Source: Candidatus Nitrosocaldus tengchongensis
GTDB lineage: Archaea > Thermoproteota > Nitrososphaeria > Nitrososphaerales > Nitrosocaldaceae
Assembly (NCBI GenBank): GCA_013538675.1
Contig: JACAFJ010000002.1
Span: 1-64,000 of the forward strand
DNA length: 64,000 bases
Direction of reading: 5' to 3'
The translations under genes and the position numbers were made by a program. The notes beneath the pieces are model-generated. The model was not told where the DNA came from, searched no databases, and was given only the letters and a program-made list of their open reading frames with translations. This document shows positions 1 through 64,000 of this stretch, one piece after another (the stretch's first letter is position 1; the number at the start of each line of letters is the position of its first letter).

Positions 1-1
1 T

Positions 2-763
2 GAGCGTACACTGATAATAGCAGAGCCATACAGCAAGGTACACTACATAGAGGGATGCACAGCACCAATCTACTCAACAGAGTCATTGCATTGTGCTGTT
101 GTAGAGGTTATAGCAAAGAAGGGCGCAACAGTACGCTACACAACGCTCCAGAACTGGAGTAATGATGTATACAATCTAGTAACGAAGAGGGCATATGCGT
201 ATGAGGATGCTGTTGTTGAGTGGGTTGATGCAAATATAGGGAGCAAGTTAACCATGAAGTACCCATCTGTATACCTGCTAGGAAAGAATGCTAGGGCAGA
301 TCTGTTGAGCGTTGCTTTTGCTGGCAAGGGTCAGCATCAGGATACTGGAGCAAAGGCAGTGCATCTTGCACCAAACACAACCTCAAAGATAATCTCAAAG
401 TCAGTCAGCAAGGATGGAGGAAGAACATCCTATAGAGGGTTGTTGCATGTTGCAAAGGGCGCTACTAACGTAAAGTCAACTGTGCGATGTGATGCCCTGC
501 TTATAGATGAGATATCTAGGACAGATACATATCCATACATAGAGGTTAATGAGGATGATGCAACGATAACACATGAGGCTAGTGTAGGGAAGATAGGTGA
601 GGATCAGATCTTCTACATAATGAGTAGAGGCTATACTGAGCAGGAGGCTCTAAGCCTAATAGTCTCAGGCTTCCTAGAGGTGTTCACAAAGGAGTTGCCA
701 ATGGAGTATGCTGTTGAGTTCAACAGGTTAATAAAGATGGAGATGGAGGGGGCAGTAGGCTAG
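2..763 (+). CDS. sufB: SufB, Fe-S cluster assembly scaffold (5' truncated)
   Basis: The gene is cut by the left window edge; 253 codons remain, against about 465-480 residues in the family. SufB is the cytoplasmic scaffold of the SUF system and builds Fe-S clusters with SufC and SufD. The visible part is the C-terminal beta-helix domain and the terminal helical segment ([20 protein letters not shown]). The Cys in [11 protein letters not shown] and the acidic stretch [14 protein letters not shown] match the conserved Cys and Glu positions of E. coli SufB involved in cluster assembly (family knowledge). It is followed by sufD in the same direction after 51 nt. sufC probably lies just outside the window. 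Confidence 0.95.
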
Positions 764-814
764 GCAAGGTATAGTAGTGGTAGATGTAGAAGAAAGAAAG
801 AGAGAAAGGGAGAG

Positions 815-2263
815 ATGCATATGAGCAATGTATTACACATCTCATCTTTTGATGAACAGATCATAAAGAAGGAGATCGGGTCAAGATACAATGAGCCAGA
901 ATGGTTAACAGAATACAGGATAAGATCACTTTATAATTATAAAATACTCCCAGATGAGACATCTCCACTCTTCAACAAGTATACTATAGCAGATCTCCTT
1001 GATTCTGGCAGGTTTACAATAACACTCGATTCTGTTACCAATGAGTTGGATGATGAGTTGAAGAGGAGGAGGGATGAGATAAGGAATGGTATAGTCATAA
1101 CCCAAGCAGGAAGAGATATAGAGGTTAGGGGGTTGAACAAAAGCCTTGAAGAGGGAGGGTTGGTAATAAAGGATATTATGGTTGCACTAAAGGATGATGA
1201 GTATGCTGAGATTATAAGGAGAGTATCTAGCAGGATAGATACTGGCGAGGATAGGTTCCTTGCATTAGAGCATGCACTATTCAACTCTGGCCTCTTCATA
1301 TATGTGCCAAGGGATATGGTGCTTGATGAACCTATAACCATAATCCGCTCTCTTCCAAGTGATGGCACAGTTGTTGAGAGGAACATCGTATATGCTGGTG
1401 CATCAAGCAGGGTAAGGATAGTTCAAGAACTCTATTCAGGATACAGCGATGATGCCAAAGGTAGCACTAGCAATGGTATCCAGCAGGCATACTTTGAATC
1501 AAATGGGTGCTACATAGAAGATAATGCAGATGTGGAGTTCATAACAACACAGGGCATGAGCGATGGTATAGCATACTTTACAAATAGGAAGGCATTCATA
1601 GCAAGGGATGCAAGGTTCAACTCGTATCTAGGCCTCTTTGGAGGAGCATTGAGTAGATGCAAGGTAGATAACATACTTGATGGCTTTGGTGCAAGTGCTG
1701 AACACTTCAATGTGATCTTTGGTAGCAATGCTCAGGTATTCGATCTTACAGCAAACATGATGCATCTGAAGGCAAATACAAGGGGTAGAGTGCTATCAAA
1801 GGCTATAGTCAAGGATGCATCAAGATCTCTATTCAAGGGCATGATAAATATAGGCAAGGATGCAAAGGGCTCAGAGTCATATCTTGCTGGTCACGCAATC
1901 ATCCTTAACAAGGGTGCAAGAGCAGACTCTATACCAGCACTAGAGATAGAGACCAATGAGGTTAAGGCAACACACTCTGCATCAATAGCACAGATGGATG
2001 AGGAGCAGATCTTCTACATGATGAGCAGAGGTATGAGCAGGGATGAGGCAAAGAGAGCAATAGTCTTTGGCTTCATAGAGCCATTGCTTAGGAGACTTAG
2101 CAGGGATGCAAGGATATACACAACTTACCTTGTAGACTGCAAGTGGAGGGGTAGATCATTGCTGCTAAGATCAGATGATGTGATGAGGGAGATATGGGAG
2201 GTTGAGGAGGAGTCTAGGAGGATAGAGAGCGATATATTCGAGAAGCACTACAAGTACCGATAG
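815..2263 (+). CDS. sufD: SufD-like Fe-S assembly protein
   Basis: 482 aa, paralogous to SufB and its partner in the SufBCD complex. The C-terminal half repeats the SufB pattern (LNKGARADSIPALEIETNEV, then ATHSASIAQMDEEQIFYMMS), with the conserved His in the THSAS segment. The N-terminal half is SufD-specific, including GLFIYVPRDMVLDEPI. A purine-rich GGGAG sequence precedes ATG 815; the in-frame ATG at 821 is an alternative start. It is the second visible gene of the sufB-sufD-Rieske-sufS-sufU operon. Confidence 0.93.
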   Translation: MHMSNVLHISSFDEQIIKKEIGSRYNEPEWLTEYRIRSLYNYKILPDETSPLFNKYTIADLLDSGRFTITLDSVTNELDDELKRRRDEIRNGIVITQAGRDIEVRGLNKSLEEGGLVIKDIMVALKDDEYAEIIRRVSSRIDTGEDRFLALEHALFNSGLFIYVPRDMVLDEPITIIRSLPSDGTVVERNIVYAGASSRVRIVQELYSGYSDDAKGSTSNGIQQAYFESNGCYIEDNADVEFITTQGMSDGIAYFTNRKAFIARDARFNSYLGLFGGALSRCKVDNILDGFGASAEHFNVIFGSNAQVFDLTANMMHLKANTRGRVLSKAIVKDASRSLFKGMINIGKDAKGSESYLAGHAIILNKGARADSIPALEIETNEVKATHSASIAQMDEEQIFYMMSRGMSRDEAKRAIVFGFIEPLLRRLSRDARIYTTYLVDCKWRGRSLLLRSDDVMREIWEVEEESRRIESDIFEKHYKYR

Positions 2264-2320
2264 ATTAGATTAGATGGTTGGTTGGTTGGATGGATGGATG
2301 ATAGTAGCAGTAGTATAGAT
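2261..2320. repeat. Tandem short repeats in operon spacer
   Basis: The spacer between sufD and the Rieske gene consists of back-to-back short tandem repeats: TAGAT units, then TTGG units, TGGA units and AGT/GTA units. Similar triplet tracts fill other operon spacers in this window. No gene or clear signal is seen beyond the repeats. Confidence 0.75.
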
Positions 2321-2329
2321 TGATTGGGC

Positions 2330-2638
2330 ATGAACTGGATCAAGGTATGCAGTAAGCAGGATCTTAAGGAGAATGAGATACTGAGCATAGATTTGGATGG
2401 TAGAGAGTTGATGCTCATCCTCCAGAATGATACCATCTACGTTCTTGATAGGATATGCACGCATATGGATGCTGATCTTAGCATGGGTTTCCTTGCTGAA
2501 GGACAGATCACATGCCCATTACATCTATCAAGCTTCAGGTTGGAGGATGGTGTAGCACTGAACCCTCCAGCAGAGAAGCCATTGAGGAGATACAATGTTA
2601 AAATAGATGGCGATGATATATACGTGCAGGTGGGCTAG
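2330..2638 (+). CDS. Rieske-type [2Fe-2S] ferredoxin
   Basis: 102-aa soluble protein with both Rieske ligand boxes: CTH near residue 43 and CPLH about 18 residues later (CPLHLSSFRLEDG). These bind a [2Fe-2S] cluster through two Cys and two His. There is no transmembrane segment, so it resembles soluble Rieske ferredoxins of the NirD or dioxygenase type rather than the bc1 subunit. ATG 2330 is preferred over the upstream in-frame TTG 2324. It lies between sufD and sufS with only 2 nt to sufS. A role in supplying electrons to, or receiving clusters from, the SUF machinery is inferred from position only. Confidence 0.9.
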   Translation: MNWIKVCSKQDLKENEILSIDLDGRELMLILQNDTIYVLDRICTHMDADLSMGFLAEGQITCPLHLSSFRLEDGVALNPPAEKPLRRYNVKIDGDDIYVQVG

Positions 2639-2640
2639 TA

Positions 2641-3948
2641 ATGCTGAGCATCTTGGATGTTGAGAGGATAAGGGCTGACTTTCCAATACTGAGCAGGAAG
2701 GTTAGGAATGGTAAGAGGTTGATCTACTTCGATAATGCTGCTACAACACAGAAGCCAAGACAGGTTATAGATGCTATATACAACTACTACATGAACTACA
2801 ATGCAAACATACACAGGGCAGTGCACCAACTCTCTGAGGAGGCTACTGATGCGTATGAAGGTTCAAGAGCAAAGGTTGCTAGGTTCATAGATGCAAAGAG
2901 TGATGAGATTATATTTGTAAGGAATGCGACGGAAGCGATAAACCTTGTAGCATATGCATGGGGGAGGGCAAACATAAAGGCTGGAGATACTATAGTGGTT
3001 AGTGAGATGGAGCATCACAGCAATGTAGTGCCATGGCAGATGCTTGCTAAAGAGAAGGGTGCCAGACTACACTACATAAGGATAGATTATGGTGATGTTA
3101 CTGCTGCTGATGATGATGAAAAGGAGGGAGGAGGAGAAGGAGAGGGTTATCGTGATGGCTCACTCATACTAGATGATCTCTATCATGCTATATCACATGT
3201 TGATGTTAAACTTGTTGCTATAAGTCATATGTCAAACGTACTAGGCAATATAAACCCAGTCAAGGAGATAGTTGAGATATGTAAGGATAAGGATATAAGG
3301 GTTCTTGTTGATGGCGCCCAATCTGCTCCTCATATGCCCATAGATATGAAAGATATTGGATGTGACTTCTTTGCATTCTCTGCACACAAGATGCTTGGTC
3401 CAACTGGTGTTGGTGTACTCTATGCTAAGAGGGAGATACTTGATGCTATGGATCCATTCATAGGAGGCGGGGATATGATAAGGGAAGTGCACAAGTATGA
3501 TGCAGTATGGAACGATCTCCCATGGAAGTTCGAGGCAGGCACACCAAACATAGCAGATGTTATAGGCTTTGGTGCAGCTATAGATTACCTTGATGCTATA
3601 GGGATGGAGAATGTTAGGGCTTACGAGCATGAACTTACAGAGTACATGCTATCAAGGTTAATGGAGGTTAAGGGACTAAGACTCTATGGGAGTAGAGAGG
3701 CAGATAGACGTGGAGCAGTATTCTCATTCAACCTAGCAGATATACACCCCCATGATCTAGCAACTATACTGGATGAGGATGGGATAGCGATAAGATCTGG
3801 GCATCACTGTGCTCAACCACTGATGGAGAGATTAGGTGTTGCAGCAACATCTAGGGCAAGTCTATATATATATAATACAAGAGAGGAGATAGACAGGTTC
3901 ATAGACTCGCTAGAGAGGGCAAGGTTGATATTCAAGGTAGGGGGATGA
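2641..3948 (+). CDS. sufS: SufS-type cysteine desulfurase
   Basis: 435 aa, PLP-dependent group II cysteine desulfurase that releases sulfur from cysteine for Fe-S assembly. The PLP lysine is in FSAHKMLGPTGVGVLY. The catalytic Cys lies in IRSGHHCAQPLMERLGV. The histidine-rich motif EMEHHSNVVPWQ is also present. The N-terminal FDNAATTQKP segment is typical. An Asp/Glu/Gly-rich insertion at roughly residues 155-175 makes it longer than the usual ~410 aa and looks like a triplet-repeat expansion. The stop codon is immediately followed by the sufU start. Confidence 0.96.
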   Translation: MLSILDVERIRADFPILSRKVRNGKRLIYFDNAATTQKPRQVIDAIYNYYMNYNANIHRAVHQLSEEATDAYEGSRAKVARFIDAKSDEIIFVRNATEAINLVAYAWGRANIKAGDTIVVSEMEHHSNVVPWQMLAKEKGARLHYIRIDYGDVTAADDDEKEGGGEGEGYRDGSLILDDLYHAISHVDVKLVAISHMSNVLGNINPVKEIVEICKDKDIRVLVDGAQSAPHMPIDMKDIGCDFFAFSAHKMLGPTGVGVLYAKREILDAMDPFIGGGDMIREVHKYDAVWNDLPWKFEAGTPNIADVIGFGAAIDYLDAIGMENVRAYEHELTEYMLSRLMEVKGLRLYGSREADRRGAVFSFNLADIHPHDLATILDEDGIAIRSGHHCAQPLMERLGVAATSRASLYIYNTREEIDRFIDSLERARLIFKVGG

Positions 3949-4392
3949 ATGGATATGAGCAGTGCAGATATCTATAGGGAGATAATACTTGACTACTACA
4001 GGAACCCAAGGAACTATGGAAGGTTAGAGGCACCAGATGTAGTAGTTAGGGATACAAACCCTCTATGTGGGGATGAGGTTGAGATGCACATAAAGTTCGA
4101 GGATGGGAAGATAAAGGATATAAGGTTCAACGGCAAAGGATGTGCGATAAGCCAGGCAAGTGCATCCATGCTTACAGAGATGGTTATGAGCAAGAGTCTA
4201 GAAGAGGTTAAAGGTTTAGGGAAGCAGGATATACTTGAAGCCCTTGGCTTACCTAACCTTGGACCAGCAAGGATAAAGTGTGCTCTACTCTCTCTGAAGG
4301 TATTCAAACTTGGCATATACTCGTACCTTGCTGAGAAGATGGGTGAGAGTGAAGCCTCAAGCATAAAGGAGGAGGCATCAAGACTCTTTTGA
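3949..4392 (+). CDS. sufU: SufU/IscU-like scaffold or sulfur-transfer protein
   Basis: 147 aa, NifU-N/SufU family. The three conserved cysteines are visible in NPLCGDEVEM, GKGCAISQASASM and IKCALLS, and the Asp of CGD is present. These bind Zn and accept persulfide in SufU, or bind a cluster in IscU. The start codon abuts the sufS stop (TGA-ATG with no gap), so translation is probably coupled. It is the last gene of the SUF operon; the next gene is convergent. Confidence 0.94.
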   Translation: MDMSSADIYREIILDYYRNPRNYGRLEAPDVVVRDTNPLCGDEVEMHIKFEDGKIKDIRFNGKGCAISQASASMLTEMVMSKSLEEVKGLGKQDILEALGLPNLGPARIKCALLSLKVFKLGIYSYLAEKMGESEASSIKEEASRLF

Positions 4393-4476
4393 GTTTAGCA
4401 TCGTTTAGCATTAGTAGTCTAGTAGTCTAGTAAGTAAGATGTATACTATCTTAAGTTAATTAAAATTTAGGTAGTG

Positions 4477-5688
4477 CTAAGCCTTCGCTGCTACCCTCTC
4501 ATATGCCGCCTCCAGCACTTCAATCATAGGCAGCTTCTTCCCTGCAAGGTAGAGTACTAGTGCACCACCAGCAGTGCTTATATGATCAACCTTATCGCTT
4601 AGCCCAAACCTCTGGAGTGCTGCAGTCATATGCCCTCCACTAACTATTGTAGTGCTTAGAGATCTTGCAACTATCTCTAGCAATGTTCTTGTACCATATG
4701 CAAACTGCTCCCTCTCGAATGCACCAGCAGGCCCGCTCATGAATACAGTTCCAGCACCACTTATAACCTTCTCATAACTCTCTATGGTCTTGCTCCCTAT
4801 GTCTAGGATGATATCATCATCCTTGAACTCATCAAGATCCTTCTCAACCCTTGCGCCATTGTTCTCTGTAGCATAATCTACAGGGAGCATGAATACATTT
4901 GGATACTTCTGCATAAGCCTCCTAGCCTTCTCAACCAACGCTTCCTCCTTTATGCCTAGTTTGTTTGCCTTGAACCTGCCCTGGGCCATGAGGAATATTA
5001 TGGAGATGAGCCCAGTAAGGAGTACTCTATCAGCCCTCCCTCCCTGTATGAGCGTCTCTATCGCTTCAAGCCTATCTGAGATCTTTGAACCTCCAAGTAT
5101 GACTATGTAGGGGCCCTTTGCAACAGTAAGTACTCTATCTAGAGATTGCACTTCCCTAGCAACAAGCCTTCCAGCACATGCAGGAAGCAGGTAGGGGAAG
5201 CCTACTATGGATGGATGCGCCCTATGAGCAGATGGGAAGCAGTCTAGTATGCATGCATCCATGAGCCTAGCAAGTCTCTTGACCATGACTGTGTTTGCTG
5301 CATCCTTTGGAGTAAACTCATAGTTCTCCTCTGCACAGAACCTTAGATTATCTAAAAGTAGAACATCTCCATCCCTCATCCCTTCTATACGCCTCCTAGC
5401 CTCTGGACCTATAACATCTTCAACGAACATAACCCTTCTTCCTATGAGCCTCTCAAGTATCTCAGCATGCTGACTTAGATCTGTGTAGTCGTAGCGCCCA
5501 ACCCTGCCTTGATGGGAACCAACTACAACCTTTGAGTACTCCAACTCCTTTATTGTATTGCTTGCCTCGCTTATCCTTATACTCTCTATTATCTTCAGAG
5601 TATCTGGATGGATTGGAACATTCATATCAACCCTAATGAATACAGTCTTGCCCTTCAGATCTATATCATCTATTGTTAGCATATTCAT
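4477..5688 (-). CDS. pgk: Phosphoglycerate kinase
   Basis: 403 aa, full length. It interconverts 1,3-bisphosphoglycerate and 3-phosphoglycerate with ADP/ATP in glycolysis and gluconeogenesis. Motifs: FIRVDMNVPI near the N-terminus, SHQGRVGRYDYTDLSQHAE, FPSAHRAHPSIVG, GGSKISDRLEAIE, and the C-terminal SGGHMTAALQRFG nucleotide loop. It is transcribed away from the PAP2 gene. The shared 57-nt spacer carries a GGAGAGGAGG ribosome-binding-like sequence before the ATG, so this mRNA probably has a short leader. Confidence 0.97.
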   Translation of the reverse strand: MNMLTIDDIDLKGKTVFIRVDMNVPIHPDTLKIIESIRISEASNTIKELEYSKVVVGSHQGRVGRYDYTDLSQHAEILERLIGRRVMFVEDVIGPEARRRIEGMRDGDVLLLDNLRFCAEENYEFTPKDAANTVMVKRLARLMDACILDCFPSAHRAHPSIVGFPYLLPACAGRLVAREVQSLDRVLTVAKGPYIVILGGSKISDRLEAIETLIQGGRADRVLLTGLISIIFLMAQGRFKANKLGIKEEALVEKARRLMQKYPNVFMLPVDYATENNGARVEKDLDEFKDDDIILDIGSKTIESYEKVISGAGTVFMSGPAGAFEREQFAYGTRTLLEIVARSLSTTIVSGGHMTAALQRFGLSDKVDHISTAGGALVLYLAGKKLPMIEVLEAAYERVAAKA

Positions 5689-5745
5689 ATACTGTTATAC
5701 CTCCTCTCCCTATCCCTCCTCTATCTACACCCGCTACACCTAGTA

Positions 5746-6510
5746 GTGATAAAAACTTTATTTTGTATCCTTGTAATACTATCCATTGCTCTTAATCTAA
5801 CCTCTGTTATAGTAATGATAATATTGTTTTGCTCTGATCTGTTACACGTGCTTGGTAGAACAGCATTAGTACCTCTACGCTCTACAACATTCTTATCACT
5901 ACTCATAGCCTTTGCAATAGTAAGCATATTGGTAGCCTCTGGAGTAACAAGTGAGCTTGATAATAGCATATTCAATACATTAACTGGCTCTAGATCTTAT
6001 ACCATGGACCTCATCATGGTTGGGATAACTACTACAGCAGATATATTTCCAATCTACTTCTCTCCATTGCTCATAGTAGCATTGATACTCCTTGTAAGGA
6101 AGAGGAGTAGAAGGATAGGAGCAATACTAATGCTTGTTATACTCGTTACTGCACTAGCATCTCTACAGGTGAAGAATGTAGTACACAGAGATAGGCCAAG
6201 TTATGAGTTCAATGTAGAGGGTTTAGAGTATAATGTTGAGTTGGATGCTATAACAGTTGCTTCAAGTTCATATCCATCTGGGCATGCTGCTAGGAGTGCT
6301 GCTTTCGCACTTGTGCTGAGTTATATGCTTAGAGATAAGCGTATAGGTAGGATCAGCATAGGGATGCTCCTCTGGCTCTATCCCTTGCTTATATCATTCA
6401 GCAGGGTGTATGTAGGGGAGCACTATCCCATGGATGTTGTTGGAGGTATATTGTTGGGGCTCATAGTTGGTAACTTCATGGCCAGAGTATTTAGGTTGCA
6501 TGAAGTATGA
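5746..6510 (+). CDS. PAP2-family membrane phosphatase
   Basis: 254 aa integral membrane protein with about six hydrophobic segments. All three PAP2 signatures are visible: KNVVHRDRP (K-x6-RP), SYPSGHAARSAA (PSGH) and SRVYVGEHYPMD (SR-x5-H-x3-D). Members dephosphorylate lipid phosphates such as undecaprenyl or dolichyl diphosphate; the substrate here is unknown. The start is uncertain: GTG 5746 adds a first hydrophobic helix but lies over a TATA-like ATAAAAACTTTA, whereas ATG 5815 would fit a downstream transcript start. Confidence 0.85.
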   Translation: MIKTLFCILVILSIALNLTSVIVMIILFCSDLLHVLGRTALVPLRSTTFLSLLIAFAIVSILVASGVTSELDNSIFNTLTGSRSYTMDLIMVGITTTADIFPIYFSPLLIVALILLVRKRSRRIGAILMLVILVTALASLQVKNVVHRDRPSYEFNVEGLEYNVELDAITVASSSYPSGHAARSAAFALVLSYMLRDKRIGRISIGMLLWLYPLLISFSRVYVGEHYPMDVVGGILLGLIVGNFMARVFRLHEV

Positions 6511-6548
6511 TACTACAACACTACTACTACTATTATCCTAACATGTGG

Positions 6549-6854
6549 TTAGATCATCATCATGAAGGCATTGGCAGATTCATCATCAAGGAGGAGCAAT
6601 GCATAATAGTTGCTATCATGATGGTAGATGAGATATCTTATATTACCCTTGAATACATGCCTTATCCTTAGATTGAGTTCATTTAGTAGGGCATAACCTA
6701 TACTCTTTGCATTACCAGCCTTTGGTAGCAGTACCCTGAACCTTACTGCTTTATACTGCTCATAGAGTTGGAGCATGTTATCTACAGCATTCAGAGCCTC
6801 CCTTACATCATTAGCAGTGAACGAGTGTATCACTGGTACCTGTGATGGGTGCAT
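6549..6854 (-). CDS. Hypothetical protein, 101 aa
   Basis: Not recognised. It is a small soluble mixed alpha/beta protein (residues such as VRFRVLLPKAGNAKSIGYAL and IRYLIYHHDSNYYALLLLDD) with no signal or membrane segment. A TATA-like ACTTTATTTA lies about 25 nt upstream of ATG 6854 on the minus strand, the spacing seen for other leaderless genes here, which supports it as a real gene. It is convergent with the PAP2 gene. Confidence 0.6.
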   Translation of the reverse strand: MHPSQVPVIHSFTANDVREALNAVDNMLQLYEQYKAVRFRVLLPKAGNAKSIGYALLNELNLRIRHVFKGNIRYLIYHHDSNYYALLLLDDESANAFMMMI

Positions 6855-6952
6855 AGCCTATCTATTGTATTGGCGAGGTAAATAAAGTAATCTAATTAAC
6901 AGAATCTAATGGACAGACAGAGCGGTAGATGTCTACTCTCTTGGGTTCAAAT

Positions 6953-6960
6953 ATTTATAA
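6953..6960 (+). promoter_or_regulatory. TATA box of the Lrp-type RAM gene
   Basis: ATTTATAA lies 23 nt before ATG 6984. At the usual archaeal distance from TATA box to transcript start, this places the start at or next to the ATG, giving a leaderless mRNA. It also argues against the longer reading frame that begins upstream of the TATA box. Confidence 0.7.
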
Positions 6961-6983
6961 GCATATACAGTTCTAACTACTGC

Positions 6984-7217
6984 ATGAAGGCATTTGTGGA
7001 GATAAAGGTAGAGGCTGGCGCAAACATAGAGAGGATAATACAGTTGCTTAGGAGTACTGAAGGGGTTAGAGAGGCATTTGCTGTTACTGGGCATACGGAT
7101 ATAATAGCAAGTATAGAGGCTAGCGATCTCAAGGGTGTAGCAGATATAGTTACGCAGAAGATACATGCGATAAAGGGGATAGAGAATACAGAGACCATGG
7201 TATGTGTTGAGGATTGA
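6984..7217 (+). CDS. Stand-alone Lrp/AsnC ligand-binding (RAM) domain protein
   Basis: 77 aa. It matches the C-terminal effector-binding RAM domain of Lrp/AsnC regulators (AFVEIKVEAGANIERIIQLL, then VREAFAVTGHTDIIASIE and VTQKIHAIKGIENTETMV). The DNA-binding helix-turn-helix is absent. Such stand-alone domains form dimers or octamers that bind amino acids. ATG 6984 is chosen because the TATA box lies directly upstream and the longer frame has no family similarity. The target is unknown. Confidence 0.88.
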   Translation: MKAFVEIKVEAGANIERIIQLLRSTEGVREAFAVTGHTDIIASIEASDLKGVADIVTQKIHAIKGIENTETMVCVED

Positions 7218-7327
7218 TTAGTAGATGGTTGGTAAACATGCTACCTAATTTTTACTCTTGCAAAGTATGTCTGTTGGTTATTTAACACTTAAATTGGTAG
7301 TTATGGTAGAACCGTTGAGTAGCAGGT

Positions 7328-8170
7328 ATGCATGAGTACATAAAGGTTTCGTATGTTGATAAACCTCCAAGGCTCAACGAACCTTACATGATATGTGGGT
7401 TCCCAGGGAGTGGATACGTTGGTAAATTGGCTGTAGAGCATCTAGTGCAGGAACTAAACGCAAAGCCCATCATCGATATATACTCTTACTCATTCCCTCC
7501 ACAGGTTGTAATAAGGCATGATGGTACAGTTGAACTCATGAAGAATAGCATATACTATTGGCAGAGTGATGGTGGTAAGGGAAGGGATGATGGTAGTGGT
7601 CGTAGCAGTAGTAGTAGCAATGGTACTAACGATCTACTCCTGCTCACTGCAGATGCACAACCTTTAACCCCAGAGGGGGAGCATCTCCTTGCTGAGGCTA
7701 TAATAGATATTGCAGATGGGTTAAACACAAAGATGGTATTCACGCTGGCAGCGTACATAACAGGTGTATTCATGGATAAACCAAGGGTGTATGCAACAGC
7801 AACTAGCGCTGATATAATTGAAGGTTTCAAGAGTAGGGGGATAGCAACCATGGATAATGGTAGCATAACAGGCATGAACGGCCTACTACTCGGCATGGCT
7901 AGGCTGAAGGGGATCAGAGGCGTATGCCTACTTGCTGAGACATCTGGCTATGTTGTAGATGCAAAGGCATCACAAGCAGTGTTAAAGTCACTGTTGGAGT
8001 TGGTCAACATGAGCATAGATATGAGCAGTTTAGAGAAGAGGGCAAAGGATACGGAGGTTATAATAAAGGCTCTGGAGCAGCAGGCAAGGAGAGGTGGCAT
8101 GGGAAGCATCATGCAGGAGCAGTTGAGAGAAGAACAGGACAAGGATAGGGAGCTAGGCTATATAAGTTAG
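7328..8170 (+). CDS. PAC2-family (proteasome assembly chaperone-like) protein
   Basis: 280 aa, PAC2/DUF75 family, with the typical N-terminal MICGFPGSGYVGKLAVEHLV and TLAAYITGVFMDKPRVYATAT, followed by GSITGMNGLLLGMA. Archaeal members are ATP-grasp-associated or proteasome-chaperone-like proteins; no exact role is established for this one. Residues ~80-98 form a Gly/Ser/Asp-rich insert encoded by triplet repeats, in a place where the family normally has a short loop. The C-terminal ~60 residues are charged and probably helical. Confidence 0.88.
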   Translation: MHEYIKVSYVDKPPRLNEPYMICGFPGSGYVGKLAVEHLVQELNAKPIIDIYSYSFPPQVVIRHDGTVELMKNSIYYWQSDGGKGRDDGSGRSSSSSNGTNDLLLLTADAQPLTPEGEHLLAEAIIDIADGLNTKMVFTLAAYITGVFMDKPRVYATATSADIIEGFKSRGIATMDNGSITGMNGLLLGMARLKGIRGVCLLAETSGYVVDAKASQAVLKSLLELVNMSIDMSSLEKRAKDTEVIIKALEQQARRGGMGSIMQEQLREEQDKDRELGYIS

Positions 8171-8270
8171 GTTAGAATCTACATAAACTAACAATCAAAA
8201 TCTTCCTAGACAAGAGTACCATCTACTACCTACATATCTACCTACAACACTGATAAGTACATTATTATTA

Positions 8271-8567
8271 TTAGTATTCTACAACATCCAGTCTACCATA
8301 TCTACCTATATTTAGTGTATTCTCTCCCTTGAACTCTTTAGTATATCCATTTGTTATAGAGATCTTTGAACCCTCTCTAACCATATCTATCTGCTCATTC
8401 CAGAGCGTTAACTTTATCCTACCTGAGTCATCCTGGATTACACAGTCTGCAACCCTTGCCTTACTACCATCCTTCAGCCTAACCTCTCTAGCCTCTGATA
8501 CACTAACAACCTCTGCAGCATCTATAGATACTCTGCTCATCCCACCCCTTATATCTGATATTCGCAT
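8271..8567 (-). CDS. OB-fold single-stranded nucleic-acid-binding protein (RPA-like)
   Basis: 98 aa, one OB-fold with the pattern of archaeal RPA/SSB domains (AEVVSVSEAREVRLKDGSK, CVIQDDSGRIKLTLWNEQ, VREGSKISITNGYTKEFKGE). It presumably binds ssDNA. The ATG at 8567 is chosen because TTTATTATAA lies about 25-30 nt upstream on the minus strand. A longer frame would run back into the tRNA-Leu region and shows no family similarity. Confidence 0.85.
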   Translation of the reverse strand: MRISDIRGGMSRVSIDAAEVVSVSEAREVRLKDGSKARVADCVIQDDSGRIKLTLWNEQIDMVREGSKISITNGYTKEFKGENTLNIGRYGRLDVVEY

Positions 8568-8627
8568 ATGTAGATGGCAAGAGTAACACATTATAATAAA
8601 GGTTACCTTCCTTACATATGATAGCAA

Positions 8628-8760
8628 GCGGGGGTAGCAGAGCCTGGTCAAATGCGCGGGACTCAAGATCTATCTATCTCTTATCTGCAAGGATAGAGTG
8701 CCTAGTCGGTGGGTGATCCCGTCCCTTAGGGGTTCGTGGGTTCAAATCCCACCCCCCGCA
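8628..8760 (+). tRNA. tRNA-Leu (CAA) with one intron
   Basis: Cloverleaf built by hand. Acceptor GCGGGGG (8628-8634) pairs with CCCCCGC (8753-8759); discriminator A is at 8760. Anticodon stem CGGGA/TCCCG encloses loop CTCAAGA, anticodon CAA. A long variable arm (TCCC-TTA-GGGG) is typical of class II Leu. The T arm is GTGGG-TTCAAAT-CCCAC. A 48-nt intron (about 8668-8715) sits at canonical position 37/38. The 3' CCA is not encoded. Exact splice points are ambiguous by a base or two. Confidence 0.9.
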
Positions 8761-8895
8761 CCTCGCATGTAAGCATGCTAGCATGTTCCACCATCAATCA
8801 ACAACTAGTGTACTCTATACTATAGAGTCTCCAGTATGTACTTATCACTAAATATTTGATATATATTAATAAATAGTAGTAAGATTTACACAAAC

Positions 8896-8906
8896 TTTTT
8901 AAATAA
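8896..8906 (+). promoter_or_regulatory. TATA box upstream of the TrmB leader ORF
   Basis: TTTTTAAATAA ends 19 nt before ATG 8926. It places the transcript start at or near that ATG and well upstream of the TrmB coding region. No other TATA-like element is seen between 8906 and 9048. Confidence 0.65.
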
Positions 8907-8925
8907 ATATGTAATAATTAAAGGT

Positions 8926-9039
8926 ATGAACACAAAGAGTGTAATAGCAAGGGGCAAGGTGGATGGCGTAGAGGGCAAGTATGCATGTGCAGTCACTGCA
9001 GGTAGAGCAGGTGGTGAGGAAGAGGAGGGGGAGGTGTGA
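8926..9039 (+). CDS. Small leader ORF (37 codons) before TrmB
   Basis: ATG 8926 to TGA 9037-9039 encodes 37 residues, beginning MNTKSVIARGKVDGVEGK and ending in an acidic EEEEGEV tail. It lies at leaderless distance from the only visible TATA box. Its stop overlaps the GTG at 9036 that opens the TrmB reading frame (GTGA overlap). No family is recognised. It could be a small protein, or a leader peptide whose translation controls TrmB expression. Confidence 0.5.
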   Translation: MNTKSVIARGKVDGVEGKYACAVTAGRAGGEEEEGEV

Positions 9040-9047
9040 GGTTGGGG

Positions 9048-9854
9048 ATGATGACAGGTATGTTCATGCTCTTCAACAACGATGAGTACAAGGAGCCTAT
9101 CGAGAGGATAATCAGAGTGCTCTTGGATCTAGGATTGACGTTGAATGAGGCTAAGGTATACGTGTATCTAGCAAAGACTGGATACAGGAAGGCTATAGAG
9201 ATAGCAGAGAATATAGGTATACCAAGGACTGAGACGTATCAGATACTTAACAGGTTGCAGAGCAAAGGGCTAGTTATAGCAACGATGGAGCATCCAGTAA
9301 GATATGCAGCAGTTGAGTTCGATGATCTACTTAAGACCATGATAAACGTAAGCATGGAACGCCTGAAGGAGTTTGACAGGAGGAGAGAGGAGATACTACA
9401 GGTATGGAGCAACCTTCCAGAGTTTGCAAAGAACCCATGCGATGATAAGGACAAGTTCCAGATACTTGAAGGAAGAGAGAATATCTACACTAGGATAAGC
9501 AGCATGGTTGCTGATGCTGGTGAACTGATCATGGTATGCAATGAGGTCAATGCGTTAAGGCTGTACAACTACGGTATAATGGATGCTATAGCAAAGTGCA
9601 GTAATGTGAAGATCGTAAGTGATGTATCTACAAGCATGGCATCTGTATTCATGGATGTAGGCTTGAGCAACGTGAGGAGGGTAGAGAACAAGTTCCCATT
9701 GATAGTTATAAAGGATAGGAAGGAGATGGTCTATGTGCTGAGGGAGAGGAACAAGAACGATACAGCAGCACTATGGACAGACTCAACAGCACTCATAGAG
9801 TCTATGGTAGCATTCTTCTCCCTGCTATGGAAGGATGCTGATAGTAAGCAGTAA
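9048..9854 (+). CDS. TrmB-family transcriptional regulator
   Basis: 268 aa from ATG 9048 (GTG 9036 or ATG 9051/9060 are also possible). The N-terminal winged helix (LLDLGLTLNEAKVYVYLAK, then AIEIAENIGIPRTETYQIL, RLQSKGLV) is the TrmB type. It is followed by a coiled-coil-like linker (MERLKEFDRRREEILQVW) and a C-terminal ligand domain related to PLD-like sensor folds. TrmB proteins usually control sugar or central metabolism; the ligand here is unknown. A T-rich terminator follows. Expression may be coupled to the leader ORF. Confidence 0.88.
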   Translation: MMTGMFMLFNNDEYKEPIERIIRVLLDLGLTLNEAKVYVYLAKTGYRKAIEIAENIGIPRTETYQILNRLQSKGLVIATMEHPVRYAAVEFDDLLKTMINVSMERLKEFDRRREEILQVWSNLPEFAKNPCDDKDKFQILEGRENIYTRISSMVADAGELIMVCNEVNALRLYNYGIMDAIAKCSNVKIVSDVSTSMASVFMDVGLSNVRRVENKFPLIVIKDRKEMVYVLRERNKNDTAALWTDSTALIESMVAFFSLLWKDADSKQ

Positions 9855-9939
9855 GAACAGTAAAGCATGGAGCAAGAGTAGGTATAGATACCATAGGTTT
9901 ACCTTAAGCATATACAACTGAGGTAGCCTAGACTATCCC

Positions 9940-9960
9940 TTTTCTTTTTATTTCTTTATT
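9940..9960 (+). terminator. T-rich terminator after TrmB
   Basis: A pyrimidine tract with repeated T runs (TTTTCTTTTTATTTCTTTAT) lies about 85 nt after the TrmB stop and before the ribosomal operon promoter. Archaeal RNA polymerase terminates at such T tracts. Confidence 0.5.
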
Positions 9961-10017
9961 AATTCATTCACCCACTTGTTTTATCAGCATATATAATGCT
10001 GAACTGCTTCAGTGAAG

Positions 10018-10026
10018 ATTTATAAG
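10018..10026 (+). promoter_or_regulatory. TATA box for the spc-operon distal part
   Basis: ATTTATAAG lies 24 nt before the TTG start of the uL18 gene. It suggests a promoter inside the ribosomal gene set, with a leaderless transcript that starts on a TTG codon. Confidence 0.6.
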
Positions 10027-10050
10027 TGCTTACATAGATGTTAGCAGGGG

Positions 10051-10626
10051 TTGGGTTACATACAGACACTCAAACGTATAAGGGAGGGCAGAACCGATTA
10101 CAGGAAGAGAAAGGCAATACTGTTAGGCAGACATGTATTTGCAACTGTAAGGGTTAGCGATGAGAATACCATGGTTCAGATAAGCAAAGCATCCATGAAT
10201 GGTGATGTAGTATTGGCATCTGCACATAGCAGAGAGCTGCTCAAGTATGGATGGAAGGGTTCAAGGAGGTGCCTTCCAGCATGCTACCTTACAGGTCTCC
10301 TTGCTGGAAAGAAGGCCAAGGCAAATGGTGTAGATGGTTGCATAGTGTATGTAGGAGTAAGAGGCTTCTCCTCTAGAATAGGAGCATCTGCAAAGGGGCT
10401 TAGAGATGCAGGTTTGGATGTTCCAGTAGGAGAGGATGCTCTACCCGATGAGGATAGGATAACTGGGAAGCATATAGCAGAGTATGCAGCGATGCTCAAG
10501 GAGGAGGATGAAGAACTCTACTCCAAGAGGTTCTCAGCCATACTTGCTAGAGGTTTAAGACCAGAGGATTATGTTAAGCACTTCAACGAGGTCAAGGATA
10601 ATATAATGAAGGACTCTGGTGATTGA
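10051..10626 (+). CDS. 50S ribosomal protein uL18 (L18)
   Basis: 191 aa. uL18 binds 5S rRNA in the large subunit. Recognisable segments are RIREGRTDYRKRKAILLGRH, LKYGWKGSRRCLPACYLTGL and RGLRPEDYVKHF. The only plausible start is TTG 10051: upstream in-frame codons hit a stop, ATG 10038 is in another frame, and the TATA spacing points to this TTG. It leads the run uL18-uS5-uL30-uL15-secY, the usual archaeal order. Confidence 0.95.
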   Translation: MGYIQTLKRIREGRTDYRKRKAILLGRHVFATVRVSDENTMVQISKASMNGDVVLASAHSRELLKYGWKGSRRCLPACYLTGLLAGKKAKANGVDGCIVYVGVRGFSSRIGASAKGLRDAGLDVPVGEDALPDEDRITGKHIAEYAAMLKEEDEELYSKRFSAILARGLRPEDYVKHFNEVKDNIMKDSGD

Positions 10627-10627
10627 T

Positions 10628-11284
10628 ATGAGCAGTTCAGGTAGTAGTAGGTATACAGGGTCTAGAAGGGAGAGCGAGAGAGAAGGCGAGGATCTAGAAG
10701 GCTGGAGGCCTAGAACAAAACTGGGTATTCATGTAGCAAACAAGCAGATAACTGCACTAGAGCAGGTATTCGAGCAGGGTTATAGGCTGAGAGAGCCAGA
10801 GATAGTTAAGATACTTCTACCAGATCTGAAGAGCGAGGTTGTGCATGTTGGCGTTGTGCAGAAGCAGACAGATGCTGGAGAACTTACAAGGTTCAGTGCA
10901 ATAGTTGCATGTGGAGACGAGCATGGTTGGTTTGGTATAGGGAGAGGGAAGGCAGCACAGATGAGGCTTGCAATAGACAAGGCAACAAGGGATGCAATGC
11001 TCAACGTGATTCCAGTAAAACTTGGATGTGGGAGTTGGGAGTGCAGATGCAATGTACAGCACTCAGTCCCATTCAAGGTTATAGGTAAGGGAGGGAGTGT
11101 AAAGATAGAGATAATCCCTGGGCCTAGAGGGCTTGGGCTTGTAGCAGGGGCAAATATAACAACGATGCTTAGGCTAGCAGGGATAAGGGATGCATGGACA
11201 AGGACCTTTGGCTCTACAAGTACAATGTCCTCTACCGCTCTAGCAGTATATAATGCGTTGAGGAATACATACAGCATAGGTTGA
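10628..11284 (+). CDS. 30S ribosomal protein uS5 (S5)
   Basis: 218 aa. The double-stranded RNA-binding-like N domain (VVHVGVVQKQTDAGELTRFSA, GWFGIGRGKAAQMR) and the S5 C domain (VIGKGGSVKIEIIPGPRGLG) are complete. It sits at the 16S decoding site and mRNA entry. ATG 10628 is chosen, 1 nt after the uL18 stop; GTG 10619 is an in-frame alternative. The N-terminus carries a Ser/Gly/Arg-rich extension of ~20 residues encoded by AGT/AGG triplets. Confidence 0.95.
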   Translation: MSSSGSSRYTGSRRESEREGEDLEGWRPRTKLGIHVANKQITALEQVFEQGYRLREPEIVKILLPDLKSEVVHVGVVQKQTDAGELTRFSAIVACGDEHGWFGIGRGKAAQMRLAIDKATRDAMLNVIPVKLGCGSWECRCNVQHSVPFKVIGKGGSVKIEIIPGPRGLGLVAGANITTMLRLAGIRDAWTRTFGSTSTMSSTALAVYNALRNTYSIG

Positions 11285-11314
11285 TGATGAGGAGGAAGGA
11301 GGTGTGGCATAGAT

Positions 11315-11752
11315 ATGGCTTACCTTGTTATAAGGCTGAGAGGCACAATAAATGTACCATATTGGGCGAGGCATACGCTAGCACTCCTCAACCTTGAGAG
11401 AAGGTTCAATGCAACCATAGTGCCTGAGCGAGAGCCTTACATAGGGATGCTTAGGACTGTCAAGGATTATGTAGCATGGTGCAAGGTTGATGCAGCATTC
11501 GTAAAGCAGTTGTTGGAGAAGAGAGGCAAGTATGATGATATAAGCAGGCTTGGGTTCTCAAGCATAGATGATCTTGCAGAGGCACTTGCAAATGATAATG
11601 TAGTGCTATCAAGACTTGAGAGTGCTAGACCTTGGTTTGCACTAGCCCCTCCTAAAGGAGGATTCAAGAGGAGTAGCAAGCATATGTATAGTGATGGCGG
11701 TATACTAGGAGAGAACAAGGAGTTACTGGAACTTGCTAGTAGGATGATCTAA
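11315..11752 (+). CDS. 50S ribosomal protein uL30 (L30)
   Basis: 145 aa, archaeal/eukaryotic-length uL30 (YLVIRLRGTINVPYWARHTL, IVPEREPYIGMLRTVKDYVAW, ending in LAPPKGGFKRSSKHMYSDGG). It follows uS5 after 30 nt containing AGGAGGAAGGAGGTG, a strong Shine-Dalgarno-like sequence. Confidence 0.95.
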   Translation: MAYLVIRLRGTINVPYWARHTLALLNLERRFNATIVPEREPYIGMLRTVKDYVAWCKVDAAFVKQLLEKRGKYDDISRLGFSSIDDLAEALANDNVVLSRLESARPWFALAPPKGGFKRSSKHMYSDGGILGENKELLELASRMI

Positions 11753-11958
11753 TGTTTAGATGAGTGAGCAACTGATCTTTCTTGCTTGTATTCTATTTGC
11801 CTATAACTTGCACTAGTACTATTCTCCTCATCCTGTTTTGTATCCCTGAGGATGATTAGTCAATCCTATCATCTGTAGTTATATCGTGTATCAACTGATC
11901 AATATATGAATAATGGTATATAGCAAGGCTTAATTAACGCCTCCTCATCTGGTAATGT

Positions 11959-12381
11959 GTGGCAACTAGGCTTAGAAAGGTTAGAAGGTTAAGGGGCTCA
12001 AGAACTCATGGATGGGGGCAGATAGGTCAGCATAGGGATACAGGGAAGAAGGGTTACAGAAAGGTTGGTCTGCACAAGCACAAATGGACTCAAGCAGTGC
12101 TCATGGAGGGTAAGTACTTTGGCAAGCATGGGTTCCATAACCCAACCCATAAGATTGTAAAGCATTGGGTTAACGTTGGTAACCTAGATGATCTCTTCCT
12201 CAAGTATGGTAAGGTTGTTGAGGAGAATGGTAAGAAGGTTATAGATCTAAACTCATTGGGTTATGATAAGTTATTGGGTTCTGGTAGGGTAAGGGGTGTT
12301 TATAGTGTTATAGTCAAAGCATGTACAAACTCTGCCAAGTCAAAGGTTACAAGCGTTGGTGGTGAGATAATCCCATGCTGA
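11959..12381 (+). CDS. 50S ribosomal protein uL15 (L15)
   Basis: 140 aa, with RLRKVRRLRGSRTHGWGQIG and HRDTGKKGYRKVGLHKHKW typical of archaeal uL15. The start is GTG 11959; the nearby ATG at 11955 runs into a stop. A 206-nt gap separates it from uL30, unusual in this otherwise tight operon, and holds TATA-like stretches (for example around 11917) that may form an internal promoter. Its last 7 nt overlap the secY start. Confidence 0.94.
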   Translation: MATRLRKVRRLRGSRTHGWGQIGQHRDTGKKGYRKVGLHKHKWTQAVLMEGKYFGKHGFHNPTHKIVKHWVNVGNLDDLFLKYGKVVEENGKKVIDLNSLGYDKLLGSGRVRGVYSVIVKACTNSAKSKVTSVGGEIIPC

Positions 12382-13799
12382 AGCCTACTGGTATAAGCTT
12401 CAGGGGCATAGTTGACAAGGCTGCAGTATATCTGCCCCAGATACCAAAGCCAAAGAAGAAGTTAACCCTTACTCAGAAGTTCGTATGGAGTGGGTTGGCA
12501 CTACTTGTATATCTTGCCATGGGTCAGGTTCCCCTCTACGGTGCACCAACCAGCCCATTCGACCCATTCGCTGCATTCAGGGTGATATTTGCATCACAGC
12601 AAGGTACGTTGATAGAACTTGGCATAGGACCTATAGTCACTGCTGGATTGCTGATGCAGTTGCTCAAGGGTGCAGAGATATTCAAGTTGGACTTTAAGAA
12701 CCCTGAGGATAGAGCATTATTCACCTCAGCAACAAAATTGGTTACCATAATAGTGATAGTGGTTGAGGGAGCAATATATGGCTCCATGGTGTACAAGATG
12801 CCTCAAGATATCACTATGATAATAATAGGGCAACTTATAGGTGCAAGCCTTATAGTTATGTTCCTTGATGAGATGGTACAGAAGGGCTGGGGTCTAGGGA
12901 GTGGGATAAGCCTATTCATAATGGCTGGGGTAGCGCAGAGTGTGCTCTGGCACGTATTCAGTCCTGTAACTGCACAGGATGGGCTACCCTTTGGTGTACT
13001 CCCAATGCTCATACAGATGGCATCTAGTGCTAACTTCGATATCATATATGCATTATTCAGGTTTGGACAGTTGCCAAACCTTATAGGTCTATTCATAACC
13101 ATAGCGATAATAGCACTCCTCCTCTTTACTCAGGGTATGAAGATTGAGATACCCATAGTCTCCAGCAGGTTCAGAGGGTTCACAGCCTCCTACCCAATAA
13201 AGTTCATGTATGTATCCAACATCCCAGTCATACTCTCATCTGCCCTTATCGCTAATCTTGTATTCATGGCCCAGCTCTTCTGGGCAAACTACAATCCATT
13301 GAACAATAGAGAGGAGTTCAACTGGATAGCCATGTTCGATCCTCAGAATCCTACAACCCCAATAGGAGGTATAGTCAAGTTCCTCATCCCAACAAGGGGT
13401 ATAGAGGCTGCAATGGCTGAACCATTGCATGCTGTTGCTTACGTATTCATACTTACAGGGTTAGTAGTGCTCTTCGGTAGACTATGGATAGAGTTGGGAG
13501 GGTTATCACCAAAGAAGGCAGCAAGCAGCCTAATAGATGCAGATGTACAGGTCCCAGGCTTCAGGAGGGTAGAATCATCGATAGAGATGTTATTGAAGCG
13601 TTACATACCATCAGTTACGCTCATGAGTTCGCTCTTCCTGGGCTTCCTTGCTGGGGGTAGTGATGTGCTAGGTGCGTTTGGTACTGGTACAGGGCTACTG
13701 CTCATGGTCGATATACTGATCAACTACTACAACCTGTTGCTGAGGGAGCAGATTGATGTTTACATGCCAAGGTTGAGTGCTCTCCTTGGAAGGAAGTAG
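12375..13799 (+). CDS. secY: Protein translocase subunit SecY
   Basis: 474 aa, about ten transmembrane helices, the channel of the Sec translocon. Conserved pieces include the plug/TM2 region (GAPTSPFDPFAAFRVIF, IELGIGPIVTAGLLMQLL), GWGLGSGISLFIMAG, SRFRGFTASYPIKFMYVSNI and the cytoplasmic loop before the last helices (VQVPGFRRVESSIEMLLKRY). The start overlaps the uL15 stop (ATGCTGA). Confidence 0.97.
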   Translation: MLKPTGISFRGIVDKAAVYLPQIPKPKKKLTLTQKFVWSGLALLVYLAMGQVPLYGAPTSPFDPFAAFRVIFASQQGTLIELGIGPIVTAGLLMQLLKGAEIFKLDFKNPEDRALFTSATKLVTIIVIVVEGAIYGSMVYKMPQDITMIIIGQLIGASLIVMFLDEMVQKGWGLGSGISLFIMAGVAQSVLWHVFSPVTAQDGLPFGVLPMLIQMASSANFDIIYALFRFGQLPNLIGLFITIAIIALLLFTQGMKIEIPIVSSRFRGFTASYPIKFMYVSNIPVILSSALIANLVFMAQLFWANYNPLNNREEFNWIAMFDPQNPTTPIGGIVKFLIPTRGIEAAMAEPLHAVAYVFILTGLVVLFGRLWIELGGLSPKKAASSLIDADVQVPGFRRVESSIEMLLKRYIPSVTLMSSLFLGFLAGGSDVLGAFGTGTGLLLMVDILINYYNLLLREQIDVYMPRLSALLGRK

Positions 13800-14391
13800 T
13801 ATAATAAATAACAAGCGTGCAATAGTGGTAGGGATACCAGGAGTTGGAAAGACAACAGTGATAACTAGGGCTGTAGAGATGCTTAATATGCAAGGTTTGA
13901 ATACAAGGCTTGTTGTATTTGGTACTGTAATGTTTGAAGAGGCTATGAGAATGGGTGTAAAGCATAGGGATGAGATGCGTAGGCTTAGTGTTGAGGAGCA
14001 GAGGAGACTACAGGAGGATGCTGCAGTGAAGATAGCAAACATGACGGATGATGTGATCATAATAGACACACATCTCTTCATAAGTACAAAGGAGGGCTAC
14101 TACCCTGGCTTACCATTACACCTTCTTAACCTACTCAAGCCAACAAACCTCATCCTTGTTGCTGCAGAGCCTAGGGAGATATTGAGTAGGAGGATGAATG
14201 ATAAGACAAGGCAGAGGGATCTTGTGGATGAGGATGAGATAGCACATGAGTTGGAGATAGCAAGGATAATGCTTGCTGCATGTTCAATACTAACTGGGGC
14301 ACCATTCGCAATAGTCATGAATAGAGAAGGTAAGGTTGATGATGCATCGTATGAGCTGGTAAGTCTACTCGCTGATAAGAGGAGGGATTAG
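13777..14391 (+). CDS. adkA: Archaeal adenylate kinase (AdkA type)
   Basis: About 200 aa. P-loop VVGIPGVGKTTVITRA, and the archaeal AdkA pattern (MGVKHRDEMRRLSVEEQRRLQ, IIDTHLFISTKEGYYPGLP, RRMNDKTRQRDLVDEDEI). It converts AMP + ATP to 2 ADP. No ATG precedes the P-loop: candidate starts are GTG 13777 or TTG 13786, both inside the end of secY, so translation is likely coupled. The N-terminal residues are therefore uncertain. Confidence 0.92.
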   Translation: MLSLEGSSIINNKRAIVVGIPGVGKTTVITRAVEMLNMQGLNTRLVVFGTVMFEEAMRMGVKHRDEMRRLSVEEQRRLQEDAAVKIANMTDDVIIIDTHLFISTKEGYYPGLPLHLLNLLKPTNLILVAAEPREILSRRMNDKTRQRDLVDEDEIAHELEIARIMLAACSILTGAPFAIVMNREGKVDDASYELVSLLADKRRD

Positions 14392-14396
14392 ATGGG

Positions 14397-15242
14397 ATGG
14401 TGATTATTATTATGGAATGGTTCATAACACTGCTCTTAAATCTCCCACATGTATCGTATCTATCATCATCATTACCAAGCATACTGCCATTACAGCTTGC
14501 ACCTCCAGCCTCAGCTCACCCATATATAACGAATATGATTAGTGCGTCGATTCTAGTAAGTATAATAGCAATAGCATTACAGTTCTTCTATGCACTGCTC
14601 AGACTCAAGATGACGGATATGCAGAAGTTGAGGAGGATGATGAAGGAGGTTAATGATTGGAGGAGGGAGTACATGGATGCGATGAGGAAGCAGGATAAGG
14701 ATAAGATAGAGAAGTTGAAGGGTAAGCAGGATTACATGAACAGACTCAACATGGAGGTGATGCAGATGAACTTTAGACCAATGATAGTCTTCATGATACC
14801 CATGCTAATAATATGGTGGGCTGTACTCCCTCAAGTCTTTGGGCACACAGTTGCAATATCCCCAATCTCACTCAACATAGTTGGTGATCTACTACCAATA
14901 ACATGCACAAAGGGTATTATAGTAAAGGATGTTAACAGCATAACCGAAGAGCTCATCAAGCATGCTGAAGGCTTGCAGAATTCTATAGCAAGGGATCAGG
15001 TAACCTCACTTGCAAGAGAGGCTAGAGAGTTGGTGGATGCAGGGCAGTACATCCATGCTAGAGATAGGATACTTGCAGCATATGGCATAGTTAATGCAAA
15101 CCTTGAGAACAAGGTTCAGGAGAGGGTACCATCATGCACTGCAGAGAATGAGGTACTGCTCTGGGCATGGTATGCAATAGCATCAATAGCATTCTCTGGC
15201 ATAGTCATGAAGATAACTAGGACTGAGATGAGTGTAACCTAA
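14397..15242 (+). CDS. DUF106 membrane protein, YidC/Oxa1-like insertase (Ylp1)
   Basis: 281 aa, three to four transmembrane segments. DUF106 proteins belong to the Oxa1/EMC3/YidC superfamily that inserts membrane proteins beside SecY. Visible features are the helix SASILVSIIAIALQFFYALL, a long cytoplasmic coiled coil (LRRMMKEVNDWRREYMDAMR through KLKGKQDYMNRLNMEVMQMN), then FRPMIVFMIPMLIIWWAVLP. An extra ~80-residue region with a further helix near the C-terminus follows. It lies directly after adkA in the conserved archaeal secY-adk-DUF106 order. Confidence 0.9.
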   Translation: MVIIIMEWFITLLLNLPHVSYLSSSLPSILPLQLAPPASAHPYITNMISASILVSIIAIALQFFYALLRLKMTDMQKLRRMMKEVNDWRREYMDAMRKQDKDKIEKLKGKQDYMNRLNMEVMQMNFRPMIVFMIPMLIIWWAVLPQVFGHTVAISPISLNIVGDLLPITCTKGIIVKDVNSITEELIKHAEGLQNSIARDQVTSLAREARELVDAGQYIHARDRILAAYGIVNANLENKVQERVPSCTAENEVLLWAWYAIASIAFSGIVMKITRTEMSVT

Positions 15243-15289
15243 TAATACAATGATGTGAATGTAAGAGGGTTATAGCGAGTAAATTAGAT

Positions 15290-15901
15290 ATGACTCAAGC
15301 ATCAGTTCGGGGTATGGATAAGCTATCCATAGTGGTATCTGGTTTACCTGCCGTAGGCAAGACCACAGTTGCAAAGGCAATAGCAGACAGGTTCAAGTTA
15401 CGCTACTACTCTGGAGGAGATATACTGAAGGAGTTAGCAGTAGCAAGAGGTTACATGCAGTCTGGCAATGATTGGTGGGATAAGGAGCATGGGATAAGGT
15501 TCCTGGAGGAGAGAGCATCCAATCCAGAGTTCGATAAGCATGTTGATGACTACCTCATAGCATTGGTCAAGAAGGGAGGGGTAGTAGTCACCAGCTATAC
15601 ACTACCTTGGCTTATAGGCAGTGAAGCAGTCAAGATACTCCTCAAAGGCTCTAGGGAGAAGAGGGCAGAAAGGATGTCTGCTAGGGATGCAATATCGTAT
15701 GAGGAGGCTCTAAGGATAGTAACGATACGGGATGAGAGGAACAAGAGGTTATACAAGAGCCTATACAACATAGACCTCTGCAAGGATATAGATGTATTTG
15801 ATTTCGTGATAAGTACTGATGATCTTCAGGCGGAGAGTGTTATAGATATAGCATGTAATATAGTAGAGCATCTGATTAGAAGTATGGGTAAGAGCATATG
15901 A
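15290..15901 (+). CDS. cmk: Cytidylate kinase (archaeal)
   Basis: 203 aa. P-loop VVSGLPAVGKTTVAKAIADR followed by YYSGGDILKELAVARG, the archaeal CMP kinase type that phosphorylates CMP/dCMP. ATG 15290 or ATG 15314 may be used; the latter begins MDKLSIVVSG, closer to family starts. It overlaps cbf5 by 4 nt (ATGA). No eL34 or eL14 gene is found around it, although many archaea place them here. Confidence 0.92.
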   Translation: MTQASVRGMDKLSIVVSGLPAVGKTTVAKAIADRFKLRYYSGGDILKELAVARGYMQSGNDWWDKEHGIRFLEERASNPEFDKHVDDYLIALVKKGGVVVTSYTLPWLIGSEAVKILLKGSREKRAERMSARDAISYEEALRIVTIRDERNKRLYKSLYNIDLCKDIDVFDFVISTDDLQAESVIDIACNIVEHLIRSMGKSI

Positions 15902-16908
15902 TGCAAGATGGACAGTTACCTCAACTTGGTAACCTGTTAAGCATAGATGATGATGTTACAGATGAGCACTATGGCTACCATCCATTCTCTAGGCCAATTG
16001 ATGTACTGCTTGATTATGGTCTCATAGCATTGGATAAGCCAGCAGGACCTACAAGCCATGAGGTTGTTGCATGGGTAAAGAGGATCCTCGCTGTGGAGGG
16101 TGCAGGGCATAGTGGTACACTAGACCCTCCAACCACAGGCTTACTTCCCATAGGGCTTGGGGAGGCTACAAAGGCACTGACAGTACTACTCCTTGGACCG
16201 AAGGAGTACTATGCCATAGCAAGATTGCATGCAAGCATGCCTAGCAGGACCATCCATGATGTTATAAGCCAGTTCAGGGGCGACATATACCAGAGACCTC
16301 CTCAGAGATCATCTGTGAAGAGAGAGGTTAGGGTAAGGAGGATATACGAGTTGGAGGTACTTGAGGAGCATGGAAGGTTACTCCTCCTAAGGGTGCTATG
16401 CCAAGCAGGTACATACGTTAGGAAGTTGATATATGATATAGGGGAAGTGCTAGGCTCTGGTGCAAGCATGGTAGAGTTGAGAAGGACAAGGGTAAGCATG
16501 CTAGATGAGGATGATATGGTTAGGCTTCATGACCTCTACGAGGCGTATATGCTATGGAAGGAGAAGGGGGAAGAGGGTAAGTTGAGGAGCATGATCAAGC
16601 CTATAGAGTATGCTCTAAGGCATGTGAAGGCTGTAGTAATAAGGGATAGTGCAGTAGACTCTATATGCCATGGTGCGCAGTTAGCAGTGCCAGGGGTATT
16701 GAGGCTATCCAGGGATATCAGGAAAGGTGATCTGGTTGGCATATACACATTGAAGGGCGAGTTGGTTGCGTTAGCAGAGGCTATGATGTCTACAGATGAG
16801 ATTGCTGAGGCTGATAAGGGTATAGCATTCACGCTCAAGCGTGTTATAATGAAGCCCAATACATATCCTAAGGCTTGGAAGAGTGGTAAGAGCATTAAGA
16901 TGAACTGA
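15898..16908 (+). CDS. cbf5: Cbf5 / archaeal TruB rRNA pseudouridine synthase
   Basis: 336 aa. Cbf5 is the catalytic subunit of H/ACA guide RNPs and also makes pseudouridine 55 in tRNA. The N-terminal TruB domain has DKPAGPTSHEVVAWVKRIL and the catalytic Asp in HSGTLDPPTTGLLPI, plus CQAGTYVRKLIYDIG. The C-terminal PUA domain starts near residue 245 (VIRDSAVDSICHGAQLAVPG). It is the last gene of the spc-distal operon. Confidence 0.96.
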   Translation: MMQDGQLPQLGNLLSIDDDVTDEHYGYHPFSRPIDVLLDYGLIALDKPAGPTSHEVVAWVKRILAVEGAGHSGTLDPPTTGLLPIGLGEATKALTVLLLGPKEYYAIARLHASMPSRTIHDVISQFRGDIYQRPPQRSSVKREVRVRRIYELEVLEEHGRLLLLRVLCQAGTYVRKLIYDIGEVLGSGASMVELRRTRVSMLDEDDMVRLHDLYEAYMLWKEKGEEGKLRSMIKPIEYALRHVKAVVIRDSAVDSICHGAQLAVPGVLRLSRDIRKGDLVGIYTLKGELVALAEAMMSTDEIAEADKGIAFTLKRVIMKPNTYPKAWKSGKSIKMN

Positions 16909-17017
16909 AGGGATGATTATATAATATAATGGAGTAACGTACATTGCTTAGAACAATAATAATAATGTGACGATTATGATTATTAGCATACACTACTACC
17001 TCTAGACTATTTATTGC

Positions 17018-17332
17018 CTACCTCTGTACTATACTCCTATCTATGAGTTTGGTTAGTAGAGCAGCATGCTTCTCAGCATCCTTCTCATTCTCTTCAAGAA
17101 GTTTCTTGGCATCATCGCTCTTAACCATTGATATATAACCCTTGTATGTAACTATCATCTTGAGTTCACTCTCTAGTGCATCTACTAGAGCTTTTGCCTC
17201 ATCACTCTTATCCTTGGTTATAACAGCATCCTTGAAGCAGGTGAAGTGTACAGCACCCTTTGAGTAGAATGTAAACATCTCACTCCATAGTATCTGCCTT
17301 GAGCATATAGCACAACTCCACTTCGTACTCAT
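17018..17332 (-). CDS. DUF2175-family protein
   Basis: 104 aa. The N-terminal WSCAICSRQILWSEMFTFYS with a following HFTC forms a CxxC...HxxC zinc-binding site typical of DUF2175 proteins of Crenarchaeota/Thaumarchaeota. The C-terminal half is a charged helix pair (KSDDAKKLLEENEKDAEKHA). Function unknown. Confidence 0.8.
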   Translation of the reverse strand: MSTKWSCAICSRQILWSEMFTFYSKGAVHFTCFKDAVITKDKSDEAKALVDALESELKMIVTYKGYISMVKSDDAKKLLEENEKDAEKHAALLTKLIDRSIVQR

Positions 17333-17442
17333 AATACCAACTAGCCTATATGGTGATTATTAAACTGTTTGCTTCCTTTTACAGGGAAGAATCATATATG
17401 TAGTAGTTATTCCATAGATGGATGTTACTAACTAGACTGGAT

Positions 17443-17567
17443 GCCGGGGTACCCTAGTCTGGTAGGGGGCAGTTTGGTCAACAAGCCCATGCCTGGAGTT
17501 TAGATTGAGTAAGTAACGAATAGCCTGTGCCCGCAAGGGCTCGTGGGTTCAAATCCCACCCCCGGCG
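17443..17567 (+). tRNA. tRNA-Ser (GGA) with two introns
   Basis: Acceptor GCCGGGG (17443-17449) pairs with CCCCGGC (17560-17566); discriminator G (17567) fits Ser. After the D arm and CAG (27-29) an 18-nt intron (17473-17490) interrupts the anticodon stem at 29/30. Then GC + CTGGAG (17491-17498) gives anticodon GGA. A second 23-nt intron (17499-17521) lies at canonical 37/38. Joined exons give stem CAGGC/GCCTG and loop CTGGAGA. Variable arm is GCCC-GCAA-GGGC; T arm is GTGGG-TTCAAAT-CCCAC. Without removing both introns no anticodon stem forms. Confidence 0.88.
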
Positions 17568-17601
17568 TTAGCAATTATATATATACGCATACTGCTAGAG
17601 T

Positions 17602-18000
17602 ATGGTTATGAACATAAGATTCTCAACCAAAGAGTTGGAGTTCATCAATAAACATGAGGTATGTAGGCTAGCAACATGCTCAGATAACAGACCCCATGTT
17701 GTACCAGTATGCTACATCTTCTTCAACAACCACTTCTACATAGCAACAGATTATCATACAAAGAAGTTCAGTAATATAGCAAGGAATAGGAATGTCTCTC
17801 TAGTTATAGATACGTATAGACCAAACAAGGCTGTGATGGTTGAAGGTATAGCAGAGATAGTAGAGCATGGACAGGAGTTCAACGATGTATACAAGTTATT
17901 CTATGGGAGGTTTGAATGGGTTAGGAGGGAGCCATGGGGTGAAGGGGAAGCACCGTTCATAAAGGTAACTGTAGCAAAGAAGGTATCTTGGGGGTTATGA
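17602..18000 (+). CDS. PPOX-type flavin/F420-binding split-barrel protein
   Basis: 132 aa, pyridoxamine-5'-phosphate-oxidase-like fold: INKHEVCRLATCSDNRPHVV, then FYIATDYHTKKFSNIARNRN and VMVEGIAEIVEHGQEF. Members bind FMN, F420 or haem; the cofactor and substrate cannot be told from sequence. A TATA-like AATTATATATATA lies ~16-25 nt upstream, between tRNA-Ser and ATG 17602 (ATG 17608 is also possible). Confidence 0.85.
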   Translation: MVMNIRFSTKELEFINKHEVCRLATCSDNRPHVVPVCYIFFNNHFYIATDYHTKKFSNIARNRNVSLVIDTYRPNKAVMVEGIAEIVEHGQEFNDVYKLFYGRFEWVRREPWGEGEAPFIKVTVAKKVSWGL

Positions 18001-18001
18001 C

Positions 18002-18010
18002 TTTATATAT
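18002..18010 (+). promoter_or_regulatory. TATA box of the MtrA-like gene
   Basis: TTTATATAT ends 27 nt before ATG 18038, giving the expected spacing for a leaderless transcript of the MtrA-like gene. It begins 2 nt after the stop of the preceding PPOX gene, so the two are probably transcribed separately. Confidence 0.65.
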
Positions 18011-18037
18011 TCCAGTTCGTTTCATCAATACCTGCCT

Positions 18038-18535
18038 ATGGTTAAAAGGTTCCTCTCTGATATCGCTGGGAAGGCATGCGAGTTCATACTCCCAATAAGG
18101 CATGACACCTTCATAGGCAACTCAAACTCTTGCATAGCACTATGCACTCTATCAAGCATTGATCTACTGCTTAGTGCATCTAGGTCTGATCTAATGCAGT
18201 ACATTGCCATTGTTGGTAGACTGCTATCTGAGAATAAGGGTATAGATGCACTTGTAAGATATGTTATAGCAGATAAGAGGAGGGTAAGGTACATGATCAT
18301 TGCTGGCAAGGATTCGAAGGGGCATCTAGCTGGGCAGTCACTCCTTGCCCTCTGGCTCAATGGTATTGATGTTAATGGAAGGATAATAGGCTCAAAGGGT
18401 AAGGATCCAATTCTTACTGTGAGCAAGGATGAGGTTGATGAGTTTAGGGCTAGGATAAACACCATCATAGATATGAGGGATGTTATAGATGTTGGGAGGA
18501 TACGTGAATATGTATTAACAATTATTCAAGAGTGA
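18038..18535 (+). CDS. MtrA-like corrinoid-binding protein
   Basis: 165 aa. It aligns with the cytoplasmic domain of MtrA, the corrinoid subunit of methanogen tetrahydromethanopterin S-methyltransferase: SCIALCTL, LLSENKGIDALVRYVI, IIAGKDSKGHLAGQSLLALW, NGIDVNGRIIGSKGKDPI and RINTIIDMRDVIDVGRI. His96 in KGHLAGQ matches the lower axial cobalt ligand (His84 in the Methanothermobacter protein, from memory). The MtrA membrane anchor is missing, and no other mtr genes are in the window. cobT at 59394 shows cobamide synthesis capacity. It may carry methyl groups on a corrinoid in C1 or methionine metabolism (inference). Confidence 0.82.
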   Translation: MVKRFLSDIAGKACEFILPIRHDTFIGNSNSCIALCTLSSIDLLLSASRSDLMQYIAIVGRLLSENKGIDALVRYVIADKRRVRYMIIAGKDSKGHLAGQSLLALWLNGIDVNGRIIGSKGKDPILTVSKDEVDEFRARINTIIDMRDVIDVGRIREYVLTIIQE

Positions 18536-18589
18536 AAAGTAACGTGGTGAGTACATAAGCCTTAATAATATGTGCATCAATATCCCCAT

Positions 18590-18865
18590 ATGGCTACAGC
18601 ATTCCTGGTACTCTACCAGTTCAAGAGCATGAGCGATGAGGATGCATCCAAGGCAAGCAAAGAATGGAATGAGTTGAAGAAGAACATCCCATCTGGTATA
18701 AGGCTGGTTGGGGAGTATGTTCATGCTTGGGGAACCGAGTATAATGGTTTCCTCATATTTGAGAGCGATGATGCAGACAAGTTCCTTGATTGGTGGCCAA
18801 GCTTCAAGGATAAGATAAGATGGTATGTTACAAAGACCCATACTATAGTGGCTAGGAAGCGTTGA
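18590..18865 (+). CDS. DUF3303-like small protein
   Basis: 91 aa: TAFLVLYQFKSMSDEDASKA, RLVGEYVHAWGTEYNGFLIF, ESDDADKFLDWWPSFKDKIR. The pattern fits the DUF3303 ferredoxin-like (Dabb-like) fold. Function unknown. ATG 18590 is preferred over GTG 18572 because a TATA-like CTTAATAATAT lies ~20-28 nt upstream of it and would overlap the longer start. Confidence 0.75.
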   Translation: MATAFLVLYQFKSMSDEDASKASKEWNELKKNIPSGIRLVGEYVHAWGTEYNGFLIFESDDADKFLDWWPSFKDKIRWYVTKTHTIVARKR

Positions 18866-18960
18866 GTGATGTTATACATAATACAATCGATTAAGACTAG
18901 AGTGATATGGCTAATGCTGATAGAGCAGATTATATAAGTAAATAGAGGCAGACCAACCAA

Positions 18961-19046
18961 TTTTTACTTATTTACTTCTCTATTCCCTTTAATTCCCTTT
19001 ATTCGGATAGGAAACAACCAATCTTCTTTTTATTTATTTATTTATA
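18961..19046 (+). terminator. T-rich region between convergent genes
   Basis: Several T-rich tracts (TTTTTACTTATTTACTT at 18961 and TCTTCTTTTTATTTATTTAT near 19023) follow the DUF3303 gene and run up to the 3' end of the convergent phosphate-permease gene. They probably terminate plus-strand transcription. No gene is seen between 18866 and 19041. Confidence 0.5.
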
Positions 19047-19974
19047 TAACCTTAACAACTATGAACGTTATGATAAAACTTAGAAGTGTAGATCCTATCC
19101 AAGAGGATACTAGCAAGAGCAGTGAACGTCTATTGTACACATGAGGTCTCTTTACCATATTTATACCTATGAGCGAACCTATGAGCATCTGAGAGAATGG
19201 TAGTGGTATCTGCATCTGTGTAGATAACCACAGTATGATGGAGCATGATGATATACCACTCAATATGGTAGCAGGGGTATAACCAACTATCTCCTCACTC
19301 AGGAATCTTGATATGCTCTTGCCCTTAACTATCCCAATGACAAACACTGCAAGTATAGCAGACATCATGTAGATGCTATCTATAGTGATAGCATTGGTAT
19401 ATCCATTGCCTATGGAGTAGAGCAACCCTAGGTTATTTGCCCCTATAGTGTATGATGCATAGAACGTTACAAATGGTATAATGAGCGAATAGAATCTGAA
19501 TAGACTGACTAGGCTTAATCTAGTTGTGAACATTACTACGAGATGGTATATGGATATGGTAGTTATCAGTGCTATGAATGGTGCTATAACCCAACCTACT
19601 ATTACAGATGCTATATGGGTAGTGGCATGCGTTGCTTCTATAGTGCTTCCAATGTAGCTTGCAAATATTATGTTGACCATACTCACAGGTATGTGTAGGA
19701 ATGAGAATATTGATAGTATGATGGCTGTTACTCCAAACGTCATTGTATAATCCTCCAGTACTATAATATTGCCCATCTTCCAGCCTTCAAGCAACGCCCC
19801 AGCAACAAACCCTAAGGCTGATATACTTACGCTAACCCTGTAGTTGAAGCCAGAGGCAAGCATGCTTGTTACTGCTATGCCAGCATTGTTGATACCAAAG
19901 AGGAATGCTATGTATAGTAGGATGAGTAGATCCAATGGGTATATTACTATGCTATTATGCATATCCTTTGGCAA
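19042..19974 (-). CDS. PiT-family inorganic phosphate permease
   Basis: 310 aa with about nine to ten hydrophobic segments. Family hallmark FGINNAGIAVTSMLASG near the N-terminus (PiT GxNDxAN-like motif, here with NN) and its repeat TIGANNLGLLYSIGNGYTNA in the second half. It imports phosphate with H+ or Na+. It overlaps the upstream DUF47 gene by 20 nt, the classic PiT-DUF47 pair. ATG 19962 is an alternative start. Confidence 0.86.
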   Translation of the reverse strand: MPKDMHNSIVIYPLDLLILLYIAFLFGINNAGIAVTSMLASGFNYRVSVSISALGFVAGALLEGWKMGNIIVLEDYTMTFGVTAIILSIFSFLHIPVSMVNIIFASYIGSTIEATHATTHIASVIVGWVIAPFIALITTISIYHLVVMFTTRLSLVSLFRFYSLIIPFVTFYASYTIGANNLGLLYSIGNGYTNAITIDSIYMMSAILAVFVIGIVKGKSISRFLSEEIVGYTPATILSGISSCSIILWLSTQMQIPLPFSQMLIGSLIGINMVKRPHVYNRRSLLLLVSSWIGSTLLSFIITFIVVKVI

Positions 19975-20635
19975 GCATAAGTATTATGACATCGCTTGCA
20001 TCCTCTGCGCTATCAGCAATCCTATCCACAAGTTGTATGAACTCCTTGAGTTGTATTATGGTTAGTATATCGTAAGCATTGCTACTGGAGTAGAGTTCAT
20101 GTAGTACCATGCTCTTCATCGCATCAACACTCTCCTCACTCTGCTCAACCCTCTTCACCTTCTCAAGTATCACATCCCTCTTCTCATCCAACGAGTTTAC
20201 AAGATCGAGAAGGTGCATAACCGTCTCTATACTCCCATTTATGCATGCTATTGTGTTAGCGTTGAAGAATCTGTGTAATGCATCATCTGGTACCCTCCTC
20301 ATCACTAGCACTCTAGATGCCTCCTTTACGCTATCCGCTATATCATCAACATGCTCCATGAATGCTAGGATATCCTCACGCATATAACCAAAGAACGAAC
20401 CCTTGCATACCTTGATAACATTCTCCCTATGTATATCATCAGCTTTGGTCTCTAAAAGATCGATCATCTCAACATACTCTTGGCTCTTCTTAGTATCGAG
20501 TGCAAGTAAGGAACCTATCATACTCTTAAAGTTGTCAAGTGTATCTATGATAACATTCATATGCCCTCGCAGTATGCCTTGAATATCTCTACTCTCCCCC
20601 CTTCTATCATCAAATATTCTACTACTCTTCTTCAT
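19955..20635 (-). CDS. DUF47/PhoU-like phosphate regulator
   Basis: 226 aa, all-helical PhoU-like protein: KADDIHRENVIKVCKGSFFG, REDILAFMEHVDDIADSVKE and, in the second half, LKEFIQLVDRIADSAEDASD. The two E/DxxxD-type motifs bind metal clusters in PhoU homologues. It is thought to control the PiT transporter encoded immediately downstream, with which it overlaps, so translation is probably coupled. Confidence 0.9.
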   Translation of the reverse strand: MKKSSRIFDDRRGESRDIQGILRGHMNVIIDTLDNFKSMIGSLLALDTKKSQEYVEMIDLLETKADDIHRENVIKVCKGSFFGYMREDILAFMEHVDDIADSVKEASRVLVMRRVPDDALHRFFNANTIACINGSIETVMHLLDLVNSLDEKRDVILEKVKRVEQSEESVDAMKSMVLHELYSSSNAYDILTIIQLKEFIQLVDRIADSAEDASDVIILMLAKGYA

Positions 20636-20710
20636 GTAATCTAGTGAAGATCTGAGTAATAATAGTCTTAAGATAAGGATAAAAAGAGCTTAGTTAGTGA
20701 TGATATACTG

Positions 20711-20950
20711 ATGATCCCAGACAGGTGTTGTATAAGGGTAAGATTCAAAGCCTGTAGAAGCGTACCATCGCACATAATCTCTATACTTGATGACTCTGGC
20801 GAGTATATGATAGGCTTAGTGTGTAGAGATCATATTACCATTGTAGAGAGGATAGTTGGATTGAAGCAGGAGCTAGGTGAGGTACCTAAAGGTTCTATAA
20901 GATTCACGGAGATCAAGGGCGTAGCAACAACATGCAACTACCACTTATAA
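20711..20950 (+). CDS. Hypothetical protein, 79 aa
   Basis: Not recognised. It is basic and Cys-containing at the N-terminus (CCIRVRFKACRSVPSHIISI) with alternating hydrophobic strands (GEYMIGLVCRDHITIVERIV). GATAAAAAGAGC about 20-30 nt upstream resembles a TATA box. It is divergent from the DUF47 gene. Real but of unknown function, with moderate certainty. Confidence 0.55.
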   Translation: MIPDRCCIRVRFKACRSVPSHIISILDDSGEYMIGLVCRDHITIVERIVGLKQELGEVPKGSIRFTEIKGVATTCNYHL

Positions 20951-21077
20951 TATATGTGTTAACACATCCTATATAGCATTCATTGTAGAATTCTTTCATT
21001 GTAAGGTTAGATATATACAGTTTTTGAATACGCTAGTGGCTAAACATATTTAAAAGAAAGGGTTGAGTAGTAGTAAC

Positions 21078-21248
21078 ATGAGTAATGATGAGGTTGGTAC
21101 TAACGTAGATGTTGATGAAGGGGTAGAGATGGTCTTCTGCGAGATATGTGGTAATACGATAGAGGCATGCTCATGCGTCTGCCCTTACTGTGGTGAGAGG
21201 GAAGGGTGTAGATGCTGCCTATTCGATGCTACTACTGGAGGAGGCTAG
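21078..21248 (+). CDS. Small Cys-rich putative zinc-ribbon protein
   Basis: 56 aa from ATG 21078. An acidic N-terminus leads into FCEICGNTIEACSCVCPYCG and then GCRCC: nine cysteines in about 31 residues, enough for two zinc sites. CATATTTAAAAG lies 21-32 nt upstream, fitting a leaderless start here rather than TTG 21063. No family is recognised; it may be a nucleic-acid or protein adaptor. Confidence 0.65.
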   Translation: MSNDEVGTNVDVDEGVEMVFCEICGNTIEACSCVCPYCGEREGCRCCLFDATTGGG

Positions 21249-21361
21249 CTCATCTGCTAGATGCGCATATATTATTTTAGTTAGTATGTACTGTAATGCT
21301 GGATACTTCATACATAAATTGTAACGAATAGGATAAAAGAGAGGATATTCTAAGGTAAGGT

Positions 21362-23347
21362 ATGGAAGTAGTGAATAGGTTGAGCTGGGTTACAGGAGGA
21401 CCGCAAGGAAGTGGTGTTGATACAGCAGCAAATGTATTTGCAAAGGCATGTGCACTTGGAGGTCTATACCTCTTCGGCAAGAGGGAGTACCACTCTAACA
21501 TAAAGGGTGAGCATAGTTACTTCAGCGTACATGTTAGTGATGAGCCAGTTAGAGCCCATGTAGATCCTATAGATATGCTAGTTGTATTCGATGTAGAGAC
21601 TTTATTCAGGCATGCACTGTATGTTGTAAAGGATGGTATCATCGTTTACGACTCCTCCATAGTAGAAGGTAGCATAGATGATGTACAAACCCTTGAGAGG
21701 AGGAGGAGGGATGAGTTGAGATCTATACTTGCTAGCCACTCACTAGAGGGTACAGCGGAAGGCATGCTCAAGTTGGTTGAGATGAATGGTGTGAGGCTCT
21801 ACAGCATACCCTGCCATGATCTTCTCCAGGATATAGCAGGTAAGAGGAACGATCCATCATTGAGCAAGATGGTTAGGATGATAAACATAATGATGGTAGC
21901 ATCCTCGCTAGCACTACTGGAGTATGATCAGCAACTCCTTGTAGATGCTATAAGGTACACATTCAGAGCAAAGAAGAGCATTGCAGATCTCAACGCCGAT
22001 GCTGCACTCTACACCTACAACTACACCAAGGCAAAGTACGCAAATAGCGAGGAGGATGGTATAGGGTATAGGTTGGTTGCTAGAGAGTCTAGAGATGATA
22101 TGCTCCTAATGCAAGGGAACCAAGCAGTTGCTCTAGGGAAGATGGTTGCTGGTTGTAGGTTTCAGACCTATTATCCTATAACCCCAGCATCCGATGAATC
22201 TGAGTTCCTTGAGGCTAACGAGTTGCTTGATGGTAAGGGTTCTGTAGTGGTTGTTCAGACAGAGGATGAGATAGCAGCAATAGCAATGGCTATAGGTGCA
22301 GGGCTATCAGGTGCAAGATCATCAACGAGTACATCTGGTCCAGGGTTCTCACTCATGGCTGAGGCACTAGGCTGGGCTGGTATCAATGAGGTGCCAGTGG
22401 TAATAACACTCTACCAGAGGGCAGGTCCAAGCACTGGGCTACCTACTAGGCATGAGCAAGGGGATCTGCTGTTTGCTATACATGCTGGGCATGGTGAGTT
22501 CCCAAGAATAGTAATAGCATCTGGGGATGTTGAGGAGGCATTCTATGATGCGATAAGGGCATTCAACTATGCTGAGCGCTATCAGATGCCAGTCATACAT
22601 GTGGTGGATAAGGCTATAGCAAATAGCGTTATGGTATGCAAGGAGTTCAACCCTGCTCTGGTAAGGATAGATAGAGGATTGCTATTAGACTCTGTTACCA
22701 GTATTACTGCTACAGCAGCAACAGCAACTACAGCAGAAGAAGAAGCGGTAGTAGAAGGTAGCAGGTATTTAAGGTTCAGGTTCACAGAAGATGGTATATC
22801 GCCAAGGATAAGGCTTGGTACAAAGGATGCTGTATTCTGGAATACTGGGGATGAGCATGATGAACTAGGGCATATAACTGAGGATCCAGATCTAAGGATA
22901 AAGATGATGGATAAGCGTATGAGCAAACTAGATCTCATACTTGAGAGGTTGAGTTATGAGGAGCAGGCAATGGTATATGGCTATGAGTCAGATGCTACCG
23001 TGATAAGCTGGGGTTCAACCAAGGGAGCAATACTTGATGCTATAGAGATGCTCAAGGCTAGGGATGGTATAGATATGAACTTCGTTCAGGTACGTTTACT
23101 CCATCCATTCCCTACAGCAAGGGTAGCATCACTCCTTGAAGGGACCAGACTGCTCATAGATGTTGAGATGAACTACTCTGCCCAACTAGCAAAGCTCTTG
23201 AGGGCTAACCTGCAGAGGGATGCTGACTATCATGTCGTGAAGTACAATGGTAGGCCTATGTCATCTAGCGAGGTCTATGAGGCACTGAAGGGTATAGTAA
23301 GAGGGGGTGTAAGAAGCAAGAGGGTGGTGTTAAGGCATGGTGTCTAG
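21362..23347 (+). CDS. korA: 2-oxoacid:ferredoxin oxidoreductase, fused gamma-alpha subunit
   Basis: 661 aa. The N-terminal gamma domain ([40 protein letters not shown]) is followed from about residue 245 by the alpha pyrimidine-binding domain ([60 protein letters not shown]). With KorB it oxidises 2-oxoglutarate or another 2-oxoacid to the acyl-CoA and reduces ferredoxin. An Ala/Thr/Glu-rich insert (~residues 447-462) is encoded by GCA/ACA triplets. The 3' end overlaps korB by 11 nt. Confidence 0.95.
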
Positions 23348-25424
23348 GCAATTCAAGTTGGCAGATTACAAGACCGATGTGCACAATGACTGGTGCCCTG
23401 GTTGTTTGATAGGGGATACCTTAGTGCTCTCAAACCCATCGGTGAAGCAGATCAAGGATATAGTGCCTGGGGATGTTGTGCTTAACGCAGCAGGCGAGTA
23501 CAGTAGGGTAGCACTTGTAATAAAGCACCATCATAAAGGACCAATGTATAGGATAAGGATTAAGTGCTTTGGAGAGATAGTTGCAACGCCAGAGCATCAG
23601 TTTATTGCAGTTAAGAGGCTCAGGAGGAGAATGCACAACTCCTCCTTTGTTGAGGAGAGGATACAGGCAGCAGATCTCAGGGTTGGTGATTACCTTGTAT
23701 ACCCAATACTCAGTAGAGTTGTGGATGCTGAGTATATGAATGTAGAGTACAGTCTAAAGCATAAAGATACTAGAAGCAAACACCTACCCTCTAGGGTGTT
23801 AGTCGATGGGGATCTCTTGAGGCTTGTAGGTTACTATATAGCAAAGGGTAGCGTACATAACAGATCTGTGATCTTTACATTCAGTAGTGATGAGGCAGGA
23901 TTAGTAGATGACGCCATTTCACTCATGGATAAGATATTTGGAGTTAAGGGTAAGGTGAACCGTAAAGATGTAAAACATAGCATAGATGTTGTATTCTACT
24001 CATCCCATCTTGCTGAGTTCTTTGCTTATAAGTTCGGCTCCAGTGCTGAAGATAAGCGTATACCGCATGAGTTCATGCTACTCCCAAGAGAGAAGCAGAG
24101 GAACCTTATAATGGGGTTGTGGAAGGGCGATGGCTACTTCTCCTCATCCAAGGCAGGTTATGCAACTATCTCTAAAGTGCTTGCTGAGCAGGTGAAGATC
24201 CTGCTCCTAAGGCAGGGGATAGTACCAATAGTTGTACATGAACCTTCACATGGTATGCATAAGAATGCATACAGGTTATACATAAGCTTCTGGAGAGATT
24301 ACAACCTACTAGCAGAGATTGTAGGTGTAGATAAGCGCAAATTAGCAGGAGGTAGAAGGCGTACGATAGTGTTTAGAGATAATAGGTTATATCTCCCAAT
24401 ATCTAAGATAGAGATGTTCGATTATGATGGCGATGTTTATGATCTCACCGTGGATGATCCATTACACACATTCGTGACTAATATTACAGCATCAAGTAAC
24501 TGTGGAGACTTTGCCATCCTCAATGCAATACAGATGGCACTTGCTGATATGCAGGTTGAGAGGCACAGGGCAGTTATATTCTCTGGCATAGGATGCTCTG
24601 GCAAGACTCCTCACTATGTGAATGTGTATGGTGTGCACACACTCCATGGTAGAGTGCTCCCATTTGCCATTGGTGCAAAACTTGCAAACCCATCGCTCGA
24701 GGTTATAGCAGTTGGTGGGGATGGAGATGGTTATGGTATAGGGGCAGGGCACTTTGTTAATGCTGGGAGGAGGAATGTAGATCTAACCTACATAGTATTC
24801 AACAACGCTGTATATGGGCTTACTAAAGGGCAGGCATCACCAACGCTCAAACTTGGTCTGAAGACCAAATCCCTTCCAAAGCCAAACATAAATCAGGGTA
24901 TAAACCCTGTGATGATGACACTAGCAGCAGGATACACGTTCATTGCTAGAGCATATGCGTATGATGTTAAGCATCTCAAGGATATAATAGTAAGAGCAGT
25001 AAGGCATAGAGGGCTAGCATTGGTTGATGTACTCCAACCATGCCCAACATACAATGATATATACACTAAGGAGTGGTTCTCAGGCCTTGACAGGGTTGAT
25101 CCAGCAACTGGTAAGGCAATGCCTAGGGTATACAAGTTGGAGGATCAGGGATATGATCCTGTTGTACACAACTCTGATGATGAGGATGAACTTAACGCTA
25201 AGATTATACAGGCTATAACCAAGTCTAGGGAGTGGGGGGATAGGATACCTGTAGGCATATTCTACCAGAACGAGCATATACCAGTGTATGAGGAGAGGAT
25301 AAGTAACAGGATACCTGATTACCTGAGCAATCCTCCAGCATTCCAGAGGATAGATGATGGTAACGGCAATCCTTATGCAGATATAAGAAGGTTACTGGAT
25401 GAGTTCAGGGTTGGTACGCACTGA
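23337..25424 (+). CDS. korB: 2-oxoacid:ferredoxin oxidoreductase beta subunit with intein
   Basis: 695-aa precursor, of which about 329 aa are extein. The TPP motif is [19 protein letters not shown] with [15 protein letters not shown]; further conserved parts are [20 protein letters not shown] and [13 protein letters not shown]. The N-terminal Fe-S ligand motif CPGCGDF is split: CPG is encoded before 23403 and CGDF after 24500, with an intein between. Splicing restores [15 protein letters not shown], so the enzyme should be inactive until splicing occurs. The gene overlaps korA and forms a two-gene operon. Confidence 0.95.
23403..24500 (+). other. Intein (366 aa) in KorB, with LAGLIDADG endonuclease domain
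   Basis: The intein starts with Cys ([13 protein letters not shown], block A), has block [10 protein letters not shown] with the TxxH motif, and ends with block [22 protein letters not shown] plus terminal Ser-Asn, followed by Cys(+1). Asn388 and Cys389 are standard splice residues. The usual penultimate His is Ser. A LAGLIDADG domain lies in the middle: motif 1 LVGYYIAKG (residues 163-171) and motif 2 IMGLWKGDG (258-266). Motif 2 keeps its catalytic Asp265, but motif 1 has Lys170 where Asp or Glu is expected, so cleavage is probably lost or impaired. Confidence 0.93.
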
Positions 25425-25458
25425 GCCTCTATCTATCTACTCTATCTTGATCTTTATT

Positions 25459-26124
25459 TTATATTGCACTATCTATGAACCTCCTGACCCATTTGACTGT
25501 CCTTCCAACATCGGCAGATTTGGTTATGTATGAGCCTACAACTATTATCTTTGCCCCAGCCCTTACAAACTCGCATATATTTGAATCATCTATGCCACCA
25601 CCAACTGCTATAGGTACATTGCATGAACTGCTCAATGCCTTAACGATCTTAACCATCTCATCCATGCGTATTGCCCCAGCCTTTGCAGCATCCACACCCC
25701 TATGTATGCATAGATAATCAACGCCCAACTCGCATAGATCCATGCCTCTATCCAACGGGTCCTTCACATGTAGAAAATCAACCATGATCCTCACACCATG
25801 GTTCCTTGCTGCTATTATGGAATCAAGTATGGTTCTATCATGTGCTAAGGCAGATACCGTAACTATATCTGCACCATTCCTTGCTGCCAACTCAACCTCC
25901 TCTGCCCCAGTATCGAGTACCTTCATATCAGCAACAAGAGGCAGATCTCTGCACACCCCCTTTATGCTCTTCACAGATGCAATGCCAGCACTCTTTATGA
26001 GTAGTGTGCCAGCCTCTATGATATCAGCACCGTTCTCCCTAGCCATTATCGCTATGCTTAGAGCATCCTCAACCCTTGTAACATCCAGTGCTACCTGAAG
26101 CATTGCCTTACCCATACCAATCAT
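25459..26124 (-). CDS. hxlA: 3-hexulose-6-phosphate synthase-like protein
   Basis: 221 aa, OMP-decarboxylase superfamily TIM barrel. The DxKxxD signature is DMKVLDTGAEEVE; ALDVTRVEDALSIA, IEAGTLLIKSAG, VDFLHVKDPLDRG and AVGGGIDDSNICEFVRAGAK favour hexulose-phosphate synthase over true OMP decarboxylase. It joins formaldehyde to ribulose-5-phosphate or, in archaea, runs in reverse to supply pentoses. No isomerase (PHI) gene is adjacent. TTTATATAAT lies ~20-30 nt upstream on the minus strand. Confidence 0.87.
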   Translation of the reverse strand: MIGMGKAMLQVALDVTRVEDALSIAIMARENGADIIEAGTLLIKSAGIASVKSIKGVCRDLPLVADMKVLDTGAEEVELAARNGADIVTVSALAHDRTILDSIIAARNHGVRIMVDFLHVKDPLDRGMDLCELGVDYLCIHRGVDAAKAGAIRMDEMVKIVKALSSSCNVPIAVGGGIDDSNICEFVRAGAKIIVVGSYITKSADVGRTVKWVRRFIDSAI

Positions 26125-26300
26125 GTATGGATGGTACTACGAATTATATAAATTTTGATTTATACCCCATCATATATTAGATTCATTAAATATGATAGTG
26201 TTTAATAACATATTAATTATATATGGATCAGTGTTTGTAGAATATATTCCATTCAATGATGAGGGCAAAGTATTAAGTTAACTTCCTTGCATCATATATC

Positions 26301-27653
26301 ATGCTAGTGATAGATAGGCTAAGGGAGTATGTCAAGGAGAATAGGAGTGATATAGTTAGTGATCTAAGAAGCCTCATAAAGCATCCTAGTGTATCTGCCC
26401 AAGGGATAGGGATAGATGAGTGTGCTGGAGTGCTCAATGGGATAATGCGTGATGCTGGGTTAGAGAGCAGGATGATAAGGTTTGAAGATGGTAACCCAAT
26501 AGTCTATGGTGAGGTAAAGGGCGAGAGTAGTAAGACTCTACTCTTCTATGGGCATTATGATGTGCAGCCAGCAGAACCATTGGATGCGTGGCGCTATAAC
26601 CCATTCTCTGGTATAGTTACTGATGATAAAGTACATGGGAGAGGTGCAGCAGACTCCAAGGGCAATGTCATAGCAGTAATCAAGGCAATCAAGGCTATGC
26701 TTGATCTCAACGGTACTCTTCCTCTTAATGTCAAGGTACTCATAGAGGGTGAGGAGGAGATATCCTCTGTGCATCTGCCAGCATTTGTCAAGGAGCATGC
26801 CAGTATGCTAAAGGCAGATGCATGTGTATGCTTCGATGGCTCACTGAACCCTTCTGGCTCCCCTAACATATATGCTGGCTTGAAGGGATTGCTCTACGTT
26901 GAGTTCAGAGCAAGGACAGCATCGGTAGATATGCACTCATCCCTTGCTCCAATAGCACCAAATGCTGCATGGACGCTCATAAAGGTTCTTAACAGCCTGA
27001 AGAAGAATGGTAGAATAATGGTTGAAGGTTGGTATAATGATGTTAAAGTCCCAAGCAAGGATGATCTTGCCCTACTGGATAGGTTAGAGTACGATGTTGA
27101 GAGCATCAAGAAGGATTACGGTGTGAAGGAGTTCATAGGTAAGGTCAAGGGCAAGGCAGCACTTAAAAGGTTGCTGTTCGAGCCAACATGCAATATAGCA
27201 GGGATATACTCTGGCTACGTAGCCTCAGGATCGAAGACAGTTCTTCCAAGCGAGGCATTTGCTAAGGTTGACTTTAGGCTTGTATATGATCAGAGGCCAG
27301 ATGAACTATTCAATATGTTGAAGAAGCATCTAAGTGATATGGACTTCACCAATGTTGAGGTTACCATGCTAGGCTCTCTGGAACCTTCAAAGACAGATCC
27401 AAATGCAAGGATAGTGAAGGCAGTTGCAAGTGCTGCTAGCAATGTATACAATATTGAACCACTGGTATTCCCAAACTCATGGGCCTCTGGACCAGACTAT
27501 GTATTCACCAAACTACTCAAGATGAACTCGGTATGGACTGGTTGCTCACCAGCACATGCAAACATACATGCGCCTAACGAGTTCACGAGTGTAAGGAATG
27601 TACTCGATGGTATATGCTATGTAAGCAGCATAGTGCAGGAGTTTGCAAAGTGA
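26301..27653 (+). CDS. M20-family metallopeptidase (dipeptidase-like)
   Basis: 450 aa. Metal-binding motifs are visible: LLFYGHYDVQPAEP (His and Asp), HGRGAADSKGN (bridging Asp), LIEGEEEISS (catalytic Glu pair) and the C-terminal NIHAPNEF His. The dimerisation lid lies between (VDMHSSLAPIAPNAAWTLIK). Family members cleave dipeptides or deacylate amino acids; the substrate is unknown. It is a single gene with its own TATA-like element near 26269. Confidence 0.9.
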   Translation: MLVIDRLREYVKENRSDIVSDLRSLIKHPSVSAQGIGIDECAGVLNGIMRDAGLESRMIRFEDGNPIVYGEVKGESSKTLLFYGHYDVQPAEPLDAWRYNPFSGIVTDDKVHGRGAADSKGNVIAVIKAIKAMLDLNGTLPLNVKVLIEGEEEISSVHLPAFVKEHASMLKADACVCFDGSLNPSGSPNIYAGLKGLLYVEFRARTASVDMHSSLAPIAPNAAWTLIKVLNSLKKNGRIMVEGWYNDVKVPSKDDLALLDRLEYDVESIKKDYGVKEFIGKVKGKAALKRLLFEPTCNIAGIYSGYVASGSKTVLPSEAFAKVDFRLVYDQRPDELFNMLKKHLSDMDFTNVEVTMLGSLEPSKTDPNARIVKAVASAASNVYNIEPLVFPNSWASGPDYVFTKLLKMNSVWTGCSPAHANIHAPNEFTSVRNVLDGICYVSSIVQEFAK

Positions 27654-27723
27654 GTGAAGGGTAATAGTAGTAGTAATAATAATAATATGTTGATGATTGT
27701 GGGCTTCTCTCGTTAGTAGAATG

Positions 27724-27831
27724 TTAGCGCTTTCTCTTCCTTATCTTAATCCTCTTAGCCTTTGCCTCCTTCCTACTATATGACTTTGCTGTACATCTCT
27801 CGAATCTCTCAGGGTCGAACCTCTTCGCCAT
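27724..27831 (-). CDS. Very small basic protein (35 aa)
   Basis: ATG at 27829-27831 (minus strand) to TAA at 27724-27726 encodes 35 residues starting MAKRFDPERFERCTAKSYSR and ending KRIKIRKRKR: more than a third are Lys or Arg. A TATA-like CTATATAAC is upstream on the minus strand. The composition resembles a ribosome- or nucleic-acid-binding peptide. No family is recognised. It may be real because it fills an otherwise empty 240-nt gap. Confidence 0.4.
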   Translation of the reverse strand: MAKRFDPERFERCTAKSYSRKEAKAKRIKIRKRKR

Positions 27832-27894
27832 ATAGAGTGTGTAGTTATATAGATACAGATAAAGGTTTTTAACCTACTCATACAAGTTCTACAA

Positions 27895-28566
27895 GTGTTC
27901 CTAGTAGGTCATGCTGCATGGGCATATGTTATATCAAGATCATTAGCATCAGTACTGAGAGTTAGGATCAACCCTTACATCGTGATGCTATTGGGTATGG
28001 TACCAGATGCTGATATCCTGCTTCAGGAGTACATAAGGCATAGATCGCTAACCCATAGCATAATATTCTGGAGCATAATATTCATACCATTCTTCATAAT
28101 CTACAGGAAGAGAAGCATACCATACTTCATAGCAGTTATACAGCATATAATGCTTGGGGATGTTATAGTTGCGAGTACAAACGTGCTATGGCCATGGAAG
28201 TATGAGATGGGTATGGGTTTCAGTCTGCTCTCACCATTAAATATTGTTATGGAGTCTATTGGACTGGGTTTAGCACTACTTCTCATCATAAAGTATGATA
28301 GGGTTATCATTGCAAGGAGTAGGGGTAACATACTGGGCTTAGTGGTAATACTACCTCTTCTAGGCTCAATGCTCTACCTATTCACTACCAATGGCTTGTT
28401 CTTTCTTGATCACATAATTGGTAGCAGTATCAACACAAAGGGTATGATTATTAGAGGCAGTCAAGATATGATAGTTGTAGCAATGATACTGCATGCATCA
28501 TTCTCCATACTCTTATCTGTATCTATACTGCAGGGTATGCGTGCACTGCTAACAAGGATGCATTAA
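27895..28566 (+). CDS. DUF457/YdjM-like membrane metal-dependent hydrolase
   Basis: 223 aa with five to six hydrophobic helices. MVPDADILLQEYIRHRSLTH and the later QHIMLGDV are the Asp/His motifs of the DUF457 (YdjM) membrane hydrolase family; the N-terminal GHAAWAYVISRSL is also typical. Substrate unknown. GTG 27895 is the start: GGTTTTTAACC at 27863 places the transcript start at this codon. Confidence 0.82.
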   Translation: MFLVGHAAWAYVISRSLASVLRVRINPYIVMLLGMVPDADILLQEYIRHRSLTHSIIFWSIIFIPFFIIYRKRSIPYFIAVIQHIMLGDVIVASTNVLWPWKYEMGMGFSLLSPLNIVMESIGLGLALLLIIKYDRVIIARSRGNILGLVVILPLLGSMLYLFTTNGLFFLDHIIGSSINTKGMIIRGSQDMIVVAMILHASFSILLSVSILQGMRALLTRMH

Positions 28567-28670
28567 TTAAGAAGGTGTACATAGTTCTGTAACTGTTGTT
28601 ATATAATATCTATTATATATCTCATATTCCAACTGTGTTTATATTCTACTCGTCAGGAATAACAATAGGT

Positions 28671-29024
28671 ATGAAGAAGAACGATGGTAAGAGTAATACC
28701 AATGTGTTAGAGAATTCAAGGAGGAGGAGCAGGGAAGAGATATTGGCAAGTGTACTTACATCAGCCATAAACGGTACAACCAAGACCAAGATAATGTATA
28801 GTAATGCTCTAAGCTTTGTACAGGTTAGGTACTACATAAACTACGCCCTCGAGTCTGGCTTTATTAGGGTGTATGAGGATAATAGTACTGGTAAGAGAGG
28901 CAAGTATATATACATAACAACTGAGAAGGGGCTTGAGTACCTAAAGTTCTATGAAAGCTTAAATACTGGTAAGGCAAATCCTAGCATATCAGGCAAGTCC
29001 TCTGGTAAAGGTGAGAAGGCATGA
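28671..29024 (+). CDS. Winged-helix transcription regulator, ArnR1/HTH_45-like
   Basis: 117 aa. The winged helix SREEILASVLTSAINGTTKT, then NALSFVQVRYYINYALESGF and KRGKYIYITTEKGLEYLKFY, fits archaeal HTH_45 proteins. TTTATATTC ends about 26 nt before ATG 28671, so the longer frame from 28596 is unlikely. The stop overlaps the glycosyltransferase start by 4 nt (ATGA), so the two are co-expressed. Confidence 0.83.
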   Translation: MKKNDGKSNTNVLENSRRRSREEILASVLTSAINGTTKTKIMYSNALSFVQVRYYINYALESGFIRVYEDNSTGKRGKYIYITTEKGLEYLKFYESLNTGKANPSISGKSSGKGEKA

Positions 29025-29965
29025 TGAATGTAGAGGTTAAGGAGAGGTTAAAGGCTTTAGATGTTAACAGGTTGATAACTGTAGTTATACCAACACTGAA
29101 TGAAGAGCAGGGTATAGCCAAGGTTATAGAGGAGTTACACTCTCTAGGAATAACAAATATACTAGTTGTTGATGGCTACTCTAGCGATAGAACAGTTGAT
29201 GTAGCAAAGAGTCTAGGTGCAAGGGCCATCTATCAGCATGGGAAGGGCAAGACTGGAGCACTCAAGGCTGCTGTTGAGCATGTTAACACTCCATACATGC
29301 TTGTCATGGATGGTGATTATACGTATGATGCATCGAGCATAGAGCGTTTCCTTCAGCACATAGACAGTTACGATGAGATAATAGGTGCAAGGGTGCCTGT
29401 TGAGGATGCTAGTATGAGCAAGTTACACAAGTTTGGTAATGCTGTGATAACAAAGGTATTCAATCTACTCATGAACACCAACCTCTCAGATGTATGCTCT
29501 GGCATGTACATGCTCAAGACTGATACGATGAAGGAGATCGATCTTAACACATCTGGCTTCGATGTTGAGGCTGAGATCGCTGCACAGATAGCAAGCATAG
29601 GTAGCGTAACAGAGGTACCAATAAACTATAGAGCAAGGATTGGGAGGCAGAAGCTCTCAACATGGAGGCATGGGTTCAGGATAATTAGTAGTATATTCAA
29701 CCTTGCAAAGGTGCATAACCCTGGAGCGTTCTACTCACTACTGGTTAGCTTCTTGCTGATACCTGCTGGTATAATATTCCTCAACTCATTCATGGAGATG
29801 GTCTACACTGGGAGGTTCTCTAGCAATTGGTTCCTTGTGGGTGTAGCACTACTCCTTGTAGCAATACAAGGGATGAGTATAGGTGTACTCTCTCTGGTAG
29901 TTAAGCGCTCACAGATGAGGCTTGTGAGGATGATGAGAAAGCAGATAGGCAGGGTGTATACATAG
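29021..29965 (+). CDS. GT2-family glycosyltransferase (dolichyl-phosphate mannosyltransferase-like)
   Basis: 314 aa. GT-A fold: TVVIPTLNEEQGIAKVIEEL, LVVDGYSSDRTVDVAKSLGA, MLVMDGDYTYDASSIERF with the DxD-like metal site, and the acceptor-site region FDVEAEIAAQIASIGSVTEV. Two hydrophobic helices lie at the C-terminus (AFYSLLVSFLLIPAGIIFLN and WFLVGVALLLVAIQGMSIGV). It probably moves a sugar from a nucleotide to a polyprenyl phosphate for glycan synthesis. Coupled to the winged-helix gene. Confidence 0.88.
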   Translation: MMNVEVKERLKALDVNRLITVVIPTLNEEQGIAKVIEELHSLGITNILVVDGYSSDRTVDVAKSLGARAIYQHGKGKTGALKAAVEHVNTPYMLVMDGDYTYDASSIERFLQHIDSYDEIIGARVPVEDASMSKLHKFGNAVITKVFNLLMNTNLSDVCSGMYMLKTDTMKEIDLNTSGFDVEAEIAAQIASIGSVTEVPINYRARIGRQKLSTWRHGFRIISSIFNLAKVHNPGAFYSLLVSFLLIPAGIIFLNSFMEMVYTGRFSSNWFLVGVALLLVAIQGMSIGVLSLVVKRSQMRLVRMMRKQIGRVYT

Positions 29966-30077
29966 TTAGTCTGCAATAACATGTTACATCATCAATAACT
30001 CATCATCCTTGCTGTTAGTTTGGTTGTATCACTGCTCTATTATGATTACTGCTATTAATAATAATATACTCTAATCT

Positions 30078-30086
30078 CTAAATATT
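30078..30086 (+). promoter_or_regulatory. TATA box of glmS
   Basis: CTAAATATT ends 27 nt before the GTG start of glmS, consistent with a leaderless GTG-initiated transcript. No glmS-type ribozyme fits in the space. Confidence 0.55.
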
Positions 30087-30113
30087 GAAATACCAGCACA
30101 CTGATAGTATCCT

Positions 30114-32039
30114 GTGTGCTCTATAATAGCATACAAGGGTTACAGGGATGCTGCTCCTCTAATGGTCAAGGCATTATCAAGGATGGAGTATAGAGGCTAT
30201 GATAGCGTTGGTATAGCAACTGCACACAATTCAGCCCTGATTGTAAAGAAGGGCGTTGGTAATGTGAGTTATGTTAATGCTAGACTCAACCTTGATAGTA
30301 TGCAAGGCAATGCTGGTATAGGGCATACTAGATGGGCCACACATGGAGCAGTAAATGATAACAATGCCCATCCCCACGTATCCTGCAATGGTAGGATAGC
30401 AGTGGTGCATAATGGGTTAGTAGAGAATCATGATGAGTTGAGGTTCATGCTCAGTAAGGAAGGGCATGTATTCAAGAGCGAGACAGATAGCGAGGTTATA
30501 GCACACCTTCTAGAGTCTTTGCCTACTACTATGGATGATATGAGGCATGGTTATGATAGCATGGATAAGGCTATAACAGATATGTTGAGCATGCTAAATG
30601 GTTCATACTCATTCGTAGCACTTACAAGCAATGGCATGCTACTTGGGGCAAGGTATCACGAGCCCCTCATAATAGGGTTAGGCAATCCAAGTAGGAGTAA
30701 GGGTGGTGGTGATGATGACAATAATAATGATAACAATGGCGATGACGATGATGATGATTATATGCTGTTGGTTGATGAGTGCTTCATAGCAAGCGATGTA
30801 CTAGCATTCATAGAGTATACTGATAAGGCCATCTTCCTTGCTGATGGAGAGGTATTCGTTGTAAGAGGTATAACAGAGGCGTGTAAGCCAAGGTTGAGCA
30901 TCGAGATATACAATAGCAGAGATGGTAAGGCAATAGTGAAGGAGGTAACCCAGATAGCATGGGAGTTTGCAGATGTAGATAAGGGTAGGTTTGCACACTA
31001 CACGCTGAAGGAGATACATGAGCAGGGGCATGCTATAAGCAGGGCATTCTTCAATGCTGACTCCAAGAGATTACATCTATTAGTAGATGCACTCATTGAT
31101 GCTGATAGAATAACCATAACTGGCTCTGGTAGTAGTTACCATGCAGCACTCATGGCAAAGTACCTCTTCTCTAAGATATGTATGTTGAGATGCGATGCAA
31201 TAGTTGCAAGCGAGTTCACATATAACATAGATACGTACGTTGGCAATGGCAGCCCCATTCTATTTGCAGTATCACAGAGTGGAGAGACTGCAGATGTGCT
31301 GAACGCTGTTAGGATTGCAAGGGATAACAACTTCAAGAAGATAGCATCCATAGTCAACTCTCCATTATCAACACTTGCAAGGGAGAGCGATATCTTCCTA
31401 AGCATAAATGCTGGTCCAGAGGTAGGTGTTGCTGCAACAAAGAGCTTCACAGCACAGATTGCACTACTATACAGGATCAGCATGGAGGTTGCAAGGAGTA
31501 AAGGTATTAACCCTCCAACTCTAGATATAGAAAGTTCTAGCATAAATGTGGAGAAGATGCTGGAGAGGGAAGCAGTAATCAGTGATCTTGCAGAGAGTAT
31601 AAAGAATGCAAACAGCATCTACATAATAGCAAAGGGTATGCATCACGTCATAGCACTAGAGTGTGCATTGAAGCTCAAGGAACTTGCATATATTCATGCT
31701 GAAGGCATACATGCTGGGGAGTTGAAGCATGGTCCGTTAGCATTAATAGATGAGAAGAGCATAGTTATAGCATTGAACCCTATGGATGATACATATAGCG
31801 ATGTTATAACATCTGTTCATGAGGCCAAGGCTAGAGGAGCATACATAATAGGCGTATCTGACTCAAAGAGCAGCAGTAGTATATACGATTTTACACTTAC
31901 CATCCCTAGAGTTGATAGACTACTCTATCCATTGTATGAGGTTATACCATTACAGTTACTAGCATACCATATGGCATTGAAGAGAGATTGCAATCCAGAT
32001 TACCCAAGGAACATAGCAAAGTCTGTAACTGTCAAGTAG
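30114..32039 (+). CDS. glmS: Glutamine:fructose-6-phosphate aminotransferase
   Basis: 641 aa. N-terminal glutaminase: after GTG-encoded Met comes Cys2, the nucleophile (CSIIAYKGYRDAA), then RWATHGAVNDNNAHPH. Two SIS domains follow (TGSGSSYHAALMAKY, AVSQSGETADVLNAV) and the terminal NIAKSVTVK. It makes glucosamine-6-phosphate for UDP-GlcNAc. An Asp/Asn/Gly-rich insert at residues ~195-220 is encoded by GAT/AAT/GAC repeats inside the glutaminase domain; this explains the extra length over the usual ~600-610 aa. Confidence 0.96.
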   Translation: MCSIIAYKGYRDAAPLMVKALSRMEYRGYDSVGIATAHNSALIVKKGVGNVSYVNARLNLDSMQGNAGIGHTRWATHGAVNDNNAHPHVSCNGRIAVVHNGLVENHDELRFMLSKEGHVFKSETDSEVIAHLLESLPTTMDDMRHGYDSMDKAITDMLSMLNGSYSFVALTSNGMLLGARYHEPLIIGLGNPSRSKGGGDDDNNNDNNGDDDDDDYMLLVDECFIASDVLAFIEYTDKAIFLADGEVFVVRGITEACKPRLSIEIYNSRDGKAIVKEVTQIAWEFADVDKGRFAHYTLKEIHEQGHAISRAFFNADSKRLHLLVDALIDADRITITGSGSSYHAALMAKYLFSKICMLRCDAIVASEFTYNIDTYVGNGSPILFAVSQSGETADVLNAVRIARDNNFKKIASIVNSPLSTLARESDIFLSINAGPEVGVAATKSFTAQIALLYRISMEVARSKGINPPTLDIESSSINVEKMLEREAVISDLAESIKNANSIYIIAKGMHHVIALECALKLKELAYIHAEGIHAGELKHGPLALIDEKSIVIALNPMDDTYSDVITSVHEAKARGAYIIGVSDSKSSSSIYDFTLTIPRVDRLLYPLYEVIPLQLLAYHMALKRDCNPDYPRNIAKSVTVK

Positions 32040-32139
32040 AATAAAAAGTAAAGGCGTCATCATCCTCCTCCCCCTCTTCCTTTTTAACCTATCCACCTCC
32101 TTCCTTCCTTCCGATAAACCAACGAACCAATAGATACGC

Positions 32140-33363
32140 TCATCTATTAGGGTCCATGGATGCATGGAGCATATTTATGTAAAGTAGCATTGCTGCAACT
32201 GCTACAACACCAGATAGACCAAATACAGCCCTCTCTACTGCTATCATATATGGAAGGAGGTTCCATGCGATCCTTAATGCTACTGCAGAGAGCAGCACTA
32301 TCAATGGGATCATATTGAACCTTGTATAGTTGACATTCCTCCCAACTATGGGAGGAAGCATGATTGGTATGAAGTTCATCATAGTTATGCCTATGAATCC
32401 CATGGTTACAATATGTATTGCTAGATCGTACAGGTTGAATGAAGGACTAATCGCATAAAGCAATGCATATATCAAGCCTAAGAGCAGTGTAGCATAGGAT
32501 ATCCTTAGGAGTGTAGCAAAGAACCTTAACCTTGCTATCTTCTCTTCTGCATGAGGATCCTCTGATGTGTAAAGGAACTCAGGTATGGTCAGTCTACGCA
32601 TAACATATATGCTATGGACAAATGCTAGAGCAGATACTATCATAGCAATAACTGCAGCAAGGAAGAGTTGCAATAGTAGCAGTGAGGAAGACGCTAGGGA
32701 AGAGGCTAATGCTATCTTATCCATACCCTTCATGGGGGTTGATTGGCTGAAGAAGACTGGTACAACCTTGTATTGTACACCAAATATTGTGAATATAACT
32801 GATGCTATCCATATGTAGATTAGGTTAAGAGGCTCTATGCCTATGCTTACACCTGCTATAGCAAGTGTATGTAGCATGCTGTACACCATCATCATAAGTA
32901 AGGCTAGCATGAAGTAGTAATCTGCCAGCCTACCAACCCTTGGAGCTACTCTTAACATCAACAGCACTAGCGTAGAGAATAGTGCTATGGCAGTTAGCCT
33001 GATTATGCTTGCTGTTACTGCCATTACAATAGTAGTAGTAGTGTCTATCCCATCCATTGCAATCATACTGCTAGAATACACGATTAACTCTACGATCATC
33101 AGGATGAATGATATCCTTGCCTCTCTTACATGGGTAAACCTGATACTCCTTATCCTTGGTACAAGCATGTACATAACGCCCATTATGAGTAGCGTTATTG
33201 CTCCAGTCTGTAACTCTTTGTGGAGAGCAAATGCACCTGCTGGTATACCTGTGCTATAGCCAGAGAGGGTTAGCATCCATATCGAGCCTACGCTGCTGCC
33301 TATGAAGAGTATCACTACACTTGCCTTAACGAATGGTCTGCTCCAAGTTGAGGTGATAAGCAT
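32140..33363 (-). CDS. NnrS-like / haem-copper-related membrane protein
   Basis: 407 aa with about twelve hydrophobic helices. Segments LHKELQTGAITLLIMGVMYM near residue 48 and AIHIVTMGFIGITMMNFIPI followed by MLPPIVGRNVNY resemble NnrS and cytochrome-oxidase-subunit-I-like proteins; conserved His residues lie in both. NnrS proteins protect against nitric oxide in bacteria, but no function is proven for archaeal relatives. CTGTATAAATAACG upstream on the minus strand ends ~20 nt before the ATG. Confidence 0.65.
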   Translation of the reverse strand: MLITSTWSRPFVKASVVILFIGSSVGSIWMLTLSGYSTGIPAGAFALHKELQTGAITLLIMGVMYMLVPRIRSIRFTHVREARISFILMIVELIVYSSSMIAMDGIDTTTTIVMAVTASIIRLTAIALFSTLVLLMLRVAPRVGRLADYYFMLALLMMMVYSMLHTLAIAGVSIGIEPLNLIYIWIASVIFTIFGVQYKVVPVFFSQSTPMKGMDKIALASSLASSSLLLLQLFLAAVIAMIVSALAFVHSIYVMRRLTIPEFLYTSEDPHAEEKIARLRFFATLLRISYATLLLGLIYALLYAISPSFNLYDLAIHIVTMGFIGITMMNFIPIMLPPIVGRNVNYTRFNMIPLIVLLSAVALRIAWNLLPYMIAVERAVFGLSGVVAVAAMLLYINMLHASMDPNR

Positions 33364-33495
33364 TGAGTTTGGTAAAGAATAAACGTTATTTATACAGTAA
33401 TTAGGAATGTAACAGCAGCAGCAGTATTGGTGGTTGGTAGTTATCCTTTTATAACTGGATACCCCTTCCCTCTAGTTAGAGGCTGAGCGAGTGAA

Positions 33496-33867
33496 TTGGG
33501 CGCAAGTGCAGCATTCGAACCACTACTCTGGATGCTACTATTTGGCGTAATAGCATCCGTACCAGCACTCATAGTAGCAAAGATGATAGCACCAAGGAGG
33601 AGGTTCTTCAACCCTGTGAAGTTCATGCCAATGGAGTGTGGTCAAGTTCCAACTGGAGAAGGCAGAACTAGGTTCATGATGCAGTACTACTCATACGTGC
33701 TCATGTTTGTTGTGTTTGATGTTATGACCATCTTCCTTTATGCTTGGGGCGCATCGCTATTTGGTCTACCAAGGGCAGTAACCCTACCAATAATAATCTT
33801 CCTTGCCATCCTAGGTGCTGCACTTGGCTATGCAATGTACCTCTCTTCCAGAAGGGATATCTGGTGA
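33496..33867 (+). CDS. nuoA: Complex I subunit NuoA
   Basis: 123 aa, three transmembrane helices, including PLLWMLLFGVIASVPALIVA and SYVLMFVVFDVMTIFLYAWG. The conserved loop KFMPMECGQVPTGEGRTRFM contains the exposed Cys of the NuoA loop. The start is TTG 33496; no in-frame ATG or GTG is available. It opens the nuoABCDHIJKMLN cluster and is separated from nuoB by 166 nt that hold AT-rich TATA-like stretches. Confidence 0.94.
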   Translation: MGASAAFEPLLWMLLFGVIASVPALIVAKMIAPRRRFFNPVKFMPMECGQVPTGEGRTRFMMQYYSYVLMFVVFDVMTIFLYAWGASLFGLPRAVTLPIIIFLAILGAALGYAMYLSSRRDIW

Positions 33868-34033
33868 TACATACATTACTTTCTAAATTATTATAATTAT
33901 TCTAATATATCATTATCATCTATCATATACATCATAATTGGTCTGATCATAATAATAATAATGCTAACCGCCTGCTACTAATCATCATTGATAAGGTATA
34001 AATAATATCTTAAGGTAGGGTATATGAAGTTGT

Positions 34034-34591
34034 ATGCTAAGAGAACTCCTGAGCCCCAAGCGTGAGATTAGCAAGGGAGGAGTCGATGGTGAGAGACCAG
34101 CAAACTTCAATGTTCTAGTTGGCAAGTTATCAGAGGTTCTTGTTAAAGCAATCGATAAGCCATTGGGCTATGCTATAAACTGGGGTAGGTTATGGTCACT
34201 CTGGCCCGTACACCTTGAGACTGCTTGCTGCAGCCTTGAGTTTGGTGCAGCCTCTGGCCCTAGATATGATGTTGAGCGCTTTGGCATAATTGAGGCCTTT
34301 GGTTCATTGAGGCAGTGTGATCTCATGGTTATACAAGGCACTGTAACAAGGAAGATGGCCCCAAGGGTAAGGATGATCTACGATCAGATGCCAGAGCCCA
34401 AGTATGTCATAGCCATGGGTGCATGTGCAATAACTGGAGGATTATACTTTGACTCATACAACGTGCTCCCAGGGATAGATGGCGTTATACCTGTTGATGT
34501 TTATGTGCCAGGATGTCCTCCAAGGCCAGAGACTCTTATACAGGGCTGCATTCTGTTGCAGGAGAAGATAAAGAGGACTAGGTTCAGGTAG
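34034..34591 (+). CDS. nuoB: Complex I subunit NuoB (N2 cluster)
   Basis: 185 aa. NuoB carries the terminal [4Fe-4S] cluster N2. Its cysteine ligands are visible: the tandem pair in LETACCSLEFGA, the Cys in IAMGACAITGG and that in VYVPGCPPRPETLIQG. A TATA-like GGTATAAATAATAT lies about 40 nt upstream of ATG 34034, so the operon may have a second promoter here. Confidence 0.96.
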   Translation: MLRELLSPKREISKGGVDGERPANFNVLVGKLSEVLVKAIDKPLGYAINWGRLWSLWPVHLETACCSLEFGAASGPRYDVERFGIIEAFGSLRQCDLMVIQGTVTRKMAPRVRMIYDQMPEPKYVIAMGACAITGGLYFDSYNVLPGIDGVIPVDVYVPGCPPRPETLIQGCILLQEKIKRTRFR

Positions 34592-34620
34592 GTAGTAGCA
34601 GTAGTAGTAAATGATGATAT

Positions 34621-35133
34621 ATGAGCCAGCAAGGCCAAGGTCAAGCAGGTACGGATCAGTTGATGGTTGAGAAGGAGATCGTAGATAAGGTTATTGCAAG
34701 GTTTGGTGAGGAGGCTAAACTAGCATATGTGAAACCTAGAAGGATAAGATTCAATGTAAGCAAGGATATCATTCTGGATTTTGCTAGATATGCTAGGGAT
34801 GAACTTGGCTTCGATCATCCCATATCAGTCGCAGGTGTGGATTACCCAAAGAACAAGATGATAGATGTTATATACCATATAGGTTCATGCACAAACGATA
34901 AGCTCAGATCATTTGTACTTGCATTTGCTGTACAATTGGACAGGAATGATCCTGTTATGCCTACCCTCATCCCAATATATAGGGGGGTTGAGTACCATGA
35001 GCGTGAAGCATTTGAGATGTTAGGTGTTATATTCGAGGGGCATCCAAGGCTTGAACGCTTGCTCCTTCCAGAGGACTGGGCAGATATCCCACCATTACGC
35101 AAAGACTTCCATATAAAAGGGAGGGAGGAGTGA
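34621..35133 (+). CDS. nuoC: Complex I subunit NuoC (30 kDa)
   Basis: 170 aa. The 30-kDa subunit signature EYHEREAFEMLGVIFEGHPR and the terminal LPEDWADIPPLRKDFH are present. It binds NuoD in the peripheral arm. ATG 34621 is preceded by a spacer of AGT/GTA repeats. nuoC and nuoD are separate genes here, not fused. Confidence 0.96.
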   Translation: MSQQGQGQAGTDQLMVEKEIVDKVIARFGEEAKLAYVKPRRIRFNVSKDIILDFARYARDELGFDHPISVAGVDYPKNKMIDVIYHIGSCTNDKLRSFVLAFAVQLDRNDPVMPTLIPIYRGVEYHEREAFEMLGVIFEGHPRLERLLLPEDWADIPPLRKDFHIKGREE

Positions 35134-35155
35134 GAACATATGCAAGGTGATCTAG

Positions 35156-36313
35156 ATGGGTGTTGAGATGGGGAAAGAGAGGATACCTGGATTCGAGTTG
35201 GAAGGGAGAGATGAGGATGGTATGGATAGGGGCATACTTACCTTAAGTGTTGGTCCTCAACATCCAGGCTCTGGGCACTTTAGGCTCATAGTTAAGGTTG
35301 ATGGTGATATGATAGTTGAGGCATTACCAGACCCAGGATATGTGCATAGAGGAGAGGAGAAGATGTGTGAGTATAGGAACTACATACAGAACATACCACA
35401 TCTTGAGAGGCCTATGATAGCAGACTCCTGTGGCATACTTTACCCCTATGCATTAGCAGTCGAGGAGGTATGTAACATACCAGTACCTGAGCGTGCAAAG
35501 TACATAAGGGTTATAATGGCTGAACTGAATAGATGCATATTCGAACTCTACTGGCTTGGCATATACGGCATATTCCTTGGCCACTCTACTATGTTCATGT
35601 GGCCAATGGCTGATAGGGAACTTCTCATAGACCTTGCTGAGATGGCCTCTGGCGCAAGGGTTACTCATGCATACTTTGTGCCAGGAGGGGTTAGGAACGA
35701 TGTACCAGATACCTTCCCTGAGAAGGCTAAGGGGCACCTACTCTACTTCAAGAACAGGCTCAAGGAGTACAAGGATATATTCTACGATAACCCATTGTTC
35801 CAGGCTAGGACAGTTGGTGTTGGTATCCTTAGCAGGGAAGATGCTATCAACCTTGGAGCAACTGGTCCAGTGCTTAGGGCATCTGGTGTTGATCATGATA
35901 TACGTAAGGTAGAGCCATATGATGTGTACGATGAAATAGACTTTGAGGTTGTAACCATGAAGGAGGGAGATAGTTTTGCTAGAGCGTATGTACCATGGCT
36001 TGAGATGTATGAGAGTGTTGAGATAGCGCTTCAAGCACTTGAGAAGATGCCCTCAGGCCCAGTTAGGACGAAGTTGGGACCAAACCCAAAGGGTGCTGTT
36101 GGGGAAGCATTCAAGCGTGTTGAGGCAGCAAGAGGAGAACTTGCATACTACCTTGTTAGTGATGGTAATCCAAAGCCATACAGGGTGAAGTTGAGCGTAC
36201 CATCTTTCAGGGAGATACCTGTGATGGCACACCTACTCAGGGGAGCAAAGCTTGCAGATATGCCAAGCATATACTGGAGCATGAACTACTGGCCAGTGGA
36301 GGCTGATAGGTAG
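35156..36313 (+). CDS. nuoD: Complex I subunit NuoD (49 kDa)
   Basis: 385 aa. The 49-kDa/hydrogenase-like subunit: GPQHPGSGHFRLIVKVDGD, DPGYVHRGEEKMCEYRNYIQ, then LGHSTMFMWPMADRE and RASGVDHDIRKVEPYD. It forms the quinone cavity with NuoB. ATG 35156 or ATG 35168 may start it. Confidence 0.96.
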   Translation: MGVEMGKERIPGFELEGRDEDGMDRGILTLSVGPQHPGSGHFRLIVKVDGDMIVEALPDPGYVHRGEEKMCEYRNYIQNIPHLERPMIADSCGILYPYALAVEEVCNIPVPERAKYIRVIMAELNRCIFELYWLGIYGIFLGHSTMFMWPMADRELLIDLAEMASGARVTHAYFVPGGVRNDVPDTFPEKAKGHLLYFKNRLKEYKDIFYDNPLFQARTVGVGILSREDAINLGATGPVLRASGVDHDIRKVEPYDVYDEIDFEVVTMKEGDSFARAYVPWLEMYESVEIALQALEKMPSGPVRTKLGPNPKGAVGEAFKRVEAARGELAYYLVSDGNPKPYRVKLSVPSFREIPVMAHLLRGAKLADMPSIYWSMNYWPVEADR

Positions 36314-36361
36314 GTTGATAATAGGAAGATATAGAGATGAGTTTGTAGGAAGGCAGGTAGG

Positions 36362-37636
36362 ATGGGCACCATGGCTACAGTGAGCGAGTTTACATTCTCA
36401 AACTTTGTAAAGAGCGTGCTCTGGCTACTCTTCTGGATACTCATCATAGTCTCGCTCATAGTGCTTCCTATAATATTCATAGTACTCTTCTATGTCCCTC
36501 CTCCAGTTATAAACGGGGTCGAGATAAACCCATATCTACTGCTGACTATGCTTACAAATCCTCAGGTTGGTGCACCACTGATAAGACCAACTATAGAGAG
36601 TCTATTCTTCAGGATAGCGGTATTCCCAGGGTTCACCTTTGCTGCCTTATTTGCTACAGTACTAATATTTGCTGAGAGGAAGACCCTTGCAAAGATGCAG
36701 TTGAGGGTAGGGCCCTACCATGCTGGTAGAGAGGCATTCTGGTGGGCAAACTCCCTTGGAGGGTTCCTCCAACTCATAGCAGATCTACTCAAGTTACTGG
36801 GCAAGGAGATAATAGTACCATCTGGTGCAGACAAACCAATATTCTGGGCTGCACCTGCAGTACTCGTTATAGCAGCAGCAGGGCTCATAGCACTCATCCC
36901 TGTAGCGCCAGGATGGGTGATAGCAGATATAGATGTGAGTCTCTTAGCAGTCTTTGCCCTTCTAGGCTTCTTCCCCCTAACAGTCCTTCTAGCATCCTAT
37001 GCAAGCAACAGCAAGTACCCATTCATTGGAGGGTTAAGGGCACTATACCAGTTGATCTCATATGAGATACCATTGATACTTGCCATACTCCCAATAGTGA
37101 TATTAGCATCAACACTAAGCCTAACTGGGATAGTGGAGGCACAGTATGCATACTGGTTCATACTGCTAGTCCCAATAGGGGCCTTTGTATTCTTTGTAAC
37201 TACACTAGCAGAGTTGGAGAGGATACCATTCGATCTACCAGAGGCTGAGAGTGAGATAGTTGCTGGATGGCTCACTGAGTACTCTGGCATGGCATATGGG
37301 CTCATCCAGCTAGCAAACTACATAAAGATGTATGCATTATCTGCATTGTTCACGACACTCTTCCTTGGTGGCTGGATAGGGCCAGAGTTCCTTCCTAGCG
37401 TAGAGGTCTTCAACGTGCAAGTTCTCAGCAGTAGTGAGGTTAGTGGCATATTCTGGTTCACAATCAAGACATTTGGTGTAGCACTCTTTATGATACTGAT
37501 TAGAGGTACAAATCCAAGGGTGAAGATAGATATACTGCTAAGGGCAGGGTGGTCGAAGTTGATAGCATTATCGTTCATCAATGTATTTATAGCAGTAGCA
37601 TTACTCTACCTTGGTGTTGTAGGTGTTGGTCCTTGA
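36362..37636 (+). CDS. nuoH: Complex I subunit NuoH
   Basis: 424 aa, eight or nine transmembrane helices, longer than the bacterial ~330-aa form by an N-terminal extension with two extra hydrophobic segments. NuoH motifs: AERKTLAKMQLRVGPYHAG, LADLLKLLGKEIIVPSGADK, LAELERIPFDLPEAESEIVA and EYSGMAYGLIQLANYIKMYA. It contributes to the quinone site at the membrane interface. Confidence 0.96.
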   Translation: MGTMATVSEFTFSNFVKSVLWLLFWILIIVSLIVLPIIFIVLFYVPPPVINGVEINPYLLLTMLTNPQVGAPLIRPTIESLFFRIAVFPGFTFAALFATVLIFAERKTLAKMQLRVGPYHAGREAFWWANSLGGFLQLIADLLKLLGKEIIVPSGADKPIFWAAPAVLVIAAAGLIALIPVAPGWVIADIDVSLLAVFALLGFFPLTVLLASYASNSKYPFIGGLRALYQLISYEIPLILAILPIVILASTLSLTGIVEAQYAYWFILLVPIGAFVFFVTTLAELERIPFDLPEAESEIVAGWLTEYSGMAYGLIQLANYIKMYALSALFTTLFLGGWIGPEFLPSVEVFNVQVLSSSEVSGIFWFTIKTFGVALFMILIRGTNPRVKIDILLRAGWSKLIALSFINVFIAVALLYLGVVGVGP

Positions 37637-37720
37637 GGTTGATTGTTATGGTGCTGATGTTAACGTTGATCCAGATACCAATGTTGAGGTTAGTAGTAGT
37701 AGGAGGATGGTGATGGGTTG

Positions 37721-38221
37721 ATGGGCTCAGTCTCAGGTATGTTAAGAACACTGGCATCTGGTAGTAAGCATCTAGCAATAAAGAGGTTCACTTTACGCTA
37801 TCCAGAGCAGAAGTTGAGGTTTGTTGGTGATGGCTACCAGTTCGATCCGAAGGAGGGTGTAGGGATAGTAGGGTATAGGGGTAGGCATATACTCTACCAT
37901 GACAAGTGTACTGGCTGCCAACTCTGCTCAATAGCATGTGAAGGGATAGCAGAAGCAATAAGCATGGTCAAGGTTGATAAGCAGTACAAGCAGAACAAGA
38001 AGGGTATAATGCCCCAGATAGATTATGGGAAGTGTGTCTTCTGCGGGCTCTGCGTTGATGCTTGCCCATTCTACGCACTCTTCATGACCGATGATTATGA
38101 GTTGGCAGCATACACTAAGGAGCATCTCATCTATACACCAGACCAGCTTGCTGTGAAGCCAAAGTACCAAGGCACGTACGAGATAAAGATAGATGAACTA
38201 GGTGCATACCATGATGAGTGA
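37721..38221 (+). CDS. nuoI: Complex I subunit NuoI (two [4Fe-4S])
   Basis: 166 aa. Two CxxCxxCxxxC/P ferredoxin motifs, CTGCQLCSIACEG and CVFCGLCVDACPF, hold clusters N6a and N6b. ATG 37721 is taken; an in-frame TTG precedes it directly. The end overlaps nuoJ by 11 nt. In this cluster NuoI is the likely electron entry point because no NuoEFG genes are present. Confidence 0.96.
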   Translation: MGSVSGMLRTLASGSKHLAIKRFTLRYPEQKLRFVGDGYQFDPKEGVGIVGYRGRHILYHDKCTGCQLCSIACEGIAEAISMVKVDKQYKQNKKGIMPQIDYGKCVFCGLCVDACPFYALFMTDDYELAAYTKEHLIYTPDQLAVKPKYQGTYEIKIDELGAYHDE

Positions 38222-38816
38222 TCCATACTTCATAGCAGTCTCTGCCATAACAATTGCATCAGCGATAATAGCATTAGAGTTCAGAGAGTTGATATATGGT
38301 GCAATAGCCCTAGCCATAACACTCCTAGGCGTTGCAATGTTCTTTGTGCTCCTAGATGCTACATTTGTAGCAATGTTCCAGATAACGGTTTATGTTGGTG
38401 CAGTTGTAGTTCTCATAATCTTCACTATAATGCTTGTTAGGAGAGAAGCATGGCTTAAGCTTGATGAGGGAGGGAGGAGAAGGGTTATGGGCGCAGTGAT
38501 AGCATTAGCAGTTATAGGACTTCTAGGCGCACTCCTTGCTGGTTCAAGCATAGCAAGATGGCAGGCATCTGAGGATGTTCCAACCCTAATACAGATAGGG
38601 GAGGAGATGCTCACGTACTATTCTCCAGCATTCATAGCATTAGCATTGACACTTGCAGCATCTGTAATAGGTGCATTGGTGCTTGCAAAGGTTGAGAGGG
38701 ATAAGGGAGAAGAGGATGAAGAGAGCAGTTCAGAGGTGGGTGTGGAGGAGAGGAGAGAAGCAGGGATGGAAGAGGTGGAGAGAAAGAAAGAAGGGGAAGG
38801 GGAAGAGGGGAGGTGA
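38211..38816 (+). CDS. nuoJ: Complex I subunit NuoJ
   Basis: 201 aa, five transmembrane helices; the pi-bulge region LDATFVAMFQITVYVGAVVV and FTIMLVRREAWLKL are typical. A strongly charged Glu/Lys/Arg tail of ~40 residues follows the last helix (KVERDKGEEDEESSSEVGVE onward) and looks like a purine-repeat expansion. ATG 38211 is within the nuoI end. Confidence 0.93.
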   Translation: MMSDPYFIAVSAITIASAIIALEFRELIYGAIALAITLLGVAMFFVLLDATFVAMFQITVYVGAVVVLIIFTIMLVRREAWLKLDEGGRRRVMGAVIALAVIGLLGALLAGSSIARWQASEDVPTLIQIGEEMLTYYSPAFIALALTLAASVIGALVLAKVERDKGEEDEESSSEVGVEERREAGMEEVERKKEGEGEEGR

Positions 38817-38919
38817 ATGTATGGATGATGATGATGAGTATAGCAGTAGTAGCGATAACTTACTACATTGATAGCAATATATCGATCCTTGAAGGAAGAA
38901 GGAGGAGAGTGCAGAGCGT

Positions 38920-39228
38920 ATGGCAGAGATACTAGATTATACCATAGTCTCAATAATACTCCTAGCAATAGGAATCTATGGTCTTACAGTTAAGAGGAAC
39001 TTCATAAGGATGCTCTTTGCTGTAGAGATAATCGTTAACGCTGCAAACCTCAACCTCGTAGCATTCTCTAGGCTTATGCCTTCACCAAATGCAACAGGAC
39101 AGTCGTTCGCACTATTCTCCATAGCAATAGCAGCAGCAGAGGTTGCAGTAGGATTAGCACTGATAATAGTCGCATATAGAATATATAGGAATATAGATAT
39201 CAAGGGCCTGAAGAGGCTAAGCGGGTAA
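38920..39228 (+). CDS. nuoK: Complex I subunit NuoK
   Basis: 102 aa, three transmembrane helices. NuoK signature LAIGIYGLTVKRNFIRMLFA followed by VEIIVNAANLNLVAF with the conserved membrane Glu. The stop overlaps the nuoM start by one base (TAATG). Confidence 0.95.
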   Translation: MAEILDYTIVSIILLAIGIYGLTVKRNFIRMLFAVEIIVNAANLNLVAFSRLMPSPNATGQSFALFSIAIAAAEVAVGLALIIVAYRIYRNIDIKGLKRLSG

Positions 39229-40769
39229 TGTACTACCTATTGCAGGCTGTCTTCATACCATTGTTATTATCACCCCTAGCCTACTATATAGGAAGAAGGT
39301 ATGGTGTCAACGCATCAACATGGTTCACCTTTGGCATAATGCTATACTCTACAGCCATGCTACTCCTAGCCTCAATGCAGGGAAGGTATGAAGAGCACTA
39401 TCCATGGAGCCAGCTGGGCGAGTTTGGATTACTGCTCGATGGTCTGAGTATACCATTTGCCCTAATAATATACATACTATCAACCGTACTAGTGCTCTAC
39501 TCAAAGCCATACATGGTACACAAGATAGTTGAGCAGTACGAGCATGAACATGCAAATACTGGCGGGGCACCAGTTAAGGCAGTTGTTGAGGTACCAGTGG
39601 AGTATATAAACACCAATATGGGCATATACTATGCACTATACCTTGCATTTGCAATGGGTATGCTTGGCACTGTTCTTGCTACTAATCTGGTTCAGTTCTA
39701 TGTATTCTTTGAGATAATGCTTGTACCATCATTCTTTCTAGTAGCATTGTATGGTTATGGTGCAAGGAAGAGGATAGCACTGATGTACCTCTTCTGGACG
39801 CATGTTGGCGCTGTAGTACTCCTGATAGGGCTTATAGCCATGGGACTAGCAGTTGGTAGTTTTGATATGGCTGCTGTTAATGAGGCTGTTATAGATGAAG
39901 GCTTGCTACCATTCATAGCAGGAGCCATAGTCATAGGGCTTGTTGTTAAGTTGGCAATATTCCCAGTGCATATATGGTTGCCATATGCACATGCTGAGGC
40001 ACCAACTCCTATAAGCGCACTCTTATCCCCAGCAATGATAGGGATAGGAGGTTATGCCCTAGCAAGGCTTGTTATGCAACTACTTCCTAGTACTTATGCA
40101 GATATCTCTATATGGTTAAACCTTGGAGGGCTTGTTACAATGATATATGGAGGGGCAATGGCACTCATGCAGGATGATGTGAAGAGAGTTCTAGCATACT
40201 CAAGCATAAGCCAGATGGGCTACTTCCTCTTCGGCATCTCCTCCCTAAGCGTAATAGGTTCTACTGGTGCTGTACTTATGTATGTTAGCCATGGAACTGG
40301 TAAGGCACTGCTCTTCATGATGGCTGGGATGCTTATAATGCAGGCAGGTACAAGGAGCCTTGCTAGGCTAGGCGGGCTGGCAGGGAAGATGCCTATAACA
40401 GCTGTTACAGCAATGATAGGAGGTTTAGCGATAATGGGCATACCACCAACAAATGGGTTCATGGCTGAGTGGATGCTATTCCTTGGTGTGCTTGAGACTG
40501 CTACAAGTGTAGAGCATGGATCCCTTGTAAGAATTATAGCATTTGCTCTAGCAATGGCAGCAACGGTACTTACTGCAGGATACATACTATGGATGTACAA
40601 GCGTATCTTCTATGGTAGTAGAGAGGGTATGGAGCATGTTAGGGAAGGCTCAATGTACATGGCTGCACCAATGATGTTCCTTGCCATACTAACCATACTG
40701 ATAGGCATATATCCAGATATGCTCACATCCATCATAGTACCATACATGAGAGCACTGTTTGGAGTGTGA
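39228..40769 (+). CDS. nuoM: Complex I antiporter-like subunit NuoM
   Basis: 513 aa with about 14 hydrophobic helices. Proton-channel residues lie in VQFYVFFEIMLVPSFFLVAL (Glu), KLAIFPVHIWLPYAHAEAPT and MQDDVKRVLAYSSISQMGYF (Lys). The GLLLDGLSIPFALIIYILST start is typical. NuoM precedes NuoL here, the reverse of bacterial order. Confidence 0.94.
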   Translation: MYYLLQAVFIPLLLSPLAYYIGRRYGVNASTWFTFGIMLYSTAMLLLASMQGRYEEHYPWSQLGEFGLLLDGLSIPFALIIYILSTVLVLYSKPYMVHKIVEQYEHEHANTGGAPVKAVVEVPVEYINTNMGIYYALYLAFAMGMLGTVLATNLVQFYVFFEIMLVPSFFLVALYGYGARKRIALMYLFWTHVGAVVLLIGLIAMGLAVGSFDMAAVNEAVIDEGLLPFIAGAIVIGLVVKLAIFPVHIWLPYAHAEAPTPISALLSPAMIGIGGYALARLVMQLLPSTYADISIWLNLGGLVTMIYGGAMALMQDDVKRVLAYSSISQMGYFLFGISSLSVIGSTGAVLMYVSHGTGKALLFMMAGMLIMQAGTRSLARLGGLAGKMPITAVTAMIGGLAIMGIPPTNGFMAEWMLFLGVLETATSVEHGSLVRIIAFALAMAATVLTAGYILWMYKRIFYGSREGMEHVREGSMYMAAPMMFLAILTILIGIYPDMLTSIIVPYMRALFGV

Positions 40770-40777
40770 GAATAATA

Positions 40778-40879
40778 ATGATGATGGTGGTGATGATAAT
40801 GATGGCGATGATAGTAACTGTAACTGTGATCTCGCTAGCAAAGATGAATGAAGCAATAGCAACTGAGAGGTGTATATAG
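40778..40879 (+). CDS. Possible 33-aa membrane miniprotein between nuoM and nuoL
   Basis: A short ORF from ATG 40778 to TAG 40877-40879 encodes a hydrophobic N-terminal stretch (MMMVVMIMMAMIVTVTVISL) followed by a polar tail. It ends 1 nt before the nuoL start, as an operon gene would. However, its first part is built from ATG/GTG repeats like other spacers here, so it may be chance. No family is recognised. Confidence 0.3.
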   Translation: MMMVVMIMMAMIVTVTVISLAKMNEAIATERCI

Positions 40880-40880
40880 G

Positions 40881-42992
40881 ATGAGCATAGATCTAAGCAT
40901 CATAGTAAGCATAATAGTCCTTGCAGCAGGAGTGGTTGAGGAGAGTGCAGACAGGTTCATACATAACCCAGAGTTCGATGCTCTAGCCATCAACGTCTGG
41001 CTGGTATGGGTACTGCCTATGATTGGTGCAATGCTAAGCCCATTGTTTGGAAGGCTAGGTAGCAGGGTTAGGGATACTGCACCAGCAGCATTCTCACTTG
41101 CAAGTGCAATAATGGCCTCAACCCTAATCCCTGTAGCACTTGCTGGGGATGAGGTTCATAGCCAGTATGCATGGATACCAGACCTAGGGATAAGGGCTGG
41201 AGTAGTAGCAGATACCCTGAGCATAATAATGAGCAATCTTGTAGCATGGATATCCTTCCTCATCATGGTCTACAGCATAGGTTACATGAAGGGTGATCCT
41301 AACCTTGTTAGGTACTGGTTCTTCATGAACTTCTTCATAGGGAGCATGCAGTTGATAGTGCTCTCTGATAACCTGCTCATGCTCTTCTTTGGTTGGGAGG
41401 GTGTTGGTCTTGCATCCTATGCTCTAATAGGCTTCTGGTATAGAGATAGGGTTAAGGACTATGTAGGAAGGATAGGTCATCATGCATGGGGTATAGCACA
41501 GTACACGTCGCCATCACATGCTGGCATGAAGGCATTCCTTATGACTAGAGCAGGGGATGCTGCAATGCTTGCTGGCATCTTCCTAATCTTCATCCATGCT
41601 GGGACATTTGAGTATAAGGCGCTCTTGGATGATCCAGCATGGGCAGATGTTATGCAATCTAATGGGCTGCTTGTTCCTGCTGCTGTACTCATATTCGTAG
41701 GGGCAATAGGCAAATCTGCACAGTTCCCACTGCACGAATGGCTTCTAGAGGCTATGACTGGTCCAACATCTGTCTCAGCACTAATACATGCAGCAACGAT
41801 GGTCAAGGCAGGAGTATTCCTAGTAGCAAGGCTAGGTCCATTGTTCTTTGCAGTAGCAAGTATGGATGCTAGCCTGTTCTTCGAGGTTGTAACATGGGTT
41901 GGGGCAATAACAGCATTTATGCTTGCTTCTCAGGCAATAGTAAACAAGGAGATAAAGAAGGTTCTAGCATACTCAACAGGCTCACAGATAGGTTACATGC
42001 TTCTAGCATTAGGAATAGCAGGTTTGTCAGCTGAGTTCATAAATGGATATACAGCAGGGCTCTTCCATCTAGCAAGCCATGCAATGTTCAAGGCATCACT
42101 ATTCATGGCTGCTGGAGGTATACTACACATAGCAGAGAGCAGGTTCATGGATGATATGGGAGGGTTAAGGAAGCATGCTAGAAGAACATACATATTCATG
42201 CTTGCAGGTGCACTCTCCCTTGCTGGCGCACCAATAATAACATCAGGCTTCTGGAGCAAGGATGCAATATTCGCATCACTCCTAGAATCACACTACATAT
42301 TTGCTCCAGCACTCTTCTGGATTGCATTCCTTACAGCCATGATGACTGCATTCTACACAATAAGGATGGTTGGCATGGTTATGTTTGGTAATAAGAGCAA
42401 GCACTTGCAAGAGTTGGAACATCATGGTCATAAACTCCATGATGTTGGTGCCATAATGTGGGTTCCATTTGGCATACTTGCTGGGCTTACAATAGCGATA
42501 GGTATAGCAGGCCCATTCGTTGAAGGGCAACTCCATGATCTCTTCGCTGTATTCCTTCTCAACTCATATGGTATAGAGAGTCATGGAGAGGTTAAGTTGC
42601 ACCCTGAAGCGATAGCATCATCTGTGATAGCATTCGGCATAGGCTCTGGTCTTGGCTACACATTCTACATAAGGAGAGCAGCAAGCCCAGAGGTTATAGC
42701 AAGGAGTAGGGTAGCATATGCAGTATACAGGTTCCTAGAGAATAGATGGTACGTTAACAGCATATACTACTGGGCATTTGTTATAGCACCATTATTTGCT
42801 TCAAGGATAGCATGGAGGTACTTTGAGATGATCGTTATAGATGGTATAAATCCAGCATTCCAGTTTGCAATGGCATGGTGGTCCAAGATAGTAAGGTATA
42901 TGCAGACTGGCGTTGTTCAAACGTACATATACGCATTTGCTGTTGGGATAATATTCGTGCTACTTATTGTCATAGCAGGGAGTGGTGAATGA
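40881..42992 (+). CDS. nuoL: Complex I antiporter-like subunit NuoL
   Basis: 703 aa, about 16 helices, including the long C-terminal lateral-helix region of NuoL. Motifs: LLMLFFGWEGVGLASYALIG, AIGKSAQFPLHEWLLEAMTG, PTSVSALIHAATMVKAGVFL, KKVLAYSTGSQIGYMLLALG. The C-terminal part (YRFLENRWYVNSIYYWAFVI) matches the final helices. Confidence 0.95.
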   Translation: MSIDLSIIVSIIVLAAGVVEESADRFIHNPEFDALAINVWLVWVLPMIGAMLSPLFGRLGSRVRDTAPAAFSLASAIMASTLIPVALAGDEVHSQYAWIPDLGIRAGVVADTLSIIMSNLVAWISFLIMVYSIGYMKGDPNLVRYWFFMNFFIGSMQLIVLSDNLLMLFFGWEGVGLASYALIGFWYRDRVKDYVGRIGHHAWGIAQYTSPSHAGMKAFLMTRAGDAAMLAGIFLIFIHAGTFEYKALLDDPAWADVMQSNGLLVPAAVLIFVGAIGKSAQFPLHEWLLEAMTGPTSVSALIHAATMVKAGVFLVARLGPLFFAVASMDASLFFEVVTWVGAITAFMLASQAIVNKEIKKVLAYSTGSQIGYMLLALGIAGLSAEFINGYTAGLFHLASHAMFKASLFMAAGGILHIAESRFMDDMGGLRKHARRTYIFMLAGALSLAGAPIITSGFWSKDAIFASLLESHYIFAPALFWIAFLTAMMTAFYTIRMVGMVMFGNKSKHLQELEHHGHKLHDVGAIMWVPFGILAGLTIAIGIAGPFVEGQLHDLFAVFLLNSYGIESHGEVKLHPEAIASSVIAFGIGSGLGYTFYIRRAASPEVIARSRVAYAVYRFLENRWYVNSIYYWAFVIAPLFASRIAWRYFEMIVIDGINPAFQFAMAWWSKIVRYMQTGVVQTYIYAFAVGIIFVLLIVIAGSGE

Positions 42993-43031
42993 TATCATGG
43001 TGATAATAATAATGATGATGGGTGATCTAGC

Positions 43032-44891
43032 ATGGTAGACCTCTACTCAACCCCACTCATACTAACCATAATACTTGGTGTTGCAGGCCTCATCCTTCCT
43101 CTACTTGATGCGTTCAGGAGGAGGGATATGAGCCATAAGGTCCATGGTAGCATAGCGTTTGGTGCACTCATCCTCTCCATAGCAGTTATACTTGCTAGGA
43201 TAGCATCTGGCTCTATACCCCTAGGCATAACATTTACAGATCAGGTTATGGCAGATGATATGTTTGGTTCATTCTTCAGTATAGCCATGCTCATAGTTGC
43301 CATAAGCACGGTAGTCTCATCAATAGAGTATATGCGTAGAGTACCAAATCCAGGACCCTACTACTCACTGATACTGCTCTCATCTATAGGCATGGTCATG
43401 CTTGCATACTCTACTGATCTGCTTATGCTTATAGTTGCTTGGGAGCTTATGAGTATCCCTACATATGTTCTTGCTGCCTTCAGGAAGAAGGACCCATTGG
43501 CAAATGAAGCAGCAATAAAGTACTTCCTCTTCGGTGCACTTGCATCTGGCATGCTCATATACGCTGCATCACTCATCTATGGCATAACTGGATCAACCAA
43601 CATAGCAGTTATCATACAATCGCTCATCATAATGGATCAAGGGTTACAGCCATTAGCCTTCATGGCTTTAGCACTGCTCATAGCAGGCTTTGGCTTCAAG
43701 ATGGCTCTAGTTCCATTCCACATGTGGATCCCTGACACGTATGAGGGTGCTCCAACGCCCATAAGTGCACTGCTCTCAGCAGCAACGAAGAAGGCTGGGT
43801 TTGCAGCAGCATTCAAGGCAGTCATCTTTGGCATGCTCGTATTCAATGTTGAGTGGAGTTTGATGCTTGCTGTTATAGCAGTACTAACCATGACCATAGG
43901 AAACCTTGCTGCCCTAACGCAGAGGAGCATGACTAGGATACTAGCATATTCAAGCATATCTCAGGCAGGTTACATGCTTATAGGGTTGAGCCTTGCCCCC
44001 TATTCTGATCTAGCAATGCAGGGAGCACTCTTCCATGTGATGAACCATGCTGTTATGAAGTCATCAGCATTCATCGCTGCTGCTGGTATAGCACTTGTTA
44101 TAGGAACTATGAACATAGACCAGTATAGGGGTATAGGGCGTAGGATGCCATTGATCTCTCTTATCATGGCTGTATCCCTACTAGCACTTGCTGGAGTACC
44201 ACCACTAAACGGGTTCTGGAGCAAGTTCATACTCTTTGCTGCTGCTGTTAATGCTGGTTCAATAGTCTCATGGGCTCCATACCTTGCAATAGCAGGCATA
44301 CTCAACAGTGCACTATCCCTAGGCTATTATGCATGGGTTATAAGACGTATGTACTTCGATGAACCTGTTTCTATTCCAGCGGTGAACCAGAGCTACGTTT
44401 ATGGTAGTGCAGGTATGCTCAAGATAAGGGAACCTAGACTTATACTTGCAGTACTTCTATTTGCTCTAGTATTCATGGTTGGTTTTGGTGTCTATCCTGC
44501 TCCATTGATAGCATTCTCTCAGGCATCGGTACCATCGAGTGATGTATTCTCTGCATTGCCAAGAGAGATGCAATCTAGCATGGTACATGGTGATCAGCAG
44601 CAGCAACAACAAGAAGCATCCATGATGCAGGATCACAGCAATGGTAGCGGTAAGAGCATGGATAGTAGTAGTAGTAATGTTACTACTATTGCTGCTGGAT
44701 ACGAACCATCAATTCAAGTAGAGGGAGAGAATGGTATAGATAGTAGTAGTGATGTCACTGGGCGTAGCATGAATGACGATAAGGTTAATTCTACAGATGA
44801 TGGTGAAAGAGGTACCACTACAACAGTATCAACAGCAGAGCATACATCACACTCGTCATCATCATCCTACTCTAAGCCCAGAACCCCTTAG
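43032..44891 (+). CDS. nuoN: Complex I antiporter-like subunit NuoN with Ser-rich tail
   Basis: 619 aa. The first ~500 residues are a normal NuoN (LLMLIVAWELMSIPTYVLAA, LVPFHMWIPDTYEGAPTPIS, MTRILAYSSISQAGYMLIGL). The last ~115 residues are soluble and low-complexity: Gln runs, then Ser/Asp/Gly/Thr repeats, ending TSHSSSSSYSKPRTP. The tail is encoded by AGT/GAT/CAG triplets and its final 30 nt overlap the HD-domain gene on the other strand. The tail would lie outside the membrane; no function is known. Confidence 0.94.
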   Translation: MVDLYSTPLILTIILGVAGLILPLLDAFRRRDMSHKVHGSIAFGALILSIAVILARIASGSIPLGITFTDQVMADDMFGSFFSIAMLIVAISTVVSSIEYMRRVPNPGPYYSLILLSSIGMVMLAYSTDLLMLIVAWELMSIPTYVLAAFRKKDPLANEAAIKYFLFGALASGMLIYAASLIYGITGSTNIAVIIQSLIIMDQGLQPLAFMALALLIAGFGFKMALVPFHMWIPDTYEGAPTPISALLSAATKKAGFAAAFKAVIFGMLVFNVEWSLMLAVIAVLTMTIGNLAALTQRSMTRILAYSSISQAGYMLIGLSLAPYSDLAMQGALFHVMNHAVMKSSAFIAAAGIALVIGTMNIDQYRGIGRRMPLISLIMAVSLLALAGVPPLNGFWSKFILFAAAVNAGSIVSWAPYLAIAGILNSALSLGYYAWVIRRMYFDEPVSIPAVNQSYVYGSAGMLKIREPRLILAVLLFALVFMVGFGVYPAPLIAFSQASVPSSDVFSALPREMQSSMVHGDQQQQQQEASMMQDHSNGSGKSMDSSSSNVTTIAAGYEPSIQVEGENGIDSSSDVTGRSMNDDKVNSTDDGERGTTTTVSTAEHTSHSSSSSYSKPRTP

Positions 44892-46415
44892 CATATACTC
44901 TATTTCTCTACTAAGTTGATTCTCATCAACCCTTGTTAGATCGTATCTATAGTAATCGAATCTATCTGGGTCGTATTTACATACCACCTCTATAGGTTCA
45001 CCCTTTGCAATCCTCTCCTCTATAACAGATCTATGGGCATATGCTGTAAGGAACCTATAACCTCTCCTCTTTGCCTCTAGGATGAATGAATAGCGTAACA
45101 AGTGTCCACCATTAGCCCCCCAGTACGCATAATCTATGCTTATTGGCTCAAGGTAGATGGTATTCCTCTTACCCCTATTCTCATCCCTAGTACCCCTTCT
45201 TAATCTGTAACGTTCAAGTGGTCCACCCTTGGAGTAGCCGAGTACATCATCATCTCTTCCATCTCCATCTCCATCCTTATCTCTATAGCACTCTCCTCCA
45301 CCAGCACCAGTACTACTACTATCGTTGGTGACCTTTCTTAATGTGATGAGCAACGTATCATTACGCTTCAATGTAGATATGAACTGATCATCGCTCATAC
45401 GCAATTGTAATGGTAGTAGTTTATGTATCTTGAGAAGGGAGTTGATACACGAATCTGAACAGTTATTACCGTTGTTATTACCCTCAACCCTAACATCGAA
45501 TCTTATAAGGCCTTGGAGTATCATCTCTCTTGCCTCTAACTCCCTTGCATACGCTTCTTTGAATGCATTAACGTTCTTATAGAACCTCTCTTTGTACTCT
45601 ACTGGTACAGAGGAGAGGATGAGATCAAGCATATCTCTCTCTTCATCCAGCATTATGTTAAAGTACTTCACAGCCTCCCTATTTATCGTGGCAGGATGCC
45701 AACCAAGGGCATGGGCATTCTTCATCGCAAGTTCCATGCTACCACGGTAATCCCTCATAGCATATCCTGCTACCCTCTCTGCTATCGAGACTATCCATCC
45801 AAGCCATGTGTAATGCTCCCTTCTAGGATCATCCTTAGGGATACCAGCGTTGGTGAACAACTCATCCATCCTACTTAACGCATGCTCCTTAACCTCTCCC
45901 TTGAATGGGAAGGCTGTTCTATATATCATCGCTATAACTATATCTAGGCTTAGGTCAACATAATCAACGAACCTAACTATGCTCTTGTTGTTCCTCAGAA
46001 ACCATTCAACAGAATCCTCATTAGGTCTATCAAAGTCCTTCAGGGGATCAAAGTCATGGAAGAGCGATGCAAGGAAGAGGTAGTAAAGGTCATCCTTACT
46101 GAGCCTATCACTAAACTCATTCGCTATAAGAAGTGTAAAGTATGTAGCCTCGAGTTCATGGTCTATGTTATGATAACCATAGTAATCTGGACCTAGACCC
46201 TTCTTTGAGAACTCTGTTATTGCAAACTTTACAACACTCTTGACCCAGAGGTCTTGAAGACCTATATCCACAGCAAGCTCAACTATCTTATCCTGTAGTA
46301 AAGCCTGTTTACTTAGACCAAGCTTGTAACTGAACCACCAAGGGGCTAGCTTTATCCTCTGATAAATCTCATACCACCAAGGATATGGTAGGGTAAGAGG
46401 GTTATTTACCGTCAT
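44862..46415 (-). CDS. HD-domain phosphohydrolase-like protein
   Basis: 517 aa. An HD-type metal site is visible in YHNIDHELEATYFTLLIANE and FLASLFHDFDPLKD (His...His-Asp), with a later Asp in VDLSLDIVIAMIY. The C-terminal ~200 residues (NTIYLEPISIDYAYWGANGG and later) are a separate unknown domain, with low-complexity Asn and Gly/Asp-rich inserts at about 316-325 and 360-385. HD proteins hydrolyse nucleotides or cyclic nucleotides; the substrate is unknown. It is convergent with nuoN and overlaps it. Confidence 0.78.
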   Translation of the reverse strand: MTVNNPLTLPYPWWYEIYQRIKLAPWWFSYKLGLSKQALLQDKIVELAVDIGLQDLWVKSVVKFAITEFSKKGLGPDYYGYHNIDHELEATYFTLLIANEFSDRLSKDDLYYLFLASLFHDFDPLKDFDRPNEDSVEWFLRNNKSIVRFVDYVDLSLDIVIAMIYRTAFPFKGEVKEHALSRMDELFTNAGIPKDDPRREHYTWLGWIVSIAERVAGYAMRDYRGSMELAMKNAHALGWHPATINREAVKYFNIMLDEERDMLDLILSSVPVEYKERFYKNVNAFKEAYARELEAREMILQGLIRFDVRVEGNNNGNNCSDSCINSLLKIHKLLPLQLRMSDDQFISTLKRNDTLLITLRKVTNDSSSTGAGGGECYRDKDGDGDGRDDDVLGYSKGGPLERYRLRRGTRDENRGKRNTIYLEPISIDYAYWGANGGHLLRYSFILEAKRRGYRFLTAYAHRSVIEERIAKGEPIEVVCKYDPDRFDYYRYDLTRVDENQLSREIEYMLRGSGLRVG

Positions 46416-46581
46416 ACCATCACATTTATGATGATTTTGATTGTCTATATATAGTTTAATATCTTTACACCTTCTCTTCTGCTGAATTATCTAATAATCT
46501 TGAACACATCCAAAATTAATTACATCGTCTAATAGAAAGTTCTTGGTAGAATAATGTATTCTTGTTATTAATTATAGCTAG

Positions 46582-46680
46582 TGCTCCGGGCGGGACTATC
46601 ACATGCTAATATGCATGATTTGAACCCGCGATCTGCGGCTCGAAAGGCCGCCATGCTTGACCGGGCTACACCACCGGAGC
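46582..46680 (-). tRNA. tRNA-Glu (TTC) with a T-loop intron
   Basis: Read on the minus strand. Acceptor GCTCCGG pairs with CCGGAGC, discriminator A; D stem GTGT/GCAT; anticodon stem GCGGC/GCCGC with loop CTTTCGA, anticodon TTC. T stem GCGGG and loop TTCAAAT are followed by 23 extra nt (plus-strand 46595-46617, or shifted by one) before the closing CCCGC. The insert can form a hairpin (CATGC...GCATG). The anticodon loop has no intron. The gap to the next gene holds its TATA-like signal. Confidence 0.87.
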
Positions 46681-46777
46681 ACACACTCTAGTAGCATGTA
46701 TTATAACAATAAAATCCTTACCCATGCTTAGCATATATAGAGCAAAGATTTTTTATGGGTATATGGGATGCTAAACC

Positions 46778-47431
46778 ATGGGTAGAGAGATAGTAAAGAG
46801 GATAGATGTTGAGATAGAGAGGATGAGCCTTCTGAAGCACCCATTCTATAGGCTATGGTCAGATGGAAGACTAAGCATGGAAGCACTGAAGGGATATGCG
46901 CTGGAGTACTTTTACCTTGTGCAGAATGTGCCAAAGATGGTTGAGAATATAATGCAGCACTATGCTGGCACGGAATATGCTGGAGAGATAGATGTTAACC
47001 ATAGGGAGGAGAGGGAGCATGTAGCCATGTGGATCAAGTTTGCCAGAGCACTAGGGATAAACGAGATAGATCTTTACAGATACAATGCTAGCAACAAGAC
47101 TAGGGATGCAGTACATAAACTTCTAGAATTAGCATCCACTCCTGCAGGAGTAGCAGCAATGTATGCATATGAAGCAGAGCTACCAAAGATAAGTAGCACA
47201 AAGCTTGAGGGGCTGATCAAGTACTATAACATGAGCAGTGATGATGCTACTGAGTACCAGAGGGTGCATAGCGTAGTTGATGTTAGGCATGCAGATGTTT
47301 GGAGGAGGATGATAGCATCTATGCCAGAGCATATGAGCGATGCTCTTCATGCTAGCACTGTAGAGTCCATGGCAGCACAGAATATGCTGCTAGATGCTGT
47401 GTATGAGAGATATATCGCTACTAATTGCTGA
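46778..47431 (+). CDS. CADD/PqqC-like haem-oxygenase-fold protein (possible pABA synthase)
   Basis: 217 aa, all-helical. LLKHPFYRLWSDGRLSMEAL, YALEYFYLVQNVPKMVENIM, HREEREHVAMWIKFARALGI and VVDVRHADVWRRMI supply the Glu/His/Asp residues expected for a di-metal site in the CADD branch of the TenA/PqqC superfamily. Chlamydial CADD and a Nitrosomonas relative make p-aminobenzoate by sacrificing one of their own tyrosines (established for those proteins). A similar folate/pterin-precursor role here is inference. TTTTTTATGG ends ~20 nt upstream of the start. Confidence 0.8.
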   Translation: MGREIVKRIDVEIERMSLLKHPFYRLWSDGRLSMEALKGYALEYFYLVQNVPKMVENIMQHYAGTEYAGEIDVNHREEREHVAMWIKFARALGINEIDLYRYNASNKTRDAVHKLLELASTPAGVAAMYAYEAELPKISSTKLEGLIKYYNMSSDDATEYQRVHSVVDVRHADVWRRMIASMPEHMSDALHASTVESMAAQNMLLDAVYERYIATNC

Positions 47432-47504
47432 TGGGCTGAGAAGGCAAAGAAATTATATATAATATAATTTCATCAGTATGTACTAAAGCCGGTTGCCTAA
47501 AGGT

Positions 47505-47632
47505 GGGCCCGTAACCACTTGTATGTGGCGGGATGCTTAGCCTGGAAGAGCGACCGGCTCATAAGGTAGATGGTAAAAGCTTGGAGAACTTGGGAGACCG
47601 GTAGGTCAAGGGATCGAAGCCCTTCGGGCCCA
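47505..47632 (+). tRNA. tRNA with CAT anticodon (elongator Met or Ile2), two introns
   Basis: Acceptor GGGCCCG (47505-47511) pairs with CGGGCCC (47625-47631); discriminator A is at 47632. After T8-A9 a 21-nt insert (47514-47534, with CCAC/GTGG hairpin) precedes the D arm GCTT...GAGC. Anticodon stem ACCGG/CCGGT holds loop CTCATAA, anticodon CAT at 47560-47562. A second intron of 33 nt (47564-47596) is at 37/38. The T stem is AAGGG/CCCTT with loop ATCGAAG, so base 54 is A instead of T. Stem identity excludes the initiator; Met versus agmatidine-type Ile cannot be settled by eye. Confidence 0.85.
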
Positions 47633-47638
47633 TCATTA

Positions 47639-47947
47639 TATATTGGTATGTGTGTACAATTACAAGAGGATAACAGAGTACTGGTTGAGGCGTATAAAGG
47701 AGAGGGAAGCAGTACTAAAGAAGTATGTGGGTTGCTGCAGGGTAGCAATGGTAGCAATAGTAGCATCATTGAACCAAGGAAGTGTTATCGTTGCAATACC
47801 CTAAATGAACCAAATGCTAGGATATGCAAGCATTGTGGTCTAATCCTTGATGCTAGATATGCTATACAGATGCATGGTGAGAAAGAAAAGGCGAATAGGT
47901 TAGAGGAAGAGGTTGCTAAACTTACAGCATTGGTAGAAGAACTATAG
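47639..47947 (+). pseudogene. C-terminal remnant of a tyrosine recombinase/integrase with zinc ribbon
   Basis: The frame reads CVQLQEDNRVLVEAYKGEGS, then EPRKCYRCNTLNEPNARICK and HCGLILD, then a charged helix. This is the layout of the end of archaeal XerA-like integrases: the YxHL...AYG segment after the catalytic domain, a CxxC...CxxC ribbon and a coiled tail. The catalytic domain (RHRY residues) is missing. It begins 7 nt after the 3' end of the CAT-anticodon tRNA and the same frame stays open back through the tRNA 3' half to 47570. It is most simply a relic of an element integrated at this tRNA. Confidence 0.6.
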
Positions 47948-47952
47948 GATGC

Positions 47953-48093
47953 ATGGCCAACAATCGCAGTATCTGTAGCAGTAGTGATAGTGGTAGTAGC
48001 AGTAGTAGTATCAACATCAGCAGTAGTAGAATAGTAGCAGGTGGTGATAGCAGTGCTAGTAGTAGCATAGTTATTTCTTACTCTAGTAGTTAG
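47953..48093 (+). CDS. Ser-rich repeat ORF (46 aa), uncertain
   Basis: ATG 47953 opens 46 codons of which about half are Ser, encoded almost only by AGT/AGC triplets, with a stop at 48091-48093. It directly follows the integrase remnant. The same AGT triplets make Ser-rich inserts inside proteins elsewhere in this window, so it may be a repeat tract that happens to be open. It is listed with low confidence. Confidence 0.2.
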   Translation: MANNRSICSSSDSGSSSSSINISSSRIVAGGDSSASSSIVISYSSS

Positions 48094-48147
48094 AGTTAGG
48101 CAAAGTATAGGTCTCCTTGCAATCTTACTAGACTACTTATATAGCAA

Positions 48148-48221
48148 GGGCCTGTAGCTCAATGGAGAGCTAGTGCTTTGTAAGCATTAGGTTACGGGTT
48201 CAACTCCTCCTGTCTTATCCG
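48148..48221 (+). pseudogene. tRNA-Thr (TGT)-like pseudogene
   Basis: Bases 1-60 look normal: GGGCCTG, T8 A9, D arm GCTC-AATGGA-GAGC, anticodon stem AGTGC/GCATT with loop TTTGTAA (anticodon TGT), AGGTT, then ACGGG-TTCAACT. The 3' part is wrong: the T stem can close only with CCTGT after a loop enlarged to 10 nt, and the following CTTATCC mispairs with the acceptor at about three positions. No CAGGCCC is found downstream up to 48720. It is likely a decayed tRNA or one disrupted by integration; a long unrecognised intron is the alternative. Confidence 0.5.
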
Positions 48222-48720
48222 TTGTTGTTAACTTACCTGCTTCAGGTTTAACGCTTATCCATTTGGATGGATTCCAGAACTCTTAACAAGTATCCGTTAA
48301 ACTATCTGATACCTGCAATTCTAATCGATCTTGTCTCTGGTTAGTAGCAGTACTAACTAACTAAGTAGTAGGAGTGGTATCATATCTTCTTCTATTCTTC
48401 TGCTTCTTCCTTCTTTGCTTCCTTCTTGCCTATATAGTAAAGGATAAGCAGAATTTATATGAAGGGAGGGGAAAGTTTATGTTAAAGTTATTACTTTTAT
48501 TGTAATAATGACAGAGAATATGGAGCATAGTAACGAGGATTTGAATCCTCTTCCCAGCACCATTATTGTTTGGTATGAACACATATAATATTGCATGTGG
48601 GAGAAGACCACATAAAGATAGTTACAGGATCAACAGATGCCTTCATTGATATAAGCCTATTTAAGGTTATAACTCAATACACATAGCAAAGGTTATTTAT
48701 AATCATCAGAAAAAGACTTT
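48222..48720. other. Gene-poor remnant region
   Basis: About 500 nt without a supportable gene. It contains pyrimidine-rich tracts (48385-48430), a TATA-like TTTATATG near 48457, and a short perfect inverted repeat (GAGGATT...AATCCTC at about 48536) followed by CCCAGCACCA. This last piece resembles a tRNA T-arm and 3' end, but its loop reads TTTGAA and no matching 5' half is seen. The TTATTTATAAT at about 48690 serves the next gene. Confidence 0.5.
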
Positions 48721-49353
48721 ATGAGACTGGTAGAGAGGTTTAGAATAAAGTCAAAGGAGAAGATCATCGGATTCCTAAACAGCATACATTCAGGCACGTT
48801 AGGTAGCGTAGATGAGAATGGATTCCCTCAACTTATACCCATGAACTTTGTATACGCTAATGAAGCAATATACATGCACTCACACCGTGTTGGAGAGAAG
48901 ATAGATAATATAAGGAGGAACAGCAAGGTGGGGTTTGAAGCTCACAAGCATGTTGAGTTCCTGCCATCGTACTTCTTCGATCCAGAGGATGCCTGTAGTG
49001 CAGATACCCTCTACATAAGTGTGGTTGTAAAGGGTTTAGCATCGTTAGTTGAGGATCTTGAGGAGAAAGCAAATGCACTGAACAGCCTCATGGAGAAGTA
49101 TCAGAAGGAGGGTTACTACAAGAGGTTGAGCAGAGATATGAGCGGTGTTAAGCATGTTACTATTATAAAGGTCAAGCCTATAACCATGACTGGCAAGTAC
49201 AAGTTGGGGCAACAATGGTCAAAAGAGTATAGAAGGTATATAGCCTCAAAGATCCTTGAGAGAGGTTCTCCTACAGCGAAGGAGAGTGTAGCACTCATGG
49301 GCTTCAATCCTTGCACACTTGAGTATATTCATGAGCCAGACTTTGTACCATAA
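48721..49353 (+). CDS. PPOX-type flavin-binding protein (nitroimidazole-resistance-like)
   Basis: 210 aa. Split-barrel segments IIGFLNSIHSGTLGSVDENG, FPQLIPMNFVYANEAIYMHS, VGEKIDNIRRNSKVGFEAHK and LYISVVVKGLASLVEDLEEK fit the pyridoxamine-phosphate-oxidase-like NimA/HugZ group that binds FMN or haem. The C-terminal ~50 residues are family-variable. TTATTTATAAT ends ~21 nt before ATG 48721. Confidence 0.83.
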   Translation: MRLVERFRIKSKEKIIGFLNSIHSGTLGSVDENGFPQLIPMNFVYANEAIYMHSHRVGEKIDNIRRNSKVGFEAHKHVEFLPSYFFDPEDACSADTLYISVVVKGLASLVEDLEEKANALNSLMEKYQKEGYYKRLSRDMSGVKHVTIIKVKPITMTGKYKLGQQWSKEYRRYIASKILERGSPTAKESVALMGFNPCTLEYIHEPDFVP

Positions 49354-49540
49354 ATTGGCAGAAACTACCAAACTCTATATTTACCTGTTAATTCTATCTT
49401 CTCGCTTCATAGAATATGTATTAGCAGAATAAGCAAGAGTCCGAGCCACTTACATCATTACAACTGATAGTTTACAGGAGGCAAGGCATTACAGTAATGC
49501 CTATAGAACTTATAAATATTTTATCTTCTCCAATACAATC

Positions 49541-49924
49541 ATGGTCGTATGGAGTAAGATAATAGACAAGGTTCTAACACTACCTGCACATGAAGATATG
49601 ATAGTGAAGAAGAGCAACACTCTAATACATCCTACCCTTGTAGGCTTCAAGCGCTCTGTAGGAGAACCGCATGGGCAGAGTGCAGATTACAGGTTAAGGC
49701 TTTACGATGGCAAGAGTATACATGTTAGAGAGTACAATGATCATTATAGAGTGCACTGGGATAAGGTTGATCCTTCAGTGAGCATAATTGCTCATTTGAA
49801 GCATGATGCACCGCACATATACATGCTCCTTCTAGGCATGCTTGGTGTATCTTCAGGTGTAGTGCTAGGCAGTATTATGATGCTATCAAGGTTAAGAAAG
49901 GCTATCAATGACCTGCCTGGTTAG
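49541..49924 (+). CDS. Hypothetical protein with C-terminal membrane helix
   Basis: 127 aa, not recognised. Residues 1-90 are soluble and include DYRLRLYDGKSIHVREYNDH and a His-rich stretch. A single hydrophobic helix (IYMLLLGMLGVSSGVVLGSI) lies near the end, followed by basic residues, so the N-terminus would face outwards or be tail-anchored. TTATAAATATT lies 22-32 nt upstream of ATG 49541, supporting expression. Confidence 0.65.
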   Translation: MVVWSKIIDKVLTLPAHEDMIVKKSNTLIHPTLVGFKRSVGEPHGQSADYRLRLYDGKSIHVREYNDHYRVHWDKVDPSVSIIAHLKHDAPHIYMLLLGMLGVSSGVVLGSIMMLSRLRKAINDLPG

Positions 49925-49935
49925 TAAGGGTTTGT

Positions 49936-50544
49936 TTAGCGTGATGCCATGGCAATCCTCTCTTGCTCATTCTTCTTCTTTATTGCAAAGCTGTTTGGAT
50001 CGTTGTTTGCAGCAAGTATTATCTCATCTGCAAGGGCCTCCTCTATCGTCTTTGGATTTGAGTATGTTGCCTCTCTAGCCCCTTCTGCTATGAACCTTAG
50101 CGCAAGATCAACCCTCCTCAACGGGGAGACATCAACAGATACATGGTACACAACTCCTCCATATATTATCCTTGTAGTATCCTCGTTTGGTGATGTATTC
50201 TCTACTGCTTTAACAAGGACTGCTATTGGGTTCTGACCAGTCCTAAGGTGTATTATATCCAGCGTAGTTCTTACAATGTTTATTGCCCTAGCCTTCTTGC
50301 CAGCCATCCTGCCTGTATTCTTTGCATACCTCTTGCCGAAGTGCATTATGCTGTTAACTAAACGCTCAACTATGTTCACATCAGCCTTGCCGAACCTCTT
50401 ATGCTCATGCCTCCCAAAGCTTACAGGGACGAGCATTGGCTTGAGAGATAGTGTCCTCTGCAATCCTGGATCTGTAACCTTGACCTCACTGAAGTCCCAT
50501 CTGTTGAATAGCATGAGGTTTGGTTCTTCTTTACCCATCTCCAT
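49936..50544 (-). CDS. 30S ribosomal protein uS7 (S7)
   Basis: 202 aa. uS7 helices: GKADVNIVERLVNSIMHFGK, KARAINIVRTTLDIIHLRTG, ENTSPNEDTTRIIYGGVVYH and the terminal DPNSFAIKKKNEQERIAMAS. It organises the 16S 3' major domain. It is the last gene of a nusA-uS12-uS7 group on the minus strand; 96 nt separate it from uS12. Confidence 0.96.
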   Translation of the reverse strand: MEMGKEEPNLMLFNRWDFSEVKVTDPGLQRTLSLKPMLVPVSFGRHEHKRFGKADVNIVERLVNSIMHFGKRYAKNTGRMAGKKARAINIVRTTLDIIHLRTGQNPIAVLVKAVENTSPNEDTTRIIYGGVVYHVSVDVSPLRRVDLALRFIAEGAREATYSNPKTIEEALADEIILAANNDPNSFAIKKKNEQERIAMASR

Positions 50545-50640
50545 CTATAACACCTCTAACCTCCTCTCTTATTTATTTATCTATCTTCCCTTTACTACTA
50601 GATCAGTAATATATCTTCTCATATTGCTGTATTTCAGACA

Positions 50641-51078
50641 TCATCGCCTTGGTTTCTCCTTCCTTCCCCTTACAAGCTCCCTGAGCGATACACCATTAAC
50701 CTTAGATACCTTCCACCTAACACCTGGTATATCACCCATTGCCCTTCCCATGGAGCCTCCTATACCCTCTATCACAACCTCATCATGCTCATCTATGTAG
50801 TTGAGTGCACCATCCCTGGGGCAGAATGCAGTTACTACCTTGCCATTCTTTATCAACTGTACTCTAACACACTTCCTAACAGCAGAGTTTGGCTGCTTGG
50901 ACTCAACACCAACCTTCTCGAGCACTATACCTCTTGCCTGAGGTGCACCCTCTAGAGGATCAGCCTTCTTATCAAGCATAAGCACTCTACGCTTAAACCT
51001 TCGCTCAGACCATCTAAACCTAAGCCTCTTCTGCTTAAGTATTCTAGCAGCAGACATTCCTACTGGTGAGTTTGCCAT
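50641..51078 (-). CDS. 30S ribosomal protein uS12 (S12)
   Basis: 145 aa. Decoding-centre protein with the conserved loops [38 protein letters not shown] and [17 protein letters not shown]. Its ATG overlaps the nusA stop by one base (TGATG), so the two are translationally coupled. Confidence 0.97.
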
Positions 51079-51530
51079 CAGATACTCGCCTCCTGACCCC
51101 TTATTATAACGTTAGCAACATCGAAGTAACGCTTTGTTAGAAGCCTGGCCTTCTCAACATTCCTGCCCTCTCTGCCAACAACCATACCTTTCTTCCTTGA
51201 ATCAACTACGACTGTTACTACCTTGCCATTAGATGAGTGATTACCTATCTTCACATCCAGCACAGTCTCCCTCCCAAATATGTTCTTCACAAACTCTGCA
51301 AGGTCATCAGCATACTCTACAAGTTCTATCCTCTTACCTATCATACCCTGCAATGTCCTTATCGTCGAGCCATTTCTTCCTATTGCTAAACCCATATCCC
51401 CCTTGCCTATAACGAATATCACCCTATCCATCTTCTCATCTATAACACAGTCCTTAGCAGTAACTGTAGTTATGCTCTGAAAGAGAGACATCAACCTCAA
51501 CTCATCTGATGTTAACCTTATACCTGTCAT
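51078..51530 (-). CDS. nusA: Archaeal NusA-like KH-domain protein
   Basis: 150 aa, only the two KH domains of Nus[21 protein letters not shown] with GRNG in the first, and [20 protein letters not shown] with GREG in the second. It binds RNA during transcription elongation or termination. Its place directly before uS12 is conserved in archaea. Confidence 0.93.
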
Positions 51531-51669
51531 GCCGCTTTATAACATCCCTCTGCTATATCGCCACATTTAAAGATAACACTTGCATCCTATATATAATAGG
51601 CTTGAGCCTGCTAGGAGTTCATTATAGGTTACATTAACATAATCATTTGATCTAACGGTCAAAGTAAAC

Positions 51670-51680
51670 TTATATTTAAG
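51670..51680 (+). promoter_or_regulatory. TATA box of the eS1 gene
   Basis: TTATATTTAAG ends 27 nt before ATG 51708 and overlaps the upstream GTG 51681, so the shorter ATG start is favoured. The region lies between divergent nusA and eS1 genes. Confidence 0.65.
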
Positions 51681-51707
51681 GTGCTAGAGAAGCATAGAAG
51701 GGAAGAG

Positions 51708-52331
51708 ATGCCAGCAAAGAAGGGTGGTGGTAAGGTAAGGGATAAGTGGAGAGATAAGAGATGGGTGGTTGTACATGCACCAAGCGTATTTGCAAATCAG
51801 CCAATAGCGTACATACCTATAACGGATGAGGAGCATGCAGTAGGTAGGATAATAGAGTGTACTTTATTCGATCTCTGGCATACAGATCCACAGCAGCATG
51901 CAATAAAGTTATACTTTCAGATAGAGAGGGTTGAAGGTGATGATGCTTATACCTATCTCAAGGGTCATGAGTATACTAAGGAGTTCATAAAGAGCCTAGT
52001 GAGGAGGGGCTCATCCATGATCAACTTCATAAAGGATTACACAACTGCAGACGGCTACACATTCAGGATCTATACAATTACCTTCACACAGAAGAAGATC
52101 AATACATCGAAGAAGCATGATATAAGGAAGGTTATGGATGGGGTATTGAGTATGGAAGTGCCAAAATTGAACATAGATCAGTTCATACAGGCTGTTGTTG
52201 GACCAAAATTGAATGCAGATATACATAACAAGGTTAAGGATATAATCAATGTTAGATTCGTAGCAGTATGGAAGACTAAACTGCTGAGCAGGAAGCAGCC
52301 TTTGATTCAGATGCAGCAGGAGCAGGTATAA
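51708..52331 (+). CDS. 30S ribosomal protein eS1 (S3ae)
   Basis: 207 aa from ATG 51708 (MPAKKGGGKVRDKWRDKRWV). Archaeal/eukaryotic eS1 features: VVHAPSVFANQPIAYIPITD, HEYTKEFIKSLVRRGSSMIN and YTFRIYTITFTQKKINTSKK. It sits at the mRNA exit side of the small subunit. The last residues are Gln-rich (PLIQMQQEQV). Confidence 0.94.
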   Translation: MPAKKGGGKVRDKWRDKRWVVVHAPSVFANQPIAYIPITDEEHAVGRIIECTLFDLWHTDPQQHAIKLYFQIERVEGDDAYTYLKGHEYTKEFIKSLVRRGSSMINFIKDYTTADGYTFRIYTITFTQKKINTSKKHDIRKVMDGVLSMEVPKLNIDQFIQAVVGPKLNADIHNKVKDIINVRFVAVWKTKLLSRKQPLIQMQQEQV

Positions 52332-52397
52332 GTAATAAGTGTAGATATAGCAGAGAAAAGGATTAAATATTAAAATTCCTTATTCATATATACAAAG

Positions 52398-53840
52398 ATG
52401 TACATCCCAACAAACGATATATTGATTAAACATCTAACCAAGGCAAGAACTGTGAGATATCTAGATATAAAGATATGCCATAGCAGATGCAGTAACCTCA
52501 TCTTTAAAGGAGATGCTATGGCTGTAAGGGAGGAAGGGGATGTGAGCATAACTGCTAGAGCAGTAGCAGATGGCTATGGTATAGCAAGTATGAGTAATCT
52601 CTCTGGGCATCATCAGAGTGAATCCATGTCATCATCATATACTAATAATAATAATCTTCACCCTCTAGATCATCAGATAGATAATATTGTAGAACAAGCG
52701 ATAGAGCATGCTACATCATCACATGCATACAGTGGGCGAGGCCATAGTCTAAACCTTGTAGAGGTTGATGTAGAGAAAGGGCATATCACACCATCTACAG
52801 CAGAGAAGGTTAGCGATGAGAGCTCTTTATACGATCTGGTGGAGCATGTAGTATCCATACTTAGGAACAGGTTAAATGAGGATGTAAGGGTAGAAGTGAG
52901 TCTATCATATGAAGAGAATGATGATGGGTTGGTTAGTAGTGAAGGCACTAATGTTAGAGAGTACATGACAACTATAACCATAGAGATAAGGCTAACGATG
53001 AAGCATCATGGGGATATCATACAAGTTAGTGAGAGTATGGGAGGTAGAGGAGGAATAGATGTACTCAAGCGTAAAAGTATGGATGATGCTCTAGATGATA
53101 TGATAAGCATGATGAACCATCTAATACATGCAAAGCAGTTCTCCATACTAGAGTCTGGCAAGAGGTTCAAGGTTATACTGGATAGTGAGGCTGGTGGTGC
53201 ACTTGCAAGGCTTGTAGGGAAGATGCTTGAGGCAGATATGTTCAATCCAAGGATATTCTCATCCATCCATATGCATGAAGGTGTTGAGGTTGTAGATGAC
53301 CCAACCCTGCCAAATGGTTATGGTTCATTCACATGGGATGATGAAGGAGTAAGAGGGAGGAGGAAGGTACTCCTTAACAGGGATACCATTAGCCTATTGC
53401 ATACAAGGCTTACCGCTTCTACTCGTAATGATGAGTACTCTACTCCAGGCAATGCAAGAGGGATTGATGGTGGTATACCAAAGCCAACCATAAGCAATGT
53501 ATACATAAAGCCCATGGACTGGTATGTTGATGAGATGATCAGCGATGCTAAAGAGTGTATACTCATGAGGGGAGTCAGTAGAGTAAGTGCAGATACTGTA
53601 AGGGGTATAGTTGAGATCAAGCCTGTAATAGCGTACCATGTGAAGGATAGGGAGATAAAGTATGCTATAAAGGGCATAAGCATACAGGATAGTGTTAGGA
53701 ACATACTGAAGGGTATAGATGCCATAAGCAGAGTTGCTATACTCAAACCATACAGGGATGAGCAGTACGGGTTTAGGATAGGTGAAGGGTCTCCATATAT
53801 AAGGCTAGAGTCTGCTAGATGTATATGCACTGTCATGTAG
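52398..53840 (+). CDS. TldD/PmbA-family protein without the HExxxH motif
   Basis: 480 aa. The C-terminal half matches TldD/PmbA: FKVILDSEAGGALARLVGKM, VEVVDDPTLPNGYGSFTWDD, EGVRGRRKVLLNRDTI and KPMDWYVDEMISDAKE. In active TldD the position of SEAGGALARLVG carries HExxxH zinc ligands; none are seen here, so it is closer to a TldE/PmbA-type partner or an inactive form. The N-terminus has a His/Ser/Asn-rich insert at about 68-92. TTAAATATTA lies ~25 nt upstream of the start. Confidence 0.8.
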   Translation: MYIPTNDILIKHLTKARTVRYLDIKICHSRCSNLIFKGDAMAVREEGDVSITARAVADGYGIASMSNLSGHHQSESMSSSYTNNNNLHPLDHQIDNIVEQAIEHATSSHAYSGRGHSLNLVEVDVEKGHITPSTAEKVSDESSLYDLVEHVVSILRNRLNEDVRVEVSLSYEENDDGLVSSEGTNVREYMTTITIEIRLTMKHHGDIIQVSESMGGRGGIDVLKRKSMDDALDDMISMMNHLIHAKQFSILESGKRFKVILDSEAGGALARLVGKMLEADMFNPRIFSSIHMHEGVEVVDDPTLPNGYGSFTWDDEGVRGRRKVLLNRDTISLLHTRLTASTRNDEYSTPGNARGIDGGIPKPTISNVYIKPMDWYVDEMISDAKECILMRGVSRVSADTVRGIVEIKPVIAYHVKDREIKYAIKGISIQDSVRNILKGIDAISRVAILKPYRDEQYGFRIGEGSPYIRLESARCICTVM

Positions 53841-53912
53841 TGCAGCATAGCGTAATAGAACCTCTAAATTATAGAATGTTACAGATATAGCAAGCAAGCA
53901 AGGAAGGGAGGT

Positions 53913-54371
53913 ATGAGTATGAAGAAAGATGTCTATGCAATGTTCACATCTGCAGAGGTAGAACTTATAGTGCATGCTACAGAGAATCTGGATAAGATCA
54001 TCGATGCTCTAAACAATACCCTAGGTATAAGGAGTAGTATGCTAACTAGAGAGATACTAACTGGGCATCATGGTAATGAGATAGTACTGTTAAAGGCAAG
54101 TGTTAGGGGTGATGATGTAAGGTATCTTGCTGGTAGACTTGTAGGATCATTGAGTAATGCAGATATTTCATCCATGTATAGAGAGTTTGATCTCTACACG
54201 GATAATAGATCATCACTCTACGTAAGGATAAGCAAGCAGGAGATGGTTAATGGGAAGATAAAGCTCTCGCAATCAGATGCAGTAAGGATAAGGCTCAAGG
54301 TTGCAAGGCGCATGCATAGAGCAACACTCGATGCACTAAGGGATGCGCTGGTTGGTTCAGATGAGGTATAA
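53913..54371 (+). CDS. RNA-binding exosome-associated protein (DUF54 family)
   Basis: 152 aa. DUF54/RNA-binding fold: AEVELIVHATENLDKIIDAL, REILTGHHGNEIVLLKASVR and LYVRISKQEMVNGKIKLSQS. Archaeal members bind RNA and are linked with exosome or RNase P genes. ATG 53913 or ATG 53919 may start it. It overlaps the Pop5 gene by 11 nt, forming a small RNA-processing operon. Confidence 0.85.
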   Translation: MSMKKDVYAMFTSAEVELIVHATENLDKIIDALNNTLGIRSSMLTREILTGHHGNEIVLLKASVRGDDVRYLAGRLVGSLSNADISSMYREFDLYTDNRSSLYVRISKQEMVNGKIKLSQSDAVRIRLKVARRMHRATLDALRDALVGSDEV

Positions 54372-54849
54372 GAAGAGGTATATACTTGCATACGTAGATG
54401 CTGCTTCTTTACATGGGTATGGTGATTACCACAAGACCATCATCAAGAGGATAAGGGATGCGTATGCTGAGAGGTTTGGTAGGGAGGAACTTGATCATGC
54501 AAGGATCTCACTTGTATGCAGCAAGAGTAGATATGGTAAGGGTAATGAAGAGAATAGAAAGGGGGAGGAAGAGGGGGAGGAGAGAGAAAGAGGAGGAGGT
54601 AGACAGATGTTACATGCTAGCAACAGGGTTGAGGAGAAGGTGGAGTATGATGATACTCAGAATGTAAGAAGAAGGAATCTCTATACTCATGGTAGAATGA
54701 TGCTGTTCCCAGTCATAGTTAGATGCAACCTTGAGTACTATGCTCATGTAATGCATATACTCTCTACACTAGGAATACGTACAGTAAAAACATCTGGAAC
54801 GTTGAAGGCATTACGTAAGAGGGAGGTAAGACAAGGCAAGAATTATTAG
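54361..54849 (+). CDS. rnp2: RNase P protein component 2 (Pop5)
   Basis: 162 aa from ATG 54361 (MRYKKRYILAYVDA). The C-terminal core PVIVRCNLEYYAHVMHILST, then LGIRTVKTSGTLKALRKREV, is diagnostic for Pop5/Rpp14. It helps RNase P RNA mature tRNA 5' ends. A ~50-residue Glu/Lys/Arg/Gly-rich insert (about residues 58-108) encoded by GAG/AGA/GGA repeats splits the fold; other archaeal Pop5 proteins are about 110-120 aa. Confidence 0.87.
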   Translation: MRYKKRYILAYVDAASLHGYGDYHKTIIKRIRDAYAERFGREELDHARISLVCSKSRYGKGNEENRKGEEEGEERERGGGRQMLHASNRVEEKVEYDDTQNVRRRNLYTHGRMMLFPVIVRCNLEYYAHVMHILSTLGIRTVKTSGTLKALRKREVRQGKNY

Positions 54850-54869
54850 GAGCAAGGTATAATATAGAT

Positions 54870-54937
54870 GGGGATGAGGTGAGAGCCGCTCCAGGCTGAG
54901 CCTAGCAAGCAATGAAGACCTCGCGACAATCCGACCC
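54870..54937 (+). ncRNA. Candidate structured small RNA
   Basis: A GC-rich island (about 60 % by eye) in an AT-rich 220-nt gap. Possible pairings are GGAT (54872) with ATCC (54929), GAGGT (54876) with ACCTC (54918), and AGCC with GGCT around 54885-54897. It also shows C/D-box-like pieces: GATGAGG, CTGA at 54896, AATGAAG at 54911 and CCGA at 54931, none fully canonical. GTATAATATA at 54857 could be its promoter but lies too close for a 5' end at 54870. Class undecided. Confidence 0.3.
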
Positions 54938-55073
54938 AACATAACATAACCCTTCATTATGAATCAACTAGGATAAGTAGGTGAATGAATTAAGGAATGG
55001 ACAGGTAGGTAATAATAAAGAACCTACTCCTTGAAGAAAGAGTTTTTAAGTAGTAGATGCTCTATGCCCTTGC

Positions 55074-56555
55074 ATGCACAGCAATGGTTATGATTACGAT
55101 ATAATAGTTGCTGGGGCTGGTATAGCAGGTACGATAGCAGCGATAAGCGCTGCAAAGCACAACAACAACCTTAGAATACTCCTCATCGATAAGAATCCAG
55201 AGCATGAGGCAGGGAAGAAGACCCTGAATGGTTGGGTGTGTGGCGATGCCGTAGGCAAGAACAATGTTGACTATCTGGCAAGGCATACAGGGTTGAGATG
55301 GGATAGGCCTGAGATAGAGCATAATGTGAAGGGAGTAGTAGCATACTCTCCAGACCATGAGACACCAATATACTTTGAGGGTGATGGCTACATACTGAAT
55401 AGAAGGATATTACCATTCAAGCAGGTAGAGTATGCAAAGAAGTTAGGCATAGAGTTCAGATGGAATGTGATGCTTAGGCAGGTTATAGCAGATGATGGTT
55501 ATGTTAAGGGCGTTCAAGGCATAGATATGGGCAGTAATCAACCATTCAAGGCTAGGGCAAGGGTTGTGATAGATTGTACTGGTATAGCATCGATGCTAAG
55601 ATCTACCCTACCTATACACACATACATACAGAGGAGCATAGACAAGGATGATATAGAGGCTACTGGAAGATACATCCTAACATTCGATCCTGCTAAAGAG
55701 GATAGAACATACTTCGATCCAGATTATGCGATAATCCATCTTGATCAGATGATTGCTCCAGGTGGCTATGCCTGGGTATTCCCCAAATCAGATAGGAAGG
55801 TGAACGTAGGCTTAGGGGTTCAGCATAGGAGCCTTGAGTTGAGGAATATGATGCTGAAGAGTAATGATACGCTCAAATCGCTCATAGATGCTTATGTAGC
55901 AAGCAACCCAGCGATAAGCAACCCGAGACTTGCAGATGGCAGGGATGATGATGGCAATGCTTGGGGTACATGGCAGGTATCTGTTAGGAGACAGAATGAC
56001 TGCTTAGTAGCAAATGGATACATGCTCGTTGGGGACTCTGCATGGATGCCAAAGCCTTTAGATGCTGGAGGTATAGGTCCAGCGATAATTGCAGGGGTTA
56101 TAGCAGGCAGGGATGCTGTTTATGCTGTTGAGAGCAAAGATGTGAGTGAGCATGGGCTATGGAGGTACAACATAGACTTCGTTGATGAGTATGGCTACAA
56201 GACAGCAGGGCTTGAGGTGTTCAGGAGGTTCCTGCAGACGCTCTCAAATGAGCAGATAAACTACGGGATGAAGCACTTTATATCTAGGCTGGATGTTGAG
56301 AAGATAAGCAAGGGGGAGCATCCAGACTTTGGGTATGTGGATAAGATAAGCATGCTGATAAGAGGAGCATTGAACAGGAGGACGGCTGAGGGCTTGAGGT
56401 ACACAGCAGAGGTCAACAGGGTTCTCGTTGAGCACTACAGGAACTATCCTAGCAGCCCAGAAGGGTTTAAAGAGTGGCATAAAAGGCTTATGACAATACT
56501 GAACGATGCATTCGAGAGGTTCAAGGTAAGGCCTGAGATCTACGCAGTGCATTAG
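55074..56555 (+). CDS. Geranylgeranyl reductase-family flavoprotein
   Basis: 493 aa. FAD-binding GxGxxG in IIVAGAGIAGTIAAISAAKH, then LNGWVCGDAVGKNN, PGGYAWVFPKSDRKVNVGLG and the second FAD motif MLVGDSAWMPKPLDAGGIGP. It belongs to the GGR family that saturates isoprenoid chains of archaeal lipids; the exact substrate (phospholipid, quinone or other) is not given by sequence. AGTTTTTAAGTAG upstream gives leaderless spacing. Its 3' end overlaps the convergent endonuclease V gene by 35 nt. Confidence 0.88.
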   Translation: MHSNGYDYDIIVAGAGIAGTIAAISAAKHNNNLRILLIDKNPEHEAGKKTLNGWVCGDAVGKNNVDYLARHTGLRWDRPEIEHNVKGVVAYSPDHETPIYFEGDGYILNRRILPFKQVEYAKKLGIEFRWNVMLRQVIADDGYVKGVQGIDMGSNQPFKARARVVIDCTGIASMLRSTLPIHTYIQRSIDKDDIEATGRYILTFDPAKEDRTYFDPDYAIIHLDQMIAPGGYAWVFPKSDRKVNVGLGVQHRSLELRNMMLKSNDTLKSLIDAYVASNPAISNPRLADGRDDDGNAWGTWQVSVRRQNDCLVANGYMLVGDSAWMPKPLDAGGIGPAIIAGVIAGRDAVYAVESKDVSEHGLWRYNIDFVDEYGYKTAGLEVFRRFLQTLSNEQINYGMKHFISRLDVEKISKGEHPDFGYVDKISMLIRGALNRRTAEGLRYTAEVNRVLVEHYRNYPSSPEGFKEWHKRLMTILNDAFERFKVRPEIYAVH

Positions 56556-57285
56556 CAGAAATATGTGCAAGTCTCAATGGCTCTGGCAGTATGGATGATT
56601 GTTGTACTGACCTTCTTGTTGTTGTTGTTGCTACTGCTCCTCTTACCTTCATCCCTTCTGCTCTCATTCCTACTCCATAATAATGGATGAGTGATCTAAC
56701 TATACTCTCTGCACTATCCAAGCTTATCTTATGCCCTATGCTAACGTATATCCTCTTACCATTGTACTCTACCACCCTAGCAACCTCCCTGCAATTCAGC
56801 ATAACCCTCTCTGGACCATTGCTCTTACTGATTGTGCCACATAGCAGGGACTTGCTTACTCCTATCGTTGGGATATCTATGATTATGCCTATGTAGCATG
56901 CAAGCCCGAATAACCTTGGGTGGAGCATGCCATTACCATCCACAAGGATAATGCAGTCATCTATGCCTGGGCCTGAATACCTCCCATACACATGCTTGAG
57001 CATACTCCTCAACACATTCAACATTGGCGCACCCTCCCTTAGAAATAGTAGTCCTGGTATGTATGGTATGTATACCCTGCTTATGCTACTTGACTCATGC
57101 ACTATCCTGCCATCAAGCCTATCAACCATAACCGCTGCTGCAAATGCCCTATCATCCTTGTATGCTGTATCAACACCAACCACATACCTTATGCTTTTAA
57201 CATCAACAACGTCATATGCTATAACCTTATGGGCCATACTAGACTGATACCGCTTTACTGATTCAATCTGCTCTTGTGTAAACAT
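56521..57285 (-). CDS. nfi: Endonuclease V
   Basis: 254 aa. Metal-binding Asp in VGVDTAYKDDRAFAAAVMVD, the wedge region SRVYIPYIPGLLFLREGAPM and CIILVDGNGMLHPRLFGLAC with the second Asp and His. It cuts near deoxyinosine in DNA or inosine in RNA. A C-terminal ~30-residue tail is specific to this protein and overlaps the neighbouring gene. Confidence 0.93.
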   Translation of the reverse strand: MFTQEQIESVKRYQSSMAHKVIAYDVVDVKSIRYVVGVDTAYKDDRAFAAAVMVDRLDGRIVHESSSISRVYIPYIPGLLFLREGAPMLNVLRSMLKHVYGRYSGPGIDDCIILVDGNGMLHPRLFGLACYIGIIIDIPTIGVSKSLLCGTISKSNGPERVMLNCREVARVVEYNGKRIYVSIGHKISLDSAESIVRSLIHYYGVGMRAEGMKVRGAVATTTTRRSVQQSSILPEPLRLAHISANALRRSQALP

Positions 57286-57349
57286 CCCTTGATATTACAC
57301 GGTTCTATAATTCAATTATTTAGTTACCCTGCAACTATCATTCTACCAT

Positions 57350-58015
57350 CTATCTCTTCTTCTCTACCTTACCTTCAACATCCTTCTCCACCCTCTGCAT
57401 AACCTCCAGCATTGCACTTCTCCTAACCTCTTCAGTAAGCATTGCCCTAACATCCTCTATGAGCATCCTTGCAACATCTACCTTCCTCCTTACACCTTGA
57501 ACTATGTTATCGTATGCTGAGAATGGGAGTAGCATTGCATACAATGACTCCATCATACCAAACAACCTCAATGCATCACTACTCTTACCCTCCCTAACCC
57601 TATCATATACCTGCCTCTTCAACTCCCCTATACAATCTAGTAGGCCTAGGAGGTATGCCTTTATGCTAACGATGCTTAACCCATCTGTAACTGGCACTCT
57701 ATACTCTCTAACTATGCTGTAGAGGGTCCTTGCCTCAACAAGTTCCGCCTCTGCACTCACAAGATACACCTGCAGGTTTGGATGGTCCATTGCTACCTGC
57801 CTCAGCTCACCCATAATGCTTGTTGCCCTTGCTATCTGCTCACCTGCAGTATTAAGATCATTGATATGTATGTTTACTATTGCCTTGCTGCATAGCATGA
57901 GTACATCCCTTGAGCCCTTGATGAGCCTCTCCCTCCTCTCTTCCAATGCCTTGAGTGATTCCATCATACTATCTAGAGAGTCCTTCAGGTAATCCAGACC
58001 CAGGTTCAGACTCAT
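57350..58015 (-). CDS. Translin-family RNA/ssDNA-binding protein
   Basis: 221 aa, all-helical. LDYLKDSLDSMMESLKALEE, KGSRDVLMLCSKAIVNIHIN and SAEAELVEARTLYSIVREYR, followed by VSIKAYLLGLLDCIGELKRQ, match archaeal translin. It forms ring-shaped RNA-binding or RNase assemblies in other organisms. The ATG at 58015 is chosen because the TATA region at 58035 lies just upstream; the longer frame would pass through it. Confidence 0.88.
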   Translation of the reverse strand: MSLNLGLDYLKDSLDSMMESLKALEERRERLIKGSRDVLMLCSKAIVNIHINDLNTAGEQIARATSIMGELRQVAMDHPNLQVYLVSAEAELVEARTLYSIVREYRVPVTDGLSIVSIKAYLLGLLDCIGELKRQVYDRVREGKSSDALRLFGMMESLYAMLLPFSAYDNIVQGVRRKVDVARMLIEDVRAMLTEEVRRSAMLEVMQRVEKDVEGKVEKKR

Positions 58016-58034
58016 ACCATATCTAGCATATATG

Positions 58035-58047
58035 CTATAAATAAATA
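58035..58047. promoter_or_regulatory. Shared TATA region between translin and epimerase genes
   Basis: CTATAAATAAATA lies ~20 nt from the translin ATG (minus strand, 58015) and ~22 nt from ATG 58070 on the plus strand. The short AT-rich block probably serves both divergent leaderless transcripts. Confidence 0.55.
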
Positions 58048-58069
58048 CACCTTCAATATAGGTTTGGCT

Positions 58070-58732
58070 ATGGATGCTATAACAACGCAAGAGATGATGA
58101 GGATAGAGGAGAGGGCTCATACAATGGGCGTTACAAGGCTACTCATGATGGAGAATGCAGGGGCAGGTGTTGCTCATCATATAGCATCTTCGTACCCTAA
58201 CCCTGAGAGGAAGAATATTGCAGTTATAGCAGGGCTAGGTAACAATGGGGGCGATGCGATGGTTGCAGCAAGGCATCTAACATACTATAGGGCAGATGTG
58301 AGAGTTATACTCCTTGGTAGTAGCATGGATATAAGGACTGAAGAGGCAAGGACTAATTGGAGGATACTGGAGAGGATGAGCAATAGCCTGAGACTTGTAC
58401 AACTCAACGCTCAAGGGCCCGATGATATAAAGGATATGGTAGTAAGTGCAGATATAATAGTTGATGGCATATTCGGTACTGGCATAAAGGGTAGCATAAG
58501 GGAACCTCACTCAAGCATTATAGATGCAATAAATGCTAGCAAGGCATACAAGGTTGCAGTTGATGTACCATCTGGCCTAGACCCAGATACTGGAAGATAT
58601 GATAAGTGTGTTATGGCCGATGCTACAGTAACGTTCCATAGGGCAAAGAGAGGTTTATTTGTTAGTAGCAGTATCTGTGGCAAGATAATAGTATGGCCCA
58701 TAGGTATACCTCCAGAGGCTGATGTCTTGTAG
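58070..58732 (+). CDS. nnrE: NAD(P)H-hydrate epimerase (YjeF N-terminal domain)
   Basis: 220 aa. RLLMMENAGAGVAHHIASSY, VIAGLGNNGGDAMVAARHL, VDGIFGTGIKGSIREPHSSI and VDVPSGLDPDTGRYDKCVMA are the epimerase motifs. It interconverts R and S forms of damaged NAD(P)HX. The dehydratase (kinase-like) domain usually fused in archaea is absent. ATG 58070 fits the TATA spacing better than TTG 58064. Confidence 0.9.
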   Translation: MDAITTQEMMRIEERAHTMGVTRLLMMENAGAGVAHHIASSYPNPERKNIAVIAGLGNNGGDAMVAARHLTYYRADVRVILLGSSMDIRTEEARTNWRILERMSNSLRLVQLNAQGPDDIKDMVVSADIIVDGIFGTGIKGSIREPHSSIIDAINASKAYKVAVDVPSGLDPDTGRYDKCVMADATVTFHRAKRGLFVSSSICGKIIVWPIGIPPEADVL

Positions 58733-58756
58733 GTTCATTTATTTAATAGTAGTAGG

Positions 58757-59392
58757 ATGGTTGCTACTAGGTGGATGGCGATCGGCATGATACTCAGACA
58801 GATCAGGGTAGGAAGGATGGCAAACTTTACATACATTGTAGGGGATGAGGCAAGTAAGGTTGTAGCAGTGATAGACCCATCATGGGATCTAGAGATTGTG
58901 TTGGATGAGCTTCGCCATGGCTTAAAGTTAGAGTATATTATAAATACGCATACACACTTCGATCACGTGCTTGGTAATGAGCAGTTGAAGGCTCTAACAG
59001 GTGCAAGGATAGTCATGCACAAGAACTCTCCACTAGATAAGGATGTTGCTGTTGATGATAATGATGTTATAGCATTGGGTAACCTCAAGATGAAGGTTCT
59101 ATACACACCAGGGCACTCAAAGGATAGCATATGTTTACTTGCTGAAAACAAGTTGTTTACAGGGGATACACTCTTCGTTGGCTCCTGCGGTAGGGTAGAT
59201 CTACCTGGAGGGGATGCAGGTGAACTCTATGAGAGCCTCAAGAGGCTTGCCATGCTGGATGAGAGCATAGAGGTATATCCTGGACATGACTATGGCTATG
59301 AGCAGTACTCAACCATAGGCAGGGAGAAGATGAACAATCCTGCAATGAAGGTAAAGAGCAAGGATGAGTTCTTATCAATGGTTGGTGGTTAA
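58757..59392 (+). CDS. MBL-fold metallohydrolase (glyoxalase II-like)
   Basis: 211 aa. THTHFDHVLGNEQLKAL is the HxHxDH zinc motif, followed by YTPGHSKDSICLL, FTGDTLFVGSCGRVDLPGGD and YPGHDYGYEQYS, completing the di-metal site. It resembles hydroxyacylglutathione hydrolase or persulfide dioxygenase relatives; the thiol substrate in an archaeon is unknown. The cobT start follows the stop after 1 nt. Confidence 0.9.
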   Translation: MVATRWMAIGMILRQIRVGRMANFTYIVGDEASKVVAVIDPSWDLEIVLDELRHGLKLEYIINTHTHFDHVLGNEQLKALTGARIVMHKNSPLDKDVAVDDNDVIALGNLKMKVLYTPGHSKDSICLLAENKLFTGDTLFVGSCGRVDLPGGDAGELYESLKRLAMLDESIEVYPGHDYGYEQYSTIGREKMNNPAMKVKSKDEFLSMVGG

Positions 59393-59393
59393 G

Positions 59394-60563
59394 ATGTCTG
59401 ATCATGGTAAGAACAACGATAGCATTGGTAGCGGTATAGGGGTAGCGCTCAACTGGGATAAGGGTATCGAGTTCCTCAACTCTATAGCAGGCAAGGAGTT
59501 CAGGTTCATACTGATAACATCCTACACAGAGACTGCAGAGATAGATGGGATAACAGTTGCTGGAGCAAACAAGGATCTGGTTAGGTTCACGCCTCCAGCA
59601 GATGCTGAGTTCCTCTACTTGGGCAGATGCAAGTGCATAGACTCTGTACCAGCAACACCAGATGGCAAGCCAACACCAGCAGTAATAACCAGAGCAATGC
59701 TCAAACTTGCTGGTATACCATTGAGCATAGTAGACTCTGGCAGTATAGTTAAGCCGATGGTACCTCATTACACCATGGCTGCTACTCATGGAAGGAACAT
59801 AATCCATGGGCATGCAATGAGCAGGGAAGAGGTTGAATACATATACAGGCATAGTCTAGAATTGGGAAGGATACTTGCAAGGAGTGCTGACTGCCTTGTC
59901 ATAGGTGAGAGCATACCTGCTGGTACAACAACAGCACTTGCAGTTATGCTTGCAATGGGCATAGATGCAAGGTTCAGGGTCAGCAGCAGCATGCCTAGTA
60001 ACCCCCATGCGCTGAAGATGAGGGTAGTTGAGGAGGGGATGAGGAATGGTGGAGTTAAGTTTGGTTCCCTCAAGGATAAACCTCTAGATGCCATAGCTAT
60101 GCTTGGAGATCCTATGATGCCATGTACTGCTGGTCTAGCAATAGGGGCTATGGACCATGCCCATGTCATACTTGCTGGAGGAACACAGATGGCAGCAGTT
60201 CTAGCAGTAGTAAGTGCCTTGAGCAGTAGGAGGATGGATAAGATTGCTGTTGCAACAACCTCATACGTTGTTAACGATGCAAGTGCAGATATAAGGTATC
60301 TCGTGAATAGTGTTACTGCTAATTGTTATGGATGCGTACCATTGATCTATGCAGATCCTATGCTTGCACTATCCAGCAAGAATGGACTTAGAGCGTATAC
60401 TGAGGGCTTTGTGAAGGAAGGTGTTGGTGCTGGAGGGGCATGTGTAGCAGCACTAGCAAGGAGTAGGTTCAGGCTTGATGCTAGAGATGTACTCAAGGCA
60501 ATAGAAGTTGAATATGAGCATGCAATAGAGCTCCCTATGAAGACTAGATTATGTTATGAGTAA
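59394..60563 (+). CDS. cobT: Archaeal CobT, nicotinate-nucleotide:base phosphoribosyltransferase
   Basis: 389 aa from ATG 59394. It matches the archaeal CobT (UPF0284) group: ITSYTETAEIDGITVAGANK, SVPATPDGKPTPAVITRAML, VIGESIPAGTTTALAVMLAM, LAGGTQMAAVLAVVSA and GVGAGGACVAALARSR. It activates the lower base for cobamide assembly, so the organism makes or remodels cobalamin. It is adjacent to the MBL gene and possibly co-transcribed with it. Confidence 0.9.
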   Translation: MSDHGKNNDSIGSGIGVALNWDKGIEFLNSIAGKEFRFILITSYTETAEIDGITVAGANKDLVRFTPPADAEFLYLGRCKCIDSVPATPDGKPTPAVITRAMLKLAGIPLSIVDSGSIVKPMVPHYTMAATHGRNIIHGHAMSREEVEYIYRHSLELGRILARSADCLVIGESIPAGTTTALAVMLAMGIDARFRVSSSMPSNPHALKMRVVEEGMRNGGVKFGSLKDKPLDAIAMLGDPMMPCTAGLAIGAMDHAHVILAGGTQMAAVLAVVSALSSRRMDKIAVATTSYVVNDASADIRYLVNSVTANCYGCVPLIYADPMLALSSKNGLRAYTEGFVKEGVGAGGACVAALARSRFRLDARDVLKAIEVEYEHAIELPMKTRLCYE

Positions 60564-60575
60564 AATCTCATAATC

Positions 60576-60899
60576 TCATATAACACCTCCAGCCTTCTTG
60601 TATTCCTCAGCAATTATATTGTAAACAGTCTCAAAGTAAAGCCTTGATGAGTAAGGCATCTCCTGCAGTGCATCCTCAATAACCTTGAGCAGCAATGGTA
60701 CTACACGCTTAGATACGTTGAGCCTGAACTTCATGGGTAGTATCTCATCCTGCTCAACCCTTATCTTATCCCTCAACTCCTCTGGGCATAATGCTCTTGC
60801 TCTCTCAACTATTATGGAGTACCAGAATGCGAGAGTATCTGGTACTAAACCGCCCCTTGCCTCACTAACAACTTTGGCAAGTATGAGATCTATACTCAT
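60576..60899 (-). CDS. Hypothetical protein, 107 aa
   Basis: Not recognised. It is a helical, charged protein (RARALCPEELRDKIRVEQDE, KFRLNVSKRVVPLLLKVIED, SSRLYFETVYNIIAEEYKKA) with no membrane segment. It is convergent with cobT, and the plausible composition suggests a real lineage-specific gene. Confidence 0.6.
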   Translation of the reverse strand: MSIDLILAKVVSEARGGLVPDTLAFWYSIIVERARALCPEELRDKIRVEQDEILPMKFRLNVSKRVVPLLLKVIEDALQEMPYSSRLYFETVYNIIAEEYKKAGGVI

Positions 60900-61055
60900 G
60901 CTAAGATTGAAGATTAAACGGTAATTAATGATTAGATCAACTATGATATAGCATTATGTTGAGTAGAATAGACAAATTAGATGGTAGATATGTGGATTAG
61001 ATTGATAAGTGGTTAGTTAGTTGATTGATTAATTAATCGATTTATCCATGCCAAT

Positions 61056-61523
61056 CTATGCTAGAGAGATCCTCTCATCCTCTCCCCTCTGCACCCAGTA
61101 TCCAGGTCTATCAACCCTCCTATCCCCTATCATTACATGCCTATGCACTATCATCTGTCTAGCCTGCAAGGGTGTCTTTGCAAGACCCTTCCTTAATACT
61201 ACCGTCTGGAGTCTACGCTCCAGTATATCTTGAACCTTGAGGTTGAGTATATCATCTAGTGTAGCGTTCTCCCCTACCAAACCTAGCCTATTCAATGATC
61301 TGAGCAGTTCCTTCTCTCTTGCACTTCTAACCTCTACTGGGAGTGCTAGCAGATCCCTTGCCCTCTTCCTTATCCTTGATAGTTCTGATTGCGCCTTCCA
61401 CAGCTCACGCTTGTTCCTCAACCCATAGTTGCCAACTATCTCAAGCTCCTGAATTAGCAGGGAAGAGTCCCAGTGCCTCTTCGGTCTATGGTATATCTTC
61501 CTTGGTTTCTTAACATCGCCCAT
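61056..61523 (-). CDS. 30S ribosomal protein uS4 (S4)
   Basis: 155 aa. KPRKIYHRPKRHWDSSLLIQ, then ELEIVGNYGLRNKRELWKAQ and the S4 RNA-binding domain (ERRLQTVVLRKGLAKTPLQA, RQMIVHRHVMIGDRRVDRPG). It is an early 16S-binding protein. It is slightly shorter at the C-terminus than many archaeal uS4 proteins. uS11 does not follow; an empty 150-nt AT-rich spacer with TTAG/TTGA repeats separates it from the hypothetical gene. Confidence 0.95.
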   Translation of the reverse strand: MGDVKKPRKIYHRPKRHWDSSLLIQELEIVGNYGLRNKRELWKAQSELSRIRKRARDLLALPVEVRSAREKELLRSLNRLGLVGENATLDDILNLKVQDILERRLQTVVLRKGLAKTPLQARQMIVHRHVMIGDRRVDRPGYWVQRGEDERISLA

Positions 61524-61541
61524 GCTCTCACCTTAGCATAT

Positions 61542-62045
61542 TCACTTCTGCTGCTGTTGTTGCTGCTGCTGTGCTCCTGCAACCTTGCCTCCCTTCCTAA
61601 CACCTACAGTACCTCCCTTCCTCCCTGTTGTTCTGGTCCTCTGACCTCTAACCTTCAAGCCATACATATGCCTGTACCCTCTCCAACTCATAACGCCCTT
61701 CTCCCTCTCTATATCGCTCTTAACCACAAACTCAAGATCTGAACTGAGTAGATGCATATACTTGCCAGTATCCATATCCTTCTGCCTGTTGAGGTACCAT
61801 GTAGGGAAGCCTATGCTTGTAGGGTCCTTCAAACCATTCTCTATCGCTGCAATATGCGAATCTGATGCAAACCCTATCCTCATGTTTGGATCTATACCTA
61901 GGGTTGTGAGCATGGAGTAGGCGAAGTTGTATCCTATACCCTTAAGTTCTGCTAGGGCAGCGACCATCTTCTTGCGCCCATCCACATCCTTACCAGCAAC
62001 CCTAACTATATGCTTGAACTCCTGAGCACTTGTACTCATTGCCAT
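61542..62045 (-). CDS. 30S ribosomal protein uS13 (S13) with poly-Gln end
   Basis: 167 aa. FKHIVRVAGKDVDGRKKMVA, LAELKGIGYNFAYSMLTTLG, SWRGYRHMYGLKVRGQRTRT and TGRKGGTVGVRKGG are uS13 motifs. The C-terminal tail, which in other species contacts tRNA, here ends with eight Gln encoded by a CAG/CAA tract. It precedes uS4 by 18 nt in one operon. Confidence 0.95.
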   Translation of the reverse strand: MAMSTSAQEFKHIVRVAGKDVDGRKKMVAALAELKGIGYNFAYSMLTTLGIDPNMRIGFASDSHIAAIENGLKDPTSIGFPTWYLNRQKDMDTGKYMHLLSSDLEFVVKSDIEREKGVMSWRGYRHMYGLKVRGQRTRTTGRKGGTVGVRKGGKVAGAQQQQQQQQK

Positions 62046-62130
62046 CTGCAGATGCTAGATTAGCATCCTAAATAAAAACCATGCTGACTCTGCAAGATAC
62101 CATAAAGAGCAAATGCTAGGGGCAAGAACC

Positions 62131-62140
62131 TTTAAATTTA
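62131..62140 (+). promoter_or_regulatory. TATA box of the MoxR-like gene
   Basis: TTTAAATTTA ends 22 nt before ATG 62163, supporting that ATG as a leaderless start. It lies between the divergent uS13 and AAA+ genes. Confidence 0.65.
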
Positions 62141-62162
62141 GTGCTATGCATCTCATACATGC

Positions 62163-63920
62163 ATGGATTCAGAAAGGATCAGGGAATTGGTGTATAAAAG
62201 TTACTCCTCTAAACCAAGTTACATGGAGATTATGCCAGGTGTACCTGAAGATTACAGGAGAATAGATACCCTTGGTCAATTGTTAGAGATAAACTACAAG
62301 TATATCAGTGTTGATGAGCAGATGAAGAGGAACCTTGTAGCAAAGAGGAGGAGTAAGAGGAATCCATACCCAGGGATAATAGGCTATGATGATGTTATAG
62401 CGGCAACGGATAGAGCAATACTCGCTGGGCATGATATAATCTACATAGGGAAGATTGGTCAAGCAAAGACCAAGCTTGCTGAGACCATAGCAAGGAACCT
62501 GCTCTCCCCTATCCCTGCGATAAAAGGATGTATAATACATGATATACCAACAACACTGCTACCTGCTGAGGAGCTTGCTAGACTGCTCTCTGGCAGTGAT
62601 CCAGAGCATACATCTCTAGAGTTCCACATATGCAATGAGTGTGAGTACAAGATAAGGGATGAAGGGCTAGATACAAGGATAGAGTGGGTTGATGGCATGT
62701 CTAGGTATAGGTATGTACTTGCTACCCCAGATATATCTATAAAGGACCTTGTAGGGCAGATAGATGCTACAAAGGTTGCAAAGGGTGCTACTCTATACAG
62801 CATAGAATCCTACTCTCCAGGACAACTCCTCCAAGCAAGGCATGGCATACTATGCATAGATGAACTACCAGTTCTAGATCCTAGGAAACAGGTCGTATTG
62901 TTGAGTGTACTTCAAGAAGGAAAGTTCACCACTGGCTCCTATCCTGTGATATTCAAGCCCTATGTTAGGGTTATAGCAACAGCAAACCCTGTTGATTATA
63001 CACATGCAAGCAAGATAATAGAGCCATTGGTAGATAGGTTCGAGAGTCATATAGTAACGCATTATCCTTACACGCTAAGGGATGAGATGGCTATAATGGT
63101 GCAAGAGGCTAAGGTGGATTATACAAGCAGTATAATACTGCCCATATTCATGCTCAAGTTAGTCGCTAGGATAACCCATCTTGCTAGGGAGCATCCAGAT
63201 GTCAACAAGGAGAAGGGTGTTAGCGTTAGGATGAGCATACACTCCCTAGAACTTCTAATAAGTGAGGCGATGAGGGTTAGGGCACTATACAACGATGCTA
63301 TAGCAGCTGTACCAAGACCATCAGATATATATGCTATAGTGCCAGCAGCGAAGTTCGAGCTATCTGAGTTGGAAGATAGTAGTGAGAATAGGAGGAGAGT
63401 CTTGGAGCAAATGATGGAAGAAAGCCTTAAACAGACATCGATAGAGTATATAATGGATATTACACAGGAACAGTTAGCAAGCATAAGAGAGGAGTTCAAG
63501 GGTAGATCGCTCATCATATCCCAAACAAGTCCATGGAGTGATGGTGGTGGTAGTGGTAGCAGCAGCAGTAATAGTAGTAATAGCAGTAATGAAAGAGGGG
63601 ATGGTTATAACGACGATGATGGTAGTGGTGGTATTGAAGCCAACTATGAGAATGCTTATAGTATACAACTAGCAAGATTCAAGACCTTGCTAAGCCTCAT
63701 AGATAACGTTATGCTCAAGGTGGAGAAGGAGCATATAGAGTTCATGGAGTATCTGAAGAGACATGGAATAGATACAACTCTGCTTGAGATAGGTGAGAAT
63801 AGTAGTTATAGAATAGGCGAGTTAAAGGCATCTATATTCGAGCTTGTTCTGGAAGGTTTGCGGCATATGAGGCCTCCAGTTCTAGATAGAAGGGAGAGGG
63901 GTGTATATGTGGCAACCTGA
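62163..63920 (+). CDS. MoxR/magnesium-chelatase-like AAA+ ATPase
   Basis: 585 aa. P-loop YIGKIGQAKTKLAETIARNL, Walker B GILCIDELPVLDPRKQVVLL, sensor 1 RVIATANPVDYTHASKIIEP and LVDRFESHIVTHYPYTLRDE, typical of ChlI/BchI-like MoxR ATPases. An insert at about 155-200 includes CNECEYKI. A Gly/Ser/Asn/Asp repeat insert at about 457-495 is encoded by AGT/AGC/GGT triplets. Such ATPases act with a von Willebrand factor A partner in metal insertion or complex assembly; the next gene may encode that partner. Confidence 0.88.
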   Translation: MDSERIRELVYKSYSSKPSYMEIMPGVPEDYRRIDTLGQLLEINYKYISVDEQMKRNLVAKRRSKRNPYPGIIGYDDVIAATDRAILAGHDIIYIGKIGQAKTKLAETIARNLLSPIPAIKGCIIHDIPTTLLPAEELARLLSGSDPEHTSLEFHICNECEYKIRDEGLDTRIEWVDGMSRYRYVLATPDISIKDLVGQIDATKVAKGATLYSIESYSPGQLLQARHGILCIDELPVLDPRKQVVLLSVLQEGKFTTGSYPVIFKPYVRVIATANPVDYTHASKIIEPLVDRFESHIVTHYPYTLRDEMAIMVQEAKVDYTSSIILPIFMLKLVARITHLAREHPDVNKEKGVSVRMSIHSLELLISEAMRVRALYNDAIAAVPRPSDIYAIVPAAKFELSELEDSSENRRRVLEQMMEESLKQTSIEYIMDITQEQLASIREEFKGRSLIISQTSPWSDGGGSGSSSSNSSNSSNERGDGYNDDDGSGGIEANYENAYSIQLARFKTLLSLIDNVMLKVEKEHIEFMEYLKRHGIDTTLLEIGENSSYRIGELKASIFELVLEGLRHMRPPVLDRRERGVYVAT

Positions 63921-64000
63921 TACAAAGGCATATGAGTACTATGAGAGTAGAGGTAGCAATAGCAGTAGTAGTAATAGCGATGTTCAAGGGATACCAAGAG
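63907..64000 (+). CDS. Start of next gene, possible VWA partner (3' truncated)
   Basis: ATG 63907 overlaps the AAA+ gene by 14 nt and stays open to the window end (31 codons). It reads MWQPDTKAYEYYESRGSNSS followed by Ser/Asn repeats. The reading is too short to identify. A VWA-domain partner is expected from the usual MoxR-VWA gene order, which is inference only. Confidence 0.45.
   Translation, partial: MWQPDTKAYEYYESRGSNSSSSNSDVQGIPR

Follow-up and report, generated by a model that had tools for sequence, protein, structure and literature searches.

What does a putative MtrA-type corrinoid protein do in an archaeon that makes no methane? The question is raised by a gene at positions 18038–18535 of the forward strand in the window, the whole stretch of 64,000 nucleotides. 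The window comes from an ammonia-oxidising archaeon (AOA) of the Nitrosocaldaceae; amoA is present, and its relatives are named Nitrosocaldus. The original prediction for this DNA described an MtrA-like, soluble protein with the axial histidine, encoded outside a methanogen operon in a cobamide-making non-methanogen. This description stands, while the conservation of the gene throughout AOA and its recurrent partner gene had been overlooked.

The protein and its predicted cobalt site

The gene encodes a soluble MtrA-domain protein of 165 amino acids that is predicted to bind a corrinoid. It matches the PF04208 MtrA profile at 82.4 bits (E 4e-23; profile positions 13–147 of 173), above the curated gathering cut-off of 25 bits, and it is the only PF04208 gene in the Nitrosocaldus genome. 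Sequence comparison also matches the MtrA structures 5l8x (E 1.5e-21), 5laa and 8q3v, and identity to solved MtrA structures is 26–36%. An AlphaFold (AF2) model, made from 24 AOA sequences with a mean pLDDT of 87 and with residues 1–20 unsure, resembles apo MtrA of Methanocaldococcus (5l8x; E 3.5e-14, rmsd 1.6 Å, 36% identity) and the cobalamin complex of Methanothermus MtrA (5laa; rmsd 2.2 Å, TM 0.75, 31% identity). The coordinates and frame given in the original prediction are correct, and the profile match and the fold bear out its view of the protein as MtrA-like. It had also named the protein free of a membrane anchor, and this too is right: MtrA has about 240 residues, and the chain here stops at residue 165, after the soluble domain and without the C-terminal membrane helix. 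The protein fails the equivalog cut-off of TIGR01111, the model for MtrA of the Mtr complex (82.5 vs 249 bits). Among five close relatives, dN/dS is 0.12–0.32, which shows purifying selection on mtrA and thus excludes a chance open reading frame. The reading frame on the opposite strand at 18025–18468 is a mirror image of mtrA and was dismissed as a gene.

It has been established that His84 of MtrA is the axial ligand of the cobalt and is hydrogen-bonded to Glu54, that Asn55 lies on the corrin, and that the nucleotide tail is contacted by Thr53, Asn64 and Tyr18 (Wagner et al., PMC4915002). In the alignment with 5l8x and 5laa, GKDSKGHLAGQ of the AOA protein is placed against GSEVQGHITGQ of MtrA, and His96 (codon at 18323–18325, forward strand) therefore occupies the position of His84. 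It is the predicted axial cobalt ligand, as had been proposed for the histidine of GHLAGQ. The codons at 18230–18235 (forward strand) specify Glu65 and Asn66, which correspond to Glu54, the hydrogen-bond partner of the histidine, and to Asn55, the corrin contact. All three residues are invariant in 48 of 48 AOA sequences. For His and Glu this is stricter than in 29 other MtrA domains, where the counts are 25 for His, 21 for Glu and 28 for Asn.

The remaining equivalents in the Nitrosocaldus protein are S64 for Thr53, Y75 for Asn64 and T24 for Tyr18. Asn64, on the tail side, is present in all 29 of the other MtrA domains compared to 3 of the 48 AOA sequences, most of which have Tyr or Phe instead. 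Lys52 is replaced by Leu or Phe in AOA, where an Arg (R61) is invariant, and Ile111 of MtrA, a backbone contact, is aligned to D123 of the Nitrosocaldus protein. Judged from the alignment, the AOA protein has a fixed cobalt side and an altered tail side, and the latter may reflect a corrinoid with another lower base, one that is incomplete, or a pocket in which the changes are compensated. The predicted fold and the invariant ligand residues make it very likely that the protein binds a corrinoid.

Distribution and gene neighbourhood in AOA

The three main AOA families are represented by 73 genomes from an even draw of the phylum, and 68 of these carry mtrA as a single match, one of them as a decayed copy (G346); such a survey of phylogenetic distribution had been suggested in the original prediction. 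A search with the AOA alignment added a fourth AOA family, f67. The checked families of the same order that lack amoA also lack mtrA, with the exception of f74 and f75, whose MtrA proteins are 253–257 amino acids long and branch elsewhere in the tree. The AOA sequences form a single clade (support 100/99), and the simplest account is therefore that a lineage-specific protein was gained once, before AOA diversified; the sampled long forms of other Thermoproteota branch apart from this clade. Carriage by viruses was considered and rejected, as no relative of mtrA was encoded on the viral contigs of a viral collection. In other Thermoproteota (loci L009, L015, L022, L123 and L124), the MtrA domain is fused at its C-terminal side to a thymidylate-synthase-like domain, and in L012 and L016 it is fused to the pterin-binding DUF4346. 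In L012 and its close tree relatives L019 and L020, the axial His is changed to Phe and the Glu to Ala.

Several losses of mtrA are seen inside the Nitrosopumilaceae. The gene is absent from four genomes of this family (G174, G366, G082 and G108), and in the first three the flanking DegT and dUTPase_2 genes still adjoin each other. A remnant with 11 stops is found in G299 (L118, 7353–7766) and a broken copy in G346 (L119, near 8560–9014), each still beside the dUTPase_2 gene. The mtrA-less Nitrosopumilaceae retain their B12 enzymes, which means that mtrA is not essential for B12 use, and the repeated losses suggest a gene that is useful yet dispensable in some niches.

The gene at 17602–18000 (forward strand), 37 bp upstream of mtrA, encodes a split-barrel protein of 132 amino acids that resembles F420/FMN oxidoreductases of the PNPOx/FDOR-B type (PF01243, E 7.5e-18). 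A gene of this kind lies just 5′ of mtrA, overlapping it or separated by up to about 40 bp, in the Nitrosocaldaceae (except G431), the Nitrososphaeraceae and f67, an operon-like order in three of four AOA families. The model of the protein (pLDDT 94) matches the F420-binding MSMEG_6526, the biliverdin reductase Rv2074 and the heme-handling HutZ/HupZ, and the split-barrel fold with F420-binding relatives is confirmed on the model (4zky, 5jv4, 5jab). It fails the NCBIfam F420 PPOX cut-offs (best TIGR03668, 53 vs 119 bits). AOA probably make F420. F420-dependent biliverdin reductases are known in the split-barrel fold (PMC8498797). In the Nitrosopumilaceae, the split-barrel ortholog lies away from mtrA or is missing, and no clear ortholog was found in the mtrA-bearing genomes G431, G311 and G322. 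Joint loss of the two genes was dropped as a proof of partnership because the picture is mixed: among the six genomes in which mtrA is absent or decayed, the ortholog is gone in three and kept in three. Between the two genes of the window, at about 18002–18010, there is a TATA-like stretch, TTTATATAT; mtrA may therefore also own a promoter.

Besides this PNPOx-type gene, mtrA has a DUF3303 gene and a phosphate transporter as neighbours in the window. The DUF3303 gene (18572–18865, forward strand; PF11746, E 1e-6) lies downstream of mtrA, an adjacency that is limited to Nitrosocaldus (8/8 Nitrosocaldus-type loci). No cob gene is found near mtrA within the window. The cobT noted elsewhere in the window by the original prediction is indeed a CobT-like gene for a nicotinate-nucleotide phosphoribosyltransferase of cobamide synthesis (59364–60563, forward strand; PF02277, E 8.5e-10), unlinked to mtrA at a distance of 41 kb. 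Across the Nitrososphaeraceae, cobO (PF02572) lies 0.1–1.2 kb from mtrA (0.8–1.2 kb in L063 and L064, directly divergent in L121), and cbiD, cbiG and cbiX lie 4–7 kb downstream of it (Pfam-confirmed in L063), followed by genes that by sequence are cbiC- and cbiA-like. A metK gene, also named from sequence, is near mtrA in this family. In the Nitrosopumilaceae and f67, a gene for a corrin-type methylase is found 4–8 kb from mtrA.

Other features of these loci are noted for completeness. In the Nitrosopumilaceae, mtrA and an adjacent DegT aminotransferase gene share a few bases, and in f67 a gene for an ArsA-type ATPase (L116, 7702–8877) stands between DegT and the split-barrel/mtrA pair. A dUTPase_2 protein of 110–118 amino acids is encoded convergently to mtrA at L058 (9696–10040) and at 33 other AOA loci, in the Nitrosopumilaceae and many Nitrososphaeraceae; the arrangement is conserved but seems incidental. 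Elsewhere in the window (23337–25424, forward strand), an insert of about 366 amino acids that resembles an intein interrupts a 2-oxoacid:ferredoxin oxidoreductase beta subunit after WCPG. The insert ends in ASSN, ahead of CGDF, and is missing from the L051 relative, which has 329 amino acids.

Candidate functions

The enzymes that usually accompany corrinoid methyl transfer were looked for. As originally predicted, none of mtrB to mtrH is found among the window neighbours of mtrA, and MtrH is absent from all 27 AOA-order genomes searched. Methyltransferases of the MtaA/UroD type reach the cut-off in 0 of 11 genomes, and the corrinoid activator RACo is present in 0 of 13. Each genome has two PF00809 places, one in MetH and one stand-alone; the stand-alone protein of the Nitrosocaldus genome was discarded as a candidate pterin methyltransferase, since it looks like an ordinary dihydropteroate synthase. 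Methionine synthesis in AOA relies on MetH, which has its own B12 domain and also occurs in mtrA-less genomes, and in the Nitrosocaldaceae on a split MetE (PMC5817080, PMC7819960), for which use of a methyl-pterin is predicted (PMC7857596). On these grounds a methionine synthase was rejected as the partner of MtrA; co-occurrence with MetE and MetH had been suggested as a check in the original prediction.

The best reading, a tentative one, is that the AOA protein carries corrinoids inside the cell, keeping the cobamide and priming it for redox chemistry. In this cytoplasmic protein of the MtrA fold, the His96–Glu65 pair would hold the cobamide in a base-off/His-on state. The product of the upstream gene, the split-barrel F420/FMN oxidoreductase, would reduce or reset the cobalt, and the carrier would present the corrinoid to the cobamide-using steps, namely CobO adenosyltransferase, methylmalonyl-CoA mutase and MetH. 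This task of holding, reducing and handing over is suggested by the gene order and the missing methyl-transfer partners; reduction of the cobalt by the split-barrel neighbour is plausible, and the hand-over to other enzymes is speculative. The storage or sensor protein of the original prediction is compatible with these observations but too loose, as the context of split-barrel oxidoreductase, cobO and cbi genes points to corrinoid handling. Several points count against the preferred reading: mtrA has no cob gene close by in the window, the Nitrosopumilaceae have DegT beside mtrA and the split-barrel ortholog apart or missing, G431, G311 and G322 show no clear ortholog, and several Nitrosopumilaceae use B12 after losing mtrA. 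The retained His–Glu linkage is also typical of methyl transfer.

A further proposal, which we consider rather unlikely, is that AOA have turned the MtrA fold into a device for loading cobamides, in which the F420/FMN split-barrel reductase, the carrier and CobO form a route that reduces, holds and adenosylates. Because the tail pocket is altered and the cobalt side fixed, such a route would possibly act on corrinoids without a finished nucleotide tail. If true, it would be a route not known from other organisms.

The main rival to the corrinoid carrier is the stand-alone methyl carrier of the original prediction, in which a His96-bound cob(I)amide would shuttle methyl groups, without MtrH, between donor and acceptor enzymes not yet recognised. 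The axial His–Glu pair and the Asn, kept in 48/48 AOA sequences, are what cycling between Co(I) and CH3-Co(III) needs, and the fusions to pterin-binding DUF4346 or thymidylate-synthase-like domains in relatives, together with metK near mtrA in the Nitrososphaeraceae, fit a methyl-transfer role. Methanogen MtrA has moreover been predicted to supply the methionine synthase MesA (PMC7857596), and a not-yet-recognised methyltransferase could exist. However, with MtrH, MtaA/UroD-type proteins and RACo missing from the genomes searched, the PF00809 place outside MetH looking ordinary in the Nitrosocaldus genome, and methionine served by MetH or split MetE, a methyl carrier would be left with neither a known donor nor a known acceptor. 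The idea is weakened accordingly and is rather doubtful.

It has also been considered that a cobamide protein might scavenge or sense nitric oxide or nitrite from ammonia oxidation. Presence of mtrA does track amoA across the order, and stressed AOA are reported, by the title of a paper cited in PMC7819960, to accumulate NO2-cobalamin. Yet mtrA has no sensor or regulator partner, is unlinked to nitrogen genes and has been lost from several amoA-positive genomes, which makes such a function very unlikely. That mtrA is a functionless relic of an ancestral Mtr is scarcely credible, for although clean losses and pseudogenes occur in some Nitrosopumilaceae, the gene is under purifying selection, its cobalt site is intact in 48/48 sequences, its partner gene is adjacent in three families, and the checked non-AOA families of the order either have no mtrA or have an unrelated long form.

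Known relatives and biological meaning

The closest known system is the cytoplasmic MtrA homologue of Methanothermus fervidus (5laa), which is likewise a single soluble domain (about 170 amino acids) with the same fold (rmsd 2.2 Å) and a His-Glu-Asn cobalt side. Cytoplasmic MtrA homologues of methanogens are soluble and about 170–180 amino acids long, and the AOA protein fits this class with 165. However, it shares about 31% identity with 5laa, while the cytoplasmic homologues of methanogens are 60–97% identical to membrane MtrA and come from genomes with Mtr. It also differs from the 5laa homologue in mostly lacking the tail-pocket Asn64 and Tyr18, in having a split-barrel oxidoreductase partner, and in the absence of MtrH and the Mtr complex from the AOA genome. 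With MtrA of the Na+-pumping Mtr complex (5l8x soluble domain, 8q3v, 9qts) it shares a homologous corrinoid domain and the axial His; in contrast to that subunit, it has no membrane helix and no MtrB–H neighbours, and it scores far under the equivalog cut-off (82 vs 249 bits).

MtrA and MtrH outside full mtr operons have been described in Bathyarchaeia and in a methanogenic Nitrososphaeria MAG (PMC8407382, PMC6783470). These sets resemble the AOA in having MtrA outside a full operon and differ in that MtrH is present. The MtrA of PMC4084955 is a two-component regulator of the same name and was set aside as a precedent. Stand-alone MtrA homologues in non-methanogens are already known, and the AOA-wide pattern may be new: no description of MtrA in AOA was found in the literature searched, which is weak evidence of novelty, as most subscription journals and supplements lie outside it.

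Matches to "mtrA" in metagenomes need not indicate methane metabolism. A conserved, unassigned corrinoid-type protein in nearly all sampled AOA, without a methanogenic partner, would be a missing piece of how AOA use or deliver B12. These abundant archaea make no methane, and their MtrA-type protein would probably serve their own B12 handling.
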